Source: Rhizobium lentis (lineage in GTDB: Bacteria > Pseudomonadota > Alphaproteobacteria > Rhizobiales > Rhizobiaceae). Taken from it: a stretch of DNA of 64,000 nt. Position numbers and translations under genes: made by a program. This document shows, one piece after another, positions 1-64,000 of this stretch. The DNA is taken from NCBI RefSeq assembly GCF_017352135.1, contig NZ_CP071454.1, forward strand, positions 2,691,001-2,755,000, given 5' to 3'. How positions within the stretch are numbered: the first letter of the stretch is position 1; every line of letters starts with the position of its first letter. The notes under the pieces are model-generated. The model made no database searches, had not been told where the DNA came from, and worked only from the letters and a program-made list of their open reading frames with translations.

Positions 1-1055
1 AAGACTCCAGGATTCTGTCACAGAATTCGTCCCGGCCTGGTGGTTCGCAGGATGCAGCCTTCCATCCGAGACGTTCCGGCATCGCGCTTGGATTGAAGCT
101 ATTGAGCCTGGGCCCACTGCTCATCCTCATTATACTCATCGCGGTCGTCAGCTTGGTCACCCCGGCTTTTCTAAAGCCCGTCAACCTGGGAAACATACTG
201 GCGCAGACCGCAGTGATCGCCGTCGTAGCAATGGGCCAGCAGCTCGTCATCCTGACGCGCGGCATCGACCTGTCTGTCGGTTCGAATCTTGCGCTAGCGA
301 CAGTCATTGGCGGCCTTGTCTACCAACAGGTTGACTCCTCATTCCTCGTCATTGCGGCCATGCTGCTGGCGGGCGCTGCTGTCGGAGCGGTAAACGGTTT
401 CGTGTTTGTCTATGGCCGGCTGCCGCACCCCTTTATCATTACACTTGCAACCTTGAGCATCTGCCGCGGTCTGGCACTCGAACTGGCGCCCGGCCACACG
501 ACCATACGCGGGATGCCCGATGCCGTAACCGCAATCGGTGGCGCTACGACGCTTGGTGTGCCCAACTCCTTTTTTGTCGTCGCGATGTTCGGGGTTCTAT
601 TCTTGATCCTGACGAAATCGATGGTCTGTGGCCGATGGATCTATGCGGTCGGCGGCTCGCCGAGCGCCGCGAGAAGCATGGGTATACCGGTGATGGGCGT
701 TCTGCTCTCGACCTACATTGTTTCCGGCTTTTGTGCAGGTGTCGGCGCGGTGCTGCTCGCCGGCCGGACCGGCGCTGCCTCGCCGATCTACGGCAATCTC
801 CTGGAACTCGACACGATCGCTGCCGTGATTATCGGCGGCGCCAGCTTCCTTGGCGGACGAGGCCATCTCGGCCACGCGCTGATCGGCGCCGTGCTGATCG
901 GAGTCATCCGCAATGCGCTGAACCTTCTCGGCGTCGACGTATTCTTTCAAATGATCGCGATCGGGCTCGTCATCGTCGTTGCCGTAGAGGCCGACGTGCT
1001 CCGCAACCATCTCGAGGCGCGTGCCCGCGCAATTCAATCGGCGGCAGTGCAATGA
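1..1055 (+). CDS. Sugar ABC transporter permease (CUT2/RbsC type), 5' partial
   Basis: The frame is open from the window edge (first full codon at base 3) to a TGA at 1053-1055, so the true start is upstream; a TTG at 93 has no ribosome-binding site and is not needed. The protein is a chain of hydrophobic helices with the hallmark ILTRGIDLSVGS early and a ALIGAVLIGVIRNALNL segment near the end, as in RbsC/XylH/FrcC permeases that move monosaccharides through the inner membrane. Its stop overlaps the ATPase start as ATGA, so the two are translationally coupled. Substrate cannot be told from sequence. Confidence 0.93.
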   Translation, partial: DSRILSQNSSRPGGSQDAAFHPRRSGIALGLKLLSLGPLLILIILIAVVSLVTPAFLKPVNLGNILAQTAVIAVVAMGQQLVILTRGIDLSVGSNLALATVIGGLVYQQVDSSFLVIAAMLLAGAAVGAVNGFVFVYGRLPHPFIITLATLSICRGLALELAPGHTTIRGMPDAVTAIGGATTLGVPNSFFVVAMFGVLFLILTKSMVCGRWIYAVGGSPSAARSMGIPVMGVLLSTYIVSGFCAGVGAVLLAGRTGAASPIYGNLLELDTIAAVIIGGASFLGGRGHLGHALIGAVLIGVIRNALNLLGVDVFFQMIAIGLVIVVAVEADVLRNHLEARARAIQSAAVQ

Positions 1056-1816
1056 CCCCCGCATCCACGACACCGGCACTTTCCGTTCGAAACGCCCAGA
1101 AGCGCTTCGGCGCAATCCATGCCCTGAAAAATGTGAGCTTTGACGCCTATTCAGGCGAGGTAACTGCTCTCTTGGGTGACAATGGCGCCGGCAAGTCGAC
1201 GCTCGTCAAATGCATCAGCGGGCTTCATAGTCTCGACGAAGGAGAGATCCTCGTGGATGGTGCTCCAGTATGGCTCCATTCGACGGCAGCGGCCCGCCGC
1301 GCCGGTATTGAAACGGTTTACCAGGACCTGGCGCTTTTCGACAATCTGACGCCCGTACAGAATTTCTACTGCGGGCGAGAGATCTCCTTCCCCTCTTGGC
1401 TGCCTCGTCCGCTACGCTTTCTCAACACGGGCGCAATGAAGCGGGAAGCATCGAGCGTCATCGATCGCCTGAAGGTCAAGCTGCCGAGGTTCGACGCACC
1501 CGTGGCGCTGATGTCGGGGGGACAGCGACAGGCGATCGCGGTCGCGCGCGCCATCGTTTTTGCCCGCAAGCTGGTGATTCTCGACGAACCGACGGCAGCC
1601 CTGGGACTTCGAGAGTCTCGCCAGGTTCTTGACCTTATCAATCAGCTCAAGGCCGAGGGCAACGCCGTGATCATTATCACCCACAATATGGAGCATGTCG
1701 TCGAGATCGCCGATCGGGCAGTCGTCCTGCGGCAGGGTCGCAAAGTCGGCGAAGTAAAGCCAACGCAAGCGAACAAGCAGGACATCGTCGCGATGATTGT
1801 CGGCGCCGAGGCTTAA
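1052..1816 (+). CDS. Sugar ABC transporter ATP-binding protein (single domain)
   Basis: 254 residues starting at the ATG that overlaps the permease stop. Walker A GDNGAGKST at 42-50, Q-loop around Y90-Q91, signature MSGGQR at 154-159, Walker B LVILDEP at 174-180 and switch His at 211 are all intact. Ribose and xylose importers of this class usually have a tandem double-domain ATPase (RbsA, XylG); this one has a single nucleotide-binding domain, like FrcA of Sinorhizobium, so it presumably works as a homodimer. It energises the permease encoded just upstream together with the binding protein downstream. Confidence 0.94.
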   Translation: MTPASTTPALSVRNAQKRFGAIHALKNVSFDAYSGEVTALLGDNGAGKSTLVKCISGLHSLDEGEILVDGAPVWLHSTAAARRAGIETVYQDLALFDNLTPVQNFYCGREISFPSWLPRPLRFLNTGAMKREASSVIDRLKVKLPRFDAPVALMSGGQRQAIAVARAIVFARKLVILDEPTAALGLRESRQVLDLINQLKAEGNAVIIITHNMEHVVEIADRAVVLRQGRKVGEVKPTQANKQDIVAMIVGAEA

Positions 1817-1893
1817 GGAAATCGCTGCTCCATCGGGGCAGCGGGCAACGGGATCGCCTTGAGGAGGGCGGTCAAAAACTGGGAGGTGTAATC

Positions 1894-2811
1894 ATGAAAC
1901 CGCATTCCCTGCTGGGAGCCGTCGCGCTCCTAGTCGTCGCTGTCGTTCCGTCCCTGGCGCAGGAGCCAGTGAAGCTCGGCTTTATAACCAAATTCCCTGT
2001 ACCGTTCTTCGCAACGATGGAGAACGCAGCCAAAGATTATGCCAAGAAAAATCCGGGCGTCGAGATCATCTACGGCCAAGGTACGTCCGCAACCGACATC
2101 GAGGGCCAGATCGCGCAGATCGAGTCCATGGTGACACGAGGCGTGCAGGGCATTGCCATCACGCCCGTCGATCCCACAGTGGCCACGGCCCTCGACAAGG
2201 CGGTGGCGGCCGGTATCAAGGTCGTGCTGATGGATAACAACATTCCGGATTGGAACGGCAGGACGGCGCTTGCCACGACCAACAACTTCGCCGCCGGCAA
2301 GATCGCCGGGGAATATCTCAAGACCGTTCTTCATGCCGGCGACACGCTCGGGATCCTTGAGGGCGTGCCCGGTGTGCCAGCGCTTGATGACCGTGTGAAG
2401 GGTATGCTTGAGGGACTAAATGGAGTTGACGTCAAGATCGTCGGGAAAGGCGCAACGAATTGCACCGAGGAACTGGGGATCAGTGTCGCCGAGGATCTGT
2501 TGACGAAATACCCGGACCTCAAGGCCATTTATGCCGCTTGCGGCCCGCCCGCTGCTGGCGCGGCGCGCGCAATCAAGAACGCCGGCATTGCCAGTGACAA
2601 GATCGTGCTGGTCGGTTTCGACTTTTGCTGCGGCGAAGAGGAAGCGCTGAAGAATGGAATCGAGGATGCGTCGGTGGCGCAGTTTCCCACCAAGATGGCT
2701 GAACTCGGTGTGGATGCGCTGGTGAGATCCATCCGCGGGGAGAAGGTCGAGTCTTTGATTGACTCCGGCGCGGCGCTTGTGACGCCCGCGAACATGGCAC
2801 AATTTGAGTGA
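1894..2811 (+). CDS. Periplasmic sugar-binding protein of the same ABC importer
   Basis: 305 residues with a Sec signal peptide (hydrophobic core about 6-20, likely cleavage after SLA before Gln23). A GGGAGG ribosome-binding site lies at 1881-1886, before the ATG at 1894. The mature part has the Peripla_BP_4 pattern of RbsB-type proteins: an N-terminal GFITKFPVPFF strand, an IEGQIAQIE helix, the ITPVDP hinge element and VLMDNN. It captures the sugar and delivers it to the permease. The gene order permease-ATPase-binding protein, with the binding protein last and a 77-base gap, is seen in rhizobial CUT2 systems. The ligand is unknown. Confidence 0.93.
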   Translation: MKPHSLLGAVALLVVAVVPSLAQEPVKLGFITKFPVPFFATMENAAKDYAKKNPGVEIIYGQGTSATDIEGQIAQIESMVTRGVQGIAITPVDPTVATALDKAVAAGIKVVLMDNNIPDWNGRTALATTNNFAAGKIAGEYLKTVLHAGDTLGILEGVPGVPALDDRVKGMLEGLNGVDVKIVGKGATNCTEELGISVAEDLLTKYPDLKAIYAACGPPAAGAARAIKNAGIASDKIVLVGFDFCCGEEEALKNGIEDASVAQFPTKMAELGVDALVRSIRGEKVESLIDSGAALVTPANMAQFE

Positions 2812-3021
2812 ACCGTTGCTCCTCAGGGCAACTTCGCAAAGGGCGCATCGCCAGTGGTCGGTGCTGCGCCTATTGGGTCAGGCAAACGGCTCGTCATCCG
2901 TCGGGCGAGCCGGCCGTGTGATCGCTCGTAGTGCCGAGACATCGAACAGCCCACTCGGGATGCCGGTGTGGCTGACCATCCAAGTGCCAACCGTCGCGAA
3001 ACGCCGATCGGCGCGTGCGTC

Positions 3022-3252
3022 CTAGCGCCGCTGGTTCGGCAGCACCCCGGCGCGTTTGTCGGCTTCGATTGCCGAGATCACGTCCGCATAGGGCTCCTGG
3101 CGGGCGACGCTCCAGTAGCGCAGCTCGTCGAGCGGGATATTTTTGCCGGTCATCGCGCAGACGACATAGGAGCCGGGCGAGAGAATCTGGAAATCGCCGT
3201 CGAGATAGCGAATCTTCGCCTCGCGGTTTCCGTGCCCTTCGAACAAATTCAT
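3022..3252 (-). CDS. DUF2093 family protein
   Basis: A 76-residue protein read from the ATG at 3252; the frame is open for 17 more codons upstream, but the family starts at MNLFEGHGN. The core AKIRYLDGDFQILSPGSYV followed by CAMTGKNIPLDELRYWSVAR is the conserved DUF2093 block of Rhizobiales, a cytoplasmic family of unknown function. It lies 67 bases downstream of mutL on the same strand and may be read through from it. No catalytic motif is visible beyond the single Cys. Confidence 0.85.
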   Translation of the reverse strand: MNLFEGHGNREAKIRYLDGDFQILSPGSYVVCAMTGKNIPLDELRYWSVARQEPYADVISAIEADKRAGVLPNQRR

Positions 3253-3319
3253 GCGCTCCGTTCCCTGCAACCTGTCATCCGTCTGCCATACTCCCGCAAG
3301 CACGGCATTGCCAGCTTTT

Positions 3320-5122
3320 TTAGCTTCTGCCGAAAAGCCGCTCGATATCGCTGAGCTTCAATTCGATATAGGTCGGCCGGCCGTGGTTGCACTGGCCGGA
3401 GCCGGGCGTCACTTCCATTTCCCTGAGCAGCGCGTTCATTTCCTCCGGCCGCAGCCGCCGCCCCGAGCGCACCGACCCATGGCAGGCCATCGTGGCCGCC
3501 ACATATTCGAGCTTGGCCGACAGGCCAGACGCCGTATCCCACTCGGCGATCTCGTCGGCAAGCTGGCGGATGAGGCCATGGGCATCGACCTCGCCGAGCA
3601 TGGCCGGCGTTTCGCGCACCGCGATCGCTCCCGGGCCGAAACGCTCGATCGCCAGGCCGAGTTCGGAAAACTCTGCCGCATGCAGCATCAGCCGGTCGCA
3701 ATCCTCCTCCGGAATGTCGACGATCTCCGGGATGAGCAGCACCTGCGAGGCCAGTCGTTTCGAATGCAGCGCCTTGCGCATCGCCTCGAACACCAGCCGC
3801 TCATGCGCGGCGTGCTGGTCGACGATGACCAGCCCGTCCTCGGTCTGGGCGACGATGTAGTTGGCGTGGATCTGCGCCCGCGCGGCGCCGAGCGGATAGC
3901 GCGCGGCGGGTTCCGGCGCGGCCGGCTGCGGCGCAGACTGCGGCTCGGCGCGCGCCGTCGGCATGGAAAGACCGTCGAAGGCGGCCTGGGGCCGTTCACT
4001 GAGCCCGGCGGCCGGCTGGTAGGGCCGGGAGGGCGAAGTCTCGGCCGACCATGGCGCCTGCGGCCGCTGCATATGGTGCTGGAAGCCGGGGCGGAAGGCG
4101 CGCAGCATATCGCTCGCCCCGGTCGTCGCCGCCCGGCTGCCGTCGCGCGCCAGGGCCTCACGGATGGCGCCGACGATCAGGCCGCGCACCAGGCCGGGGT
4201 CGCGGAAACGCACGTCGGATTTGGCCGGATGCACGTTGACGTCGACGAGGGCCGGATTGAGCGCGATCGACAGCACCGCCACCGGATAACGCCCCGACGG
4301 GATGGTCTCGGCATAAGCGCCGCGGATCGCCGAGAGGATCAGCTTGTCCTGCACCGGCCGGCCGTTGACGAAGGCATATTGATGGGCGGAATTGCCGCGA
4401 TTGAAGGTCGGCACGCCGGCAAAGCCGGTGAGCGCGATATCTTCGCGCACGGCGTCGAGCGCAATGGCGTTGTCGCGGAATTCCTTGCCGAGCACCTGTG
4501 CCATGCGCGCCAGATGATCGTCGCCAGTCGCCGGAAATTCCAGTGTCGTCCGGTCCGAGCCCGACAGCACGAAACGCACGGCGGGAAAGGCGATCGCCAT
4601 GCGTTTGACGATCTCGGTGATGGCCCCGGCCTCGGCCTTTTCCGTCTTCAGGAATTTGAGCCGGGCGGGTGTGGCGAAGAACAGGTCGCGCACTTCGACG
4701 ATCGTGCCGGGATTGGCGGGGGCCGGCCTCAAATGCACGATTTTGCCGCCGGCAACCGCGATCTCGTGGCCGCCGGCGCTGTCGCGTTTGCGGCTTGCGA
4801 TACTGAGCCTCGCAACCGAGCCGATCGAAGGCAGCGCCTCGCCACGGAAGCCGAGCGTGCGGATATCGTCGAGCGTGTCTGAAATCTTCGAGGTGCAATG
4901 GCGTCTGACCGCCAGTTCGAGATCGGCGGCGTCCATGCCGGAACCGTTGTCGCTGACCCGCAGCAGCGCCTTGCCGCCGCCTGACGTGGCAATCTCGATG
5001 CGCGTTGCGCCGGCATCGAGCGCGTTTTCGATCAGTTCCTTGGCAGCGCTTGCAGGCCGTTCGATGACCTCGCCGGCGGCAATCTGGTTGATGAGCGTTT
5101 CGGAAAGCTGTCTGATGGCCAT
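3320..5122 (-). CDS. mutL: DNA mismatch repair protein MutL
   Basis: 600 residues. The N-terminal GHKL ATPase carries E32-N33 ([10 protein letters not shown]), the DNGSGM loop at 58-63 and GFRGEAL at 91-97. A Pro/Ala-rich linker follows, then the C-terminal dimerisation and endonuclease domain with the metal motif DQHAAHE beginning at Asp435 and the downstream CNHGRP zinc-site element at about 578-583. MutL links MutS to strand excision; the intact DQHA(X)2E motif means a nicking MutL of the type used by bacteria without MutH. The ATG at 5122 gives the standard N-terminus [20 protein letters not shown]. No mutS is in the window. Confidence 0.97.
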
Positions 5123-5307
5123 GGACTATTTTCGAGGATTCGCGGGCGGGAGGGAAGAGGTTTCCAAACGCTTTATTCAAGCCTTGTGGGCCGGCTCCTC
5201 CAATTTGGGGGACGGGTAGTGTTAAGCCGGTTTTAACAGAAAAATGGCATTTCTATTCATATACCTCCGGAAGCTGCGAAAATCGAACAGATGTGGGACG
5301 CAAGAGA

Positions 5308-7035
5308 ATGAGTGCCGGCTTCGAAAAGGCGGACACGTCATTGAAAATCGACGGGACTTCCGCCGAGGCCGATCTGCAGACGGCGCTTTTCGATGTGGTG
5401 TGCGACAGCCTTTCGGCGGCTTTCATCATCTACGACAAGAACGATCATCTGATCTTCGCAAGCCGCCAGATCCTTGATTTCTTCCCCTTGCCGTCCGAGA
5501 TGCTGAAGCCCGGCACCCGGCTGCGCGACTTCCTGGGGGCGATCTACGATACCGGCGTTCGCCAGCAATATGATATCAGGCAGGGCGGCTCGCTGAGCCG
5601 CGAGGACTGGCTGTCGCAGAAGATCGCCTCGCATTGGCGCGAGCGCTTCGAATCCGTCGAGCGCCACGGCGCCGACAGCTGGGTCCGCTTCGTCAAGCGC
5701 CGGCTGCCGGGCGGTTACGGCGTCACCATCATCTCGGACATCTCCGAGGACAAGAAGCGCGAGGAACAGTGGCGCTCGGACTTGGAAAGGGTGCAACTCA
5801 CCGAAGACATTCTCGACAATCTGCCGTTCCCGCTTTTCGTCAAGGATCGCAACCTTACCTATGTCGCGGTGAACCTCGCCTTTTGCGAGAAGTACCAGAC
5901 AAGCGCCGACGAGGTGCTGGGGCGCAAGAGCGGTGATCTCTTCTCACCCGAGATTGCCAAGCGCTTCGAAGAAAGCGATCGTCACGTGCTCGAAACCGGC
6001 GAGATGTCGATCTCCCGCCAGCGGCAGATCTCCCGCGACGGCATCGAGCGCGACATCATCAGCCGCAAGCACCGCATCGGCAAGCCCGGCCGCTATTTCC
6101 TGGTGTCCACCACGCAGGACCTGCCGCGCGAGGGCGCCGATCTCGAGGAGTTTGATCGCGCTTCGGCGATCACCACTTCTGCCAACCAGAGCTACCGCCG
6201 CGCCTATGTGCCGTTGCCGAGCGCGGTGGAGCGCCGCGAGCCGGCGGCGATGGAAGCGATCGTCCCTGAGAATTTTTCCGGCCGCAAGATCCTCGTCGTC
6301 ACCGCCGACCTGGCCGCCGAGACCGCCGCTCTGCGGACGCTGTCGAAATATGGTTTCGAATCCTGCTCGGTGCGCGGCGAGGATGAAGAGGAGCGGTTCC
6401 TGGAAATCGCGACCTCCTCCGGCATTTCGCTCGATCTTCTGATCATCGACAATCAGATGGGCATGCGCTGCCTGGAGCTTTCCGAGCAATACGGCATCCC
6501 GTCGCTTGTCATGGACGGTTTCCAGCTCGCCAACGAGCTCACCTTCCAAATCGCTCGCCATTTCAATCGCAACAGCCGCAGTGCGGCCGGCGCCGATGCG
6601 GATTGGGAAATCAGCACTTCTGACGACGTGGTCGGCCTGCAGGTTCTCGTCGCCGAAGACAACGATATCAACCAGATCGTGTTTTCACAGATCCTCGAGG
6701 GCCTTGGTTATCGCCACATGATCGCCGCGACCGGCGACGAGGTCGTGCGCCTCTGGGCCGAACACCGGCCGCAGGTGGTGCTGATGGACATTTCGCTGCC
6801 GGGCTTCAACGGCTTCGAGGCCGCGCGCCTGATCCGCCAGATGGAGGAAGCCGGCGGCGCAGCCCGCACCCCGATTATCGGTGTGCTCACGCAGGCCTTC
6901 GAGCGCGATCGCGCCGAATGCGTCAATTCAGGCATGGACGACGTCATCATGAAACCCGTCAGCCCCGATATGCTCGAGACAATATTTCAGAAATACCTGG
7001 TGGAAGATGCTGCGCGGGTTCGAGCGAGTGGATGA
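5308..7035 (+). CDS. PAS-PAS-REC-REC signalling protein lacking a kinase domain
   Basis: 575 residues from the ATG at 5308 (a GTG 15 bases earlier is in frame). Two PAS domains at about 25-150 and 160-275 are followed by a degenerate receiver at 327-420, where the usual acidic pair is missing (ILVVTADLAAE) although an Asp at 381 remains. The C-terminal receiver at 444-565 is canonical: E450/D451, phosphoacceptor D494 in VLMDISLPG, T528 and K549. No H-box or HATPase region is present between them, so the protein cannot phosphorylate itself in the usual way and must receive phosphate from a separate kinase. It sits 138 bases upstream of a GGDEF-EAL gene on the same strand, suggesting a joint role in cyclic-di-GMP signalling. 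Boundaries are by eye. Confidence 0.88.
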   Translation: MSAGFEKADTSLKIDGTSAEADLQTALFDVVCDSLSAAFIIYDKNDHLIFASRQILDFFPLPSEMLKPGTRLRDFLGAIYDTGVRQQYDIRQGGSLSREDWLSQKIASHWRERFESVERHGADSWVRFVKRRLPGGYGVTIISDISEDKKREEQWRSDLERVQLTEDILDNLPFPLFVKDRNLTYVAVNLAFCEKYQTSADEVLGRKSGDLFSPEIAKRFEESDRHVLETGEMSISRQRQISRDGIERDIISRKHRIGKPGRYFLVSTTQDLPREGADLEEFDRASAITTSANQSYRRAYVPLPSAVERREPAAMEAIVPENFSGRKILVVTADLAAETAALRTLSKYGFESCSVRGEDEEERFLEIATSSGISLDLLIIDNQMGMRCLELSEQYGIPSLVMDGFQLANELTFQIARHFNRNSRSAAGADADWEISTSDDVVGLQVLVAEDNDINQIVFSQILEGLGYRHMIAATGDEVVRLWAEHRPQVVLMDISLPGFNGFEAARLIRQMEEAGGAARTPIIGVLTQAFERDRAECVNSGMDDVIMKPVSPDMLETIFQKYLVEDAARVRASG

Positions 7036-7173
7036 TACCGGAAACCTGCGGCGCGTGTCGTCAACTCCCCGATTTTGGGGCGAATCAGGCTGCCGACGCT
7101 GCTGATTCACTAGCGAATTGTTAAGAAATCCCGGTCATTCTTTGCCCGGCTGCGGAGGAAAGCTCGGGTTTGG

Positions 7174-8538
7174 ATGATGAAATCGGCGGAAACGGCTTCC
7201 TTGACCGTGAGTCATAATGAGCTTCAAGCGATGGCCTATACCGATCCGCTGACCGGATTGGGAAACCGCAATCGCATGCGCGACAAGGTCCTGCAGATCT
7301 CCGCCGAGCGCGCCAGCGATCCGGCCCCATTCACCATCGGCATCGCCAATCTTGACAGCTTCAAGCCGATCAACGATCTCTTTGGCTCCTCGGCCGGCGA
7401 CGAGATCCTCTGCCAGGTTGCCCATCGGCTCAGGGCCTGCATTCCGGACGGCGCGCTGGTCACACGCCACGATGGCGACGAATTCGCCTTCGTGCTGCCG
7501 TTGATTTTCGAGCGGGCGAGCGCCGAGAAGTTCGGCCAGATGATCCGCGAGGTGCTGTCGGCACCCTATGATCTCGGCGACCGCAACGTCCGCCTCTCCG
7601 CCTCCTTCGGCTTTGCCATCTACCCCTTCGCCGGCGAGGACTGCGAAGAACTGCTAAAGAGCGCCGACACCGCCCTCTATCGCTCCAAGCGCCGGGGTCG
7701 CGGCCAGATCACCGTCTATTCGCGTGAAATCGCCCAGGAGATGAAGCGCGCGACGCAGCTGGAGCAGGCGCTCAGAAACGCCATCATCTCCGACGCGATC
7801 GACGTTCATTTCCAGCCGATCGTCTCGCTCGCCAACAATCAGGTCGTCGGCTTCGAGGCGCTCGCACGCTGGAACGACCCTGATCTCGGCTTCGTTTCGC
7901 CCGGCGTCTTCGTGCCGCTCGCCGAAGAGCGCGGCTTCATCGACGCTCTGTCGGAGGCGCTGCTGCGCAAGGCCGCCGAAGCAGCCTTGTCCTGGCCGCG
8001 CGAACTCTTCCTGTCGTTCAATCTCTCCTCGGCTCAGCTGATGGATCCCGGCACGAGCGGCAGCATCCTGTCGATCCTCGGCCGGGTCGGCTTCGATCCG
8101 CATCGCCTGGAACTGGAAATCACAGAGACTGCGGTGATGGGCTCGGCCGATACCGCCCACCGCATCATCGCCGATCTGCGCGCCGCCGGGGTTCGCATCT
8201 CGCTCGACGATTTCGGCACCGGCCAGTCGAGCCTCGGACGTCTGCGCGACTTCATCTTCGACAAGATCAAGATCGACCGCGCCTTCGTCTCGCGTATCAA
8301 TTCCGACCGCGCCTCCGAACACATCATCAAGGCGATCCTTTCCATGTGCGAAGGCCTGGAGCTGGAGGTCGTGGCCGAAGGCATCGAGGATTATGCCGAG
8401 GCAGTGAAACTGCGCACGCTCGGCTGCGGCATGGGCCAGGGCTATCATTTCGGCCGCCCGGCCGATGGCATCGCCACGCTGCGCTTCCTGCACGAGAACT
8501 ATTACGATACGCCACTCGTCGAGCGCGTCAGCGCATAG
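7174..8538 (+). CDS. GGDEF-EAL protein, probable c-di-GMP phosphodiesterase
   Basis: 454 residues; two adjacent ATG codons (7174, 7177) follow a GGAGGAAA ribosome-binding site. There is no sensor domain: the GGDEF domain begins at once (AYTDPLTGLGNR at 21-32). Its signature is HDGDEF at 99-104, so the first Gly of the motif is Asp, which argues against efficient cyclase activity. The EAL domain looks complete: EAL at 228-230, N283, E316, DDFGTG at 345-350, K366 and E402. The likely job is hydrolysis of cyclic-di-GMP in the cytoplasm, perhaps with the GGDEF half as a GTP-sensing regulator, under control of the upstream receiver protein. Confidence 0.92.
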   Translation: MMKSAETASLTVSHNELQAMAYTDPLTGLGNRNRMRDKVLQISAERASDPAPFTIGIANLDSFKPINDLFGSSAGDEILCQVAHRLRACIPDGALVTRHDGDEFAFVLPLIFERASAEKFGQMIREVLSAPYDLGDRNVRLSASFGFAIYPFAGEDCEELLKSADTALYRSKRRGRGQITVYSREIAQEMKRATQLEQALRNAIISDAIDVHFQPIVSLANNQVVGFEALARWNDPDLGFVSPGVFVPLAEERGFIDALSEALLRKAAEAALSWPRELFLSFNLSSAQLMDPGTSGSILSILGRVGFDPHRLELEITETAVMGSADTAHRIIADLRAAGVRISLDDFGTGQSSLGRLRDFIFDKIKIDRAFVSRINSDRASEHIIKAILSMCEGLELEVVAEGIEDYAEAVKLRTLGCGMGQGYHFGRPADGIATLRFLHENYYDTPLVERVSA

Positions 8539-8689
8539 CAATTCCAGCAAAAGTGCGCCGCGGTTTTGCGTCCGGAATTGCGTGAGACAAAGTCAATTCC
8601 AGCAAAAGTGCGCCGCGGTTTTGCGTCCGGAATTGCGAGACAAAAGCTAATTCCAGCAAAAGTGCAGAGCGGTTGTACGTCCGGGCTTG
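8539..8689. repeat. Three tandem copies of a 42-bp extragenic repeat
   Basis: Units at 8539-8580, 8594-8635 and 8648-8689 with a 54-55-base period. The first two are identical over 42 bases and the third is diverged. Each begins CAATTCC and ends GGAATTG (the third is imperfect), so a unit can fold back on itself. The array starts directly after the stop codon of the GGDEF-EAL gene. A degenerate relative is at 25374-25437. Function unknown. Confidence 0.9.
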
Positions 8690-8697
8690 CATATAAC

Positions 8698-8727
8698 AAC
8701 GACGGCGCCCCTAGGAGCGCCGTCGTT
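8698..8727. terminator. Bidirectional terminator-like hairpin between convergent genes
   Basis: An 11-bp perfect stem AACGACGGCGC (8698-8708) / GCGCCGTCGTT (8717-8727) with an 8-base loop. It lies between the GGDEF-EAL gene on the plus strand and the PRC-barrel gene on the minus strand and ends in short T runs on both sides. Confidence 0.75.
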
Positions 8728-8750
8728 TACGCTATACTACCACGCGCGGT

Positions 8751-9356
8751 TTACTTAGGCGTGGTCGAGCCGGTTGCCGTCGTATCGGTACCGGTTGCGG
8801 CCGGGGCCTTCTCTGCAGACTGCATTGCCAGCGTCTTGAACTCAGGTGCGGCCTTCAGCGATTCAGCTGTTTCGCTGGTCGTCAGCTTGACGCTGCCGTC
8901 CTGGGTGTTCTGGGCGATGGTAATCTTTTCCATCGGGACGGCGACGTTCTTTTCGCCGATGCCGAGGAAGCCGCCGACGCCGACGATCGCAGCAACAATG
9001 CCGCCGTCCTTCTTCATGATCAGGTCGTTGACGCTGCCGATGCTTTCATTGTTGGCGTTATAGACCGACTGGCCGATATAGGTGTTGGCGCTGACCTGGT
9101 CCGCGGCCTGCTCCGTCAGATAGCCGGCCTGGGCGGTGTCCGTGCTCGGTGCTGGCGCCGGAGCCTGTGCAGCATCCCCTGCGGGCTTGGTGACATCAGG
9201 GGTTACCGGCTTGGGCGCAGCCGGATCGGCCGGCGCTGCCTGGGTGGGAGCGGCGGGATCGGCAGGCTGCGGCGCCGTCTGCGAGAATGCCGCCGGTGCG
9301 AAAGCCGTGGCAAACAGCGCGCCAGCGGCAACGGTCGTCAAAAGTTTGCGTGTCAT
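8751..9356 (-). CDS. Secreted PRC-barrel domain protein
   Basis: 201 residues with a clear Sec signal peptide (hydrophobic 5-20, probable cleavage after AFS before Gln26). Next comes a Pro/Ala-rich low-complexity linker of about 50 residues, then a PRC-barrel fold at about 90-165 with the pattern IGQSVYNANNESIGSVNDLI and VAAIVGVGGFLGIGEKNVAV. PRC-barrels of this rhizobial type are periplasmic and bind partners through the barrel; no enzyme activity is expected. The C-terminus is again Ala/Thr-rich. It is monocistronic, bounded by terminators on both sides. Confidence 0.85.
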   Translation of the reverse strand: MTRKLLTTVAAGALFATAFAPAAFSQTAPQPADPAAPTQAAPADPAAPKPVTPDVTKPAGDAAQAPAPAPSTDTAQAGYLTEQAADQVSANTYIGQSVYNANNESIGSVNDLIMKKDGGIVAAIVGVGGFLGIGEKNVAVPMEKITIAQNTQDGSVKLTTSETAESLKAAPEFKTLAMQSAEKAPAATGTDTTATGSTTPK

Positions 9357-9522
9357 TTCGAACCTACTTTCATTTGCCTAGAGTGATCGCTGACCCGGCA
9401 ATAGGTGATCCTTGCCGCGCCGGTTCGAAAGGAAAATGAGTGGTGCGCCGATTGGTTCCGGTTGAAAACACGGAAAATTTCTCGATTCTCACGGAACTTT
9501 TATTGACGGACGGCCGCCGAAC

Positions 9523-9550
9523 GAAAAAGACGCCCCGCGCGGGAGCGCCT
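9523..9550 (-). terminator. Intrinsic terminator of the galactose-type operon
   Basis: On the minus strand a stem GGCGCTCC / GGGGCGTC (positions 9549 down to 9529, one G-T and one T-G pair) is followed directly by five T residues (9528-9524). It lies about 30 bases past the stop of the SMP-30 gene. Confidence 0.8.
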
Positions 9551-9578
9551 TGAATGGCGGCCGGTCAGACGCCGTCTT

Positions 9579-10466
9579 TCAGATCACATAGACGGGATCG
9601 AACACCCCCTTGACCTGGATGCCGAGTTCCAGAAGCGCCCCGGCGCTCGGCTGGGCCGAACGGGCGTCCTCGTCAAGCCCTTCCCAGGCGGTCGTCACCG
9701 CCAGCCGGTCGGCATTGGCGCCGATGAAGGCCGGGCAAGAGGGCTGGACGGCGGGAACCTTGTAGCGCGAGATGCGCAAGCCATCGGGATTGTAACGATC
9801 GACGACGCCGGCCCCCCAGCGGGCATTCCAGATATAGCCGTCGGCATCGACCACCGAGCCGTCGATGTCGCCGGGCTCGTTCATGCTGTCGACGAGCACG
9901 ATCGGCTCGCCCGAGGGCAGGCCGGTCTGCGGATCGACCATGACGCGCATCAGCCGGTTGATGCGGGAATCCGTGTAGTAGCCGATCGTGCCATCCGGGG
10001 AAAAGCAGATCGAATTCGGAATGCTGATGCCGTTGAAGATCTTGGTCACCTTGCCGCCGGCGACATGATAGATGGCGCCAGCCTGGTTCTCCGCCCGCTT
10101 GCTCATCGTGCCGATCCAGAGCGCGCCCGAGGGATGGGTACGGCCGTCATTCGAGCGGTTTTCCGGCCGGTCGTTTTCGAGCGCGGCATAGAAGGTGAGG
10201 TTGCCGCCTGCCACGTCGCGCACGAAAAGCCCTTCCTCCGTCGCGATCAGCTGCCGTCCGGCGTCGATGCGGGCCAGCACGCTGGCCATGACAGGCAGCG
10301 AATGAACCTTCTTTTCCCCGCTCGCGAGCTTGAGCTCGTGCAATTCCTTGCCGAGGATGTTGAACCACCAGACCGTATTGCTGTCCGGATCATAGGTCGG
10401 CCCCTCGCCGAGGACGGAATTGGTGTTGCAAAGGGTCTTGCCTTCGAACTCGTAAATGTCGGTCAT
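9579..10466 (-). CDS. SMP-30/gluconolactonase family lactonase
   Basis: 295 residues from the ATG at 10466, chosen because GGGAG sits 9 bases upstream; a further 20 in-frame codons upstream have no family similarity. It shows the six-bladed SMP-30 propeller pattern: N-terminal LGEGPTYDPDSNTVWWFNI with the metal-binding Glu, RSNDGRTHPSGALWIGTM around the Asn/Asp site, and NSICFSPDGTIGYYTDS with the catalytic Asp region. Such enzymes open aldonolactones. As the last gene of an SDR-dgoK-dgoA operon it most likely hydrolyses galactonolactone to galactonate. Confidence 0.9.
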   Translation of the reverse strand: MTDIYEFEGKTLCNTNSVLGEGPTYDPDSNTVWWFNILGKELHELKLASGEKKVHSLPVMASVLARIDAGRQLIATEEGLFVRDVAGGNLTFYAALENDRPENRSNDGRTHPSGALWIGTMSKRAENQAGAIYHVAGGKVTKIFNGISIPNSICFSPDGTIGYYTDSRINRLMRVMVDPQTGLPSGEPIVLVDSMNEPGDIDGSVVDADGYIWNARWGAGVVDRYNPDGLRISRYKVPAVQPSCPAFIGANADRLAVTTAWEGLDEDARSAQPSAGALLELGIQVKGVFDPVYVI

Positions 10467-10470
10467 ACGC

Positions 10471-11106
10471 TCACGCTCCCATGGCTGCATCATAGGCGTA
10501 AATGGTCGCCTTGGCGCGCTCGGCAACCTCTGCCGCGGTCATTCCGGGCTTGTAAAGGCTGGTGCCGAGGCCGAAGGCTGAGATGCCAGCCCTGGTGTAA
10601 TCGGCGAAATTCTTGTCCGATACGCCGCCGACGGCGGCAATCGTCAGCTCCGGCGGCAGAATCGCCCGGATCGCCGTGATGCCGGACGGACCAAGCACGC
10701 TGGCCGGAAAGAATTTGAGACCGGTGGCGCCGGCGCGCGCAGCCGCCAGCGCTTCGGTCGGTGTAAAGACGCCGGGCATCGTCACCATGCCGTGGTCGCG
10801 CGCCCGGGTGATCACCTCCGGCTCGACATTGGGCGTCACCAGCAGCTTGCCGCCGGCTGCATTCAGGCTGTCGACCGCCTCGACCGTCAGCACCGTGCCG
10901 GCGCCGATCAGCACCCCGGCCGGCGCCATTTTCGCGGCAATCTCGATCGATTTGAACGGCTCCGGCGAATTGAGCGGGATTTCGATCGCCGTCAGGCCGT
11001 TTTCAATCAGGGTGCCGACGACGCTTTCGGTCTCGTCGGGCCGGATGCCGCGCAGGATGGCGATCAACGGACGCTGCATGTCGGGGAAGGGGATGCGGTT
11101 CATCAT
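10471..11106 (-). CDS. dgoA: 2-dehydro-3-deoxy-6-phosphogalactonate aldolase
   Basis: About 211 residues from ATG ATG at 11106/11103, after a GAGAAAG ribosome-binding site. The KDPG/KDPGal aldolase fold is recognised by LIAILRGIRPDE, AIEIPLNSPEP with the catalytic Glu, GAGTVL, VTPNVEPEVI and the Schiff-base Lys in GLKFFPAS. IPLNSP matches DgoA better than the gluconate-type Eda. It splits KDPGal into pyruvate and glyceraldehyde-3-phosphate, the last step of the De Ley-Doudoroff route. The stop is 4 bases before the next gene's start. Confidence 0.93.
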   Translation of the reverse strand: MMNRIPFPDMQRPLIAILRGIRPDETESVVGTLIENGLTAIEIPLNSPEPFKSIEIAAKMAPAGVLIGAGTVLTVEAVDSLNAAGGKLLVTPNVEPEVITRARDHGMVTMPGVFTPTEALAAARAGATGLKFFPASVLGPSGITAIRAILPPELTIAAVGGVSDKNFADYTRAGISAFGLGTSLYKPGMTAAEVAERAKATIYAYDAAMGA

Positions 11107-11116
11107 GTCAGCTTTC

Positions 11117-12034
11117 TCAATTCGGCCAGATGGCTTCGGCGGCTGCCGATAGGCCGCGGCGCACGGCCGCGTCGGCGTCGATGGCGGTGAAGGCAAGCGA
11201 GAGGGTGTCGAAGGCCTGTTCGTAGAGCGCCTGCAGCCGGCCGGAGGCGACGAGGGTGATATTCGTGCCGTTGGCGGCATCCTGCAGTGCGCCGGCGATT
11301 TCGAGGCCGATCAGCGTGCCGGACAGCCGGGCTTGCGCGGCAGCGGCGGAGATCCCGTGCAGGAGCTGGCCGGAGCGGGCGGTAAACAGGAGGTTGGTCG
11401 CAAGAGCCGGCCGGGCGAAAGCGGCCGATACCGCCGCCTCGAAGGCTGCCGCATCTGCCGGCTGCTCCTCCGCACCGGCAACCGCATGCGACAGGATCGT
11501 ATGTTTGCTGATCGCGTCGAAGAGTTCGCCGGTCATGAAAGTGGAAAAGCCGGTGACCTTGCTGTCCGACACATGCACCCATTTCGAATGCGTGCCGGGC
11601 ATGCAGACCGCCTGGGCGCCGATGCCTGTGCTGCCGAGCGCGCCGAGAAGCTGGGTTTCCTCGCCGCGCATGACGTCGGGCGTCGCCGTCTGCCGTTGGG
11701 CAAGGCCCGGCAGGATGCGGACGTCCCGGCTCTCCCCGGGCACGCGGACCGCCGCGGTGAGGATGGCGGTGAGCGGCGCGGGCACGTCGATATAACCGGC
11801 TTCGACCCAGCCCTGCCTTGCGCCGGCCATGCCGCAGACGATCACCGGCAGGCTTTCCGGCGCTTCGACAGCGGCGAGATGGCCGGATAGTACGGTGGAA
11901 AAGCCGGTCTTTGCCGCGCTCGTCATGCCGTCGCCGCTGCGGCGTTCGGCAAGGACGCTTCCATCCCTGCCGATCAGCCAGAGCCGGAAGCTGCTGGTGC
12001 CCCAGTCCACTGCGACATAAGCGGGATTGGCCAT
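11117..12034 (-). CDS. dgoK: 2-dehydro-3-deoxygalactonokinase
   Basis: 305 residues from the ATG at 12034, whose A is shared with the TGA of the SDR gene (TGATG), a translational coupling. The start MANPAYVAVDWGTSSFRLWL is the phosphate-1 motif of the DgoK kinase family; GMAGARQGW, MRGEETQLLGAL and CMPGTHSKWV (substrate and catalytic region) follow. It phosphorylates 2-keto-3-deoxygalactonate with ATP, giving the substrate of dgoA encoded immediately downstream. Confidence 0.94.
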   Translation of the reverse strand: MANPAYVAVDWGTSSFRLWLIGRDGSVLAERRSGDGMTSAAKTGFSTVLSGHLAAVEAPESLPVIVCGMAGARQGWVEAGYIDVPAPLTAILTAAVRVPGESRDVRILPGLAQRQTATPDVMRGEETQLLGALGSTGIGAQAVCMPGTHSKWVHVSDSKVTGFSTFMTGELFDAISKHTILSHAVAGAEEQPADAAAFEAAVSAAFARPALATNLLFTARSGQLLHGISAAAAQARLSGTLIGLEIAGALQDAANGTNITLVASGRLQALYEQAFDTLSLAFTAIDADAAVRRGLSAAAEAIWPN

Positions 12035-12804
12035 CACAAAACGCCTCCATCGACGATCAGGGACTGGGCGGTCATCGCTGCGGCGCAGTCGGATGCAAGA
12101 AACAGGCAGGGACCGACGATCGCATCGGCCTTGAGCGCAACTTTCAGGCATTGCTGCTCGACCGAGCGCGCAATGCTTTCCTCGGTGAGCCAGAGCTGCA
12201 TCTGCCGTTCGGTGACGACCATGCCGGGCAGGATGCAGTTGACCCGGATATTCTCCGGCCCGAGCCTGCCAGCCATGCTCTTCGTCAGCCCGACGATCGC
12301 CGCCTTCGCCGCCGCGTAGGCGGGAAAGCCGCCCATGTTCAGCTTGAAGGCGATCGAAGACATGTTGACGATCGCCCCGCCGCCGGCCGTCCGCATCGAC
12401 GGCGCCACCGCCTGCGAGGTGAAGAACACGTGCCGCAGATTGATCGCCTGATTGTTGTCCCAATAGGCCTCGGTGACCGCGTCGAATTCGTGCCGGTCGT
12501 CCCAGGCGGCATTGTTGACGAGCACGCGGATCGGCCCGGACGTCGCAAGGACGGTATCGACCGTGCGCCGAATCGCCTCGATGTCGCGCAGATCGGCATG
12601 GTAGAAGAGGACCGGGTGCGCCGTTTCCCGCGACAGGCGTTCGGCGAGTTCCCTGCCGGCCGTCTCGGCAATGTCGATGAACGAGACCTTGGCGTTCTGA
12701 CGCGCAAAACCTTCGACGATCGCCGCGCCGATGCCCGAGCCGCCGCCGGTCACCAGTACGGCGCGATCCCTGAACTCGGGAAATTGTGCTGCCACTGCGT
12801 TCAC
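12034..12804 (-). CDS. SDR-family dehydrogenase, probable aldose/galactose dehydrogenase
   Basis: A classical short-chain dehydrogenase: cofactor loop TGGGSGIG, NNAA, catalytic Ser in NMSS, and YxxxK (YAAAK). I start at the GTG at 12804 because GGAGGAG lies 5 bases before it; the upstream in-frame ATG at 12834 (ten codons longer, 266 residues) has no ribosome-binding site and lies inside the operator-like palindrome 12828-12844. By position, first in an operon with dgoK, dgoA and a lactonase, it likely oxidises galactose or a related aldose to the lactone. Substrate is inferred only from context. Confidence 0.87.
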   Translation of the reverse strand: MNAVAAQFPEFRDRAVLVTGGGSGIGAAIVEGFARQNAKVSFIDIAETAGRELAERLSRETAHPVLFYHADLRDIEAIRRTVDTVLATSGPIRVLVNNAAWDDRHEFDAVTEAYWDNNQAINLRHVFFTSQAVAPSMRTAGGGAIVNMSSIAFKLNMGGFPAYAAAKAAIVGLTKSMAGRLGPENIRVNCILPGMVVTERQMQLWLTEESIARSVEQQCLKVALKADAIVGPCLFLASDCAAAMTAQSLIVDGGVL

Positions 12805-12827
12805 CGTCTCCTCCGGATACTGTGACT

Positions 12828-12844
12828 GTTCCATTATTTGGAAC
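12828..12844. promoter_or_regulatory. Operator-like palindrome for the divergent IclR regulator
   Basis: GTTCCA (12828-12833), five bases TTATT, TGGAAC (12839-12844): a perfect inverted repeat of the size and TGGAA core common for IclR-family operators. A further TGGAA half-site is at 12861-12865. It is between the SDR operon and the IclR gene. Confidence 0.6.
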
Positions 12845-12937
12845 TTAATTTGATTATGTGGAATTATCGGATTAGGCTGGCCTTTCTGTCAAGGGCGCTC
12901 CCTTTCAAAGACGGACCGATTGAATGGCACGTGGACG

Positions 12938-13732
12938 ATGATTTCCAGCGACGGCATGGCACAGGCACGCGAGACTGGTACCCTCGGCAAACTGATGGTT
13001 CTGCTCGATCTCGTAACCCATGCGGATACGCCGTTGCGCTTCACCGATATCCTGGCGCTTGCCGGCCAGCCGCGCGGCACGCTGCATCGCCAGCTCAGCC
13101 ACCTGGTGGAGGAGGGGCTGCTCGAACTCGATGGCGACGGGCGTTATGCGCCCGGTCTGCGCCTGCTCGATTTTGCCGCGCGCAGCTGGGCGCGCAATGA
13201 ATTCCGCCTGATTGCCGAACCGCACCTGGCCGACCTCCAGCGGACGACCGGTGAGACGGTGCATCTCGGCGTGCTCCGGGGGCATTCGATCATCTATCTC
13301 GACAAGGTGGAAGGTCGCCAGCCGGTGCGCATGTATTCGCAGATCGGCAATGCCTCGCCCTGCTACTGCACCGGCGTCGGCAAAGCCGCCCTGTCGCTGC
13401 TGTCGGCCGAAAGCCTTGCCGCGCTCCTCGCCGGCCTGAGCTTTACCCGGTTTACCGCCGCGACCCATGTTTCGGTTGAAACGCTGCTTGCTGAGATCGG
13501 TGAAATTGCCGAGCAGGGCTACGCCTTCGACCGTGAAGAGCATGAGGCCGGCATCCGCTGTGTCGCCGCCCCCCTCTGGTCGGAGGATCGAACCTTCATC
13601 GGCGGCATTTCGATTACCGGCCCGGCCTATCGATTGTCGATGGAACTTCTGCACCAGTGGGCCGTTCCGGTTCAGCTGACGGCCGGAAAGATCATGGAAG
13701 GCATGCGCATTCGCCTGGGTCCGCGCCGCTGA
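12938..13732 (+). CDS. IclR-family transcriptional regulator
   Basis: About 264 residues from the ATG at 12938; a TTG at 12920 and an ATG at 12956 are alternatives and none has a good ribosome-binding site. An N-terminal winged helix (GTLGKLMVLLDLVTHADTP, then QPRGTLHRQLSHLVEEGLL) precedes the GAF-like effector domain (HLGVLRGHSIIYLDKVEG, SPCYCTGVGKAAL, REEHEAGIRCVAAPL). It is divergent from the SDR-dgoK-dgoA-lactonase operon and most likely represses it until a sugar acid is present. Upstream lies a perfect TGGAAC-type dyad. Confidence 0.92.
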   Translation: MISSDGMAQARETGTLGKLMVLLDLVTHADTPLRFTDILALAGQPRGTLHRQLSHLVEEGLLELDGDGRYAPGLRLLDFAARSWARNEFRLIAEPHLADLQRTTGETVHLGVLRGHSIIYLDKVEGRQPVRMYSQIGNASPCYCTGVGKAALSLLSAESLAALLAGLSFTRFTAATHVSVETLLAEIGEIAEQGYAFDREEHEAGIRCVAAPLWSEDRTFIGGISITGPAYRLSMELLHQWAVPVQLTAGKIMEGMRIRLGPRR

Positions 13733-13992
13733 CCGAAAAATCACCCTCCGCCCGTTGCTGGACGCGATCGCAGAGCATGCTTATGATGAGCCCGATATTG
13801 AGATTTGCCGACGAATCACGACACCCTGGAATGGTCCGCGAAATCGATACGCATTCATCGGTCGAAGGCTGCACGCCGACGCCGATTCCATTTGATCCAC
13901 CAGCGATCGTCATTCCCTGATGCAATCGAACCGGCCGCGAGGCTGGATCGCAAACGATTTGCCGGCCACTGCGCCGAAGATGAAGAAACGTG

Positions 13993-14727
13993 ATGGCACC
14001 CTTGGCGCAAACATCGATGGAAGAAGGCGGCTATGTTCAGGAAATCGCGGGACTGAAGACCCAGTTCGATATTTTCCGCTTCATGAAACGCGTGACGGAA
14101 ACCTATCGCAGCCGCGCCTTCATGGTTCTCAACCTGCCGCCGGTCACCTCGCTGGATCTTCAGGGCAGCACCGTTATCACCAGCTGGCCGGCGGAGCTTC
14201 TGGCGCTCTACGATCAGGAAGGGCTGCTGGTGAACAGCCCGGTTCTGAGGCGCCTGCGCACATCGACGTGCCCGTTCTTCTACGACATGTCGCGGCAGAG
14301 CTGGTCGCGCGACGACGGCAAGTCTGCGCTCGTCACCGGGCTGTTCGAGCGTTTCAGGATGACGCGCTGCGCCTACTTCCCGACGCATGAGCCCTCCGGC
14401 CAGCGCGGCGCCGTCTCCTTCGCCGGCGACCGCGAACCCTTCAGCCCGACCGAGATGCGCGAGCTTTGCTATATCGCCATCCATGTCTTCGACAGACTTG
14501 CCGAGATCCGCAACCTCGATAACCGCATGACCGACACGCTGACGGATCGCGAGATCGATTGCCTCAATTGGACGGCGGCCGGCAAGACGAGTGCCGAGAT
14601 TGCCGAAATCCTGGCGCTCTCCGAGCATACGGTCAATCATTACCTCAACCGCGCCACCAAGAAGCTCGACACGGTCAACCGCACCCAGGCGGTCGCCAAG
14701 GCGCTGCGCATCGGCCTGATCAAATAA
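13993..14727 (+). CDS. LuxR-family regulator, probable solo
   Basis: 244 residues from the ATG at 13993 (an in-frame GTG lies one codon upstream). The N-terminal domain aligns with autoinducer-binding domains (about 35-165) and the C-terminus is a LuxR helix-turn-helix (TLTDREIDCLNWTAAGKTSA, then EHTVNHYLNRATKKL, about 182-228). Against TraR numbering, W57 corresponds to L69, D70 to S82 and W85 to Y97, while Y61 (Y73) and P71 (P83) are kept. No luxI-like gene is nearby. It may respond to a non-AHL ligand or none. Confidence 0.9.
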   Translation: MAPLAQTSMEEGGYVQEIAGLKTQFDIFRFMKRVTETYRSRAFMVLNLPPVTSLDLQGSTVITSWPAELLALYDQEGLLVNSPVLRRLRTSTCPFFYDMSRQSWSRDDGKSALVTGLFERFRMTRCAYFPTHEPSGQRGAVSFAGDREPFSPTEMRELCYIAIHVFDRLAEIRNLDNRMTDTLTDREIDCLNWTAAGKTSAEIAEILALSEHTVNHYLNRATKKLDTVNRTQAVAKALRIGLIK

Positions 14728-15074
14728 GTTGCAAAGATGGCGGCGTGCTGTCACCGGCCGCTCAGCGCTTAGGCAGATCTAGGGGCTGCCCGGCTTTTCC
14801 ACGCGCTTTTCCCGATTTTTTCATCTGGCACGCTTTCTGCATCTCTTCCACCAGAGGTCCAGAGGGGACTTTGTGACCAGCGCCAGGAAATGGCGCGGCC
14901 GACACACCGCTGCCCACGCCGATGCCGCTTGTCTCCCGGCCTTCGGCGTCGGCGGCGGTTGTTGCCTTTTGGCACCGCTTCTTTCGCAGCCGTTCACGAT
15001 TTCCTCTCCGGGGGCACTTTTTTCTGGCCTTTTTTTCGGCTTGCGCTAGTTCGCCCCGCATTGCGCCGGTGCTC
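14728..15074. other. Intergenic stretch, no convincing gene
   Basis: Between the LuxR gene and the nested repeat. A minus-strand frame (14762-15220, 152 codons) runs through here but its upstream half lies in the palindromic repeat and its base use at third positions is not that of the neighbours, so I do not call it a gene. No promoter or RNA gene recognised. Confidence 0.5.
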
Positions 15075-15188
15075 GGGGAGAGACCGTTGCGGCCATCAGG
15101 GCGAAAGCCCGGCGGACTTGATGGCCGCAACGGATTTGCGAATCCCCCGCCGGCGCTTTTCAAAGCCGGCAAATCGGTTCTCTCCCGA
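15075..15188. repeat. Nested palindromic element (RIME-like)
   Basis: Inside it a 15-bp perfect inverted repeat CCGTTGCGGCCATCA (15084-15098) / TGATGGCCGCAACGG (15119-15133) is followed by a second stem with GCCGGC arms near 15149 and 15165. GGGAGAGA at the left edge is mirrored by TCTCTCCC at the right. Two palindromes in about 110 bp recalls the rhizobial intergenic mosaic elements; identity with RIME1 is not proven. Confidence 0.6.
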
Positions 15189-15228
15189 TGATTTCGTTTG
15201 GCGAAGACGCGTGCCTCCACTATCTCTA

Positions 15229-15278
15229 CCGCATGTTTTTAGCCTTGGCCGGAATCGCCCAAGGCTAAAATCATGCGG
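15229..15278. repeat. 50-bp near-perfect palindrome upstream of mrp
   Basis: Arms of 20 bp (15229-15248 and 15259-15278) pair with a single T-T mismatch around a 10-base loop; the inner arm is TTTTAGCCTTGG / CCAAGGCTAAAA. It ends about 80 bases before the mrp start and could act as a terminator, an RNA hairpin in the mrp leader, or a dispersed repeat. Confidence 0.8.
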
Positions 15279-15360
15279 CAATTTAAGATGCTACGGCGTC
15301 CTTTGCGCGTCTTGAAGGCGCGCGGCACCGTAGTCTGCGAGAAGAAGCAGTGAGGGTGGA

Positions 15361-16527
15361 ATGACCGACGTCACCAAAGAACAGGTTCTCGAAACGCTGA
15401 AGACCGTGCGTGGACCGGATCTCGAACACGATATCGTTGCGCTTGGCATGGTCTCCGATGTCTTCATTTCCGACGGCAAGGTCTATTTCTCCATCACCGT
15501 TCCGGCCGAGCGCGCCAACGAGCTGGAGCCGATGCGGCTCGCCGCCGAGCGCGTCATCAAGGAGATCCCCGGCGTCAAGGGTGCGCTCGTCACGCTGACC
15601 GCGGATAAGAAGGCGGCCGCCGCGCCGGCTGCCCGCCCCGCGCCGAGCCCACCCCACGGCCATCCCGACCACGATCACCGGCATCACGCGCATGCGCCGC
15701 AGCAACAGCAGCCCCGTACCGGCAAGATCGGCGTGCCCGGCATCGGCGCCATCATTGCCGTCGCCTCCGGCAAGGGCGGGGTCGGCAAGTCCACCACTGC
15801 CGTCAACCTGGCGCTCGGCCTGCTCGCCAACGGTCTTCGTGTCGGCATTCTCGATGCCGATATCTACGGCCCCTCGATGCCGCGGCTCTTGAAGATATCC
15901 GGCCGCCCGACGCAGATCGACGGCCGCATCATCAACCCGATGGAGAACTACGGCCTTAAGGTCATGTCGATGGGCTTCCTTGTCGACGAGGAGACGGCGA
16001 TGATCTGGCGCGGGCCGATGGTCCAGTCGGCACTGATGCAGATGCTGCGCGAAGTTGCCTGGGGTGAGCTCGATGTCCTCGTCGTCGACATGCCGCCCGG
16101 CACCGGCGACGCGCAGCTGACCATGGCCCAGCAGGTGCCGCTTGCCGGCGCCGTCATCGTCTCGACGCCGCAGGATCTCGCCCTGATCGATGCCCGCAAG
16201 GGCCTGAACATGTTCCGCAAGGTCGAGGTGCCGGTTCTCGGCATCGTCGAGAATATGAGCTATTTCATCGCCCCGGACACCGGCACCCGCTACGATATCT
16301 TCGGCCATGGCGGCGCCCGCAGGGAGGCCGAGCGCATCGGCGTGCCCTTCCTCGGCGAAGTGCCGCTGACGATGAACATCCGTGAAACCTCCGACGCCGG
16401 CACGCCGCTCGTTGCCTCCGATCCGAACGGCATCGTCGCCGGCATCTATCGCGGCATCGCCGCCAAGGTATGGGACCAGCTCGGCGGCCAGACGCAGCGC
16501 CCAGCGCCGGCAATCGTTTTCGAATAG
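15361..16527 (+). CDS. mrp: Mrp/NBP35-type P-loop ATPase without cysteines
   Basis: 388 residues from the ATG at 15361, after AGGGTGG. An N-terminal MIP18/DUF59 domain (1-80) is joined by an Ala/Pro linker containing a His-rich run (HGHPDHDHRHHAH, 99-111) to the Mrp ATPase with the deviant Walker A GKGGVGKST at 137-145, DADIYGPS near 165-172 and VVDMPPGTGD at 241-250. Known Mrp/ApbC proteins carry Fe-S clusters on a CxxC near the C-terminus; here that site reads ENMSYFIAPDTG (297-308) and the whole protein contains no Cys. Its role in Fe-S cluster delivery is therefore uncertain even though the ATPase is intact. Confidence 0.93.
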   Translation: MTDVTKEQVLETLKTVRGPDLEHDIVALGMVSDVFISDGKVYFSITVPAERANELEPMRLAAERVIKEIPGVKGALVTLTADKKAAAAPAARPAPSPPHGHPDHDHRHHAHAPQQQQPRTGKIGVPGIGAIIAVASGKGGVGKSTTAVNLALGLLANGLRVGILDADIYGPSMPRLLKISGRPTQIDGRIINPMENYGLKVMSMGFLVDEETAMIWRGPMVQSALMQMLREVAWGELDVLVVDMPPGTGDAQLTMAQQVPLAGAVIVSTPQDLALIDARKGLNMFRKVEVPVLGIVENMSYFIAPDTGTRYDIFGHGGARREAERIGVPFLGEVPLTMNIRETSDAGTPLVASDPNGIVAGIYRGIAAKVWDQLGGQTQRPAPAIVFE

Positions 16528-16923
16528 GCAGCGAATCGCCGTGGCCAATACCCCAAATTGTGGGGGAAACGTGGTGAAAAGCCGCGCTTCACGCAAGATG
16601 TCTTGATTATTTCACGGCTTTGCTTCATATGCCGCGGCGCCATGATGGCGTTGCTGCAGATGCTCAATGACGGCCGGCTTCGTTTCGAAGCTATCGGCTC
16701 GCCTGCAAGATCGAAGGATTGGTAACTGCGATGCGGTGGAGCACAATGCGCATGCCGGCTTTCGAGGCCGGATGCAGCCGGAGTTGTATGAACTTTCTTG
16801 ATCCGCCTCCGTTTGGACCTGGAACGAACCACCCTCGCATTGCCGCGATGGCGGACGCATGGAAGGGCCTTCGATGAAGATGGCGATGGCCACGAAGTGT
16901 CGTGAGCATCGGAGACGCTGCCG
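16528..16923. other. 396-base gap before corA
   Basis: No supported gene. AAAGCCG at 16578-16584 and CGGCTTT at 16615-16621 can pair and may end mrp transcription. A second stem joins GCATGCCGGC (16750-16759) and GCCGGATGC (16767-16775). If corA is transcribed from within this gap its leader could be long; I recognise no known riboswitch. Confidence 0.5.
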
Positions 16924-17901
16924 GTGATCACCGCTTACCATTCCGATTGCAAATCGGTCGAGATCCGCGATCTGACCCATCCCGCATCCTTTCCCGAGGA
17001 TGTCGTCTGGATCGACATGATCGAGCCGAGCCGCGACGAGGAGCTTTATGTCGAGAAGGTGCTCGGCATCGAGGTGCCGACCCGCGAGGACCTCAAGGAC
17101 ATCGAACCCTCCGCCCGTCTCTATATCGAAAACGATGCGGTCTTCATGACGGCCTCGCTCGTCTGGAAGGCGGATACCGACGCGCCGACCCTGACCGATG
17201 TCGCCTTCATCCTGGCCGGCAACCGCCTGGTCACCATCCGTTACGCCCACCCCAAATCCTTCGCGCTGTTCATCGCCGCCCTTCACCGGCTGCCGGAAAA
17301 CTGGCGCAGCGGCGCGGCCCTTCTTGCCAAGCTCTTGGAAACGATCGTCGATAGGACCGCCGAAGTCCTCGAAACCTCCGTCTCCCGCATCGACATCTTG
17401 TCGACGCACGTCTTCGGCGACCGGGCGAAAAAGGTGCGCAAGCCTTCGAACTTCCTCGAGGAAAAGCTGCGCGACATTGCCGGTCATCACCGCATGATCA
17501 GCAAGCTGCGCGACAGTCTCGGCTCGCTTTCGCGGCTGCTGACCTTCTTCCACACGATCCCGGCGATCCAGCAGGACCGCGAGGCGAAGGAGCTCTGCCG
17601 CACCGTCTCGCGCGATATCCAGTCGCTGTCGGAGCATGCCTCCTTCGTCGCCGCCAACGTCACCTTCCTGCTCGACGCCTCGCTCGGCCTCATCAACATC
17701 GAGCAGAACTCGATCATCAAGATTTTCTCGATCGCCTCGGTCGTGTTCCTGCCGCCGACATTGGTCGCCTCCATCTACGGCATGAATTTTCAGTTCATGC
17801 CGGAGCTGGCATGGACGGCGGGTTATCCCTATTCGCTGGCTTTGATGGTGCTGTCGGCCATCATCCCCTTCTTCTTTTTCCGCTGGAAAGGCTGGCTCTG
17901 A
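16924..17901 (+). CDS. corA: CorA-family magnesium/cobalt transporter
   Basis: 325 residues from a GTG at 16924, preceded by GGAGACG. A long cytoplasmic N-terminal domain (1-260) with the stalk helix is followed by two C-terminal membrane helices; the selectivity motif GMN is at 286-288 (ASIYGMNFQFMPE), and the C-terminus is basic (FRWKGWL). CorA is a pentameric channel for Mg2+. The kup gene follows after 18 bases, so a two-gene ion-uptake operon is likely. Confidence 0.94.
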   Translation: MITAYHSDCKSVEIRDLTHPASFPEDVVWIDMIEPSRDEELYVEKVLGIEVPTREDLKDIEPSARLYIENDAVFMTASLVWKADTDAPTLTDVAFILAGNRLVTIRYAHPKSFALFIAALHRLPENWRSGAALLAKLLETIVDRTAEVLETSVSRIDILSTHVFGDRAKKVRKPSNFLEEKLRDIAGHHRMISKLRDSLGSLSRLLTFFHTIPAIQQDREAKELCRTVSRDIQSLSEHASFVAANVTFLLDASLGLINIEQNSIIKIFSIASVVFLPPTLVASIYGMNFQFMPELAWTAGYPYSLALMVLSAIIPFFFFRWKGWL

Positions 17902-17919
17902 GGAGCCTGGTGAAATTTC

Positions 17920-19818
17920 ATGTCCGAAGTGAGCCACCCGCCCGAACGCCATATGACGCCGCGCAAGCTGTTCTATCTCGGGCTCGGTTCCGTCGGTGTC
18001 GTCTACGGCGATATCGGCACGAGCCCGCTCTACGCTTTTCGCGAGGCGCTGAAGCCCGTCGCCCATGACGGCGTCACCCGTTTCGAGATCATCAGCCTGA
18101 TCTCGCTGATGATCTGGGCGCTGACCATCATCGTCACCATCAAATACGTTCTCTTCCTGCTGCGCGCCGATAACGACGGGGAGGGTGGGACGCTGTCGCT
18201 GCTCGCCCTGCTGATGAAGACCGCCAACGGTCACACCGCCCTGCTGATGCTGCTTGGGCTGATGGGCGCCGCTCTGTTCCTCGGCGATGCGATGATCACG
18301 CCGGCCCTTTCCGTGCTGTCGGCCGTCGAGGGGCTGAAGCTCGTCACCCCCAGCCTTGCGGAATATATCGTGCCGATCTCGGTGGTGATCCTGGCGCTGC
18401 TCTTCGTCGTGCAGTCGCGCGGCACCGGCGCCGTTGCGAAGTTCTTCGGTCCGATCACCGCCGTCTGGTTCCTTGTCATGGCCGCCGCCGGCATCTCCCA
18501 CATTTCGGACGATTTCGGCATCCTCGCCGCCTTCAATCCCTATTATGCCGTCAGCTTCCTGCTGCATGAGGGCTTTTACGGCGTCGTCGTGCTCGGTGCC
18601 GTCTTCCTGACGGTGACCGGCGCCGAGGCGCTTTACGCCGACCTCGGCCATTTCGGCCGCCGTCCGATCCAGTGGGCCTGGTTCCTGCTGGTCTTTCCGG
18701 CGCTGACGCTGAATTATCTCGGGCAGGGTGCGCTCGTTCTCGGTAATCCGATGACGATGTCCGACCCCTTCTATCTGATGTATCCGCAATGGGCGCTGCT
18801 GCCGGTCGTCATCCTTGCGACCGCCGCGACGATCATCGCCAGCCAGGCCGTCATAACCGGCGCCTTTTCGCTGGTGCGCCAAGGCATCAACCTCGGCTTC
18901 CTGCCACGCATGGAAATCCTCTTCACCTCCGAAACCAATACGGGACAGATCTTCGTGCCCTCGGTCAACGCCGTGCTGTTCTTCGGCGTCATCTTCCTGG
19001 TGCTGAGCTTTAAGACCTCGGACGCGTTGGCGACCGCCTATGGCATCTCGGTTACTGGCGCCATGGTCGTCACGTCGATCATGGCCTTTGAATTTGTCCG
19101 CGCCCGCTGGAACTGGTCGCTGCCAGTCGCCATCATGGCGCTCGCGCCGCTCGTCGTGCTCGAAATGATCTTCCTCGGCGCCAACCTTTTGAAGATCCAC
19201 GACGGCGGTTATATCCCGATCCTGATTGCCACCGCCTTCACCGTCGTCATGTGGACCTGGCGCCGCGGCACTGCGATCCTGATGGAAAAGACCCGCCACA
19301 CCGATATTCCTCTTGCCTCCTTCGTCAGTTCCATCGAGCGCAAGAGCGAGCATTCGCCGGCGCAGGTTCCGGGCACGGCGATCTTCCTGACCAGCGATCC
19401 GGAATCGGCCCCCGCCGCGCTGCTGCACAATCTCAAGCACAACCACGTGCTGCACGACCGCAACGTCATCCTGACGATCCGCACGGTCAACAAGCCGCGT
19501 GTGCCGAGCCACGACCGCTACAAGGTCGAGCAGATCTCCGAGCGGTTCTCCCGGGTCGAGCTGCTATTCGGCTTCATGGAATCGCAGAACGTCTCGCAGG
19601 CCCTGGCGACCTTGCGCAAGACAGGCCTGAAGTTCGACATCATGTCGACCTCATTCTATCTCGGCCGCCGCAAGCTGGTGCCGGATGCGAAGTCGGGTAT
19701 GCCCTATTGGCAGGACCGGCTCTACATCGCGCTTGCCAACGCCGCCGCCAATCCCTCGGATTACTTCCGCCTGCCGGCCAACCGCGTGGTCGAGCTGGGA
19801 TCGCACGTTATCATTTAA
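17920..19818 (+). CDS. kup: Kup-type low-affinity potassium transporter
   Basis: 632 residues. The Kup signature [12 protein letters not shown] is at 28-39, followed by about twelve membrane helices up to residue 460 (with [36 protein letters not shown] and GQGALVL), then a C-terminal cytoplasmic domain ending near LGSHVII. It imports K+ with protons through the inner membrane. It lies 18 bases behind corA on the same strand. Length and motifs match the family; substrate assignment is firm, regulation unknown. Confidence 0.96.
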
Positions 19819-19845
19819 TTGGGCAAAGACCCCGCCGCAAATCCT

Positions 19846-19870
19846 TCCCCACAAGGGGAGGGGCTTAACC
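19846..19870. repeat. Short REP-like hairpin after kup
   Basis: CCTTCCCC-ACAA-GGGGAGGGG forms a stem about 30 bases past the kup stop. It resembles the core of the REP-like repeats at 36 and 49 kb and may also help end transcription; it has no T run. Confidence 0.45.
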
Positions 19871-20094
19871 TGTTGCTCCGACGCTTTCCATTTCACCGTT
19901 TCATCCGCAGAAAGGCTGATGTTTGTGGCGGGCGGATGCTGCGAGTTAGTCCCGCCGGTTGTGGGGAGTCTTTCGCAAGGCTGCAAACAACCTCACCTCG
20001 CGAAATATCTCCTCATTAGAATATCCAAAAATTCTCATGGTCACTTTCCGGCACAGGCTGTTAACCAGACATCAAGGTTAATGCGGGATTTTCG

Positions 20095-21306
20095 ATGGAA
20101 TGTTCCCGCGTTCCATGCCCGGAGTTCGTGTTGCGTCGAAAGAGCCCTTCCCGTAGCAAGCTGCGTCTTTTTCCCGAGAACTGGGTATCGCCGGTCGTCT
20201 TCGGCGCCGCCGCCTGGCTGATCTTCCCGAGCGTTGCGTCTCACGCCGATCTCGCCACCATGCTCACCGGCCTCGATCGTGAGGGCGGGAGCTGGCGCAT
20301 GGTGTTGACCAATTCCCCGGCCGGCTCCATCCATCAGGCCGAACTCACCTTCGCCCAGCCGATGGTGACGGGTTCTGTTTCCGCCGGTGCCGGCATGGTG
20401 CTGCCGGATGGCCGCAAGGTCGCCTTCACCGCGAAAGACAAGGGGCATCAGGGCACGCCGGACGAGGACCGCGTCAACCGCTCCCTGAAGAAGGGCCGCG
20501 TCGTCGCGGTCGAGAGAATGCTGCCGCCGAAGGATTTTTCGGCCGGGTCCATCCTCGAGCGCACGAAGATGCTCTTCACGCCGAACTTCGATCTCAAGGA
20601 CAGGTCGGCCTTCGTCAAGCCGAAGATCCAGGGCAAGGAAATCGAGATCGCCACCTCTTTCTATAGGAAGCAGCCGGTGATGCCGGTTGCGGGCGTGCCG
20701 ACATTGCTTGCAGGCCTCGTCACCAGCAACAAGGCCGATGTGCTGGCCACCGCCTATGCGCCCGCCGCGCCGGACTATGCCCGCCAGTCGCCCTTCGATT
20801 CGATCCTGACTGAGCCGGACAGCGGCCGCTTCGTCCCGGAGATCGGCCCGCGCGACCATGCCTGGGCTGCCAGCGTGCTGGCGCCGAGCGTCTTTTCCGC
20901 GCGCGAACAGCAGTGCCTTGCCTCGGGCATCTATTTCGAGGCGCGCGGGGAATCGGTGAAGGGCCAGGCGGCCGTCGCGCAGGTTATCCTCAACCGCGTC
21001 CGCAACCCCGCCTATCCCAAGACCATCTGCGGCGTCGTCTATCAGAACGAGGATTGGCGCAATCGCTGCCAGTTTTCCTTCGCCTGCGACGCCATCAAGG
21101 ATCGGGTGAACTCGGAATATCACTGGCGGGTCGCCCGCGACGTGGCGATGGCAGTGACAGCGGGCAGGATCTGGCTGCCGCAGGTGGGCTCGGCGACGCA
21201 CTACCACGCCGTCTATGTCCGCCCGAATTGGGCAAAGACCATGGAAAAGGTCGGCCGCATCGGTCTTCATGTTTTCTATCGCACCTATGGCGGCGGCTGG
21301 AGCTGA
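20095..21306 (+). CDS. SleB-type cell wall hydrolase
   Basis: 403 residues if started at the ATG at 20095; a GTG 11 codons later, directly after GGAG, is an alternative. A basic N-terminus and a hydrophobic segment (about 31-50, WVSPVVFGAAAWLIFPSVAS) give export or an anchor. The middle has no recognised fold. The C-terminal hydrolase-2 domain (271-400) shows QQCLASGIYFEARGES with catalytic Glu282, VILNRV, CQFSFACD and THYHAVYVRPNWA, as in SleB/CwlJ. It should cut peptidoglycan in the periplasm. It stands alone upstream of the atp promoter. Confidence 0.9.
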   Translation: MECSRVPCPEFVLRRKSPSRSKLRLFPENWVSPVVFGAAAWLIFPSVASHADLATMLTGLDREGGSWRMVLTNSPAGSIHQAELTFAQPMVTGSVSAGAGMVLPDGRKVAFTAKDKGHQGTPDEDRVNRSLKKGRVVAVERMLPPKDFSAGSILERTKMLFTPNFDLKDRSAFVKPKIQGKEIEIATSFYRKQPVMPVAGVPTLLAGLVTSNKADVLATAYAPAAPDYARQSPFDSILTEPDSGRFVPEIGPRDHAWAASVLAPSVFSAREQQCLASGIYFEARGESVKGQAAVAQVILNRVRNPAYPKTICGVVYQNEDWRNRCQFSFACDAIKDRVNSEYHWRVARDVAMAVTAGRIWLPQVGSATHYHAVYVRPNWAKTMEKVGRIGLHVFYRTYGGGWS

Positions 21307-21446
21307 GAGAAACCGTGCGAGCCCAGGCCGATTTTCCGCCGGGAAAAGCGGATTCTTTCCATCGATTTTGCGCGATCGGCTGAAAATCAATCTATCTGAT
21401 TGATTTAACACATTTATTTTCTGGCTGGACAGAAACTGCCCATGCC

Positions 21447-21475
21447 TTGACTATACCAATCCCTAAAACTATGTT
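21447..21475 (+). promoter_or_regulatory. Sigma-70-type promoter of the atp Fo operon
   Basis: TTGACT at 21447-21452, 17-base spacer, TATGTT at 21470-21475. It lies about 105 bases upstream of atpI with no other good candidate in the 273-base gap. Confidence 0.65.
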
Positions 21476-21579
21476 GCGCGCGACTTCAGAACGGGCCGGA
21501 AGGTTCTCAACCGCCGCGTCCGTGGTCCGAATGACCGGGGTAGCGGGAGTGCGGGCGACGGGCAGGCGAGGAGAGATCC

Positions 21580-21918
21580 ATGGCGGACAACCGCGAGGAA
21601 AGTCTTGAGAAGCGCCGTGCGCAGCTGGGAGCGGAACTCGCCACCAAGCGCGCTGAGGCGGGAGTGGAACGCGCAAGCGAGGCCCAAGCCGAGGTAAGCC
21701 GCAAAGGTTATGCCCAGGCCATGAAGCTTTCCAGCGAGTTCATTGCCGCAATCATCGTCGGTGCTGTCCTTGGCTACGTCCTCGACCGTTTTGTTGGCAC
21801 GGCGCCTTGGGGGTTGATTGTTCTTCTGCTTCTCGGATTCTGTGCCGGCGTTCTGAACGTGTTGCGTTCGGCGGGGGTGGTTGCCCATCCCCTCGGCGAC
21901 AAGGACGACAAGAAATAA
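21580..21918 (+). CDS. atpI: ATP synthase protein I
   Basis: 112 residues after the ribosome-binding site GAGGAGAG. A charged, probably helical N-terminus (1-45) precedes two membrane helices (about 52-68 and 76-95; FIAAIIVGAVLGYVLDRFVG and WGLIVLLLLGFCAGVLNVLR). AtpI helps assemble the c-ring. It opens the Fo operon atpI-atpB-atpE-atpF'-atpF; in alphaproteobacteria the F1 genes form a separate operon, and none is in the window. Confidence 0.94.
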   Translation: MADNREESLEKRRAQLGAELATKRAEAGVERASEAQAEVSRKGYAQAMKLSSEFIAAIIVGAVLGYVLDRFVGTAPWGLIVLLLLGFCAGVLNVLRSAGVVAHPLGDKDDKK

Positions 21919-21980
21919 GGACCGGTCCCGGTCCAGTGCAATGACCCCGCGTCCTGCGGGCCAAAGAGAGAGAACAAGCG

Positions 21981-22733
21981 GTGTCCAACGATCCGACTCA
22001 TCAGTTCCAGATCTTCAAGATTGTGCCGATCGAAATCGGCGGGATTGATTTCTCGTTCACCAATGCATCGCTCTTCATGGCCGCTTCGGCTGCCGCTGCC
22101 GTAGGCTTCCTCTATTTCGCGACCTCGAACCGCGCCATCGTGCCGGGCCGCTCGCAGTCGGTTGCGGAAATGTCCTATGAATTCATCGCCAACATGCTGA
22201 AGGAAGGCGCGGGCAAGCAGGGAATGAAATTCTTCCCGCTGGTCTTCTCACTCTTCATGTTCGTGCTGACGGCGAACCTGCTCGGCATGTTCCCGTATTT
22301 CTTCACGGTTACCAGCCAGATCATCGTCACCTTCGCGCTGGCGATCCTCGTTATCGGCACGGTTCTCGTCTACGGTTTCTACAAGCACGGCTTCCACTTC
22401 CTGAATGTCTTCGTTCCCTCGGGCGTGCCGGGCGTTCTGCTGCCGCTTGTTGTCGCGATCGAAGTCATCTCCTTCCTGTCCCGTCCGATTTCGCTCTCCG
22501 TTCGTCTTTTCGCCAACATGCTCGCCGGTCACATCACGCTGAAGGTGTTCGCAGGCTTCGTCGCCTCGCTTGGAGCCCTCGGTGCAGTCGGTGTCGGCGG
22601 CGCCGTTCTTCCCCTCATCATGACCGTCGCCCTGACCGGTCTCGAGTTCCTCGTCGCCTTCCTTCAGGCTTACGTCTTCGCGGTGCTGACTTGCATGTAC
22701 CTCAACGACGCAATCCATCCGGGCGGGCACTAA
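21981..22733 (+). CDS. atpB: ATP synthase subunit a
   Basis: 250 residues from a GTG at 21981. Five to six membrane helices; the essential Arg is R175 in [12 protein letters not shown], and the last helix [21 protein letters not shown] carries the conserved Gln. Subunit a forms the two proton half-channels of Fo next to the c-ring. The N-terminal [22 protein letters not shown] is typical of rhizobial AtpB. It lies 62 bases behind atpI. Confidence 0.97.
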
Positions 22734-22801
22734 GGATAACGACAACGACGTCTCCAGGGCGTCAGTCATTCGCCGCAACAACCATTTCAAAGGAGTTCAA
22801 C

Positions 22802-23029
22802 ATGGAAGCGGAAGCAGCAAAGTTCATCGGTGCAGGCCTGGCTTGCTTTGGTATGGCCGGTACGGCTCTCGGCCTCGGCAATATCTTCGGCAGCTACCTC
22901 TCCGGCGCTCTGCGCAATCCGTCTGCCGCCGACAGCCAGTTCGGCCGTCTGGTATTCGGCTTCGCCGTTACGGAAGCTCTGGGCATCTTCTCGCTGCTCG
23001 TCGCTCTCCTCCTCCTCTTCGCCGTCTGA
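22802..23029 (+). CDS. atpE: ATP synthase subunit c
   Basis: 75 residues from the ATG at 22802, after AAAGGAG. Two helices form a hairpin: helix 1 with the Gly-rich [21 protein letters not shown], the polar loop RNPSA (38-42), and helix 2 with proton-binding Glu58 in [18 protein letters not shown]. It forms the rotating ring of Fo in the inner membrane. The short length and Glu at the ion site mark a proton-type c subunit. Confidence 0.97.
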
Positions 23030-23107
23030 TATCGGCGAATAGATGGATCACGGCCTGCTGAGCGCATGCCGTGATCCTTTGCATTTGCAGTCCACCTGGA
23101 GGTGAGC

Positions 23108-23731
23108 ATGTTTTTTGTGACCCCGGCTTACGCTGAAGAAGCACCGGCGGCAGCGACTGGCACGGATGCGCATGCCGCTCCGGCCGCAGGCGAGGTCCAT
23201 ACCGAGACCGGCGTTGCCGAAGGCGAGCACGCCCGCGGCCCGTTCCCGCCCTTCGATTCGACGACCTACGCGTCCCAGCTGCTCTGGCTGGTGATCACGT
23301 TCGGCGTCTTTTACCTCCTTATGCAAAAGGTCATCGCGCCGCGCATCGGGGCCATCCTCGACCAGCGCCACACGCGCATCTCCCAGGATCTGGAAGAAGC
23401 AGGCCGCCTGAAGGCTGAAGCCGACGCCGCCGTCGAGACCTATGAAGGCGAACTGGCCGCTGCCCGCGCCAAGTCGCATGCGATCGGCTCCGCCGCGCGC
23501 GATGCCGCCAAGGCCAAGGCTGAAGTGGATCGCCGCGCCGTTGAGGCCAGCCTGTCGGAAAAGATAAAGGCTGCCGAAGCCCGTATTGCCGATATCAAGG
23601 CGAAGGCTTTCGCCGATGTCGGCACCATTGCCGAGGAAACGGCGGCCGCCGTTGTCGAACAGCTGATCGGCGGTACCGCTGCTCAGGCAGACGTCGCCGC
23701 CGCCGTCGCGGCCGCCAAGAAGGAGGCTTGA
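23108..23731 (+). CDS. atpF': ATP synthase subunit b'
   Basis: 207 residues from the ATG at 23108, placed 5 bases after GGAGG; an in-frame GTG two codons earlier overlaps that site. An unusual acidic Ala/Glu-rich N-terminal extension (about 45 residues) precedes the single membrane helix ([19 protein letters not shown], about 55-73) and a long coiled coil rich in Ala, Lys and Glu to the end. Together with atpF it forms a b-b' heterodimeric stator, typical of photosynthetic bacteria and alphaproteobacteria. Confidence 0.94.
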
Positions 23732-23734
23732 TCG

Positions 23735-24226
23735 ATGGAATTTCATTTCGACGCGACTTTCTTCGCCTTTGTCGGCCTCATCCTTTTCCTGGCGCTGGTC
23801 GTCTATCTGAAGGTTCCGGGCATGATGGCGCGCTCGCTCGACGACCGCGCCGACCAGATCCGCAATGAACTGGCCGAAGCCAAGCGCCTGCGCGAGGAGG
23901 CCCAGCACCTGCTCGCCGAGTACCAGCGCAAGCGCAAGGAAGCGGAAGCCGAGGCGGCCCATATCGTTGCCGCCGCCGAGCGCGAAGCCGAGATGCTGAC
24001 CGCCGAGGCGAAGAAGAAGACGGAAGAATTCGTCGCCAACCGCACGGCGCTTTCCGAGCAGAAGATCAAGCAGGCCGAGGCTGATGCGATGAAGGCGGTG
24101 CGTTCCGCCGCAGTCGACCTAGCGATCGCGGCCGCAGAAACGGTGCTCGCCAAGAAGGCGGACGGCAAGGTCCAGTCCGAACTCTTCGGCAACGCCGTCG
24201 GCCAGGTCAAGACGCGGCTCAACTGA
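23735..24226 (+). CDS. atpF: ATP synthase subunit b
   Basis: 163 residues, starting 3 bases after the b' stop. A short periplasmic N-terminus, one membrane helix (ATFFAFVGLILFLALVVYL, 7-25) and a continuous charged coiled coil (30-150) with LDDRADQIRNELAEAKRLRE make up the protein. It is the second half of the peripheral stalk that holds F1 against rotation. It is the last gene of the operon; a strong terminator follows after 25 bases. Confidence 0.96.
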   Translation: MEFHFDATFFAFVGLILFLALVVYLKVPGMMARSLDDRADQIRNELAEAKRLREEAQHLLAEYQRKRKEAEAEAAHIVAAAEREAEMLTAEAKKKTEEFVANRTALSEQKIKQAEADAMKAVRSAAVDLAIAAAETVLAKKADGKVQSELFGNAVGQVKTRLN

Positions 24227-24251
24227 GGCGTTTTCGAAAAGATTGGGACTG

Positions 24252-24281
24252 AAGGCCGGGCATGTCCCGGCCTTTTGTTTT
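24252..24281 (+). terminator. Intrinsic terminator of the atp operon
   Basis: Nine-bp stem AAGGCCGGG (24252-24260) / CCCGGCCTT (24266-24274), loop CATGT, followed by TTGTTTT. Confidence 0.92.
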
Positions 24282-24517
24282 GCGGCAAAGCTCGTTTTTA
24301 CGCAGCCTCTAACTCAAACTCCGGAACGGCTGAAAACGAGGCGCGGCGCTGCCACTTGTCTCTTCTCCCCGGTGGGGCGAAGAGGGAGCAGACCGCGCCG
24401 ACCTCCCTAACCTTGCCGTCGCGTTCGACATGTCCTCGCTCTCCGTTTACGGGGCCAAGGCATGGCAAAGAAGAATTCGTCGACAATGCCCGCAGTCTGA
24501 AGATCGGGCCTTTTGAT
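24282..24517. other. Intergenic gap with a REP-like fragment
   Basis: No gene seen. CTCTTCTCCCC-GGT-GGGGCGAAGAG near 24360-24384 is a degenerate copy of the REP-like repeat family found at 36 and 49 kb. Confidence 0.5.
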
Positions 24518-25207
24518 CTAGTCCGAGATCAGTTCATCCATCTCAGGACCGTCCCCATCCTTGCGCAAGGGTCGAAAACTCATCCGATGCAGCGAGCAGG
24601 GACCGTGCTTCTCGATGCCGGCGCGGTGCTGTGCCGTGCCGTACCCGACATGTGCGGCAAAGCCGTAATCCGGAAATACGGTGTGCGCCCGCGCCATCAT
24701 CCGGTCGCGGGTCACTTTGGCCACGATCGAGGCGGCGGCGATCGAGACCGAGCGGGCATCGCCCTTGACTACGGCCTGTCCGGGGCAATCGAGGCCGGGC
24801 GGCACGTCGAGCCCATCCGTCAGCACATAGCTTGCGGGAACGGCGAGGCTGCAGATGGCGCGGCGCATGGCGTCGAGGCTCGCCTTGCGAATGTCAGTCT
24901 CGTCGATGCGTGTGGAGCTGGAGGAGGCGATGGAGACGGTCGCGGTCGCGAGAATTTGCGCGAACAGTTCCTCGCGTCGTTGCGCCGATAGCTGTTTGGA
25001 ATCGTTGAGGCCTTCCGGGATGCGCCGGGGATCGAGGATGACGGCGGCGGCCACGACAGGCCCGGCCAGCGGTCCGCGGCCTGCCTCGTCGGCGCCAGCG
25101 ACCGGCCAGTGGCCGGCCTTGCGGGCCTTCAGCTCGAGTTTGAAATCCGGCACGAGCGGGGCCGTGTCGAAAAGCAGGGGAGAATCGGGTGGCGTGCGAG
25201 GTTTCAT
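24518..25207 (-). CDS. rnhB: Ribonuclease HII
   Basis: 229 residues from the ATG at 25207; longer in-frame extensions upstream have no family support. Catalytic Asp40-Glu41 lie in [19 protein letters not shown], then [16 protein letters not shown], a TDGLD with the third acidic residue, and [23 protein letters not shown] and [13 protein letters not shown]. The enzyme cuts the RNA strand of RNA-DNA hybrids and removes single ribonucleotides. About 20 extra residues at the N-terminus are usual in rhizobia. A degenerate extragenic repeat and the radical SAM gene lie upstream. Confidence 0.96.
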
Positions 25208-25373
25208 GCGGCTGAACCTCGCACGCCAACCCGATTTCCCGCAAGTCCCCGGATCAGGGCGGCGGCCGGGGACGGTCCGGCGGATGGTGGCGGTCAGGGC
25301 CATCCGCGGGAATTGCGCTCGGGGCTCGAAAACAGGGCGGTTTTTCTGAGCAGCCGATGCGCAAAGCTCGAAG

Positions 25374-25437
25374 CAATTCCAAGAAAGTGTGAAGTGATTT
25401 TCCCAGGCAAAGCGCGAAGCGGTTTTGCCTGAATTAC
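25374..25437. repeat. Degenerate copy of the CAATTCC-type extragenic repeat
   Basis: CAATTCC at 25374, a diverged middle with AAGCGGTTTT and a TGAATTA end. Related to the tandem array at 8539-8689 but longer because of an inserted GATTTTCCCAGGCAAAGCGC-like segment. Sits between the radical SAM gene and rnhB. Confidence 0.6.
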
Positions 25438-25451
25438 GCAAACACAAAAGG

Positions 25452-26609
25452 CTAGAGCAACGACAGCTGCACGCCGCTGCCATCGGGCGGCACGAACAGA
25501 TCGTCGCGCAACGGCACGCTGCGGCGCGTCAGCTCGAAGCGCCTGGCCGCCATTTCGAAGCGGCGCGCGATCTGCCAGGCATAGGGGCCGGCGCCTTTCA
25601 TGCGCTTGCCGAATTCGGCATCGTAATCCTTGCCGCCGCGCATCGAGCGCACCAGCGACATCACATGCCGGTAGCGATCAGGATAATTCTGCAGCAGCCA
25701 GTCTCGGAAGAGCGCGCTGACTTCAAGAGGAAGCCTCAGGATGACGTAGCTCGCCTCGGCAGCACCGGCGGCCTTCGCCGATTCGAGGATGCGCTCCAAT
25801 TCGTGGTCGTTCAGCGCCGGGATCAGCGGGGCGGCCATCACAGCCGTCTGGATGCCTGCTTCGGCAAGCGTGTGGATCGTCTCCAGGCGCCGCGGCGGCG
25901 TGGCGGCGCGTGGTTCCATCGCTCGGGCAAGCTTGCGGTCGAGCGTCGTCACCGAGATGCCGACGCGCACCAGGTTTTTCCGCGCCATCTCCTGCAGGAT
26001 ATCGAGGTCACGCAGGATCATCGCTGATTTTGTGACGATCGATACCGGATGGTTCGCTTTGTTCAGGACCTCGAGGATGCCGCGCATGATGCGCCATTCC
26101 TTCTCGATCGGCTGGTAGGGGTCGGTATTGGTGCCGATCGCGATCACCCGTACCTTGTAGCCCGGCTTGGCGAGTTCCCGCTCCAGCAGCTTTGCCGCAT
26201 CGGGCTTGGCAAAGAGCTTTGTCTCGAAGTCCAGCCCGGCGGAGAGCCCCATATAGGCGTGGGTCGGCCGGGCGAAGCAATAGATGCAGCCGTGCTCGCA
26301 GCCGCGATAAGGATTGATCGAGCGATCGAAGGAAATGTCAGGTGATTCGTTTCGGGTGATGGCCGTGCGCGGTTTTTCGACCTGCACTTCCGTCCTGAAT
26401 GGCGGCAGCTCTTCCCATGTTTGCCAGCCGTCGTCGAAGGTCTCCCGCTGCAGCGCCTCGAACCGCCCCGTCGGGTTCAATCCCGCCCCACGCCCGCGGC
26501 GCCGATCGACCTCGACCCGCAGACCGGAGGAAACGATCATCGCATCGGCAATATCTGCCGTATTGGCAGGCGCGAACGCGGCCTGCCCTGCCAGGGACTG
26601 CTCTCTCAT
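25452..26609 (-). CDS. PA0069-family radical SAM protein
   Basis: 385 residues from the ATG at 26609, which has GGGAGA upstream; a GTG nine codons earlier is less likely. The 4Fe-4S motif is C104-x3-C108-x2-C111 in [19 protein letters not shown], the pattern of the PA0069/SplB-like group. Supporting pieces are [29 protein letters not shown] and [20 protein letters not shown]. These resemble spore photoproduct lyase-type folds but no activity is established. It diverges from a glycosyltransferase-like gene and stands alone. Confidence 0.93.
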
Positions 26610-26749
26610 CGGATTCTCCCGCGGCGGAAAAGCCACTGCCTCCGCCCGTCTTGATGATTAAATTCCTATCGACAAAATGAGAACAATGCAAGAACAAAAT
26701 GCGCGAAACGGCGCTGGCAAAAATTTGTGCGGCGCATTATAGATGATCA

Positions 26750-27265
26750 ATGTTGACGGTTGTTCTCGAATGCCAGGATCAGGAATCCGAGCTGGCGCAG
26801 ACTTTATCGGTATTGGTGGCAGGCGCGGTGGAAGGGCTGGTCAGCGATGTGATCGTGCTCGATCACGGCTCGCACGATGGCACCTCGCGGGTCGCCGATG
26901 CCGCCGGCTGCCGCTTCCATTCGCAATGGGATATCAAGGACATCGTCCGCTCGGCCCGCGGCGAATGGCTGCTCTTCGTCGAGCCGGGCGCCAGACCCCA
27001 GGCCGGCTGGATCGATGAGATCGCCGAATATATGGCGCTGAACAAGGCGCCGGCGCGCTTCACCGCTTCGCGCGGTTACCGGCGCCCGTTCTTTCAGCGC
27101 GTCGCTCGCACTCGGCCGCCGCTGGAACTGGGATTGCTGATGCCGAAGAACCAGGCGCTCGCGACCGTCAAGAGTGGCATGCGCCTTGCCGACTTCGTCA
27201 GGGGCCAGAAACCGCGCAAACTCGCAAGCGAGCTCATTCCCTCCTGGGTCACTCGCGCCCGCTAA
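26750..27265 (+). CDS. Glycosyltransferase family 2-like protein, probably lacking the DXD
   Basis: 171 residues from the ATG at 26750, with no clear ribosome-binding site. The N-terminal half follows the GT-A nucleotide-binding pattern (LTVVLECQDQESELAQTL, then VIVLDHGSHDGTSRVADAAG and SARGEWLLFVEPGARP). The position of the metal-binding DXD is EPG (78-80), and the protein ends after the first half of a usual GT2 domain. It may be a non-catalytic or divergent member. The basic C-terminus (RGQKPRKLASELIPSWVTRAR) could contact the membrane. Confidence 0.78.
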   Translation: MLTVVLECQDQESELAQTLSVLVAGAVEGLVSDVIVLDHGSHDGTSRVADAAGCRFHSQWDIKDIVRSARGEWLLFVEPGARPQAGWIDEIAEYMALNKAPARFTASRGYRRPFFQRVARTRPPLELGLLMPKNQALATVKSGMRLADFVRGQKPRKLASELIPSWVTRAR

Positions 27266-27327
27266 GCAGTTTCACTCGTGGTATCCCAAAGGCAGCCGTG
27301 GCATGCTTCGCCCCTGTCGTGCAAAGA

Positions 27328-27356
27328 TGGCACCCGATCGAATTTGGCGCTATAAT
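27328..27356 (+). promoter_or_regulatory. Promoter before the small secreted protein
   Basis: TGGCAC (27328-27333), 17-base spacer, perfect TATAAT (27351-27356). The transcript would have a leader of about 115 bases holding a CGAAGCG/CGCTTCG hairpin (27373-27389) before the strong ribosome-binding site at 27463-27470. Confidence 0.55.
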
Positions 27357-27476
27357 TCCCTTATGGCGCCGCCGAAGCGCCCCGCTTCGCTGGATGGCCA
27401 TGGAATGCCGTTAGACGGCAGAACAGGTCGGCAAACTCTCCTCTTCTGCCGGAAGCCCGGCGAAAGGAGGTGCGTC

Positions 27477-27833
27477 ATGGCACGCGGTGGGATTTACCGC
27501 GTGCGCTGTAGGATCTACGGCGGACGCAATATGATTTACGGTCTGCTGGCCGTCATATTGCCGACAGTGATGATCGCGCATCCGCATTCAGCAGCGTCGC
27601 AGACGATGCTCAGTTGCGCAGGCCGGTCCGACGTCATCAGTTTCCTCGACAGGAATTTCGGCGAAAAACTCACCGCGGTCGGGCTGGTCAACCAGAACTC
27701 CATTCTCGAGGTCTATGCCGCCAAAAGCGGAACCTGGACCCTCGTCGTCACGGATGTTCACGGCACAAGCTGCATTCTGCTGTCGGGTGACAGCTGGGAA
27801 ACGATGCCGGCTCTGCCGGGCATTGAAACATAG
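27477..27833 (+). CDS. Small exported protein of unknown function
   Basis: 118 residues from the ATG at 27477, chosen because AAAGGAGG lies 6 bases upstream, one of the best ribosome-binding sites in the window. A basic N-terminus (RGGIYRVRCRIYGGRN) precedes a hydrophobic signal-like segment (MIYGLLAVILPTVMIA) with likely cleavage near AAS before Gln. The mature part of about 75 residues has two Cys and alternating short strands (VGLVNQNSILEVYA, TWTLVVTDVHGTSCILL). I do not recognise a family with certainty; similar small secreted proteins occur in Rhizobiales. Confidence 0.72.
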   Translation: MARGGIYRVRCRIYGGRNMIYGLLAVILPTVMIAHPHSAASQTMLSCAGRSDVISFLDRNFGEKLTAVGLVNQNSILEVYAAKSGTWTLVVTDVHGTSCILLSGDSWETMPALPGIET

Positions 27834-27871
27834 CGCATGACCAAAGGGGATGTGAATGCGGGTCAGCCGGG

Positions 27872-28423
27872 TTACTTCTTCGCGCCGCGTTTCAGATGCT
27901 CGTCCAGGCGCGGCATGATCTCGACGAAATTGCACGGCGCGCTGCGGTAGTCGAGTTGTCCTTTGAGAATGCCGTCCCAGGCGTCCCGGCAGGCGCCGGG
28001 CGAGCCGGGCAGCGCGAAGATGAAAGTGGAATTGGCGACGCCGGCCGTAGCGCGCGACTGGATCGTCGCCGTGCCGATCTTCTCATAGGAAATACGGTGG
28101 AAGACGGCGGAAAAGCCGTCCATGCGCTTTTCGAACAACGGTTCGAGCGCTTCGGGCGTCACGTCGCGTCCGGTAAAGCCGGTGCCGCCCGTCGTGATGA
28201 TGACGTCGATCTCGTCCTGTTCGGTCCAGGCCTTGACCCGCGCGGCGATTTTCTCCCGGTCGTCGGGCACGATCGCCCGGTCGACCAACCGGTGGCCCGC
28301 CTCGGCGATCCGCGCCGCCAGCGTATCGCCCGACTTATCGGTTTCCGGCGTGCGCGTATCCGAGACGGTGAGAATCGCGATGCCGACGGCGATGAAGGGC
28401 CGCTTTTCGTCCAAACCTGCCAT
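27872..28423 (-). CDS. moaB: Molybdenum cofactor biosynthesis protein B
   Basis: 183 residues from the ATG at 28423, whose A is shared with the ispE stop (TGATG). The MoCF fold shows VGIAILTVSDTRT, SGDTLAARIAEAGH, the VIITTGGTGFTGRDVTPEA site (TTGGTG at 77-82) and FALPGSPGACRDAWDGIL. MoaB/Mog proteins bind molybdopterin and adenylylate it. It is translationally coupled to ispE; no other molybdopterin gene is nearby. Confidence 0.93.
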   Translation of the reverse strand: MAGLDEKRPFIAVGIAILTVSDTRTPETDKSGDTLAARIAEAGHRLVDRAIVPDDREKIAARVKAWTEQDEIDVIITTGGTGFTGRDVTPEALEPLFEKRMDGFSAVFHRISYEKIGTATIQSRATAGVANSTFIFALPGSPGACRDAWDGILKGQLDYRSAPCNFVEIMPRLDEHLKRGAKK

Positions 28424-29319
28424 CACATGCCTCCCGAAATGGTTTCCGTCGCCTGGAAATACCAGTCGGGCCGCGCCTCGTGAAGAGCCGCCGCCGCCTG
28501 TTGTGCGGCGGCCGTATCCGCAAAGATACCGAAGCAGGTGGCGCCGGAGCCGGACATGCGGGCAAGCAGGGCGCCCTGAGCCAGCAGCATCGCCGCGGTC
28601 GCCGCGATCTCGGGAACGGCGTCGCGCGCCGGCGGCTCGAGGTCATTGCGGGCGGCGGCGATCGCCGCCAACCAGGCGCCGCGCCCATGGAGATTCGGCG
28701 CCAGGCTGAGGGCCGGGTTGTCCTTTGCCTTGAGCCGGCGGAAAACCTCGGGCGTCGACACGCCCTTCAGCGGATTGGCGAGCACCATGGCAAAGGCCGG
28801 AAGATCGCGTAAGGCCTCGATCTGTTCGCCGATACCACGGGCAATCAGCGGCCGGCTCTCAAGGCACATCGGCACGTCGGCACCGAGCTTGAGCGCGAGG
28901 CTGGCAAGCGCCTCCACCGGCAGGCTCATACCCCAGAGGCGCATCAGCCCCCGTAAGGTCGCGGCCGCATCGGCCGAGCCGCCGCCGATGCCGGAGGCGA
29001 TCGGCAGGTTCTTTTCGAGGTGGATGTGGACGGGGAAGGCGAGGCCGCCCACGACCTCGCGCAGAAGATCGCGCGCCCTGAGCACCAGATTGGTGCCACC
29101 GTCACCGGCAAGAGTTTCGCCGAAACGGCCCGATAGCGTGAAGACGTCGGCCTGAGCGGGCAGAAAGCCCAGGCGGTCGCCGCAGTCGGCGAAGGTCACC
29201 AGCATATCGAGCAGATGATAGCCATCTGCCCGCTGGCCCGTCACATGCAGGGCGAGGTTGATCTTCGCGCGCGCCTCTTCGGTGACGCCGAAAGCGTCGG
29301 CCAGGCCCTCCTCAGGCAC
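28423..29319 (-). CDS. ispE: 4-diphosphocytidyl-2-C-methyl-D-erythritol kinase
   Basis: 298 residues from a GTG at 29319. The GHMP kinase fold has ARAKINLALHVTGQRADGYH (Lys19), the ATP loop PIASGIGGGSADAAA (106-120), Asp148 in KLGADVPM and the C-terminal ARMSGSGATCFGIF. It phosphorylates CDP-methylerythritol in the MEP isoprenoid pathway. It sits 11 bases downstream of the TPR gene, and a polyprenyl diphosphate synthase that uses the pathway's end product is encoded further upstream on the same strand. Confidence 0.95.
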   Translation of the reverse strand: MPEEGLADAFGVTEEARAKINLALHVTGQRADGYHLLDMLVTFADCGDRLGFLPAQADVFTLSGRFGETLAGDGGTNLVLRARDLLREVVGGLAFPVHIHLEKNLPIASGIGGGSADAAATLRGLMRLWGMSLPVEALASLALKLGADVPMCLESRPLIARGIGEQIEALRDLPAFAMVLANPLKGVSTPEVFRRLKAKDNPALSLAPNLHGRGAWLAAIAAARNDLEPPARDAVPEIAATAAMLLAQGALLARMSGSGATCFGIFADTAAAQQAAAALHEARPDWYFQATETISGGM

Positions 29320-29330
29320 AGGTCGCGCCC

Positions 29331-31163
29331 TTAGGATTTCTTGTCGACCGGTGGCGGCGTGACGGGCGCCGGATCCGGCTGCTTCTTGTCGGCCGCCTTC
29401 GCGTCGTCGCTGTCGACGGGCAGGCCATTGGCGACCTTGTCCTTGATCTTCGGAATTTCGGCCGCTTCAGGCTCTGAGGCGAGGGCCCGGTTCCACTGGT
29501 AGACGGCTTCGAGCTTGCGCCCGACGCGCCAATAGGCATCACCGAGATGATCGTTGATCGTTGCGTCGCCGGCCTTGATCTGTGCCGCCCGTTCCAGCTC
29601 GTCGACGGCGTCATCGAAGCGCTTCAGCCGGAAATAGGCCCAGCCGAGCGAATCGATGATGTAACCGTCGTCAGGGCGCAGCTCGACCGCCTTCTTGATC
29701 ATGGCGAGACCCTCTTCGAGATTCCGGTTCATATCGATCCAGGAATAGCCGAGATAGTTCAGCACCTGCGGCTGGTCGGGGTTGAGCTCCAGGGCCCTGC
29801 GGAAGTTCGGTTCGGCCTGGTCCCACTTCTTCAGCCGCTCATAGGCAATGCCGCGCTGGAAGAAGACGCTCCAGTTGGCGCGGCCGGCGATCGGGCCGAT
29901 CGCTTCGACCGCCTTGTCGTAATTGGCGGCCATCGCCTCGTAATCCTTGGCGTCGGAGAGCACGCTGCCATAGGCGAGGTAGCTGCGGATATCCTTCGGG
30001 TCGGAGGCGATCAGCGCCTGCAGGTGTTTGCGCGCCTCGTCCACCTTGCCGCCCTGGGCCAGGGCGAGGCCGAGCTGCAGTTCGGAAATGCGCCGCATCG
30101 GTGAATTTTCCGGCACCTTCTTGTAGAGCGCGATGGCGCGGTCCATCTGGTTCTGCTTTTCGGCGATGCCGCCGAGCAGCACCAGCGTATCGGCACTGTT
30201 GGGGTCAAGCGCCTTGGCGGTCTGCAGGTAGAGCGAGACGATGTCCTCGGCGCCGTCGCGGTTCAGCGCGCCGCCGACCGAAAACAGCACGCCGGCAGCC
30301 CCTTCTTTGGCAGTCTTGACCTGCTGCTCCTGCTTCTCACCCTTTTCGATACTGTCGCGCAGCGCATTCAGCGGCGCGTAGTTCGGCAGCAGATTGTCGC
30401 CGACGGAGACGGCGTCGAGCGCCTTCTGCTTGTTGCCCTGCGTCGCTTCGAGGCGGGCCAGCGCCATCACCGCGCGCATGAAGGTGTCGGGCGCCGTCGC
30501 GCCCCCTTCCTTGTCGAGCACTGCGTCGTTCAGATGCTGGCGGGCCGATTTCACGTCGCCGGTAACGACGGCGATCGCGCCGGCATTGTAATTCTGGAAG
30601 ATGCGGAACCAGTCCGGTCCCTTCATCTTCTCGACCATGGCGAGCGCTTCCTTGCCGCGGCCGGCGCCGACGCGGGCCCAGGCGAGCAGCAGGTCGTTCA
30701 TCATCCGGTCGAGATCGTTCGGCCCCTTATACTTCAGAATGGACTCGGCGGTCTTGTAATCGTCTCGGCGCACTGCATCCATGCCGCGCACGATCGTGGT
30801 GATGCGTTCGACTGAGGGATCGCCCTTCAGATCGTTGGCATATTTGACACCTTCCTTGATATCGCCGTTGAGCAGCAGCGAGATCATCAGCCGCTGGCGA
30901 ATCTCCGGATTGCCTGGCTCGATCTGCAGCGCCTTCTTGTAGAGCTCGATCGCCATTTCGTAGTCGTGATCGACATCGGCCGTGCGTGCGGCGAGGAAGG
31001 CGCCGGAAAAAGTGGTGACGCTATCGGCATCGAAACTGTCGGTCTTGCCGGCCTCGCCCGCCTTGGCCGCATCCTCGGCACTCACGCCGGCGACACCGCC
31101 GAGCGAAAGGACAGCCGCCAGCGCTGCGCTCGTAAGAAGACGGATGGCAAATCTCTGCCGCAT
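29331..31163 (-). CDS. Exported TPR-repeat protein
   Basis: 610 residues with a Sec signal peptide (MRQRFAIRLLTSAALAAVLS, cleavage probably after VSA near residue 29). The rest is a superhelix of TPR units: clear ones are YEMAIELYKKALQIEPGNPE (68-87), ADTLVLLGGIAEKQNQMDRA, WDQAEPNFRRALELNPDQPQ, LEEGLAMIKKAVELRPDDGY and FDDAVDELERAAQIKAGDAT. The C-terminus is Asp/Lys/Pro-rich. It is probably a periplasmic scaffold; targets are unknown. It is in line with ispE and moaB and may head that transcript. Confidence 0.93.
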   Translation of the reverse strand: MRQRFAIRLLTSAALAAVLSLGGVAGVSAEDAAKAGEAGKTDSFDADSVTTFSGAFLAARTADVDHDYEMAIELYKKALQIEPGNPEIRQRLMISLLLNGDIKEGVKYANDLKGDPSVERITTIVRGMDAVRRDDYKTAESILKYKGPNDLDRMMNDLLLAWARVGAGRGKEALAMVEKMKGPDWFRIFQNYNAGAIAVVTGDVKSARQHLNDAVLDKEGGATAPDTFMRAVMALARLEATQGNKQKALDAVSVGDNLLPNYAPLNALRDSIEKGEKQEQQVKTAKEGAAGVLFSVGGALNRDGAEDIVSLYLQTAKALDPNSADTLVLLGGIAEKQNQMDRAIALYKKVPENSPMRRISELQLGLALAQGGKVDEARKHLQALIASDPKDIRSYLAYGSVLSDAKDYEAMAANYDKAVEAIGPIAGRANWSVFFQRGIAYERLKKWDQAEPNFRRALELNPDQPQVLNYLGYSWIDMNRNLEEGLAMIKKAVELRPDDGYIIDSLGWAYFRLKRFDDAVDELERAAQIKAGDATINDHLGDAYWRVGRKLEAVYQWNRALASEPEAAEIPKIKDKVANGLPVDSDDAKAADKKQPDPAPVTPPPVDKKS

Positions 31164-31294
31164 CAGGAAACCTTTCTTCGAGAGCGTCCGGGTGTCATGC
31201 CGGTCGCAAATCAGTTGTGATCACTGATTCATAACAGGATGGCTTTTTTGGAGCGGCGCTGCAAGAAAATCAGCCTCCGATCGAGGGCGTTCGA

Positions 31295-32335
31295 TCAATT
31301 GACGCGCTCGACGCAGAAGTCGATCACCTCCATCAGGGCAGATTTCCACACCGTATCGGGAAGCGGCGCCAGGGCATCCCGCGCGATCGTGCCGTAATGG
31401 ATCGCCCGAGCGATCGTATCGCTGAGCGTGCCATATTTGGTGATCAGCCCCAGCGCTTTTTCCAGGTTGGCGTCGCTGCTGTTGCCGGCCTCGATCGCAT
31501 CGCGCCAGAAGGCGCGCTCCTCTGCGGTGCCGCGGCGATAGGCGAGGATGACGGGCAGGGTGATCTTGCCTTCGCGGAAATCGTCGCCGACATTCTTGCC
31601 GAGATCGGCGGCCTTCCCGCCGTAGTCGAGCGCGTCGTCGACGAGCTGGAAGGCAAGCCCGAGATTCATTCCGTAGGATTTCAGCGCGTTGCGGCCGGAG
31701 CGGCCGGCGTCGGCGACGATCGGTCCGACTTCGGCGGCGGCGGCAAAGAGGGCGGCCGTCTTGGCGCGGATGACGGCGAGATAATCATCCTCCGTCGTCT
31801 CCATGTTCTTGGCGACGGAAAGCTGGAGCACCTCGCCTTCCGCGATCACGCAAGCCGCGGAAGACAGAACGTCGAGCGCGTCGAGCGAGCCGACATCGAC
31901 CATCATGCGGAAGGCCTGGCCGAGCAGGAAATCGCCGACCAGCACGCTTGCCTGGTTGCCCCAGATCATCCGCGCCGTCGATTTGCCGCGGCGCAGGTCG
32001 CTTTCGTCGACGACGTCGTCATGCAGCAGCGTCGCCGTATGCATGAACTCGACCGACGTGGCGAGCTTGACGTGATTTTCGCCGCGGTAGTCGAACAGCG
32101 AGGCGGCGGCCAGCGTCAGCATCGGCCGCAACCGCTTCCCGCCCGACGAGATCAGATGGTTCGCCACTTCGGGGATCATCTGCACGTCCGAGCCGGCCTT
32201 GGACAGAATAAGCTGGTTCACCCGCTCCATGTCAGCCCTGGTGAGATCGACCAGCGGCTTGATGGATGCCAGTTTGTTTTTGCTTTCTTCAAGCGGTATG
32301 ACCACGCCCAACGACCCGGACTCCTGTTCATTCAT
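31295..32335 (-). CDS. Polyprenyl (probably decaprenyl) diphosphate synthase
   Basis: 346 residues from the ATG at 32335. The two Asp-rich motifs are DDVVD (106-110, in LLHDDVVDESDLRRG) and DDALD (233-237, QLVDDALDYGG), with GGKRLRP at 65-71. Ala101, five residues before the first motif, is small as in long-chain synthases. The enzyme extends FPP with IPP to the ubiquinone side chain. Rhizobia make Q-10, so decaprenyl is likelier than octaprenyl, though chain length cannot be read from sequence. Diverges from the DUF2007 gene. UbiA, which uses the product, is at 57.4 kb. Confidence 0.93.
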   Translation of the reverse strand: MNEQESGSLGVVIPLEESKNKLASIKPLVDLTRADMERVNQLILSKAGSDVQMIPEVANHLISSGGKRLRPMLTLAAASLFDYRGENHVKLATSVEFMHTATLLHDDVVDESDLRRGKSTARMIWGNQASVLVGDFLLGQAFRMMVDVGSLDALDVLSSAACVIAEGEVLQLSVAKNMETTEDDYLAVIRAKTAALFAAAAEVGPIVADAGRSGRNALKSYGMNLGLAFQLVDDALDYGGKAADLGKNVGDDFREGKITLPVILAYRRGTAEERAFWRDAIEAGNSSDANLEKALGLITKYGTLSDTIARAIHYGTIARDALAPLPDTVWKSALMEVIDFCVERVN

Positions 32336-32419
32336 TGCAGCTGACAATAGAAAGGGGCGATGGACGCGGCAAGAGGTGAATTGTCGCGCAGGACGAAATT
32401 GGAAGGAAAACGACGGCAA

Positions 32420-32647
32420 ATGCATGAGCTTATCCGCGCCAACGACCCCGTTCTGCTCTCCTATGCCGAGAGCCTGATGAAGGATGCGGGCATTCACTGC
32501 TTCATCGCCGATCAGGGCATGAGCGTGCTGGAAGGCTCGCTCGGCATGCTGCCGCGCCGTCTGCTGGTGGACGAGGAGATGGCCGATCAGGCCCGCCGCA
32601 TCCTGATCGACGCCGGTCTCGGCGGCGAACTGCGCGACAGAAAGTGA
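32420..32647 (+). CDS. DUF2007 family protein
   Basis: 75 residues from the ATG at 32420, with GGAAGGA upstream; 20 more in-frame codons upstream are not conserved in the family. MHELIRANDPVLLSYAESLM then KDAGIHCFIADQG and LLVDEEMADQARRIL make the small ferredoxin-like DUF2007 domain, called a putative signal-transducing protein. It lies 7 bases before the methyltransferase, so the two are probably co-translated. Confidence 0.88.
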   Translation: MHELIRANDPVLLSYAESLMKDAGIHCFIADQGMSVLEGSLGMLPRRLLVDEEMADQARRILIDAGLGGELRDRK

Positions 32648-32654
32648 GCGCGCG

Positions 32655-33452
32655 ATGACCGCGAAGCCCGCCCAAACCATCGATGCCTTCCATCGCGGCG
32701 CCTTTCACGTGGTGCAGCCCAGGGGCAGGGGCCACCGCTCCGGCATGGACGCGATGCTGCTGGCGGCGCTTGTCGCCGATGACCGTTCGATCAGGGTTGC
32801 CGATCTCGGCGCCGGCGCCGGCGCCGCCGGCCTCGCCGTCGCCTCGCGCCTTGCCAGGGCTGAAGTGGTGCTGTTCGAGCGTTCGGCCGAGATGGCCGAT
32901 TATGCCCGCCGCAGCCTCCTCCTGCCCGAAAACCTCCATCTTGCGGATCGCGTCGGCGTCGTCGAGGCCGATGTGACGCTGACCGCCAGGGCGCGCAACG
33001 ATGCCGGCCTCATTGATGAGAGCTTTCACCACGTGATCATGAACCCGCCTTTCAACGATGCCGGCGACCGGCGCACGCCGGATGCACTGAAGGCCGAAGC
33101 CCACGCGATGACCGATGGCCTGTTCGAAAGCTGGATCCGCACGGCCGGCGCCATCATGATCCCGGGCGGGCAATTGTCGCTGATCGCCAGACCCCAGTCG
33201 ATCGCCGAGATCATCGATGCCTGCGGCCGGCGTTTCGGCGGCATCGAGATCACTGCCATTCATCCGCGCGCCGGTGAAAATGCCGTGCGCATTCTGGTGA
33301 CCGCGATCAAGGGCTCGCGGGCGCGGCTGTCGCTGCGCGCGGCCCTCATCATGCATGAAGAGGGGAGCCACAAGTTCTCCCCTCTCGTCGATGATTTCAA
33401 CAATGGCCGGGCGGCCTATGCGAGGCTTCGATCCTCAACAGCTAGCCGGTGA
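32655..33452 (+). CDS. TrmN6-like methyltransferase
   Basis: 265 residues. The SAM-binding loop is [16 protein letters not shown] (DLGAGAG at 50-56), and the amino-methylating motif NPPF lies at 130-133 ([13 protein letters not shown]), as in TrmN6 enzymes that methylate A37 N6 of tRNA-Val. The N-terminal [16 protein letters not shown] is typical of the family. Activity on tRNA is inferred from homology. Its last 11 bases overlap the convergent end of mntH. Confidence 0.9.
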
Positions 33453-34782
33453 CGAAATCGAGCAGCAGCTTGACGTTCAGCCCGGCGATGACGATCGCGA
33501 TCACATAGGAAACGCCGCTCAGCCAGCGCGGCGCCACCAATTCGCCCATCTTGGCTTTGCTGGCGGTGAACATCACGAGCGGGAAGACGGCGAAGGAAAG
33601 CTGCAGGCTGAGCACCACCTGTGTGAGGATCAGAAGTTCTGCCGTTCCCTGGTTGCCGTACCATATGGTGACGACCGCCGCCGGCACGATGGCGATGGCG
33701 CGGGTGATCAGCCGGCGCACCCAGGGTTTCAGCCGGATCTTGAGAAAGCCTTCCATGACGATCTGGCCGGCAAGCGTTGCCGTCACCGTCGAATTGAGGC
33801 CGCAGCAGAGAAGTGCAATGCCGAACAGCGTCGGCGCGATCGCCAGACCCAGCAGGGGCGACAGCAACGAATGCGCCTCGCCGAGTTCGACGACGTCGGT
33901 CTTGCCGTGCGCATTGAAGGCGGCGGCCGCAAGGATCAGGATCGAAGCGTTGATCAGCAGCGCGAAGCAGAGCGCGACGGTGGAATCGATCGTCGCATAG
34001 GTCAGCGCCTCCTTCTTCTCGGGAACCGTATGGCCATAGGCCCTGGTCTGGACGATGCCGGAGTGAAGATAGAGATTGTGTGGCATGACGGTCGCGCCGA
34101 GGATGCCGAGCGCGAGATAGAGCATCTCCGGATTGCTGACGATTTCGGTCGTCGGGAAGAAGCCCTTGATGACAGCGCCCCATTGCGGATCGGCAAGGAA
34201 GATCTGCACGCCGAAGCAGAGCGCGATGACGCCGAGAAGCGCGATGATGAAGGCTTCCACCCAGCGGAAGCCGAGCTTCTGCAGGAAGAGGATCAGGAAG
34301 ACGTCGAGCGCGGTGATGAGAACGCCGAGCTCCAGCGGAATGGCGAAGAGCAGGTTGAGGCCGATTGCCGTGCCGATCACCTCGGCGATGTCGGTGGCGA
34401 TGATGGCGATTTCCGCAAAGGCCCAGAGCGGCACTGAAACCCATTTGGGGAAGGCGTCGCGGCAGGCCTGCGCGAGGTCGCGGCCGGAGGCGATCGCCAG
34501 CCGCGCGCAGAGCGATTGCAGCACGATCGCCATCAGGTTGGAAAGCAGGGCGACGGTGAGCAGCGCATAACCGAATTTCGAGCCGCCGGCGAGCGAGGTC
34601 GCCCAGTTGCCGGGATCCATGTAGCCGACGGCGACCATATAGCCCGGCCCGGCGAAGGCCGCCGCCCGGCGCCACATCGAGCTGGGCCGTCCTGTTCCGA
34701 CGGTGCGGTAGACATCTGACAGTGACGCCTCTCCACGTTCGTGCCGCCAGCCATTGTTTACATTGGGATTGAGGGCGTCCAT
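33442..34782 (-). CDS. mntH: Nramp-type Mn2+ transporter
   Basis: 446 residues from the ATG at 34782; a GTG ten codons earlier is also in frame. Eleven or so helices with both metal-site motifs: DPGNWATS (56-63) in helix 1 and MPHNLYLHS (233-241) in helix 6. It imports Mn2+ (and some Fe2+) with protons. The 3' end overlaps the convergent methyltransferase gene by 11 bases. Upstream lies a 21-bp dyad that may bind the manganese regulator. Confidence 0.96.
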
Positions 34783-34824
34783 GCCGTTTTCACCTGTTTG
34801 TTGTGGGTGCACTATGACGGATAA

Positions 34825-34845
34825 GAATGATAATGCAAGTCATTC
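34825..34845. promoter_or_regulatory. Candidate Mur/Fur-type operator before mntH
   Basis: GAATGA (34825-34830), nine bases, TCATTC (34840-34845): a perfect dyad within an AT-rich stretch, 43 bases upstream of the mntH ATG. Rhizobial mntH is known to be regulated by the Fur-family protein Mur; that this dyad is its site is inference. Confidence 0.45.
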
Positions 34846-34965
34846 GCAACAAGAAAACCAATCTCCATGTTTTCCAGAACGCGGCCATTGCGTTTGTCGT
34901 TCCAGCGCATACATGGAATGCCGACGCGGATTGACGATCGGGCGATCCGAAGCGAAGGATGGGAA

Positions 34966-35826
34966 ATGGCCGGATTCTTGAGAAAATTGCTGCCGAAACG
35001 GTTCCGCAAGGAAGGCGTCGTAATCCCGGTGGTCAGGTTGCAGGGCGCGATCATCAGCGGCGGCGGCCAGTTCCGCCCCACCCTCAATCTCGCCAATGTC
35101 GCCCCCGTCCTGGAAAAGGCCTTCGCCATGAAGGAGGCGCCGGCCGTTGCCATAACAATCAATTCGCCGGGCGGCTCGCCGGTCCAGTCCCGACTGATCT
35201 TCACCCGCATCCGCGAGCTCGCCCGCGAAAAGCAGAAGAAGGTGCTGGTCTTCGTCGAGGATGTCGCCGCTTCCGGCGGTTACATGATCGCGCTTGCCGG
35301 CGACGAGATCATCGCCGACGCCACCTCGATCGTCGGCTCGATCGGCGTCGTCTCCGGCGGTTTCGGCTTTCCCGAACTCCTGAAGAAGATAGGCGTCGAG
35401 CGCCGCGTCTATACGGCCGGCGAGAACAAGGTGATCCTCGATCCGTTCCAGCCAGAAAAGGAAAAGGACATCGAGTACCTCAAAAGCCTGCAGCTCGAAA
35501 TCCATCAGGTGTTCATATCGATGGTGCGCGAGCGCCGCGCCGGCAAGCTGATGGACGATGCGACGGTCTTTTCCGGACTGTTCTGGAGCGGAACCCGCGG
35601 CCTCGAACTCGGCCTCGTCGACGGCCTCGGCGACATGCGCCAGGAATTGAAGCGGCGCTACGGCCAGAAGACCCGGCTTCAACTCGTCACCGCCAGCCGC
35701 GGCCTGTTCGGCCGCCGTATTCCGGGCGTATCGCCGGTTTCGCTCGAGGGGGCGGCATCCGCTGTTGCGACAGGGCTTGTCGAAGCGGCGGAAGAGAGAG
35801 CATTGTGGAGCCGCTTCGGGCTTTGA
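34966..35826 (+). CDS. S49-family (SppA/SohB-type) peptidase
   Basis: 286 residues from the ATG at 34966, after AAGGATGGGAA; the frame continues 33 codons upstream without support. VRLQGAIISGGG and AITINSPGGSPVQSRLI lead to the nucleophile Ser103 in EDVAASGGYMIALAGD; Lys155 in AGENKVILDPF is the expected general base of the Ser-Lys dyad. There is no obvious N-terminal membrane helix, so it may be cytoplasmic or peripheral. Such enzymes degrade cleaved signal peptides. The small downstream gene follows after 18 bases. Confidence 0.92.
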   Translation: MAGFLRKLLPKRFRKEGVVIPVVRLQGAIISGGGQFRPTLNLANVAPVLEKAFAMKEAPAVAITINSPGGSPVQSRLIFTRIRELAREKQKKVLVFVEDVAASGGYMIALAGDEIIADATSIVGSIGVVSGGFGFPELLKKIGVERRVYTAGENKVILDPFQPEKEKDIEYLKSLQLEIHQVFISMVRERRAGKLMDDATVFSGLFWSGTRGLELGLVDGLGDMRQELKRRYGQKTRLQLVTASRGLFGRRIPGVSPVSLEGAASAVATGLVEAAEERALWSRFGL

Positions 35827-35844
35827 GAGGAGCAAGAGAGGGGC

Positions 35845-36036
35845 ATGGCACAGCTTATTACCATTCTGGTCCTGGTCTTTTCCGGCTGGTGGCTCTACCG
35901 CCGCTTCGTCTCCGATGCCCGCAAGCTCGCCGAAAAGTCGCGCCGCGCTGAAAAGGAGCGCCAGACGGGCGCGATTGGCACGCTGGTCAAGGATCCGGCG
36001 ACAGGCGAATACCGGCTGAAGCGCGATGGGGAATAG
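35845..36036 (+). CDS. Small single-pass membrane protein, unknown function
   Basis: 63 residues after GAGAGGGG. An N-terminal membrane helix (QLITILVLVFSGWWLYRRFV, 3-22) is followed by a charged helix (SDARKLAEKSRRAEKERQ) and the segment LVKDPATGEYRLKRD, which is the conserved piece of this rhizobial family. It is 18 bases behind the S49 peptidase gene and probably co-expressed with it, which suggests a role at the membrane near that protease. The IS110 element begins 62 bases after its stop. Confidence 0.82.
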   Translation: MAQLITILVLVFSGWWLYRRFVSDARKLAEKSRRAEKERQTGAIGTLVKDPATGEYRLKRDGE

Positions 36037-36073
36037 GCGGGCGCGACTGTACCGGCCTCTCGCCCGGCGCTTG

Positions 36074-36100
36074 CCCCTCATCCGCCTGCCGGCACCTTCT
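36074..36100. repeat. Left half of a REP-like repeat split by the IS element
   Basis: Twenty-seven bases ending CACCTTCT are identical to 49304-49330, where the same repeat is unbroken. The right half continues at 37249 (CCCCG...GATATGCCGC). Confidence 0.9.
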
Positions 36101-36124
36101 TGGATAAGAAAAATGTAGGATATT

Positions 36125-36286
36125 GATGCTTGCCGGGCGGGTGGCCGCCCGCCCGGCAGCTGGTTGTCGGATCGTCACCTTCTTAGCCGTTTTGGGCTGT
36201 GGGGAGCAGGATCGCAACCGGCTCTTCATCTGGCCCGTGTGGTTGCAGGAACCTTGGGGTTCGTATCCAAGACAGGGACGACGAAG
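36125..36286 (+). ncRNA. Predicted IS110 bridge RNA
   Basis: A 5' stem-loop TGCCGGGCGGG / CCCGCCCGGCA (36131-36158) is followed by two guide loops. Target loop: closing stem 36160-36167 with 36214-36221, left guide CACCTTCT (36176-36183) identical to the target at 36093-36100, apical stem AGCC/GGCT, right guide GGGGAG (36201-36206) complementary to CTCCCC at 37247-37252. Donor loop: left guide TGGTTGC (36240-36246) identical to 37241-37247, apical stem GAACC/GGTTC, right guide TATCCAAG (36264-36271) complementary to CTTGGATA at 36099-36106. Layout and strands agree with the IS621 bridge RNA. Ends are approximate. Confidence 0.8.
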
Positions 36287-37237
36287 ATGACCGATAATAG
36301 CATGATCTGTGCCGGAATCGATGTCGGCAAAAGCCATCTCGACATTGCCCTTCATCCCAGCCGCGCAAGGCTGAGGGTCACTTATGACGCTGCTGGCCTG
36401 AAGGCGCTTGACGCCTTTCTTCAAGAGCATGACGTCAGCCGCATCGGCTTCGAAGCCTCCGGCGGCTATGAATGGCGGTTGCTGGCGCATCTGCGGGCCG
36501 GCAAGCGGCCGGCGGCGCGTCTGCAGCCGGCGCAATTGCGCTTCTTCGCCAAGAGCCGGCTCAAGCGAGCCAAGAACGATCGCCTCGATGCCGTGCTGAT
36601 TGCGCTCTTCACGGCAAGCCTCGAGCAGTTGCCGGCGCTGCCGGACGCACGCTTCGACAAACTGGCCGCCGAACTGACCTATCTGGAACAGATCGAGCAG
36701 CAGATCGCCCTGGTCAAGACCTTTGCCGAGACCGCCTTGTCGGAGGCGATCAAGCGCCGTCATGCGCGCGAGGTCGCCCGCCTCGAAACCTGCCGAAAGG
36801 CCCATCTGCTGCGGCTCGAAAAGACGGTTCGCGACGATTGTGACCTTTCGCAACGGCTCGATCTGCTGACCTCTATCAAAGGCATCGGGCTGCGCAGCGC
36901 CCTGTGCCTGATCATTCGGCTACCCGAGCTCGGAAATGCTGGCCGCGGCGAAATCGCCGCCCTTGCCGGCGTCGCACCCTATGACGACGATAGCGGTAAA
37001 TATCATGGCAGACGCCGCATCCAGGGTGGTCGCGAACGCCTGCGAAAGAGCCTGTTCATGTGCGCGTTTACGGCAACCCGGCACAATCCGGATCTCGCCT
37101 CTTTCTACACGCGCTTGCGTCAGAGCGGAAAGGAGCACCTGTGCGCCGTTATAGCCGTCGCCCGAAAACTCATCGTTCTCGCCAACACAATCCTCTTTCG
37201 CAAGACCGAATGGACGCCACAACACCGCAAGAATTAA
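36287..37237 (+). CDS. IS110-family recombinase (transposase)
   Basis: 316 residues from the ATG at 36287. The N-terminal RuvC-like domain shows the acidic set D12 (CAGIDVGKSHLDIAL), E56 (GFEASGGYEW), D98 and D101 (KNDRLDA). A coiled coil (125-185) leads to the Transposase_20 domain with SIKGIGLRSALCLI and the catalytic Ser236 in AGVAPYDDDSGKYHGRRRI. All catalytic residues are present and the frame is unbroken, so the copy may be active. The enzyme joins target and donor DNA held by the bridge RNA encoded just upstream. Confidence 0.95.
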   Translation: MTDNSMICAGIDVGKSHLDIALHPSRARLRVTYDAAGLKALDAFLQEHDVSRIGFEASGGYEWRLLAHLRAGKRPAARLQPAQLRFFAKSRLKRAKNDRLDAVLIALFTASLEQLPALPDARFDKLAAELTYLEQIEQQIALVKTFAETALSEAIKRRHAREVARLETCRKAHLLRLEKTVRDDCDLSQRLDLLTSIKGIGLRSALCLIIRLPELGNAGRGEIAALAGVAPYDDDSGKYHGRRRIQGGRERLRKSLFMCAFTATRHNPDLASFYTRLRQSGKEHLCAVIAVARKLIVLANTILFRKTEWTPQHRKN

Positions 37238-37248
37238 ACATGGTTGCT

Positions 37249-37360
37249 CCCCGTAAACGGGGCGAAGGGGATATGCCGCACCGGTTTCCTCAATATCGAC
37301 GCAGTGTTTGGCACGTCCCCTCGCCCCGCGAGCGGGGAGAGGGTTAGGGTGAGGGGCAGC
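37249..37360. repeat. Right half of the split REP-like repeat and a second copy
   Basis: 37249-37279 (CCCCG-TAAA-CGGGG core, then GAAGGGGATATGCCGC) completes the repeat interrupted by the IS. A second related palindrome, CTCGCCCCGCGAGCGGGGAG with flanking GTGAGGGG, lies at about 37317-37358. Confidence 0.75.
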
Positions 37361-37474
37361 CGAATTCCTCTCCATGTCGGCACCACCACCTCCGCGATCG
37401 CCGCAAAAGCCTTGACCCCCGCCGCCCTCCATGGCACCTGTCGCGCCGATCTATCACGCCAGCGGTGCCATTCC

Positions 37475-38431
37475 ATGTCAGCTCTCCCCGACCATATGAA
37501 CCCGAAGCGCTCCTTCCAGGCGCTGATCCTGACCCTGCATAATTACTGGGCGGACAAGGGTTGCGCGGTGCTGCAGCCCTACGACATGGAAGTCGGCGCC
37601 GGCACCTTCCATCCGGCCACGACGCTGCGCGCCCTCGGCCCGAAGCCCTGGAAGGCGGCCTACGTCCAGCCGTCGCGGCGCCCGTCCGACGGCCGCTATG
37701 GCGAAAACCCGAACCGGCTGCAGCATTATTACCAGTATCAGGTCATCCTGAAGCCGAATCCGCCTAACCTGCAGGAACTCTATCTCGGCTCGCTGGCGGC
37801 GATCGGCCTCGATCCGCTGCTCCACGACATCCGTTTCGTCGAGGACGATTGGGAAAGCCCGACGCTCGGCGCCTGGGGCCTCGGCTGGGAATGCTGGTGC
37901 GACGGCATGGAAGTCTCGCAGTTCACCTATTTCCAGCAGGTCTGCGGCATCGAATGCGCGCCGGTCGCGGGCGAACTGACCTATGGTCTGGAACGCCTCG
38001 CCATGTATGTCCAGGGCGTCGACAATGTCTATGACCTGAACTTCAACGGCCGCGAGGGCGACGAGAAGATCAGCTATGGTGACGTCTTCCTGCAGGCCGA
38101 GCAGGAATATTCGCGCCACAATTTCGAATTCGCCAATACCGAGATGCTGCATCGCCATTTCGTCGATGCCGAGAAGGAATGCCGGGCGCTGCTCGATGCC
38201 GGCGCCCCTGGCGACAACGCCAACCAGCGCCTGCACAAATGCGTCTTCCCGGCCTATGACCAGTGCATCAAGGCCAGCCACGTCTTCAACCTGCTCGACG
38301 CCCGCGGCGTCATCTCGGTCACCGAGCGCCAGAGCTATATCCTGCGGGTGCGCACGCTGGCCAAGGCCTGCGGCGAAGCCTTCCTGCTGACCGACGCCGG
38401 CGGCGTCAACCTGCCGAGCGAGGCCGCGTAA
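37475..38431 (+). CDS. glyQ: Glycyl-tRNA synthetase alpha subunit
   Basis: 318 residues from the ATG at 37475; an ATG at 37496 ([18 protein letters not shown]) is equally possible and neither has a good ribosome-binding site. Class II core motifs: [61 protein letters not shown] and [12 protein letters not shown]. The alpha subunit binds glycine and ATP and works as alpha2-beta2 with GlyS. The partner gene is 11 kb away on the other strand. The IS110 element ends 226 bases upstream, so the native promoter may have been displaced. Confidence 0.96.
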
Positions 38432-38598
38432 AAAGCCGTCTCAAAAATTCCGTCGCTTCCGGCGCTACGCTTCTTTTGTATTGCGCAAACCGCCCCCACA
38501 TTGTTTTGTCGGGTGTTGGATCAGGTATGGCTGCGGTATTTCTTTTGAAGAGCGATCTTTTTTACTTTAAACTTTCCTATGAGAATTCAAGCCCAAGG

Positions 38599-40374
38599 AT
38601 GTTGCGCCTTTTATCATGGCTCATCTTATGCGCCATGCTGGTCCTTCTGACCTCTTGCAGCGATTTCGACAAAGAGTTCACCGTCCAGTCGGCAAATAGT
38701 ACGATAGAAGTTCACACCGACGGCGCTGCCTTTGTGTTGGAAAACTTCGACATCTCAGTCAAAAGGGCGGAAAATTACGGCGGCGTTTACGTTGATATCC
38801 CCCAACGTTTCACGGATGCGTCAGGTGGTGTTCACTGGCGCGATTTCGAACTGGTCGCAGCCCGGCGAGACGGACGCGACGAATACTATTCCTGGGAAAA
38901 TAACGTGCCGGGCTACTCGATTTATATCGGAGAGGAGCACTGCAAAGACTGCTCTGCAAATCTGCCCACGGGTCTTGCAAAAATCCAGATCGCTTACTGG
39001 CTCGGACGCCTGGTTCGGCAGGAAGGAGACCGCGAGGTTCTCTTCCTGCCGGCCTATATGGGCCGCGTGCACGGCCAGGGAGCGAAAAAAAAAACGCTGA
39101 CTCTCAAGTTGCCGCCGGGCGGAACGATACGCCCTTTGAAACAGGATCGGCAGGGAGCCTATGACATCATGCGGAGCGCACCGAACGAGATTTTGGTGTC
39201 CATTCCGGCAGGTAAAGGGGATCGAGTCCTACCTGATATCGAGATCGAATATCCCGCAGGGACCTTTGTGACCATAACGAGCGGCAAGCGGGTGCAGTGG
39301 TGGCTGTCCGATCACTTTCTCCCGTTCATCAGCATTTTGGGACCAATCGTCGCCGGTCTGTTTGTCCTTACTCGGTTGGGGCAGGCCTGGCGATTGCCTG
39401 CACCTTTGATCGCTTTCGATAGCAAGAAGACGGAGAGCACATCGCCTGCGTTGGCGGCCTATTTGTTTTCGAACTGGAAGCCGGAGGCCGCGAAGCCGGC
39501 CTTCATGGCGTCTGCCTGCCATCTCGCAATGAAGAGACTGCTTCGCATTTCCAGCCTTGGTGAGGATGCCGAAGCTTCGGATTTGTCTGCCAGACAGGTG
39601 CGCAAGAAAGGCAAGGTGGCGCGCGCCAGATGGTATGGCCTTCCCGCGGTGACGCGTTCGGTATTTGGTCGAATTGAAGGAGAGCGGCCTGTCAATGACC
39701 GGCGGACGGTCTTAAATGCCCTGTATGGTTTCGAACGTGACTTGCATCAGACAGTCACCGAGGAATATCGGAAAGTTAGAGGCGGCACAGATCGAACACG
39801 GCTGGTGGCTGCGGCCATCATTCTGGCTCTTGGCACTGCTGCCGCCTATTTCTCGGGCCTCTTGATCTTTTCCGTTTCCATCTGCGGGATATTGTTAGTT
39901 CTTTTCATAGTTGTAATGATGTTCCGCCACCCGGAGCGGTTTCCCATGGCAGTCAGCACCTCCGAGCAATTCAAGCAGGCGCTCACTCTGTTTCTGGGTT
40001 TTCCGGCGATAGTGATTGCTGCACTTTCCTACATCGGTACGACTGAGGTTATCAGCGAACAGCGGCCATATCTGATGGCGATTTTATTGGATATCGTCGG
40101 CATTGTGACTGTTGTGGCGCTGCGCATGCCCACGCCGAAGCAGCGGCAGATCCATAATGACATTCTCGTATTGAATCGCTATTTCCTCGGAGAAATCGAA
40201 GGCCCGGAAATGTCGGTGGAATGCTACGAGCACCACCTTCCTTTCGCTGTTGCCCTGAACGTCGAGCAACGCTGGACCGAGCGCTTCAATCGCTGGCGAG
40301 AAAGCGAAAAGATGGAGACCTATGCTCCGGATTGGCGGAGCAGTTCTTTGAGGGACGGCGATATCAAGGTCTGA
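38599..40374 (+). CDS. DUF2207-like membrane lipoprotein
   Basis: About 591 residues from the ATG at 38599, which gives a lipoprotein signal (MLRLLSWLILCAMLVLLTSC, lipobox LTSC); an ATG at 38527 is in frame. The exported N-terminal domain (VQSANSTIEVHTDGAAFVLE, then GGVYVDIPQRF) matches the second DUF2207 gene at 42.4 kb. Three to five membrane helices follow (about 240-260, 400-445, 480-530), with a cytoplasmic tail ending without the Gly-rich segment. Base use is visibly more A/T-rich than in the neighbours, and an A10 tract lies at 39085-39094. Function unknown; next to lemA. Confidence 0.82.
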   Translation: MLRLLSWLILCAMLVLLTSCSDFDKEFTVQSANSTIEVHTDGAAFVLENFDISVKRAENYGGVYVDIPQRFTDASGGVHWRDFELVAARRDGRDEYYSWENNVPGYSIYIGEEHCKDCSANLPTGLAKIQIAYWLGRLVRQEGDREVLFLPAYMGRVHGQGAKKKTLTLKLPPGGTIRPLKQDRQGAYDIMRSAPNEILVSIPAGKGDRVLPDIEIEYPAGTFVTITSGKRVQWWLSDHFLPFISILGPIVAGLFVLTRLGQAWRLPAPLIAFDSKKTESTSPALAAYLFSNWKPEAAKPAFMASACHLAMKRLLRISSLGEDAEASDLSARQVRKKGKVARARWYGLPAVTRSVFGRIEGERPVNDRRTVLNALYGFERDLHQTVTEEYRKVRGGTDRTRLVAAAIILALGTAAAYFSGLLIFSVSICGILLVLFIVVMMFRHPERFPMAVSTSEQFKQALTLFLGFPAIVIAALSYIGTTEVISEQRPYLMAILLDIVGIVTVVALRMPTPKQRQIHNDILVLNRYFLGEIEGPEMSVECYEHHLPFAVALNVEQRWTERFNRWRESEKMETYAPDWRSSSLRDGDIKV

Positions 40375-40463
40375 TTGAATGCGGCCGAAGAACGACCGCA
40401 CCAAGATGACTTTGTTATTCCGAATCACTAACCTGCGATCATCAAATCGGGGAGCCCATCTGC

Positions 40464-41015
40464 ATGTACCTGATACTCGCTATTATCGCTGTCATCGCAC
40501 TCTACATCGTCTTCATCTACAACGGCCTGGTGCGCTCCCGACAGATAGCCGAGGAAGCCTGGTCGGGCATCGACGTGCAGTTGAAGCGGCGCGCCGATCT
40601 GATCCCGAACCTGATCGAGACGGTCAAGGGTTATGCCGCCCATGAGAAGTCGACGCTCGAAGAGGTCGTTTCCCTTCGCAACAAGGCGCAGGCCGTGCCG
40701 TCAGGCGATGTGGCGGGCAGGGCGCAGGCAGAGGGTCTGCTCGGCCAGGCGCTCGGCCGGGTCATCGCGCTCGCCGAGGCCTATCCCGATCTCAAGGCCA
40801 ACGAGAATTTCGCCGAACTGCAGGCTTCGCTGGAAACCATGGAAGGCGAATTACAGATGGCGCGGCGTTATTACAACGGCGCGGCCCGCGACCTGAACGT
40901 CAAGGTCGAAAGCTTCCCCTCCAATCTCGTCGCCGGCCAGTTCGGTTTTGCCAAGCGGGAATACTTCGAAATCACCAACGAGGCCGACCGCGCCGTTCCC
41001 AGCGTCAAATTCTGA
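40464..41015 (+). CDS. lemA: LemA family protein
   Basis: 183 residues from the ATG at 40464, after GGGGAG. One N-terminal membrane helix (YLILAIIAVIALYIVFIYNG) is followed by the LemA helical domain: QIAEEAWSGIDVQLKRRADL, IPNLIETVKGYA, LKANENFAELQASLETMEGE and ARRYYNGAARDLNVKVESFP. LemA proteins are membrane-anchored helical bundles of unclear function. Being flanked by two DUF2207 genes is a recurrent pairing in bacteria and points to a common membrane complex. Confidence 0.94.
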   Translation: MYLILAIIAVIALYIVFIYNGLVRSRQIAEEAWSGIDVQLKRRADLIPNLIETVKGYAAHEKSTLEEVVSLRNKAQAVPSGDVAGRAQAEGLLGQALGRVIALAEAYPDLKANENFAELQASLETMEGELQMARRYYNGAARDLNVKVESFPSNLVAGQFGFAKREYFEITNEADRAVPSVKF

Positions 41016-41106
41016 CGATCCGGCATTTTGCCTTTGCGAAAAAGCGATTAAGAGCAAGGGCAGGTGGCGACGCGCTTTGGCCTCGCTCATGGACGGAAGA
41101 CATAGC

Positions 41107-42369
41107 ATGACACGCACAGCCAAACTCACGATCATTCCGCCGGGCGGGCCGCTTTCGGGCCGCGCCATCCCGCCGGGATCTAAGTCGATCACCAACCGCG
41201 CGCTGTTGCTCGCCGGCCTTGCCAAGGGCACGAGCCGGCTGACGGGCGCGCTGAAGAGCGACGATACGCGTTATATGGCCGATGCGCTGCGCGCCATGGG
41301 AGTTTCGATCGACGAACCCGACGACACCACCTTCGTCGTCACCGGCAGCGGCAGGCTCATGCCGCCGAAAGCGTCGCTCTTCCTCGGCAATGCCGGCACG
41401 GCGACACGCTTCCTGACGGCGGCGGCCGCCCTGGTCGACGGCACCGTCATCGTCGATGGCGACGAACACATGCGCAAGCGCCCGATCGGCCCGCTGGTCG
41501 AGGCGATGCGCACGCTCGGCATCGATGTGAGCGCCGAGACCGGCTGCCCGCCGGTCACCATCAGGGGTACCGGCCGCTTTGAGGCCGACCGGATCCTGAT
41601 CGATGGCGGCCTCTCCAGCCAATACGTTTCCGCCCTGTTGATGATGGCGGCGGGCGGCGACCGCCCGGTCGAGATCGAACTCGTCGGCGAGGATATCGGC
41701 GCGCTCGGCTATATCGATCTCACCACGGCGGCGATGAAGGCTTTCGGCGCCAAGGTCGAGAAAACAAGCCCCGTCACCTGGCGCGTCGAGCCGACCGGCT
41801 ACCGCGCCGCCGATTTCGTCATCGAGCCGGATGCCTCGGCCGCGACCTATCTCTGGGCAGCCGAAGTGCTGAGCGACGGCAGGATCGATCTCGGCGTCCC
41901 GAACGATGCCTTCACCCAGCCGGACGCCAAGGCCTATGAGACGATCGCCCAGTTCCCGCATCTGCCGGCTGAGATCGATGGCTCGCAGATGCAGGATGCC
42001 ATTCCGACGATCGCCGTGCTTGCCGCCTTCAACGAGACGCCGGTCCGCTTCGTCGGCATCGCCAATCTGCGCGTCAAGGAATGCGACCGCATCCGCGCCC
42101 TGTCCACGGGGCTTAACACCATCCGCGAAGGCCTGGCTGTCGAGGAGGGGGACGATCTGATCGTCCATGCCGATCCTGCTCTCGCCGGTCAGACGCTGCC
42201 GGCCGAGATCGACACCTTTGCCGATCACCGCATCGCCATGAGCTTTGCGCTTGCCGGGCTGAAGATCGATGGCATCACCATTCTCGATCCCGATTGCGTC
42301 GGTAAGACCTTCCCCGCCTATTGGCGGACGCTTGCCGCGCTTGGCGTCACCTATCGGGACAAGGATTGA
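41107..42369 (+). CDS. aroA: 3-phosphoshikimate 1-carboxyvinyltransferase (EPSP synthase)
   Basis: 420 residues from the ATG at 41107, after GGAAGA; an ATG at 41089 is in frame. Family motifs: PPGSKSITNRALLLAGLA (22-39), LGNAGTATRFLTAAAAL (93-109), RKRPIGPLVEAMR, GLSSQYVSALLM and ECDRIRAL. It joins shikimate-3-phosphate and PEP in the chorismate pathway. In E. coli numbering the position of Pro101 is Phe (F102 here), a glyphosate-site residue. Rhizobia usually carry another aroA near cmk/rpsA, so this may be a paralogue; that gene is not in the window. Downstream is DUF2207. Confidence 0.93.
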   Translation: MTRTAKLTIIPPGGPLSGRAIPPGSKSITNRALLLAGLAKGTSRLTGALKSDDTRYMADALRAMGVSIDEPDDTTFVVTGSGRLMPPKASLFLGNAGTATRFLTAAAALVDGTVIVDGDEHMRKRPIGPLVEAMRTLGIDVSAETGCPPVTIRGTGRFEADRILIDGGLSSQYVSALLMMAAGGDRPVEIELVGEDIGALGYIDLTTAAMKAFGAKVEKTSPVTWRVEPTGYRAADFVIEPDASAATYLWAAEVLSDGRIDLGVPNDAFTQPDAKAYETIAQFPHLPAEIDGSQMQDAIPTIAVLAAFNETPVRFVGIANLRVKECDRIRALSTGLNTIREGLAVEEGDDLIVHADPALAGQTLPAEIDTFADHRIAMSFALAGLKIDGITILDPDCVGKTFPAYWRTLAALGVTYRDKD

Positions 42370-42408
42370 CGGAAAACGCAGTCGCGGCTGCCGACGGGGA
42401 GACAGAGG

Positions 42409-44559
42409 ATGGGGCGTCGGTTTTTCGGTTTTTGCCTGGCGCTGTTCCTGATAGCCGCCGCCCGGGCGGCCTTTGCCGCCGAGGTCGTCGACAGCTTCGC
42501 CTCCGACATCGCGCTGGAAAAGAGCGGCGCGATGTCGGTGACGGAAACGATCACCGTCAATGCCGAGGGCAACCGGATCAACCACGGCATCTTTCGGGAC
42601 TTCCCGCTCTATTTCACCGATGCCGCCGGCCGTCGCCGCAGCGTCGATTTCGGTGTCGTCTCGGTGAAGCGCAATGGCAAGGATGAGCCCTGGCACACGG
42701 AACAGATAGCGGGGGGCATCCGCATCTATGCCGGCTCGGCCGAGGTGACGGTGACGCCGGGCCGTCATCGCTACGTCTTTACCTACAGGACCAACCGCCA
42801 GATTCGCTATTTCGACGATCACGACGAACTCTACTGGAACGTCACCGGCAATGGCTGGATCTTTCCGATCCGTTCGGCCACGGCGACCGTGAAGCTGCCG
42901 CCTGGTGTCACCGCGACGGAGACGATCTTTTTTACCGGTCCGCAGGGCGCGACGGGAAAGAGCGCCCGCGTCGGTGAGATCCCGACGGGCCTGGTCTTTT
43001 CCACCACCGCGCCGCTCGGCCCGAGCGAAGGCCTGACCTTCGCGATCCGCATGCCGAAAGGGGCGATCGATCCGCCGAGCGCGGACATGGAAAGCACCTG
43101 GTGGCTGAAGGATAACCGCAATTATTTCATCGGCTTCGGCGGGCTGGCCCTGGTCTTCGCCTATTACCTCAGATCCTGGCTGAAAGTCGGCCGCGATCCG
43201 GCCCGCGGCGTCGTCGTGCCACGTTGGGATGCGCCTGACGGCATCTCGCCGGCGCTGGTCAACTATATCGACAATAAGGGCTTCTCCGGCGGGGGCTGGA
43301 CCGCCCTTGCCGCCACCGCGCTCAATCTTGCGGTGCGCGGCTACGTCAAGCTCGAAGACCTGAAGAATTCGATCGTCATTCGCGGCACCGGCAAGCCGCT
43401 CGACAGGCAAAAATTCCAGGCCGGCGAAGCCGAATTGCTGAAGGTCGCCGGCAGCGCCGGCGCGATGCTGAGGATCGACAGGGCGAACGGCGAGCGGGTG
43501 AAATCCGTCGGCCAGGCCTTCCGTTCGGCGATCGAGAAGGAGCATCGCGGCAAATATTACAATTCCAACCTGGGTTACACCTCAGGCGGCATCGCGCTCA
43601 GCGCGGCCGCCCTGGTGGCGCTGTTCGTCTTTGGGTCGCTGGAACCCGACACGATCGCGCTGATGCTGATTCCGATTGCCATCTCGGTCTTCGTCGCCGT
43701 CTTCGTGGCCGGCCTGGTCAAGTCGCTGCATCGGGGCGCCTCGCTGTTCGGCAAGATCATCGCCGTCATCGCCGCAGCGATCGGCGTTTTTGTCGGCATC
43801 AGCATTCTTTCCATCATTGTCCTGACGCTCGCCTCGTCGCTGGTCGAACTTCACGAGACGCCGATGCTCTTTGCTATCGGCGGCATCGTGCTGCTCAACA
43901 TCCTCTATTTCTTCATCATGGGCGCGCCGACCCCGCTCGGCGCCAGAATGATGGACGGCATCGACGGCCTGCGCCAGTATCTGACGCTGGCCGAGAAGGA
44001 CCGCATGAACATGGCGGGCGCGCCTGAAATGTCGCCGCAGCATTTCGAGACGCTGCTGCCCTACGCGGTGGCGCTCGGCGTCGAAAAGCCCTGGACACGC
44101 ACCTTCGAGACCTGGCTTGCGGCAGCCGCCGCCGGTGCCGCCGCCTATGCGCCCGCCTGGTATTCCGGCGATTTCAACAGCGGCAGCTTCTCCGACCGCG
44201 TCGGCGGCTTCTCCTCGTCGATGGCCTCGACCATTGCCTCGACGATACCCTCGCCGCCGCCCTCGAGCTCGTCCTCCGGTTTTTCTGGCGGTGGCTCTTC
44301 CGGTGGAGGTGGCGGAGGCGGGGAGGCGGGGGCTGGTAAGCTTTCCCGCTTGACCTTTCGGCCCTTGCCCCTTAACCGCCAGGGGCAAAAGGAAAGGGTG
44401 GCGCATGAAGGTTCTGTTGATCGGATCGGGTGGACGCGAGCACGCGCTCGCCTGGAAGCTGGCGCAATCGCCGTTGATGAGCGAATTCTACGCCGCGCCC
44501 GGCAATCCCGGCATTGGCGAACACGCCGTCCTCGTGCCGGTCAATACCGAGGATCATGA
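42409..44559 (+). CDS. DUF2207 membrane protein, probably frameshifted at its 3' end
   Basis: The open frame gives 716 residues: signal peptide (about 1-23), an exported domain with [25 protein letters not shown], a helix near 240, [21 protein letters not shown], and two pairs of helices (385-480, 500-520). After [16 protein letters not shown] the frame reads 74 odd residues into purD. In the next frame the sequence gives GGGW then TAA at 44337-44339, the usual DUF2207 ending; one G missing from the tract 44320-44323 explains this. The true product probably ends at 44339 (about 643 residues). Start: ATG 42409 after GGAGACAGAGG. Confidence 0.85.
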
Positions 44560-45676
44560 AGCGGTGGCCGCCTTCTGCAGGGAGAAGGCGATCGATTTCG
44601 TCGTCGTCGGCCCGGAGGCGCCGCTTGTCGCCGGCCTCGCCGACCGCCTGCGCGCCGATGGCCTGGCGGTCTTCGGCCCGTCGGCTGCCGCCGCCCAGCT
44701 CGAAGGCTCCAAGGGCTTCACCAAGGATATCTGCGCCCGCTACGGCATTCCGACAGGCGCCTATCAGCGCTTCAACAATGCGCCGAAGGCGAAAGCCTAT
44801 ATTCGCGCCCAGGGCGCGCCGATCGTCGTCAAGGCCGACGGCCTGGCCGCCGGCAAGGGTGTGACCGTGGCGATGACGCTCGACGAGGCGCTGGCCGCGG
44901 TTGATGACTGCTTCGAGGGCGCCTTTGGAGCAGCCGGCGCCGAAGTCGTCGTCGAAGCCTATCTCGACGGCGAGGAGGCGAGCTTCTTCTGCCTCTGCGA
45001 TGGAAAACATGCGCTGCCGCTAGCAACAGCCCAGGACCACAAGCGGGTGGGCGAGGGCGATACCGGCGTCAATACCGGCGGCATGGGCGCCTATTCGCCG
45101 GCGCCTGTCATGACGGCCGAGATGGTCGAGCGCACCATGAAGGAGATCATCGAGCCGACGATCCGCGGCATGGCCGAGAGCGGCCATCCCTTCTCCGGCG
45201 TGTTTTTTGCCGGGCTGATGATCACCGCAAAGGGGCCGGAACTCATCGAATACAATGTCCGCTTTGGCGATCCCGAGTGCCAGGTGCTGATGCTGCGGCT
45301 GAAAAGCGATCTGCTGCCGCTGCTGCTCGCCACCGCCAATGGCACGCTCGATCAGGTGAAGGCCGAATGGAACGACGATCCGGCACTGACTGTCGTCATG
45401 GCCTCGAAGGGTTATCCCGGCGCCTATGCGAAGAACACACCGATCCTTGCCCTGCCGGATGCCGGTGAAGGGGAGAAAGTGTTTCACGCCGGCACGGCTC
45501 TGAAGGACGGCATGCTGGTTGCGACCGGCGGCCGCGTGTTGAACGTCACCGCGACCGGCGGCACGGTCGGCGAGGCAAGCGCCCGCGCCTATGCGCTGCT
45601 GGACAAGGTCAGGTGGGAGAACGGCTTCTGCCGCCGCGACATCGGCTGGCGGGCGATCGAGCGCGAAAGAGCCTGA
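44405..45676 (+). CDS. purD: Phosphoribosylamine-glycine ligase
   Basis: 423 residues. The start [20 protein letters not shown] is the PurD N-terminus. ATP-grasp elements follow: [48 protein letters not shown], the metal-binding [15 protein letters not shown] and [23 protein letters not shown]. It joins phosphoribosylamine and glycine in purine synthesis. The start lies inside the readthrough frame of DUF2207 but 66 bases after its probable true stop. Confidence 0.97.
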
Positions 45677-45781
45677 AATACGGTTCAAACCGACGCCTTC
45701 GTTAAATTTTTACCCTTTCCTCTGACGGGATGGAAACAAAGCTGCGTTATATCGCTCTGATAGCGAGACGGAGCAGTGTTC

Positions 45782-46243
45782 ATGCGTCAGATTTTCCTCG
45801 GTGCGGCAATCCTGCTGATGGCGGGTTCTGCAATGGCCTCCTCGATTGAGGTGATCGGCAAGGCCGCGCCGCGCGCCGAAGGCAGCATCATCACCGAAAG
45901 CTGCGACACCTGCCCGCCGTTGCAGGCCGCGCTGACCAAGAAAGATTATACGGTGCCGGAACTCAAGCCGGGCGCCGTCCAGGCGACCGAGGTCCGCGAT
46001 GTCGGCGGTGAAAAGAAGATCTATCGCACCGATGCCTGGATGGGCGGCTCACCCGTCCTCTTTGTCAGCAAAGCGACCCCGGAAGCGATGGTTGCCGTCG
46101 CGCCGCCGGCGCCGCCCGCCGACGGCATTGATATGAATGCGACGACCGCGGCCGTCATCGGCGCCGATGCGAGGCCGGTGGCCGCAGGCGTGGCGCAGCA
46201 GCCGGCGACGCTAAACGTTTCCGAATTTGAACTGCGCTTCTAG
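45782..46243 (+). CDS. Exported protein of unknown function
   Basis: 153 residues from the ATG at 45782, with GGAG 8 bases upstream (an in-frame GTG two codons earlier is rejected). A signal peptide (MRQIFLGAAILLMAGSAMA) is followed by IEVIGKAAPRAEGSIITESC and the pair Cys-x2-Cys in SCDTCPPLQA, then EVRDVGGEKKIYRTDAWMGG and a Pro/Ala-rich C-terminal tail. I recognise no named domain; similar proteins appear restricted to Rhizobiaceae. It is probably periplasmic. Confidence 0.8.
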   Translation: MRQIFLGAAILLMAGSAMASSIEVIGKAAPRAEGSIITESCDTCPPLQAALTKKDYTVPELKPGAVQATEVRDVGGEKKIYRTDAWMGGSPVLFVSKATPEAMVAVAPPAPPADGIDMNATTAAVIGADARPVAAGVAQQPATLNVSEFELRF

Positions 46244-46662
46244 TCCAGACCAGGCTCGAGCCTGCGCTTCGGCAAAACCGAACCGCCTGAAGTTCCCTGC
46301 CCCTGCCCGATCAAGGTGTCGATCGTTGGGGTTCCACCGCGGTGGAGCGAATGCACCTCCGAAGAGAAGCGGGGGTGCATTCCTGCTTCGAGGCACCGGC
46401 GGCCCGAAGTTCGAAAACGGTGATTTTCGACCAACGGATGAAATTCAAGCCTTGCGCTTCGGTCCCGACCCCTGAATTTTAGGGAAATTCGTTTTGCTTT
46501 GAGTAAAATTAAAGCTTTCTTATCGACTAAGCTTCAATTCTCATTCGCCGGTCGCAGCATGTTATTTGAGCAGCGGTAGACGCGTCGTCTTGTTCGGCGC
46601 GCTCGCACAAGCGGTAGAAGACCGCACCGGAATGCAGCCCCCATTCCCCGTTGCGAGGCGAC
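46244..46662. other. Intergenic region with palindromes upstream of the chemoreceptor
   Basis: No gene supported. A perfect 14-bp palindrome TCCACCGCGGTGGA is at 46333-46346. ATGCACCTCC (46351-46360) pairs with GGGGGTGCAT (46371-46380), one T-G pair inside. The right part (46490-46560) is AT-rich and presumably holds the chemoreceptor promoter, but no hexamer pair is convincing. Confidence 0.55.
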
Positions 46663-48486
46663 ATGAAAAATTTGAAGATATCGAAGCAGCTTATCCTGCT
46701 GGTCATCGGCCTGATGGTGGCCTTTGCGATCGCCACCTCCCTGCAGATCCGCTCCTCGGTCGATGCGATCTACAAGGAGCGTTATGACATGCTCCGCGCC
46801 GAGGTTCAGTCGGCCGTTTCCGTTCTAAAGCTATACCAGGCCAAGGTGACCGCGGGCGAGATGACGCTCGAGGATGCGCAGAAGCAGGCCTATACCACCG
46901 TCAACGGGATGAAATACGATCCCGACGGCTATTTCTTCGGCTATAGCTATGACGTCCAGATGCTGTTCCACTACGATGCCGCGAAGGTCGGGCAGAACCT
47001 GAAAGGTCAGCCGGACAGCAAGGGCAAGCTCTACCGTGAAGAGCTGGTCAAGCTCGGGCAGCAGGGCGGCGGTCTCGTCGAATTTCATTCCACCAGCAAG
47101 CCGGGCCAGCCGGCCGGCGATTACCGCAAGACGGCCTATGGTCAGGCCTTTGAGCCCTGGAAGGTCGTCGTCGTCACCGGCGTCTATATGGACGATCTCG
47201 ATGCGCAGATAAACAGCACCATCCTGACCGCCCTCTCCGGCAGCATCGTCCTGTTTTTCCTCGCCATGGGTGCCGCCTATGTCGTCATCCGCGGCATATC
47301 GGGACCTCTGAACAACGTCCATGCCGCCTTGAAGGCTGTCGCCGAGGAGGACGTATCGATTGCGATCCCGCATATCGGCATGAACAATGAGGTCGGCATG
47401 ATGGCCAAGGCGACGCTGTCGCTGCAGGAAAAGATCCGCGAGCGCCATCAGATGTCGGATCGCGAGGCGGCCCAGCAGCTGGCGCTGGAAAGCGAGCGCG
47501 AAAACAATCTGCGCCAGCAGCAGGACGAGGCGGCGCTCCAGGCGCGCGTCGTGGCGACGATCGGCCAGGCGCTCGAACTGATCGCCCGCGGCGATCTCAC
47601 CGTCCGCTGCGCCGATCTCGGCCAGAAATATGCCGCCCTGCGCGACAATTTCAATGAAGCGCTGTCGCATCTCGAGGCCGCCATGGCCAAGGTCAGCGCC
47701 AAGGGCAGCGATATCGGCACCAGCAAGGAAGAAATCCGCCGCGCCTCCAACGAACTGTCGCAGCGCACCGAGCGCCAGGCCGCCAGCCTGGAAGAAACAT
47801 CCGCCGCTCTCGACGAACTGACCGTCGCCGTCCGCCAGACGGCCGATGGCGCGCACGAAGCCAGCAAGCGCGTGCATGCCGTCAGCACCGAGGCCACCCA
47901 TAGCGATGCGATCGTCGGCCAAGCGATCGAGGCGATGAGCGGCATCGAGAAATCGTCCTCGGAGATATCAAAAATCATCGGCGTCATCGACGAGATCGCC
48001 TTCCAGACCAACCTTCTGGCGCTGAATGCCGGCGTCGAGGCGGCCCGTGCGGGTGAATCCGGCAAGGGCTTTGCGGTCGTCGCCCAGGAGGTGCGCGAAC
48101 TCGCCCAGCGTTCCGCCGCCGCGGCCAAGGAGATCAAGGACCAGATCGCCCGTTCCTCCAGCCAGGTCGATCATGGCGTCCGCCTGGTCGGCGAGGCGGG
48201 CGAGGCGCTGAAGCGCATCTCCGACCAGATCAAGGCCGCCAACGAGATCGTTGCCAAGATCGCCCACAGCGCCTCCGAACAGGACACGACGCTGCGTTCG
48301 ATCTCCTCGTCGATGAACCAGCTCGACGCCGCCACCCAGCAAAACGCCGCCATGGCCGAGGAGACCACGGCATCGGCCGAAACGCTGGCGAGCGACACCG
48401 ACGAGCTGATCGACCTCATCCGCGGCTTCCGCGTCGGCAATGCCGGGACTGCTGCGGCCATGCATCAGGGTCGACGCGCTGCCTGA
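46663..48486 (+). CDS. Methyl-accepting chemotaxis protein with a Cache domain
   Basis: 607 residues from the ATG at 46663, after GAGG; a TTG four codons earlier is in frame. Membrane helix 1 (about 9-28), a periplasmic single-Cache domain (YKERYDMLRAEVQSAVSVLK, PDGYFFGYSYDVQMLFHYDA), helix 2 (about 188-210) and HAMP (210-262) lead to a long helical signalling domain. The hairpin tip is EIAFQTNLLALNAGVEAARA GESGKGFAVVAQEVR, with methylation helices on both sides. No C-terminal NWETF-type pentapeptide for CheR docking is present. Ligand unknown, small organic acids being common for this Cache type. Confidence 0.95.
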   Translation: MKNLKISKQLILLVIGLMVAFAIATSLQIRSSVDAIYKERYDMLRAEVQSAVSVLKLYQAKVTAGEMTLEDAQKQAYTTVNGMKYDPDGYFFGYSYDVQMLFHYDAAKVGQNLKGQPDSKGKLYREELVKLGQQGGGLVEFHSTSKPGQPAGDYRKTAYGQAFEPWKVVVVTGVYMDDLDAQINSTILTALSGSIVLFFLAMGAAYVVIRGISGPLNNVHAALKAVAEEDVSIAIPHIGMNNEVGMMAKATLSLQEKIRERHQMSDREAAQQLALESERENNLRQQQDEAALQARVVATIGQALELIARGDLTVRCADLGQKYAALRDNFNEALSHLEAAMAKVSAKGSDIGTSKEEIRRASNELSQRTERQAASLEETSAALDELTVAVRQTADGAHEASKRVHAVSTEATHSDAIVGQAIEAMSGIEKSSSEISKIIGVIDEIAFQTNLLALNAGVEAARAGESGKGFAVVAQEVRELAQRSAAAAKEIKDQIARSSSQVDHGVRLVGEAGEALKRISDQIKAANEIVAKIAHSASEQDTTLRSISSSMNQLDAATQQNAAMAEETTASAETLASDTDELIDLIRGFRVGNAGTAAAMHQGRRAA

Positions 48487-48528
48487 GCGGCGCGGCGACA
48501 AACAGGATTTTCAGCACCAAAATCTTAG

Positions 48529-48552
48529 CGGCCGTCGGGTTTCCGGCGGCCG
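48529..48552. terminator. Hairpin between convergent chemoreceptor and DUF523 genes
   Basis: CGGCCGTCGG (48529-48538) pairs over all ten positions (one T-G) with CCGGCGGCCG (48543-48552) around a 4-base loop. No long T run; probably shared by both genes. Confidence 0.7.
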
Positions 48553-48566
48553 TGCCATTTGAAGCC

Positions 48567-49055
48567 CTATGATGCGATGCGCTCGATCAGCCGCTCGATC
48601 TCCCGATCGGAAAACACTTCGATGCCCGCCGCTTTCAGCGCCGCCGCCGTGACGCCGCTGCCGGGCTGCCGGCGGCCGGAAAAAGTCCCGTCATAGATGA
48701 ACCCGGACCCGCAGGACGGGCTGCCGTCGATGAGCAGCGCATAGCGGCAGCCGGTCTGCCTTGCGAGCGCCACGGCATTTTCCGCCGCCTGCAGGAACTC
48801 TTCAGTCACGTCGCCGCCAGTCAATTCCACGACCCGCGCCGTGCCGGCCAGCACCTCCTCGCCGGCTGCCGCATCGGCGATCTCCGCCGGCGGCCGCGGC
48901 ACGGGCATGCCCGCCGACATCTCCGGACAGATCGTCACCAGCCGGCCCTCGGCCCGCCATCTCTCGATCGCCGGATGAAGCAACGGCTTCGCCCGCCCGT
49001 CATAGCGGACGGCGTGCCCCATGAGGCAGGCGCTGACGAGGATCTTGCTTTGCAT
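48567..49055 (-). CDS. DUF523 family protein
   Basis: 162 residues. KILVSACLMGHAVRYDGRAK at the start, ICPEMSAGMPVPRPPAEI and LLIDGSPSCGSGFIYDGTFS are the conserved blocks of DUF523, with invariant Cys residues (C10, C43, C115) that could bind metal or an Fe-S cluster. The family is widespread and uncharacterised. It is a single gene, convergent with the chemoreceptor, and separated from glyS by repeats. Confidence 0.93.
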   Translation of the reverse strand: MQSKILVSACLMGHAVRYDGRAKPLLHPAIERWRAEGRLVTICPEMSAGMPVPRPPAEIADAAAGEEVLAGTARVVELTGGDVTEEFLQAAENAVALARQTGCRYALLIDGSPSCGSGFIYDGTFSGRRQPGSGVTAAALKAAGIEVFSDREIERLIERIAS

Positions 49056-49417
49056 GGCTGCTTGAATAGCGCGGTGGTGGCGGCAATGCCAGTGTTGGGG
49101 TGGGTGGGCTTTCCAGGGGGTATACGTTTCGACTCCCTCATCTCCTCAGCGGGAGAAGGTGCCCGTAGGGCGGATGAGGGGCCAGCGACGCGGGTCTCTC
49201 CTACAGTGCCCATGCGAGCTCCGACCGCGCTCAAAGGCATAGGGGGCGCCGGGTTATCGTCGGCGCGCCGGAATAGATTTTAAGGGAAAGATGTGCCGAG
49301 TGGCCCCCTCATCCGCCTGCCGGCACCTTCTCCCCGCTGGGGAGAAGAGGGTATGCCGCGACCTTTCCGTTCTCGCCGGCCTCGCAAATGGCAAGCGCCT
49401 CGTTCGTGCTGGCAATA
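49056..49417. repeat. Intergenic region with two REP-like repeats in opposite orientation
   Basis: Copy A at 49303-49350 is intact: 27 bases ending CACCTTCT, then CCCCG-CTG-GGGAGAAG. It matches the IS110 target and is the empty-site reference for that element. Copy B, inverted and more diverged, is at 49135-49181. No gene is seen in the gap. Confidence 0.8.
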
Positions 49418-51532
49418 TCACCCCGAAATCTTCGAGAAATCCGCAACCGTTCCCGTCGCCTCGCGGATCAGGCGCAGCAGGGCGAGGCGGTTGGCGCGGA
49501 TGGCGGCGTCCTCGTCGTTGACGAGCACGTCTTCGAAGAAGCGGTCGACAGGGCCGCGCAGCTTGGAGAGCGCTTCCATCGCCGAGCGGAAATCCTCCGC
49601 GGCAACGGCATCCGCCGCATCCTTGGATGCGCTTGATATCGCGGCGAACAGCTCCTTCTCTGCATCGAGCTTGAAGAGCGCCTGCGAAACGCCGTCGGCG
49701 ATGACCGTGCCCTTCTTTTCCTCGGCGGCCAGCAGCTGCGTGGCGCGCTTGGTGCCGGCGAGCAGGTTCTTGCCGTCCTCCGAGGTGATGAAGGCCGTCA
49801 GCGCCTCGACCCGGCGCGCGACCATCAGAAGGTCGTCGGCCTCGGGCGTTAGCACGGCGTCGATGAGATCGTGGCGGGCGCCTTGGTCGCGCAGATAGAC
49901 CTTGAGGCGATCGTGGAAGAAGGAGAGCAGATCGCCGTCTTCGGTCGTCGCCAGCAAAGGCAGGCGGACCCTGCGCTCCAGCAGGATCCTGACGACGCCC
50001 AGGGCCGCACGCCGTAACGCGAACGGATCCTTCGAACCGGTCGGCTTTTCATCGATCGCCCAGAAGCCGGTCAGCGTGTCGAGCTTGTCGGCAAGAGCGA
50101 GCGTAATCGCCACCTTGTCCTCCGGCACGCGGTCCGACGGGCCCTGCGGCTTGTAATGATCCTCGACCGCTGCGGCAACGGAGGCGTTTTCGCCCTGCAG
50201 CGCCGCGTATCTGCGGCCCATCAAGCCCTGCAGTTCCGGGAATTCGCCGACGGCCTCCGTGCGAAGATCCGCCTTGGCGAGCACGGCGGCGCGATCGACG
50301 AGAGCCGCGTCGGCGCCGGTGATTGCCGCCAGTTCCTTCGCCAGCGCCCGGATGCGGGCGACGCGGGCGCCCTGCGTGCCGAGCTTGGCATGGAAGGTTA
50401 CGTCAAGCGCATCGAGCTTGGCCATGCGCTGGTCGAGTGGCTTCTTCAGATCGAGGCCGAATTTTGCGGCAGATGTTTCCAGAGTCGCGAGATCCGGCAT
50501 GTCGCCCTGGTCGCGCTTCCAGAAATGCAGCGCGTCGGAAAGACGGGCGCGCACGACCTTGCCGTTGCCGTGAACGATTTCCTTGCCGCCGTCGCTCGCC
50601 TGGATATTGGAGACCAGGATGAATTTGTTCGAGAGCGTCTCTTCGCCCTGCTTGCGGGTGACGAAGCATTTCTGGTTGGTCTTGATCGTCAGCCGGATGA
50701 TCTCGGAGGGGATGGAAAGATAATCCTCCTCGAAGCTGCCCATCAGCACCTGCGGCCATTCGACCAGGCCGGAAACTTCCTCCAGCAGGCCTTCGTCCTC
50801 GACCAGTTCGAGGCCGTTGGCGAAGGCGATGTCGCGGGCGTCATGCAGGATGACGTCCTTGCGCCGCTCGGCATCGAGGATGACCTTCGCCCTTTCGAGA
50901 CTTGCGACGTAGTCGTCGAAGCGGCGGACGGTGATTGCCTCGGGCGCATGGAAACGATGGCCGTAGGTGACGTTGGAGGCGGTGATGCCGTCGATCTCGA
51001 ACGGAATGACGACCGTCTCGTCATGCTCGGGGCCGAAGGTGCAGACGATCGACTGCAGCGGCCGCACCCAGCGCATCGCGCCGGGCTTGGAGGAAGCTTT
51101 GCCCCAGCGCATGGATTTCGGCCAGGGAAAATCGCGGATGATGCCGGGCATCACCTCGGCGACGATCTCTTCTGCCGCGCGGCCGGGCTTTGAGATGACC
51201 GCGACGTAAAAATCGCCCTTCTTCGGATCGCTGACCACCTGCGCCTCGGAGACCGACGACAGGCCGGCGCCGCGCAGGAAGCCTTCGATCGCCTTCTCGT
51301 TGGCGTCGGTGCGCGGCCCCTTGCGCTCCTCGCGCACGTCGGCCGAACGCGCCGTCAGGCCGTGGATGTCGAGCGCCAGCCGCCGTGGCGTCCAGTATTC
51401 GCGTGCGCCCTCGTAGGACAGACCCGCTTCGACAAGCGCATCGGTGACGAGCTTCCTCAGGTCGCCGGCAGCCTTGCGCTGCATGCGGGCCGGAATCTCT
51501 TCGGAGCGAAGTTCGAGAAGCAGGTTTGGCAT
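49418..51532 (-). CDS. glyS: Glycyl-tRNA synthetase beta subunit
   Basis: 704 residues from the ATG at 51532, whose [20 protein letters not shown] start is the family N-terminus; in-frame sequence further upstream lies in repeats. Later blocks are [73 protein letters not shown] and a C-terminal DALR-like anticodon domain (about 590-690). It recognises tRNA-Gly and functions with GlyQ. Unlike the common glyQ-glyS operon, its partner is at 37.5 kb on the other strand. Confidence 0.96.
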
Positions 51533-51981
51533 GTCACTCTTTTCCTTGCGCCCGCGGGCAGGGCGATCCAAAAACGTTGCTTCTGCTATCAAAGAATGCC
51601 GCATCTGCACAACCGCAAAAACGGAAGAGGGCGATGGGGGTGGGCGACCGGTAGGCGTTGTGCCGTGTGGCCCCCTCATCCGCCCTGCCGGGCACCGACC
51701 GGGGCGAGCCGCCGGTCTCGCCCGTCCTTCGGACCCCCGATGGGTAGAAGGGGAGGTGCGGCGGCCGCCTCTTCTTGCCACTGCCGTTTGTGATGGATGA
51801 AAACAGTGCGGCATATCCCTCGGGGAGAAGATGCCGGCAGGCAGATGAGGGGGCTACACGGCACAACGCTCGCCGCTGATCCCCCAATCCGATAACTTCC
51901 GCTGTGGAAACCACAGTCGGGCATTGCCTTGCCGCTTTTCGCCGCTATGGTCCCGCAACTTTCGTCGACATAGGGAATCCC
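51533..51981. repeat. Intergenic region with a large inverted repeat of REP-like halves
   Basis: Arms at 51657-51690 and 51834-51867 are near-perfect inverse copies (GTTGTGCCGTGTGGCCCCCT against its mirror), each carrying the CCCCTCATC motif of the REP-like family, with about 140 bases between. No gene is supported. The glyS and tex promoters must lie in or near this gap. Confidence 0.7.
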
Positions 51982-54291
51982 ATGGCCGCAGACCTTCGTT
52001 TTCTCGCAGCCCGCATCTCCGCCGAAATCAACGCCCGGCCCGACCAGGCCAAGGCCGCCATCGAACTGCTCGACGAGGGCGCCACCGTGCCCTTCATCGC
52101 CCGTTACCGCAAGGAAGTGACGGGCGGGCTCGATGACACGCAGCTGCGCGATCTCGCCGAGCGGCTGGTCTATCTGCGCGAGCTCGAAGCCCGGCGTGAT
52201 ACGATCGTCGAATCGATCACCGGCCAGGGCAAGATGACCGAGGAGCTGATGGCCAAGGTCGCGGGCGCCGCAACCAAGGCCGAGCTCGAGGATCTCTATC
52301 TGCCCTATAAGCCGAAGCGGCGCACGCGGGCCGAAATCGCCCGCGAACGCGGCCTCGGGCCGCTCGCCGAGGCGATTCTGGCCGAGCGCAGCCGGGAACC
52401 GGCGGTCTTAGCCGAAGGCTTCATCACGGCTGATGTACCCGATGTGAAGATGGCGCTCGAGGGTGCGCGCGACATCGTCGCGGAAGGCATTGCCGAAAAT
52501 GCCGATCTGCTCGGCAAGTTGCGCGCCCACATGCGCCAGGCAGCCCTGCTGAAGGCCAAAGTCGTCGACGGCAAGCAGGCGGCGGGCGAGAAGTTTTCCG
52601 ATTATTTCGACCATTCCGAACGCTGGGCGACCGCGCCCGGCCACCGGGCGCTTGCCATGCTGCGCGGCTGGAACGAGGAGGTCTTGACGCTGACGATCGA
52701 GGCGGACGCCGAGACGGCCTCGCCGAACAAGCCGGTCGAGCGCATGATCGCCGCCGCCTACGAGATCGGCGCCAGCCGTCCCGGCGACCGCTGGCTGATG
52801 GAGGTCGCCAGCTGGACCTGGCGGGTGAAGCTCTCCATGTCGCTGTCGCTCGACCTGATGCGCGAGTTGCGCGAAAGGGCCGAAGAAGAGGCGATCCATG
52901 TTTTCGCCCGCAATCTCAAGGATCTGCTTTTGGCCGCACCCGCCGGTTCGCGCGCGACCATGGGTCTTGATCCCGGCATTCGCACCGGCGTCAAGGTCGC
53001 TGTCGTCGACGGCACCGGCAAGGTGGTGGCGACCTCGACTGTCTATCCCTTCCAGCCGCGCAACGACGTGCGCGGCGCCCAGATCGAACTCGCCTCGCTG
53101 ATCCGCAAGCACAATGTCGAGCTGATCTCGATCGGCAACGGCACCGGCAGCCGCGAAACGGAAAAGCTGGTGGCCGACATGCTGGCCGAGCTGCCGGCGC
53201 CGAGGCCGACCAAGGTCATCGTCTCGGAAGCGGGCGCCTCGGTCTATTCCGCCTCGGCAACCGGCGCGGCTGAGTTTCCCGATCTCGACGTGTCGCTGCG
53301 CGGCGCCGTCTCCATCGCTCGGCGCCTGCAGGATCCGCTGGCCGAACTGGTCAAGATCGAGCCGAAGTCGATCGGCGTCGGCCAGTATCAGCACGATGTA
53401 GACCAGCAGAAGCTGTCGCGTTCGCTCGATGCGGTGGTCGAAGACGCGGTGAACGCCGTTGGCGTCGATTTGAACACTGCCTCGGCGCCATTGCTTTCCC
53501 GTGTCTCCGGCCTCGGCCCGTCCATCGCCGAGGCCATCGTCCGCCACCGCGACAGCGAGGGCCGTTTCGAGACGCGGCGCGATCTGCTGAAGGTCGCAAG
53601 ACTCGGCGGCCGCACCTTCGAGCAATGCGCCGGCTTCCTGCGCATTCCGAACGGCAAGGAGCCGCTCGACGCATCCTCGGTCCACCCGGAGGCTTATGGC
53701 GTCGCCAAGAAGATCGTCGCCGCCTGCGGCCGCGACCTGCGCGCGCTGATGGGCGACAGCGCCGTCCTGAAATCGATCGATCCGCGTCAATTCATCGACG
53801 AGAAATTTGGTTTGCCGACGGTGAAAGACATCATCGCGGAATTGGAAAAGCCCGGCCGCGACCCGCGCCCGAGCTTCAAGACCGCGACCTTTGCCGAGGG
53901 CGTCAACGAGATTTCCGACCTGAAGCCCGGTATGATGCTGGAAGGCACGGTCACCAATGTCGCCGCTTTCGGCGCCTTCGTCGATATCGGCGTGCACCAG
54001 GACGGCCTGGTGCATGTCTCCCAGCTTGCCGATCGCTTCGTCAAGGATCCGCACGAGGTCGTCAAGGCGGGTGATGTCGTCAAGGTGCGGGTCGTCGAAG
54101 TCGACGCCAAGCGCAAGCGCATCGCTCTCTCGATGAAGCGCGATGACGGTTCTGCTGCACCTTCGCCGCGAGGTGATTCTCGCGGCAACCAGGGGTCCCG
54201 GCCGCAGAACGAGCTCCGGCCGGCGACTGCCAAACCGGAGAGCCAGGGCGCCTTCGGCGCTGCACTCGCCGAAGCCATGAAGCGAAAATAA
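51982..54291 (+). CDS. tex: Tex-type S1 RNA-binding protein
   Basis: 769 residues from the ATG at 51982, after AGGGAA. Order: Tex N-terminal helical domain (1-190, [27 protein letters not shown]), YqgF-like domain with [16 protein letters not shown] (about 325-340), helix-hairpin-helix region ([20 protein letters not shown]) and the S1 domain at about 645-715 ([33 protein letters not shown]). The C-terminal tail is low-complexity. Tex proteins bind nucleic acids and affect transcription; the exact role is unsettled. Confidence 0.96.
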
Positions 54292-54326
54292 GGGCTTAGC
54301 CAGGATATTGGCAAAAATGCAACAGT

Positions 54327-54355
54327 TTGGCAGCGTTATTGCAAGAGTGCTAAAT
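54327..54355 (+). promoter_or_regulatory. Candidate promoter of the cyclopropane synthase gene
   Basis: TTGGCA (54327-54332), 17 bases, CTAAAT (54350-54355), about 70 bases upstream of the ATG. The match at the second hexamer is moderate. Confidence 0.4.
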
Positions 54356-54392
54356 CCGGCGCTTGTAAGGCGAAAGAGAGCTATTAAGTTGA

Positions 54393-54410
54393 TGTGACCA
54401 TCCTGTCACA
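54393..54410. promoter_or_regulatory. TGTGAC-N6-GTCACA dyad before the cyclopropane synthase
   Basis: A perfect inverted repeat whose right end is 14 bases before the ATG. It resembles Crp/Fnr-type sites but the spacing between TGTGA and TCACA is 8, not 6. In RNA it would form a hairpin next to the ribosome-binding site. Confidence 0.45.
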
Positions 54411-54424
54411 TTTGCGAGGCGTCC

Positions 54425-55684
54425 ATGGCGTCGGCTTTCTTATCGATCGTCCAGCAAATCATTCGCAAGGGTTCGTTGAAACTTACCCTTGCCAATGGCG
54501 AGACTCACATGGTCGGCGACGGCACCGGTGAAACCGTTGTCGTCCGCCTTGCCGACCAGGAGGCCGAGGACGCCATCCGGCGCGACCCGACCATGAAGCT
54601 CGGCGAAATGTACATGCAGGGCCGGTTCATTCTCGAGCAGGGCAACATCTACGATTTCCTGTCGCTGGTGAAACAGAACACCACCAACGAGATCTTCGAT
54701 TTCAAGATGGCGGCGCTGCTCGTCGGCCGGATTGCCTGGCAGCAGCTGAAAAGCCGCGTGCCGGTCAATCGCAACAGGCACAATGTCGCCCACCATTACG
54801 ATCTCTCGGCCAAGCTCTTCGATCTTTTCCTGGACGAAGACTGGCAATATTCCTGCGCTTATTTCGATCCCCCGGGCATCGGTCTCGATGAGGCGCAACT
54901 CGCCAAGAAACGTCACATCGCCGCCAAGCTTCTGCTTGCGCCCAACCAGCGGATCCTGGAAATCGGCTCCGGCTGGGGCGGCATGGGCATGTATCTGACG
55001 GAGGCGACCGAGGGAGCCGAGTTCACCGGCATCACGCTCAGCCAGGAGCAGCTGAAGGTCTCCCGGGCTCGCGCCGAAAAACGCGGCCTTTCCAACCGCG
55101 TGCGTTTCGAGCTGCAGGACTATCGCAGCATGAACGGCCGGAAGTTCGACCGCATCGTCTCTGTCGGCATGTTCGAGCATGTCGGCATCGGCAACTACGG
55201 CAATTTCTTCCGCAAGGTGGCCGAACTGCTCGACGACGACGGCGTCATGGTGCTGCATTCGATCGGCCGCCCGAAGCCGAGTTTCGCCACCAACGCCTTC
55301 ATCGAGAAGTATATCTTCCCCGGCGGCTACATTCCCTCGGTCGGCGAGGTCGTGGCGCCGCTCGAAAAGGCCGGGCTGCTGGTCAGGGATGTCGAAATCC
55401 TGCCGATGCATTACGCCTATACGCTGCGCCATTGGCGCGAACGTTTCGTCGCGCGCAAGGCCGAAGCGGTGGCGCTTTACGACGAGCAGTTCTTCCGCAT
55501 GTGGGAATTTTATCTGGCCGGTTCCGAAATGGGCTTCCGCTGGGATGAGCTGTTCATCCTGCAGATCCAGATCGCCAAGAACCAGTTCACCGTTCCCGAC
55601 AACCGCAACTACATCGCGGAGACAGAAGCGAAGCTGAAGGAATTCGAGGCGAGGCGCGCTCCGTTGGAGAAGGTGACATTCTGA
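54425..55684 (+). CDS. cfa: Cyclopropane-fatty-acyl-phospholipid synthase
   Basis: 419 residues. The N-terminal domain binds lipid (about 1-115), followed by NVAHHYDLSAKLFDLFLDED (120-139) with the active-site region, WQYSCAYF, the SAM motif ILEIGSGWGGMG (177-188), GITLSQEQLKVSRARAEKRG and VGMFEHVGIGNY. It transfers a methylene group from SAM to unsaturated membrane phospholipids, a stress adaptation. A histidine phosphatase gene follows after 34 bases. A dyad and a candidate promoter lie just upstream. Confidence 0.95.
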   Translation: MASAFLSIVQQIIRKGSLKLTLANGETHMVGDGTGETVVVRLADQEAEDAIRRDPTMKLGEMYMQGRFILEQGNIYDFLSLVKQNTTNEIFDFKMAALLVGRIAWQQLKSRVPVNRNRHNVAHHYDLSAKLFDLFLDEDWQYSCAYFDPPGIGLDEAQLAKKRHIAAKLLLAPNQRILEIGSGWGGMGMYLTEATEGAEFTGITLSQEQLKVSRARAEKRGLSNRVRFELQDYRSMNGRKFDRIVSVGMFEHVGIGNYGNFFRKVAELLDDDGVMVLHSIGRPKPSFATNAFIEKYIFPGGYIPSVGEVVAPLEKAGLLVRDVEILPMHYAYTLRHWRERFVARKAEAVALYDEQFFRMWEFYLAGSEMGFRWDELFILQIQIAKNQFTVPDNRNYIAETEAKLKEFEARRAPLEKVTF

Positions 55685-55718
55685 TCTCGCCGCGGCGTCT
55701 GGACGAAAGGGAGTGCGG

Positions 55719-56300
55719 ATGAGCAGTGCGTTTCCCGAGATCTACCTGGTTCGCCACGGCGAAACCGAATGGAGCCGTTCCGGACGTCACACCGGACGCA
55801 GCGATATTCCCTTGACCGCGAACGGCGAAGCCGCCGCTCGCAAGCTGACAGAACGGCTTTCCGGCCCTTCCTTCTCCGCGGTCTGGTCGAGCCCGTCCGC
55901 AAGGGCCCGCAACACCTGCGCGCTGGCCGGATTCGGGGCGGGGGCGGTGATCCGCGACGATCTCGCCGAATGGGACTACGGGGCTTATGAAGGCATCACC
56001 ACCAAGGAAATCCTGGCCGCCCGTCCCGGCTGGCAGCTCTTTCGCGACGGCTGCCCGAACGGCGAAACGGCGGCCGATGTCGGCGCCCGTGCCGACGCCG
56101 TCATCCAGGCGCTGCGCCAGGCGGCATCCACCATCCTGATCTTCTCCAGCTCGCATTTCCTGCGGGTCTTGGCCGCCCGCTGGCTCGGTCTGCCGCCGCA
56201 AGGCGGCGTGTTTTTCTCACTCGATACCACAAGCATCAGCGTGCTCGGCTACGAGCACGACCTGACCGAACCGGTCATCCGCCAGTGGAATCAGAGATAG
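55719..56300 (+). CDS. Histidine phosphatase family protein
   Basis: 193 residues from the ATG at 55719, with AAAGGGAG 6 bases upstream (an in-frame GTG two codons earlier is inside that site). The catalytic RHGE motif is in IYLVRHGETEW, with the second Arg in SPSARARNTC, the acid Glu in EWDYGAYEG and the second His in FSSSHFLRVLAARWLG. It is a phosphoglycerate-mutase-like phosphatase of unknown substrate. The gene order suggests co-transcription with the cyclopropane synthase. Confidence 0.92.
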   Translation: MSSAFPEIYLVRHGETEWSRSGRHTGRSDIPLTANGEAAARKLTERLSGPSFSAVWSSPSARARNTCALAGFGAGAVIRDDLAEWDYGAYEGITTKEILAARPGWQLFRDGCPNGETAADVGARADAVIQALRQAASTILIFSSSHFLRVLAARWLGLPPQGGVFFSLDTTSISVLGYEHDLTEPVIRQWNQR

Positions 56301-56474
56301 AGCCGCTGACTGGTTTTACGGAATTCGATAGCAGACAGCAGATACCATCAGCCGTGCGGCTTTCATTTAGCGCCCCTATGTTTCGCGTGGTTAACATTGG
56401 GGTAACGACATCCGGATAAGTCTGGCGGCCGCCGCCCTCCGCGGCTGTGTTTTTGCGTGTTCTGGAGTGCGGAC

Positions 56475-57287
56475 GTGTCTTATCGATCAGTCGTATCGAT
56501 TGCTTTGCTTGTTGCCCTTTCATCTTTTGGTTCGGCGGTCGCGCAGGAAAGCGGCCAGCACTTCTGGTCCGGCGACTGGTATCTGAGCGTCGGCGTCGCC
56601 GGCTTCTCCGCGCCGAAATTCGAGGGTTCGTCGCACAACGAATTCAAGTTCAGCCCTCTGATCTCGGTCGGCCGCCAGGGTGCCGGGCCGCGGTTTTCCT
56701 CGCGCAACGACAATCCGTCCTTCGCCCTCATCGACAAGGGCGCCTTGCGCGCCGGCGTCGTCGGCAAATTCGTCCCGTCGCGCGATGAGGGCGACAGCAA
56801 CGACCTGAAGGGCTTGAGGAAGGTCAAATGGGGGGCGGAAGCCGGCGGGTTCGTCGAGGTCTATCCGACCGACTTCCTGCGCGCCCGCGCCGAAGTCCGT
56901 CAGGGCATTCGCTCCCATGACGGCGTCGTCGCCGATCTCGCCGTCGATGCCTTCACCGATATCGCCCCAGACCTGCAGCTGTCCGGCGGTCCGCGCGCGA
57001 CATTCGCCACCGCAGGCTATTACGACGCCTATTACGGCGTCAGCGGCAAGCACGCGGCGGCAAGCGGTCTTGATCCCTATAAGCCGTCGTCGGGCATCCA
57101 GTCCTACGGTGCAGGCGCTGCCCTGACCTGGAAAGCGACGGAAAATCTGTCGGCAAGCTCCTTCCTCGAATATAAGCGGCTTGCCGGTCCGGCGGCCGAC
57201 AGCAGCCTGGTGCGCGAGCGCGGCTCGAAGAACCAGGTTCTGATCGGCGTCTCGGCGACCTACAGGTTCAATTTTTCGCTGGAGTGA
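56475..57287 (+). CDS. MipA/OmpV-family outer membrane protein
   Basis: 270 residues from a GTG at 56475, chosen because GGAG lies 9 bases before it; a GTG six codons earlier has no such site. The signal peptide ends at about SAVA before Gln. The mature chain has alternating amphipathic strands (WYLSVGVAGFSAPKFEGSSH, KWGAEAGGFVEVYPTDFLRA, RAEVRQGIRSHDGVVADLAV) and ends with YRFNFSLE, an outer-membrane barrel signature. MipA proteins have been linked to murein synthesis complexes, OmpV to osmotic stress; the role here is unknown. Confidence 0.9.
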   Translation: MSYRSVVSIALLVALSSFGSAVAQESGQHFWSGDWYLSVGVAGFSAPKFEGSSHNEFKFSPLISVGRQGAGPRFSSRNDNPSFALIDKGALRAGVVGKFVPSRDEGDSNDLKGLRKVKWGAEAGGFVEVYPTDFLRARAEVRQGIRSHDGVVADLAVDAFTDIAPDLQLSGGPRATFATAGYYDAYYGVSGKHAAASGLDPYKPSSGIQSYGAGAALTWKATENLSASSFLEYKRLAGPAADSSLVRERGSKNQVLIGVSATYRFNFSLE

Positions 57288-57372
57288 GCGTCACCGCCGC
57301 GCGTCGTCGCCGGGGGCCAAAGGACGTTGCCGCGGCGATCGCTGCTTGACCGGATCGCCAACCGGTCGCTAG

Positions 57373-58341
57373 ATGAGCGGCATGCAGGACAGTGAGCATT
57401 TTAACGATCGCGTCTCCGACGCGCCCTCCGATAACTGGGTCTACCGGATCCTGCCGCCATGGCTCTGGCCCTATGCGCAGCTTGCGCGCTGGGATCGGCC
57501 CATCGGCTGGCAGCTGTTGATGTGGCCGTGTTTCTGGTCGGCGACGCTCGCCGCCAATGTGGCGATCGATGAAGGGCTCTATTCCGGCAGCCTGCTGGTG
57601 TCCCACCTTTTTCTCTATTTCATCGGCGCGGTCGCCATGCGCGGCGCCGGCTGCACCTATAATGATCTCGTCGACCACGAGATCGACACGCAGGTGGCGC
57701 GCACGCGGTCGCGTCCGCTCCCCTCCGGCCGGGTCACGCGCGCCCATGCGAAGATCTTCATCGGCCTGCAGGCGCTGGTCGGTCTCTTCGTGCTGCTGCA
57801 GTTCAACTGGTTCACCGTCTTCCTCGGCCTGCTCTCGCTTGGCATCGTGGCGCTTTATCCCTACGCCAAACGCTTCACCGACTGGCCGCAATTCTATCTC
57901 GGCCTGGCTTTTTCCTGGGGTGCGCTGATGGGCTGGGCCGGCATTTTGGGCGGACTTTCCCTCGCCGCCGTCCTGCTCTACGCGGCCTCGGTTGCCTGGA
58001 CGATCGGTTATGACACGATCTATGCCCATCAGGACAAGGAGGACGACGCGCTGATCGGCGTCCGCTCGACCGCGCGCCTCTTCGGCGACAAAACCAGGAC
58101 ATGGCTGATCGGCCTTTATGGGCTGACGCTGATACTGATGTTTGCGGCTTTCGTGCTCGCCGGCGCCAATCTCGTCGCCTTTCTCGCCCTATTCGGTGCG
58201 GCCGGCATGTTCGCCTGGCAGATCGTCCGGCTCGATATCCACGATGCCGCCCAATGCCTGGTGCTGTTCCAGTCGAACAACCGCGTCGGGTTGACGATCT
58301 TCTCCGGCCTCTTCCTCTCGCTGCTCTTTGCCATTCCCTGA
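57373..58341 (+). CDS. ubiA: 4-hydroxybenzoate polyprenyltransferase
   Basis: 322 residues. Seven to nine membrane helices with the two Asp-rich motifs: NDLVD (97-101, in CTYNDLVDHEIDTQVARTRS RPLPSG) and YDTIYAHQDKEDD (213-225). It attaches the polyprenyl chain to 4-hydroxybenzoate in the inner membrane, the first committed step of ubiquinone synthesis. Its lipid substrate comes from the polyprenyl synthase encoded at 31-32 kb. It converges with DUF6101 over a shared hairpin. Confidence 0.96.
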   Translation: MSGMQDSEHFNDRVSDAPSDNWVYRILPPWLWPYAQLARWDRPIGWQLLMWPCFWSATLAANVAIDEGLYSGSLLVSHLFLYFIGAVAMRGAGCTYNDLVDHEIDTQVARTRSRPLPSGRVTRAHAKIFIGLQALVGLFVLLQFNWFTVFLGLLSLGIVALYPYAKRFTDWPQFYLGLAFSWGALMGWAGILGGLSLAAVLLYAASVAWTIGYDTIYAHQDKEDDALIGVRSTARLFGDKTRTWLIGLYGLTLILMFAAFVLAGANLVAFLALFGAAGMFAWQIVRLDIHDAAQCLVLFQSNNRVGLTIFSGLFLSLLFAIP

Positions 58342-58365
58342 ATGAAACGGCGCAGGAAAAGCCAA

Positions 58366-58385
58366 ACCCGGCGCGAGCGCCGGGT
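58366..58385. terminator. Hairpin between convergent ubiA and DUF6101 genes
   Basis: ACCCGGCG (58366-58373) / CGCCGGGT (58378-58385), loop CGAG. On the minus strand it is followed by TTTGGCTTTT. Confidence 0.7.
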
Positions 58386-58435
58386 CTGAGAGATTCGGAA
58401 TTCGTCCTGCCGAAACGCGGTTGTTGCGATTTCGG

Positions 58436-59002
58436 TCAGTTGCGGGCGATGATTTCCTTGCCCTCGATCTTCATGGCGACGCCGAGCTGGCCGGTGGTGC
58501 GGCGCACGAGGAAGCGCGGACGGCGATTGGCGAAGTAGGAATGGCGGCGGCGCGGCTTGAGATCGCTGGTACGCAGCGCCCCGATATGATCTTCGAGCGG
58601 GCGCGCGACGCCGTCGGCCTCGACCATCAGCATCGGAATGCGGAAAGCCTCGGACCAGCTGCGCCAGTCGGCGGCAATGTCGCTGAGATCATGAGCGACG
58701 AGCAGCGGAATGCAGAGCTCGGGATCGGCGTGGTGAAGTTCGAGCGTGACGGTCACCTCGCCGTCGCCGTGGTCGATGGCGCGGGCGGCGACACCCTTGA
58801 AGACGCGCTTCGGCAGGGCAATCGAGAGCGGCAGGCCGCTGGAGGGAAGGACTTTACGCAGGACTGCGCCGCGTTCGTCTATGGTGATGCTGACGTCATC
58901 CGAACAATCATGGATGGCGTAGCTGACCTGCTGCGGGAAGCGGGACGGATCGAGACGCAGCGTCGTGCCAGCCCAAGCGGGCTTCAAAACGGGATTGTTC
59001 AT
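58436..59002 (-). CDS. DUF6101 family protein
   Basis: 188 residues. The pattern of this rhizobial family is visible: LRLDPSRFPQQVSYAI at the start, a Dxx-rich middle (DDVSITIDERGAVLRKVLPS, GLPLSIALPKRVFKGVAARA), ELHHADPELCIPLLVAHDLS, and the basic C-terminal stretch LKPRRRHSYFANRRPRFLVRR. No enzyme motif is seen. It is soluble and probably cytoplasmic. The gene stands alone, diverging from the DUF1217 repeat protein. Confidence 0.86.
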   Translation of the reverse strand: MNNPVLKPAWAGTTLRLDPSRFPQQVSYAIHDCSDDVSITIDERGAVLRKVLPSSGLPLSIALPKRVFKGVAARAIDHGDGEVTVTLELHHADPELCIPLLVAHDLSDIAADWRSWSEAFRIPMLMVEADGVARPLEDHIGALRTSDLKPRRRHSYFANRRPRFLVRRTTGQLGVAMKIEGKEIIARN

Positions 59003-59303
59003 TTCATTCTACCCTTGTCTTACCTGAGAGCCGGTTTGCGGTCTTCTCCTCGGGACTTTTCGTCCTCTATGGCCGACAATAGGCGGCTGCCCTTCCGTAC
59101 AGCTTAAAAATTGCGGTTAAGAAAACTTTGCCTCCCCTGATGGTTATCAAAACCGAATCCGGCAGGGTTTCCGGAAGGTGAACGGTATGCTGCCCTGAAA
59201 TGACGCAAGCTAAAGGTAAGTCTCAGGTAAGCTTTGCGTGGCAAAATGGGCCCACCAGCAGTTCGTCGTTCTTTTAGAGATTTTGCCGAAAAGGGCGCTA
59301 TTC
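59003..59303. other. Divergent promoter region, DUF6101 / DUF1217
   Basis: 301 bases with no gene. It is more AT-rich in 59100-59155 (TTAAAAATTGCGGTTAAGAAAAC-like stretch). GGTAAGTCTCAGGTAAGC at 59214-59231 holds a doubled GGTAAG. No hexamer pair stands out. Confidence 0.4.
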
Positions 59304-62300
59304 ATGATCACGGCTTCCCTCGCTTACACGATCCTGTCGAAGGATATGACGTCGAGCCTGAACAAGGTTGCGTCGCAGGCGACGGTCAAGAAGGACGCCC
59401 AGTACTACGCGGACAACATCAACAAGGTCAAAGACGTCGACGATTTCCTCGGGGACTACAAGCTCTATAGCTACGCGATGAAGGCCTATGGCCTCGAGGA
59501 CATGACCTATGCCAAGGCCTTCATGAAGAAGGTGCTGGAAAGCGATCTGACCGATCCCGACAGCTACGCCAACAAGCTTTCCGACACGCGCTACCGCGAA
59601 TTCGCCGCCGCCTTCAATTTCAATGCGCCCGAGAAGGACGTGCAGACGGACGCGCAGGAGGATGACCTCATCGGCCTCTACAAGCAGTCCTTCATCGATG
59701 CCGACAAGGCGGCGAGCGTCGAGAGCACCTATTACAGCAACAATATCGACAGCGTGCAGACCGTCGACGACCTGGTCAACAACACCCGGCTGCGCACCTA
59801 TGTGCTGAAGACCTTCAAGATCGATCCCACCTTTGCGTCGAAGGACTTTCTGCGCCAGGTGCTCACAAGCGATCTCAGCGACCCGACAAGCGTCGTCAAC
59901 ACGCAGGGCGGCGACAAGTACAAGGCGCTTGCCGCCCAGTTCAGCTTCAATGCCGACGGCACCGTTAACGGCACGGCGCAGACGGCGACGCAGAAGGCCT
60001 CGGTCATCGAGACCTACACGCTGAATTCCCAATCCGTCATCATCGACAATTCGGTTGGTTCTGATGTCTACTATGTCAGCAAGACCGCTGCCGACTACAA
60101 CCAGGCCTATTACACCGCCAAGATCGGCACGATCACCAATGTCGACGATCTCGTCGCCGACGCCCGCCTGACCTCTTATATCAAGACGGCCTACAGCATG
60201 GGCGCCGACTTCACCTCGGCAGCGCTGCGCCAGGTGCTGACCGATCCAGGCTACGCCCAGCTGATGGGCTTTACCAACGTCTACAACGCCTTCAATTTCA
60301 AGGCGGACGGCTCGACCTCTACCACAGGGCGCGTCCAGACGATCGATCAGGCGAACAAGCTGCAGTCGGCCGCGTCAAACACCGGCAACTACTATATCGT
60401 GACCTCGCAATCGAGCAGCATCACCAATGTCGACGATCTGCTCGCCGACAGCGTGCTGGCGCGCTACATCAAGGATGCCTACGGCCTCGGCACCAGTTTC
60501 AGCAATGCCGAGCTGAAGAGCATCCTGACCGACCCGGCCTATGCCGCCGCGCAAGGCCATGCCGATCTCAATGCCGATTTCAATTTCCAGGCGGATGGCT
60601 CGATCAACGGTTCGGTGATCCAGACGGACGCACAGCGCAAATCGACCACCGACAACTCGGCGGCAAATGCAGCCCACTTCAACGCCATGATCGGCAGTGT
60701 CACCAATGTCGACGACATCATGTCCGATCCGGTTGCGGTCAGCTATCTCCGAAACAGCATGCAGATCGCCGACAGCATCTCCGACGCGACGCTGAGGACT
60801 TTCCTGGTCGATCCCGCGGCGGCCAGCGCCCAAGGCTATGGCGACGTTCACGATCTCTTCAATTTCAAGGCGGACGGTTCCGTCGCCACCCTGTACGCCA
60901 CGCAGACCGCCGCGCAAAGCGCCAACACCGCCAACAAGGCCGACAGTGCGGCAGTCTATTATCAATCGACCATCGCCGGAATCTCGAACGTCGATCAATT
61001 GCTGGCGGACAACAGGCTCAACAACTTCGTGCGCAATGCCTATGGCATCCCGCCGACGGTCAGCGACACCGATCTTCGCAACATCCTGACCGATCAGAGC
61101 GGAACCGGCACCTATGCGGACGTCGCCGCCGCCTTCAATTTCAAGGCTGACGGATCGCTGGAGGATGGCATGGCTGCCCAGACCGCCAGCCAGATCACCA
61201 ACACGAAAATCGCCGCCTCGGCGCGCACAAACGACTACTCCTCCCGCATGGCGACGATCGCCAATGTCGATGATCTGCTTGCCGATCCCGCCATCACCAA
61301 TTTCCTGAAGAGCACCTACAATCTGCCCTCCACGATCTCGAATACCGATCTGAGGAGCATCCTCACCGATGCGACGGCCGCTGCCGCCGCCGGCTACGCC
61401 GATCTCAACGCCGATTTCAACTTCGCCGCCGATGGCTCGCTTCCCGCCATCAGTTCGGTCCAGACCGCCGAACAGGCGCAGGCCACCAATGACAATTACA
61501 TGGCGCGTTACGACGACGAGCGTGACGAGGCGATTGATGATGTCGTGTCCAACTACAAGAAAATGATGGCCGACAGCACCAGCCTGCTCGATTTCTCGGC
61601 GATCGACAGCGTCAATGACTTTCTGCGGACCAATTCCGCGGCCGATTTCAGCAAGAGCAACGACGATCTGCCGGACCCCTATCATGTGGCGCTGCAGGCC
61701 TTCGGACTGACGGACCAGGAACTGCCGCGCTCGATGATGCGCAAGATCCTGACGAGTGATGCCTACGACCCGAATGGCTATATCGCCTCGCTCAAGGACG
61801 AACGCATCACCAATCTTGCCCGCGCCTTCAACTTCGGTCCCGACGGCAAGGCGGCGGCGCCCTTCCAGGCGCTTCCCGAAGCGACCATGGCCAAATACGC
61901 CACCGACTACAAGGCGCATGTCACCATGCTCTTGAAGGACGGCCCGGTGAAGGACAAGGCGGCGAAGGATGCGACGGCGGAAGTCGATTATTTCGCCAAG
62001 GGCATAGCGAAGGTGAAGTCGCTCGACGATTTCCTCGACGACAGCCGCCTCACCGATCTGGTGCTGAAGGCGAACAACCTCGACCCGAAGGATTACGACA
62101 AGGCGACGCTGAAGAAGATCTTCACCTCCGACCCCGACGACAAGAAGAGCTATCTGAACACCAAGGCCGATGCGCGTTTCAAGGATATCGTCGCCGCCTT
62201 CAATTTCGACAAGGACGGCAATCTGACCCGCGCCAAGATCGGCACCATCCAGAACAAGGCGGCCGAGGACCACACAGAGCAGCTCTACCTGCAGCAAACG

Positions 62301-62627
62301 CTGGAAACCCAGCAGGGCGAAAGCAACGACGGCGTCCGTCTGGCGCTCTATTTCAGCCGCAAGGCCTCCAGCATCACCTCGATCTACGGCATCCTTGGCG
62401 ACAGGGCGCTCTATCAGGTCATCACGACAGCTTACAGCCTGCCGTCACAGATCTCGGGCATGGACGTCGCCAAGCAGGCCGATCTCATCAATCGCTTCGT
62501 CAAGCTCGAGGATCTCCAGGATCCGAAAAAGGTCGACAAGCTGCTGCGGCGCTTCACCGCGATGTACGACGTCCAGAACAGCACCCAGCAATCGCCGGCG
62601 CTGCAGATCCTGACCGGCGGCGGCTAA
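59304..62627 (+). CDS. Large protein of tandem DUF1217-type repeats
   Basis: 1107 residues from the ATG at 59304, with AAGGG upstream; 22 in-frame codons before it lack the family start MITASLAYTILSKDM. About ten repeats follow, each with a VDD-type turn, a helix, an LR.ILTD-type helix and a FNFKADG-type end; the VDD-type turns lie at residues 45, 154, 280, 376, 468, 563, 655, 770, 906 and about 1025. Spacing is 92-136. There is no signal peptide. DUF1217 proteins in rhizobia are often encoded near flagellar genes; no flagellar gene is here. Function unknown. Confidence 0.88.
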   Translation: MITASLAYTILSKDMTSSLNKVASQATVKKDAQYYADNINKVKDVDDFLGDYKLYSYAMKAYGLEDMTYAKAFMKKVLESDLTDPDSYANKLSDTRYREFAAAFNFNAPEKDVQTDAQEDDLIGLYKQSFIDADKAASVESTYYSNNIDSVQTVDDLVNNTRLRTYVLKTFKIDPTFASKDFLRQVLTSDLSDPTSVVNTQGGDKYKALAAQFSFNADGTVNGTAQTATQKASVIETYTLNSQSVIIDNSVGSDVYYVSKTAADYNQAYYTAKIGTITNVDDLVADARLTSYIKTAYSMGADFTSAALRQVLTDPGYAQLMGFTNVYNAFNFKADGSTSTTGRVQTIDQANKLQSAASNTGNYYIVTSQSSSITNVDDLLADSVLARYIKDAYGLGTSFSNAELKSILTDPAYAAAQGHADLNADFNFQADGSINGSVIQTDAQRKSTTDNSAANAAHFNAMIGSVTNVDDIMSDPVAVSYLRNSMQIADSISDATLRTFLVDPAAASAQGYGDVHDLFNFKADGSVATLYATQTAAQSANTANKADSAAVYYQSTIAGISNVDQLLADNRLNNFVRNAYGIPPTVSDTDLRNILTDQSGTGTYADVAAAFNFKADGSLEDGMAAQTASQITNTKIAASARTNDYSSRMATIANVDDLLADPAITNFLKSTYNLPSTISNTDLRSILTDATAAAAAGYADLNADFNFAADGSLPAISSVQTAEQAQATNDNYMARYDDERDEAIDDVVSNYKKMMADSTSLLDFSAIDSVNDFLRTNSAADFSKSNDDLPDPYHVALQAFGLTDQELPRSMMRKILTSDAYDPNGYIASLKDERITNLARAFNFGPDGKAAAPFQALPEATMAKYATDYKAHVTMLLKDGPVKDKAAKDATAEVDYFAKGIAKVKSLDDFLDDSRLTDLVLKANNLDPKDYDKATLKKIFTSDPDDKKSYLNTKADARFKDIVAAFNFDKDGNLTRAKIGTIQNKAAEDHTEQLYLQQTLETQQGESNDGVRLALYFSRKASSITSIYGILGDRALYQVITTAYSLPSQISGMDVAKQADLINRFVKLEDLQDPKKVDKLLRRFTAMYDVQNSTQQSPALQILTGGG

Positions 62628-62704
62628 TCCGGCAGGTTTAAGACCAGCGGCTAATCCAGCACGCCGCTACGGCGCCGTAGGTTTGAGATGCTGCCATTTC
62701 TTCA

Positions 62705-62842
62705 CCCTCATTCCTGTGCTCGTCACAGGAATCCAGCCACCGCGCGTCCGCGCGTTGAATGACTCATGCGGCTTTGAAGGAAGTCTTCCGCGCCCAAGGA
62801 CTTGGGCGCACTGGATTCCTGTGACGAGCACAGGAATGAGGG
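62705..62842. repeat. 138-bp intergenic element with 32-bp perfect inverted ends
   Basis: The arms 62705-62736 and 62811-62842 are exact inverse copies. Each arm itself contains TTCCTGTG and CACAGGAA, so smaller hairpins are possible. Inside is a further stem GCGCCCAAG (62790-62798) / CTTGGGCGC (62801-62809). It separates two convergent genes. This looks like a dispersed alphaproteobacterial mosaic element rather than a transposon, as no gene is inside. Confidence 0.85.
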
Positions 62843-62888
62843 AGGAGAGGAAGGCGCCTTTCAAGCGCGCCAACCCCGACCGCCGCCC

Positions 62889-64000
62889 TCAAACGTCGAG
62901 GCTGACGACCTTTCCCGGGTTCATGATATTGGCGGGGTCGAAGGCGCGCTTGATGCGGCGCATCAGTTCGATTTCGATCGCCGGCCGGATCGCCGTCAGT
63001 TCGTCGCGCTTCAGCTGGCCGATGCCGTGCTCGGCCGAGATCGAGCCGCCATGGGCGAGCACCAGCCCATGGACGATATGGTTCATTTCGCGCCAGCGGG
63101 CGATGAACGCGGCCTTGTCGGCGCCGATCGGCTGGGAAATATTGTAGTGAATGTTGCCGTCGCCCATATGGCCGAAGGCGCAAATGCGGGCGCCCGGCAT
63201 CGCCGCCATCACAGCTTTCTCTGCCTCGGCCATGAAATGCGGGATCTTCGACACCGGCACGGACACGTCGTGCTTGATCGAACCGCCTTCCGGCTTCTGC
63301 GCATCCGACATGCTCTCGCGCATGTGCCAGATCGCCTTCTGCTGGGCGACGGAGGCGGCGATCGCGGCGTCCAGCACCAGCCCGGCCTCGAAGCCCTGCT
63401 CGAGCACACCATTCATCATCCGCTCCGCCGTCTCGGCCGAATCCGACGTCGAGATGTCGATCAGCACATACCAGGGATAAGCCGCTTCCAGCGGGTCGCG
63501 CACGCCGTCGATATGGCGCGTGGTGATCTCGACGCCGAAGCGGGGCATCAGCTCGAAACCGGTGAGCGAGGTGCCGCAGAGGCTGGCGGCGAGATTGAAG
63601 AGGGCGAGCGCATCCTCGACCGAGCGCAGGCCGGCAAACGCGACCTGATGGCCGAGCGGCTGGGGAAACAGCTTCAGCACCGCGCCGGTGATGATGCCGA
63701 GCGTGCCCTCCGCGCCTATGAAGAGGTCGCGCAGGTCATAACCGGTATTGTCCTTCTTCAGGCGGCGCAGGCCATCCCAGATTTCGCCGGTCGGCAGCAC
63801 CACTTCGAGCCCGAGGCACAGCTGGCGCATATTGCCATAGGCGAGCACGGCCGTGCCGCCGGCATTGGTGGAGAGATTGCCGCCGATGCGGCAGGAGCCC
63901 TCGGAGCCGAGCGACAGCGGAAAGAGCCGCCCATGCGCCTCGGCCGCCTTCTGCACATCGGCGAGGATGGCGCCGCCATCGGCGACCAGCACGTTCGCCA
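62889..64000 (-). CDS. FAD-linked dehydrogenase, GlcD/D2HGDH-like, 5' partial
   Basis: The frame is open to the window edge, so the N-terminus is missing. The visible 370 residues include the end of the FAD-binding domain (GSEGSCRIGGNLSTNAGGTA, EVVLPTGEIWDGLRRLKKDN, TGYDLRDLFIGAEGTLGIIT) and the FAD-oxidase C domain with the metal-site motif AFGHMGDGNIHYN and SAEHGIGQLKR, ending FDPANIMNPGKVV. The family oxidises D-2-hydroxy acids (D-2-hydroxyglutarate, D-lactate, glycolate). Which one cannot be told here. Confidence 0.94.
   Translation of the reverse strand, partial: ANVLVADGGAILADVQKAAEAHGRLFPLSLGSEGSCRIGGNLSTNAGGTAVLAYGNMRQLCLGLEVVLPTGEIWDGLRRLKKDNTGYDLRDLFIGAEGTLGIITGAVLKLFPQPLGHQVAFAGLRSVEDALALFNLAASLCGTSLTGFELMPRFGVEITTRHIDGVRDPLEAAYPWYVLIDISTSDSAETAERMMNGVLEQGFEAGLVLDAAIAASVAQQKAIWHMRESMSDAQKPEGGSIKHDVSVPVSKIPHFMAEAEKAVMAAMPGARICAFGHMGDGNIHYNISQPIGADKAAFIARWREMNHIVHGLVLAHGGSISAEHGIGQLKRDELTAIRPAIEIELMRRIKRAFDPANIMNPGKVVSLDV

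Follow-up and report, generated by a model that had tools for sequence, protein, structure and literature searches.

The window analysed here is a stretch of 64,000 nucleotides from Rhizobium lentis (NZ_CP071454.1, positions 2,691,001 to 2,755,000). It carries an IS110-group insertion sequence that interrupts a palindromic repeat and that combines a recombinase gene with a predicted bridge RNA in its left end. The features of the locus, all on the forward strand and numbered within the window, are as follows.

36073..36100, +, left portion of the rhizobial palindromic repeat that the element interrupts (the target), recognised from joined flanks that recur in the genus
36099..36100, +, left CT core dinucleotide at the border of flank and left end, from the sequence and from the own-genome matches of the joined flanks (1-103 and 102-266), which overlap by these 2 bases
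36101..37248, +, IS110-group insertion sequence of 1,148 bp, with a single CT core retained per side and three copies with identical ends
36119..36124, +, putative −10 element GATATT of a circle-only promoter, read from the sequence without a control
36130..36274, +, predicted bridge RNA (5′ stem-loop, target-binding loop, donor-binding loop), from a covariance model and helix covariation, ends approximate
36176..36183, +, left target guide (LTG) CACCTTCT, identical to the left flank 36093-36100 at 8/8 positions
36199..36206, +, right target guide (RTG) GUGGGGAG / GTGGGGAG, pairing with CTCCCCGT at 37247-37254
36240..36246, +, left donor guide (LDG) TGGTTGC, identical to 37241-37247 over 7 nt
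36264..36271, +, right donor guide (RDG) TATCCAAG, complementary to CTTGGATA at 36099-36106 over 8 nt
36287..37237, +, recombinase gene, 316 aa, with a RuvC-like DEDD domain and a Tnp domain with the catalytic serine
37247..37248, +, right CT core dinucleotide, from the 2-base overlap of the joined-flank matches
37249..37361, +, right portion of the repeat that the element interrupts, recognised from joined flanks that recur in the genus

The sole open frame of the element runs uninterrupted through 316 aa from an ATG at 36287 to a stop at 37237, leaving a non-coding left end of 186 bases before the ATG and a right end of 11 bases after the stop. Its product matches DEDD_Tnp_IS110 (PF01548) and Transposase_20 (PF02371) in Pfam, and phmmer aligned residues 8-303 with the solved relatives IS621 (E 9.1e-15) and ISCro4 (E 1.1e-14). 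In this alignment D12, E56, D98, D101, and S236 fall on D11, E60, D102, D105, and S241 of IS621, whose DEDD and serine residues have been named as essential (PMC11208158); we infer that the PDB-chain numbering of IS621 equals that of the paper plus 2. The five residues are invariant across the window protein and four relatives, down to 45% identity, and the initial annotation had rightly described the catalytic residues as apparently intact. Three copies of the element are present in the host genome, the other two being 98% and 97% identical to the window copy, at separate sites, with the same junctions and no stops inside. The two domains, the catalytic residues and the long left and short right ends, together with the structured left-end RNA and four guides that meet at a shared core, place the element in the IS110 group. 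It is a small, apparently intact jumping gene with its own predicted guide RNA, and it belongs to the known IS621-like kind, for which the bridge-RNA logic has already been described.

Within the left end, the initial annotation had read four guide segments against the DNA that they should contact (8 nt of left target, 6 nt of right target plus two wobble pairs, 7 nt of left donor, and 8 nt of right donor), with the left guides identical to the top strand, the right guides complementary to it and all four meeting at a CT core. Every match was found at the claimed length and in the claimed orientation, the RTG forming six Watson–Crick pairs and two G·T wobbles with 37247-37254, and the layout known from IS621 fits in its left-end RNA, its DEDD and serine residues, and its CT core. 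As a control we used 20,000 dinucleotide-preserving shuffles of 36129-36286, of which 56 held the left-target 8-mer match, 3,380 the right-target 6-mer, 482 the left-donor 7-mer, and 4 the right-donor 8-mer. The right-target match by itself is thus weak, as it occurs in 17% of shuffles, but the set of four is not: at least two guide matches arose in 94/20,000 shuffles, and all four, in order, in 0/20,000.

Comparison of relatives gives the predicted RNA a structure. Alignment of 18 left ends yielded an RNAalifold consensus with double changes in 26/42 pairs, five of the 42 being the donor end against the RDG. In the trimmed alignment, 94.4% of cells pair and double changes occur in 24/37 pairs, compared with 13.9 in shuffles; 0/500 shuffles scored as high, and slid versions dropped to 7-10 pairs. 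The folding of homologues that had been proposed as a check returned covarying helices. The window left end folds with a z of −2.46 relative to shuffles, and the covariance model (R1) matches it at 36132-36274 (E 3.3e-27), a match that is not independent since the window is among the 18 training sequences of R1. Outside a set of 39 loci, mostly from Vibrio and Shewanella at ~30% identity, R1 matches 68/74 loci, 18 of these being the training sequences; the six loci without a match at E ≤ 0.01 are L011 and L014 (contig ends), L030, L039, L085, and L104. The set of 39 gave only two convincing matches, both from Sphingomonas (L093, L094), with L086 at E 0.49 and none for any Vibrio or Shewanella locus. 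Because R1 gives no match there, the Vibrio/Shewanella loci among L043-L083 may have a different RNA layout. Six of the 76 R1 matches are weak reverse-strand matches beside the true one and were treated as spurious. The DNA of the 5′ stem-loop (36131-36158) is a near-perfect palindrome, which produces a self-match on the opposite strand (28-bp matches), and L040 carries the bridge RNA twice, in mirror image, upstream of tnp (2221-2488), either as an assembly palindrome or as a real inverted copy. An Rfam search of 35000-39000 returned nothing above threshold; Ysr276, on the other strand at 35112-35302, was dropped with 19.6 bits against a gathering score of 100.

The element lies in a sequence that recurs across the genome. 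The target string of the window copy is CACCTTCTCCCCGT, and all three genome copies (3/3) share the insertion point CACCTT^CT^CCCCG, which falls within the left arm of a palindromic sequence starting near CCCCTCATCCG, so the insertion flanks of the other copies are as the initial annotation had proposed that they be checked. The exact 12-mer target CACCTTCTCCCC occurs 62 times in the 6.4 Mb genome versus 2 times for the reversed control, and the 14-mer ending in GT occurs 12 times versus 0. When the flanks were joined (35998-36100 + 37249-37411), they matched in 44/120 genomes of the genus, own included (E ≤ 1e-25), mostly over 36073-36100 + 37249-37361 (about 76-216 of the query). Most of the 44 genomes hold several places of the repeat each, with at most six places scored per genome. 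In one congener (G490) the syntenic site is empty and the repeat uninterrupted, with 857 aligned columns at 89% and no gap at the junction; CG stands there where the core would be CT, which marks it as a diverged site. Judged by these recurrences, the target is a palindromic intergenic Rhizobium repeat of ~140 bp with dozens of copies, and the target loop of the window clade reads as written for CACCTT-CT-CCCC(GT). As the target string lies in an arm of an intergenic repeat, insertions there would land between genes. The rhizobial target specificity proposed earlier thus holds as far as guide-matched sites are concerned, while the nature of the target as a multi-copy intergenic palindromic repeat had been missed. 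The repeat presumably resembles what the rhizobial literature names RIME (Rhizobium-specific intergenic mosaic element) or REP. RIMEs exist in Sinorhizobium meliloti (PMC2573895).

Relatives of the transposase are found at E ≤ 1e-60 in 5/150 relatives' genomes and at E ≤ 1e-45 in 15/397 genomes of the order, own included in both, and a scan of the species collection gave 75 transposase loci. Copies at 44-45% identity are present in 24 Sinorhizobium plasmid records (E ≤ 1e-60), and 126 proteins among 7,999 candidates scored reach E ≤ 1e-80; a scan of viral contigs found no relative, as 37 stretches matched a pattern and 0 were confirmed. One locus (L025), in a record titled Mycobacterium sp. 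KBS0706, carries an element of this otherwise alphaproteobacterial group, which may reflect a misnamed or contaminated assembly, or a transfer.

A lack of covariation of guides with flanks and ends across related elements would, according to the initial annotation, have spoken against its reading. The ends of relatives were placed by script from donor guides only, which leaves the target flanks free to serve as an independent test. From the 76 R1 matches, 57 were kept; the 19 dropped had an incomplete loop (7), ends missing or near a contig edge (9), or were artefacts (3; two in L040 and one in L105). Some places had been fetched twice (L008/L022, L009/L021, L020/L099), and the tests therefore use distinct guide sets. 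Over 36 such sets, the own left score was 5.27 of 7, where permutation gave a mean of 3.47; the own right score was 4.56 of 6 against 2.34, and the combined score 9.84 against 5.81, with 0/100,000 permutations as high. As guide sets and sequences share ancestry, this and the following permutation counts should not be taken as strict probabilities. The own guide was best or tied-best in 24/36 sets for both halves, in 19/36 for the left and in 23/36 for the right. After single-linkage grouping of similar guides into 10 clusters, left and right together scored 10.34 versus 5.99 (0/50,000 as high), with the own guide best in 10/10 combined and in 9/10 for the right alone (1/50,000 as high), and omission of eight rows with doubtful or wrong ends changed the cluster result little. 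Right donor bases 3-8 scored 3.78 of 6 against the RDG versus 3.15 (0/100,000; 32 sets, four doubtful rows omitted) in a test that is partly circular, the RDG having also served to place the end; the left donor match served as the very means of locating the right end and stands outside the covariation test. The expected covariation is thus present: guides differ between related elements and tend to fit the site at which each element is inserted.

Among the low scorers, L048, L049, L027, and L102, as well as L095-L098 at their right ends, have script ends that are misplaced or doubtful (inspection by eye puts the actual right ends of L095-L098 at GGTTGCG|CT|TCTCC), and L091 lacks a long open frame. 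For the poor left match of L057 and L063 no cause was found, and the close relative L021 matches at only 6/8 left-target bases. Related copies at sites unrelated to the guides had been named as counter-evidence; close copies occupy guide-matching sites. Genome G138 holds four copies of one element (L010, L013, L016, L017), two with similar flanks and two with different flanks that keep an ATCCC/ATTCCT-like left and a CTTC right side, approximately as the guides predict.

A second group of elements uses the same repeat in another register. In S. meliloti, L095-L097 are inserted at GGCAC^CT^TCTCCCCG or GGCCAC^CT^TCTCCCCG, 3 bp upstream of the insertion point of the window element, and their guides read CCGGCAC then CA at the core on the left and the complement of CTTCTCC on the right. 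L078 (Rhizobium sp. 2MFCol3.1), with a broken transposase and a bridge RNA with guides for the rhizobial repeat, shares this register with the guides GGCATCT and the complement of CTTCTCC. L027 shows the same 3-bp shift of register and guides on its right side alone, as N masks its left end. A single genomic repeat is thus entered at two points that lie 3 bp apart, and the guides have shifted accordingly; this amounts to a natural experiment and, as comparative evidence, speaks strongly for a guide RNA that determines where the element lands. A further ISRm19-like element, L098 (S. kummerowiae, NZ_CP140300.1, ~1369446-1370621), sits at GGTCGGCAC^CT^TCTCCTGG within a gene; its joined flanks restore one open frame of 100 residues with a Sulfate_transp match (E 1.5e-6), and the element thus splits a gene of the sulfate permease family, at a site that fits its guides and lies outside the repeat. 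Because of this insertion, the guide match, rather than the repeat or its palindrome, is the common factor.

The two registers were also compared by tree tests, for which the groups were named after the targets had been seen. L078, placed by means of a single 148-residue stretch of its broken protein, is nested with the Caulobacter-type elements L034, L035, L038, and L042 at a support of 99/98 in a 26-row tree. A single clade of L078 with all rhizobial-repeat rows was rejected (p-AU 1.3e-4, 26 rows), as was one with the ISRm19-like rows alone (p-AU 2.1e-5, 26 rows), and a lineage of L078 separate from the window and ISRm19-like clades is supported by these placements. At least two separate IS110 lineages (ISRm19-like and the Caulobacter-type L078) may thus each have acquired target loops directed at one and the same base of the rhizobial repeat. 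The window and ISRm19-like clades together were rejected without L023 (p-AU 0.0016, 7 rows of 39) and were not rejected with it (p-AU 0.50, 8 rows of 25). Independent convergence of these two clades on the repeat was therefore dropped, as the inclusion of L023 removes its tree support.

In the mechanism that we propose, the two CT cores would recombine with each other to release the element as a circle, and the joined ends would create a promoter, TTGCTT-N17-GATATT, from which a bridge RNA of ~145-155 nt would be transcribed from the left end. A recombinase tetramer would bind this RNA, its donor loop holding the circle junction and its target loop the genomic DNA; both DNAs would then be cut at the CT core and their strands exchanged. 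The −35 TTGCTT would form from 37244-37248 joined to 36101, with a spacer of 17. In reconstructed junctions of relatives and copies, TTGCTT is found in 23/32 and TANNNT exactly 17 bases on in 12/32, counts that are without a control and include one junction (L095) built on a misplaced right end, TTG and CTT belonging to the conserved donor ends anyway. A junction promoter has been described for IS621 (PMC11208160, PMC11208158).

Taken together, these observations make it very probable that the window holds an insertion sequence of the IS110 group whose movement relies on an RNA-guided recombinase. That all three genome copies lie within the repeat would also be expected if the recombinase protein or the hairpin shape of the repeat were recognised and the guide matches were a by-product or coincidence. 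Repeats of this sort are also targets for members of other IS families, ISRm22 (IS4 family) among them (PMC1525189). Recognition by the protein or through hairpin shape is nevertheless a very unlikely explanation: guides vary with flanks over the 36 sets, the insertions of L095-L097 and L078 (and of L027 on its right side) lie 3 bp away with guides shifted to fit, and L098 is guide-matched in a coding gene yet not in a repeat. Somewhat less remote, though still improbable, is a decayed and immobile relic with a fossil bridge RNA. Several relatives do look broken, with a short open piece only (L078, L072, L073, L084, L091), but the window element has its 316-aa frame open with all five catalytic residues aligned, and its three copies lack internal stops at their separate sites. 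It is because these copies are 97-100% alike with open frames that we regard the element as apparently working; both its activity and the expression of its RNA are inferred.

An element of the IS1111 type, with the guide RNA in its right end and the guide order reversed, would have broadly the same protein family (PF01548, PF02371). We consider this reading practically negligible, as the non-coding sequence lies on the left (186 bases), the right end of 11 bases holds no guide RNA, the bridge RNA model matches only the left end within the window, and the guide for the left flank precedes that for the right, which is the IS110-type order (PMC11187229).

The closest described parallel to the element is IS621 of Escherichia coli (PMC11208160, PMC11208158), which shares the DEDD and serine recombinase, the left-end RNA with a 5′ stem-loop and two guide loops, the CT core, a circle-junction promoter (putative here), and insertion in a multi-copy extragenic palindrome. 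The window protein differs as a full-length but distant match (phmmer E 9.1e-15), its target is the rhizobial repeat CACCTTCT/CCCC, and its right donor guide is an unbroken 8-nt run, whereas that of IS621 has nine RNA bases, discontiguous, for seven donor bases (PMC11208160). The seekRNA systems ISEc21 and ISMch6 (IS110 type) and ISEc11 and ISXne4 (IS1111 type) are alike in that the RNA matches both target strands and that guides are naturally redirected between relatives; their targets are different, and Rhizobium, Sinorhizobium and ISRm are absent from the main text of that article (PMC11187229). In Pseudomonas, 7/7, 7/7, and 6/6 copies of ISPpu9, ISPpu10, and ISPa11 are inserted at one point in an extragenic palindrome (PMC1525189), a REP of other sequence, and ISPa11 at least is of the IS1111 type (PMC11187229). 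ISRm19 of S. meliloti, also of the IS110 family, has 4/4 copies in REP (Tobes and Pareja 2006, PMC1525189). An element 45% identical to ours occupies two places in pSymB (NC_003078.1) and is probably ISRm19, judging from its copy number and repeat. The ISRm19-like elements differ from the window element in their insertion 3 bp upstream in the same repeat, at GGCAC^CT^TCTCC, and in having their own guides.

Targeting of palindromic repeats was known before for ISPpu9, ISPpu10, and ISRm19 (PMC1525189) and for IS621, and PMC11208160 describes how bridge RNAs work, together with REP sites and predicted orthologues in their thousands; the RNA-guided principle itself was published in 2024. Within the open-licence literature searched, we came across no previous description of such guides in an element from rhizobia. 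What appears to be new is therefore the set of guides for a rhizobial element of known bridge-RNA type: a compact, apparently intact rhizobial IS110 system with its full address, target and donor, readable from the sequence, which could serve as a rhizobial point of departure for tools of programmable insertion.

It is, in our judgement, an evenly balanced question whether bridge-RNA elements, on entering any host lineage, come to track an intergenic palindrome that is common there. If true in general, host repeats would be a selected "address" and guide loops would record past hosts. The broader proposal that all relatives target repeats was dropped: three of the four target strings tried are multi-copy, two of the four being the same rhizobial repeat, and the 13-mer of L036 occurs once (control 0); the L024 genome, probed with the target of L036 and not its own, gave 1 versus 0. 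Against reversed controls, target strings were counted 41 versus 2 times in the genome of L078, 16 versus 1 in that of L027, and 7 versus 0 in pSymB, and 93 versus 0 in that of L026 with one mismatch allowed.
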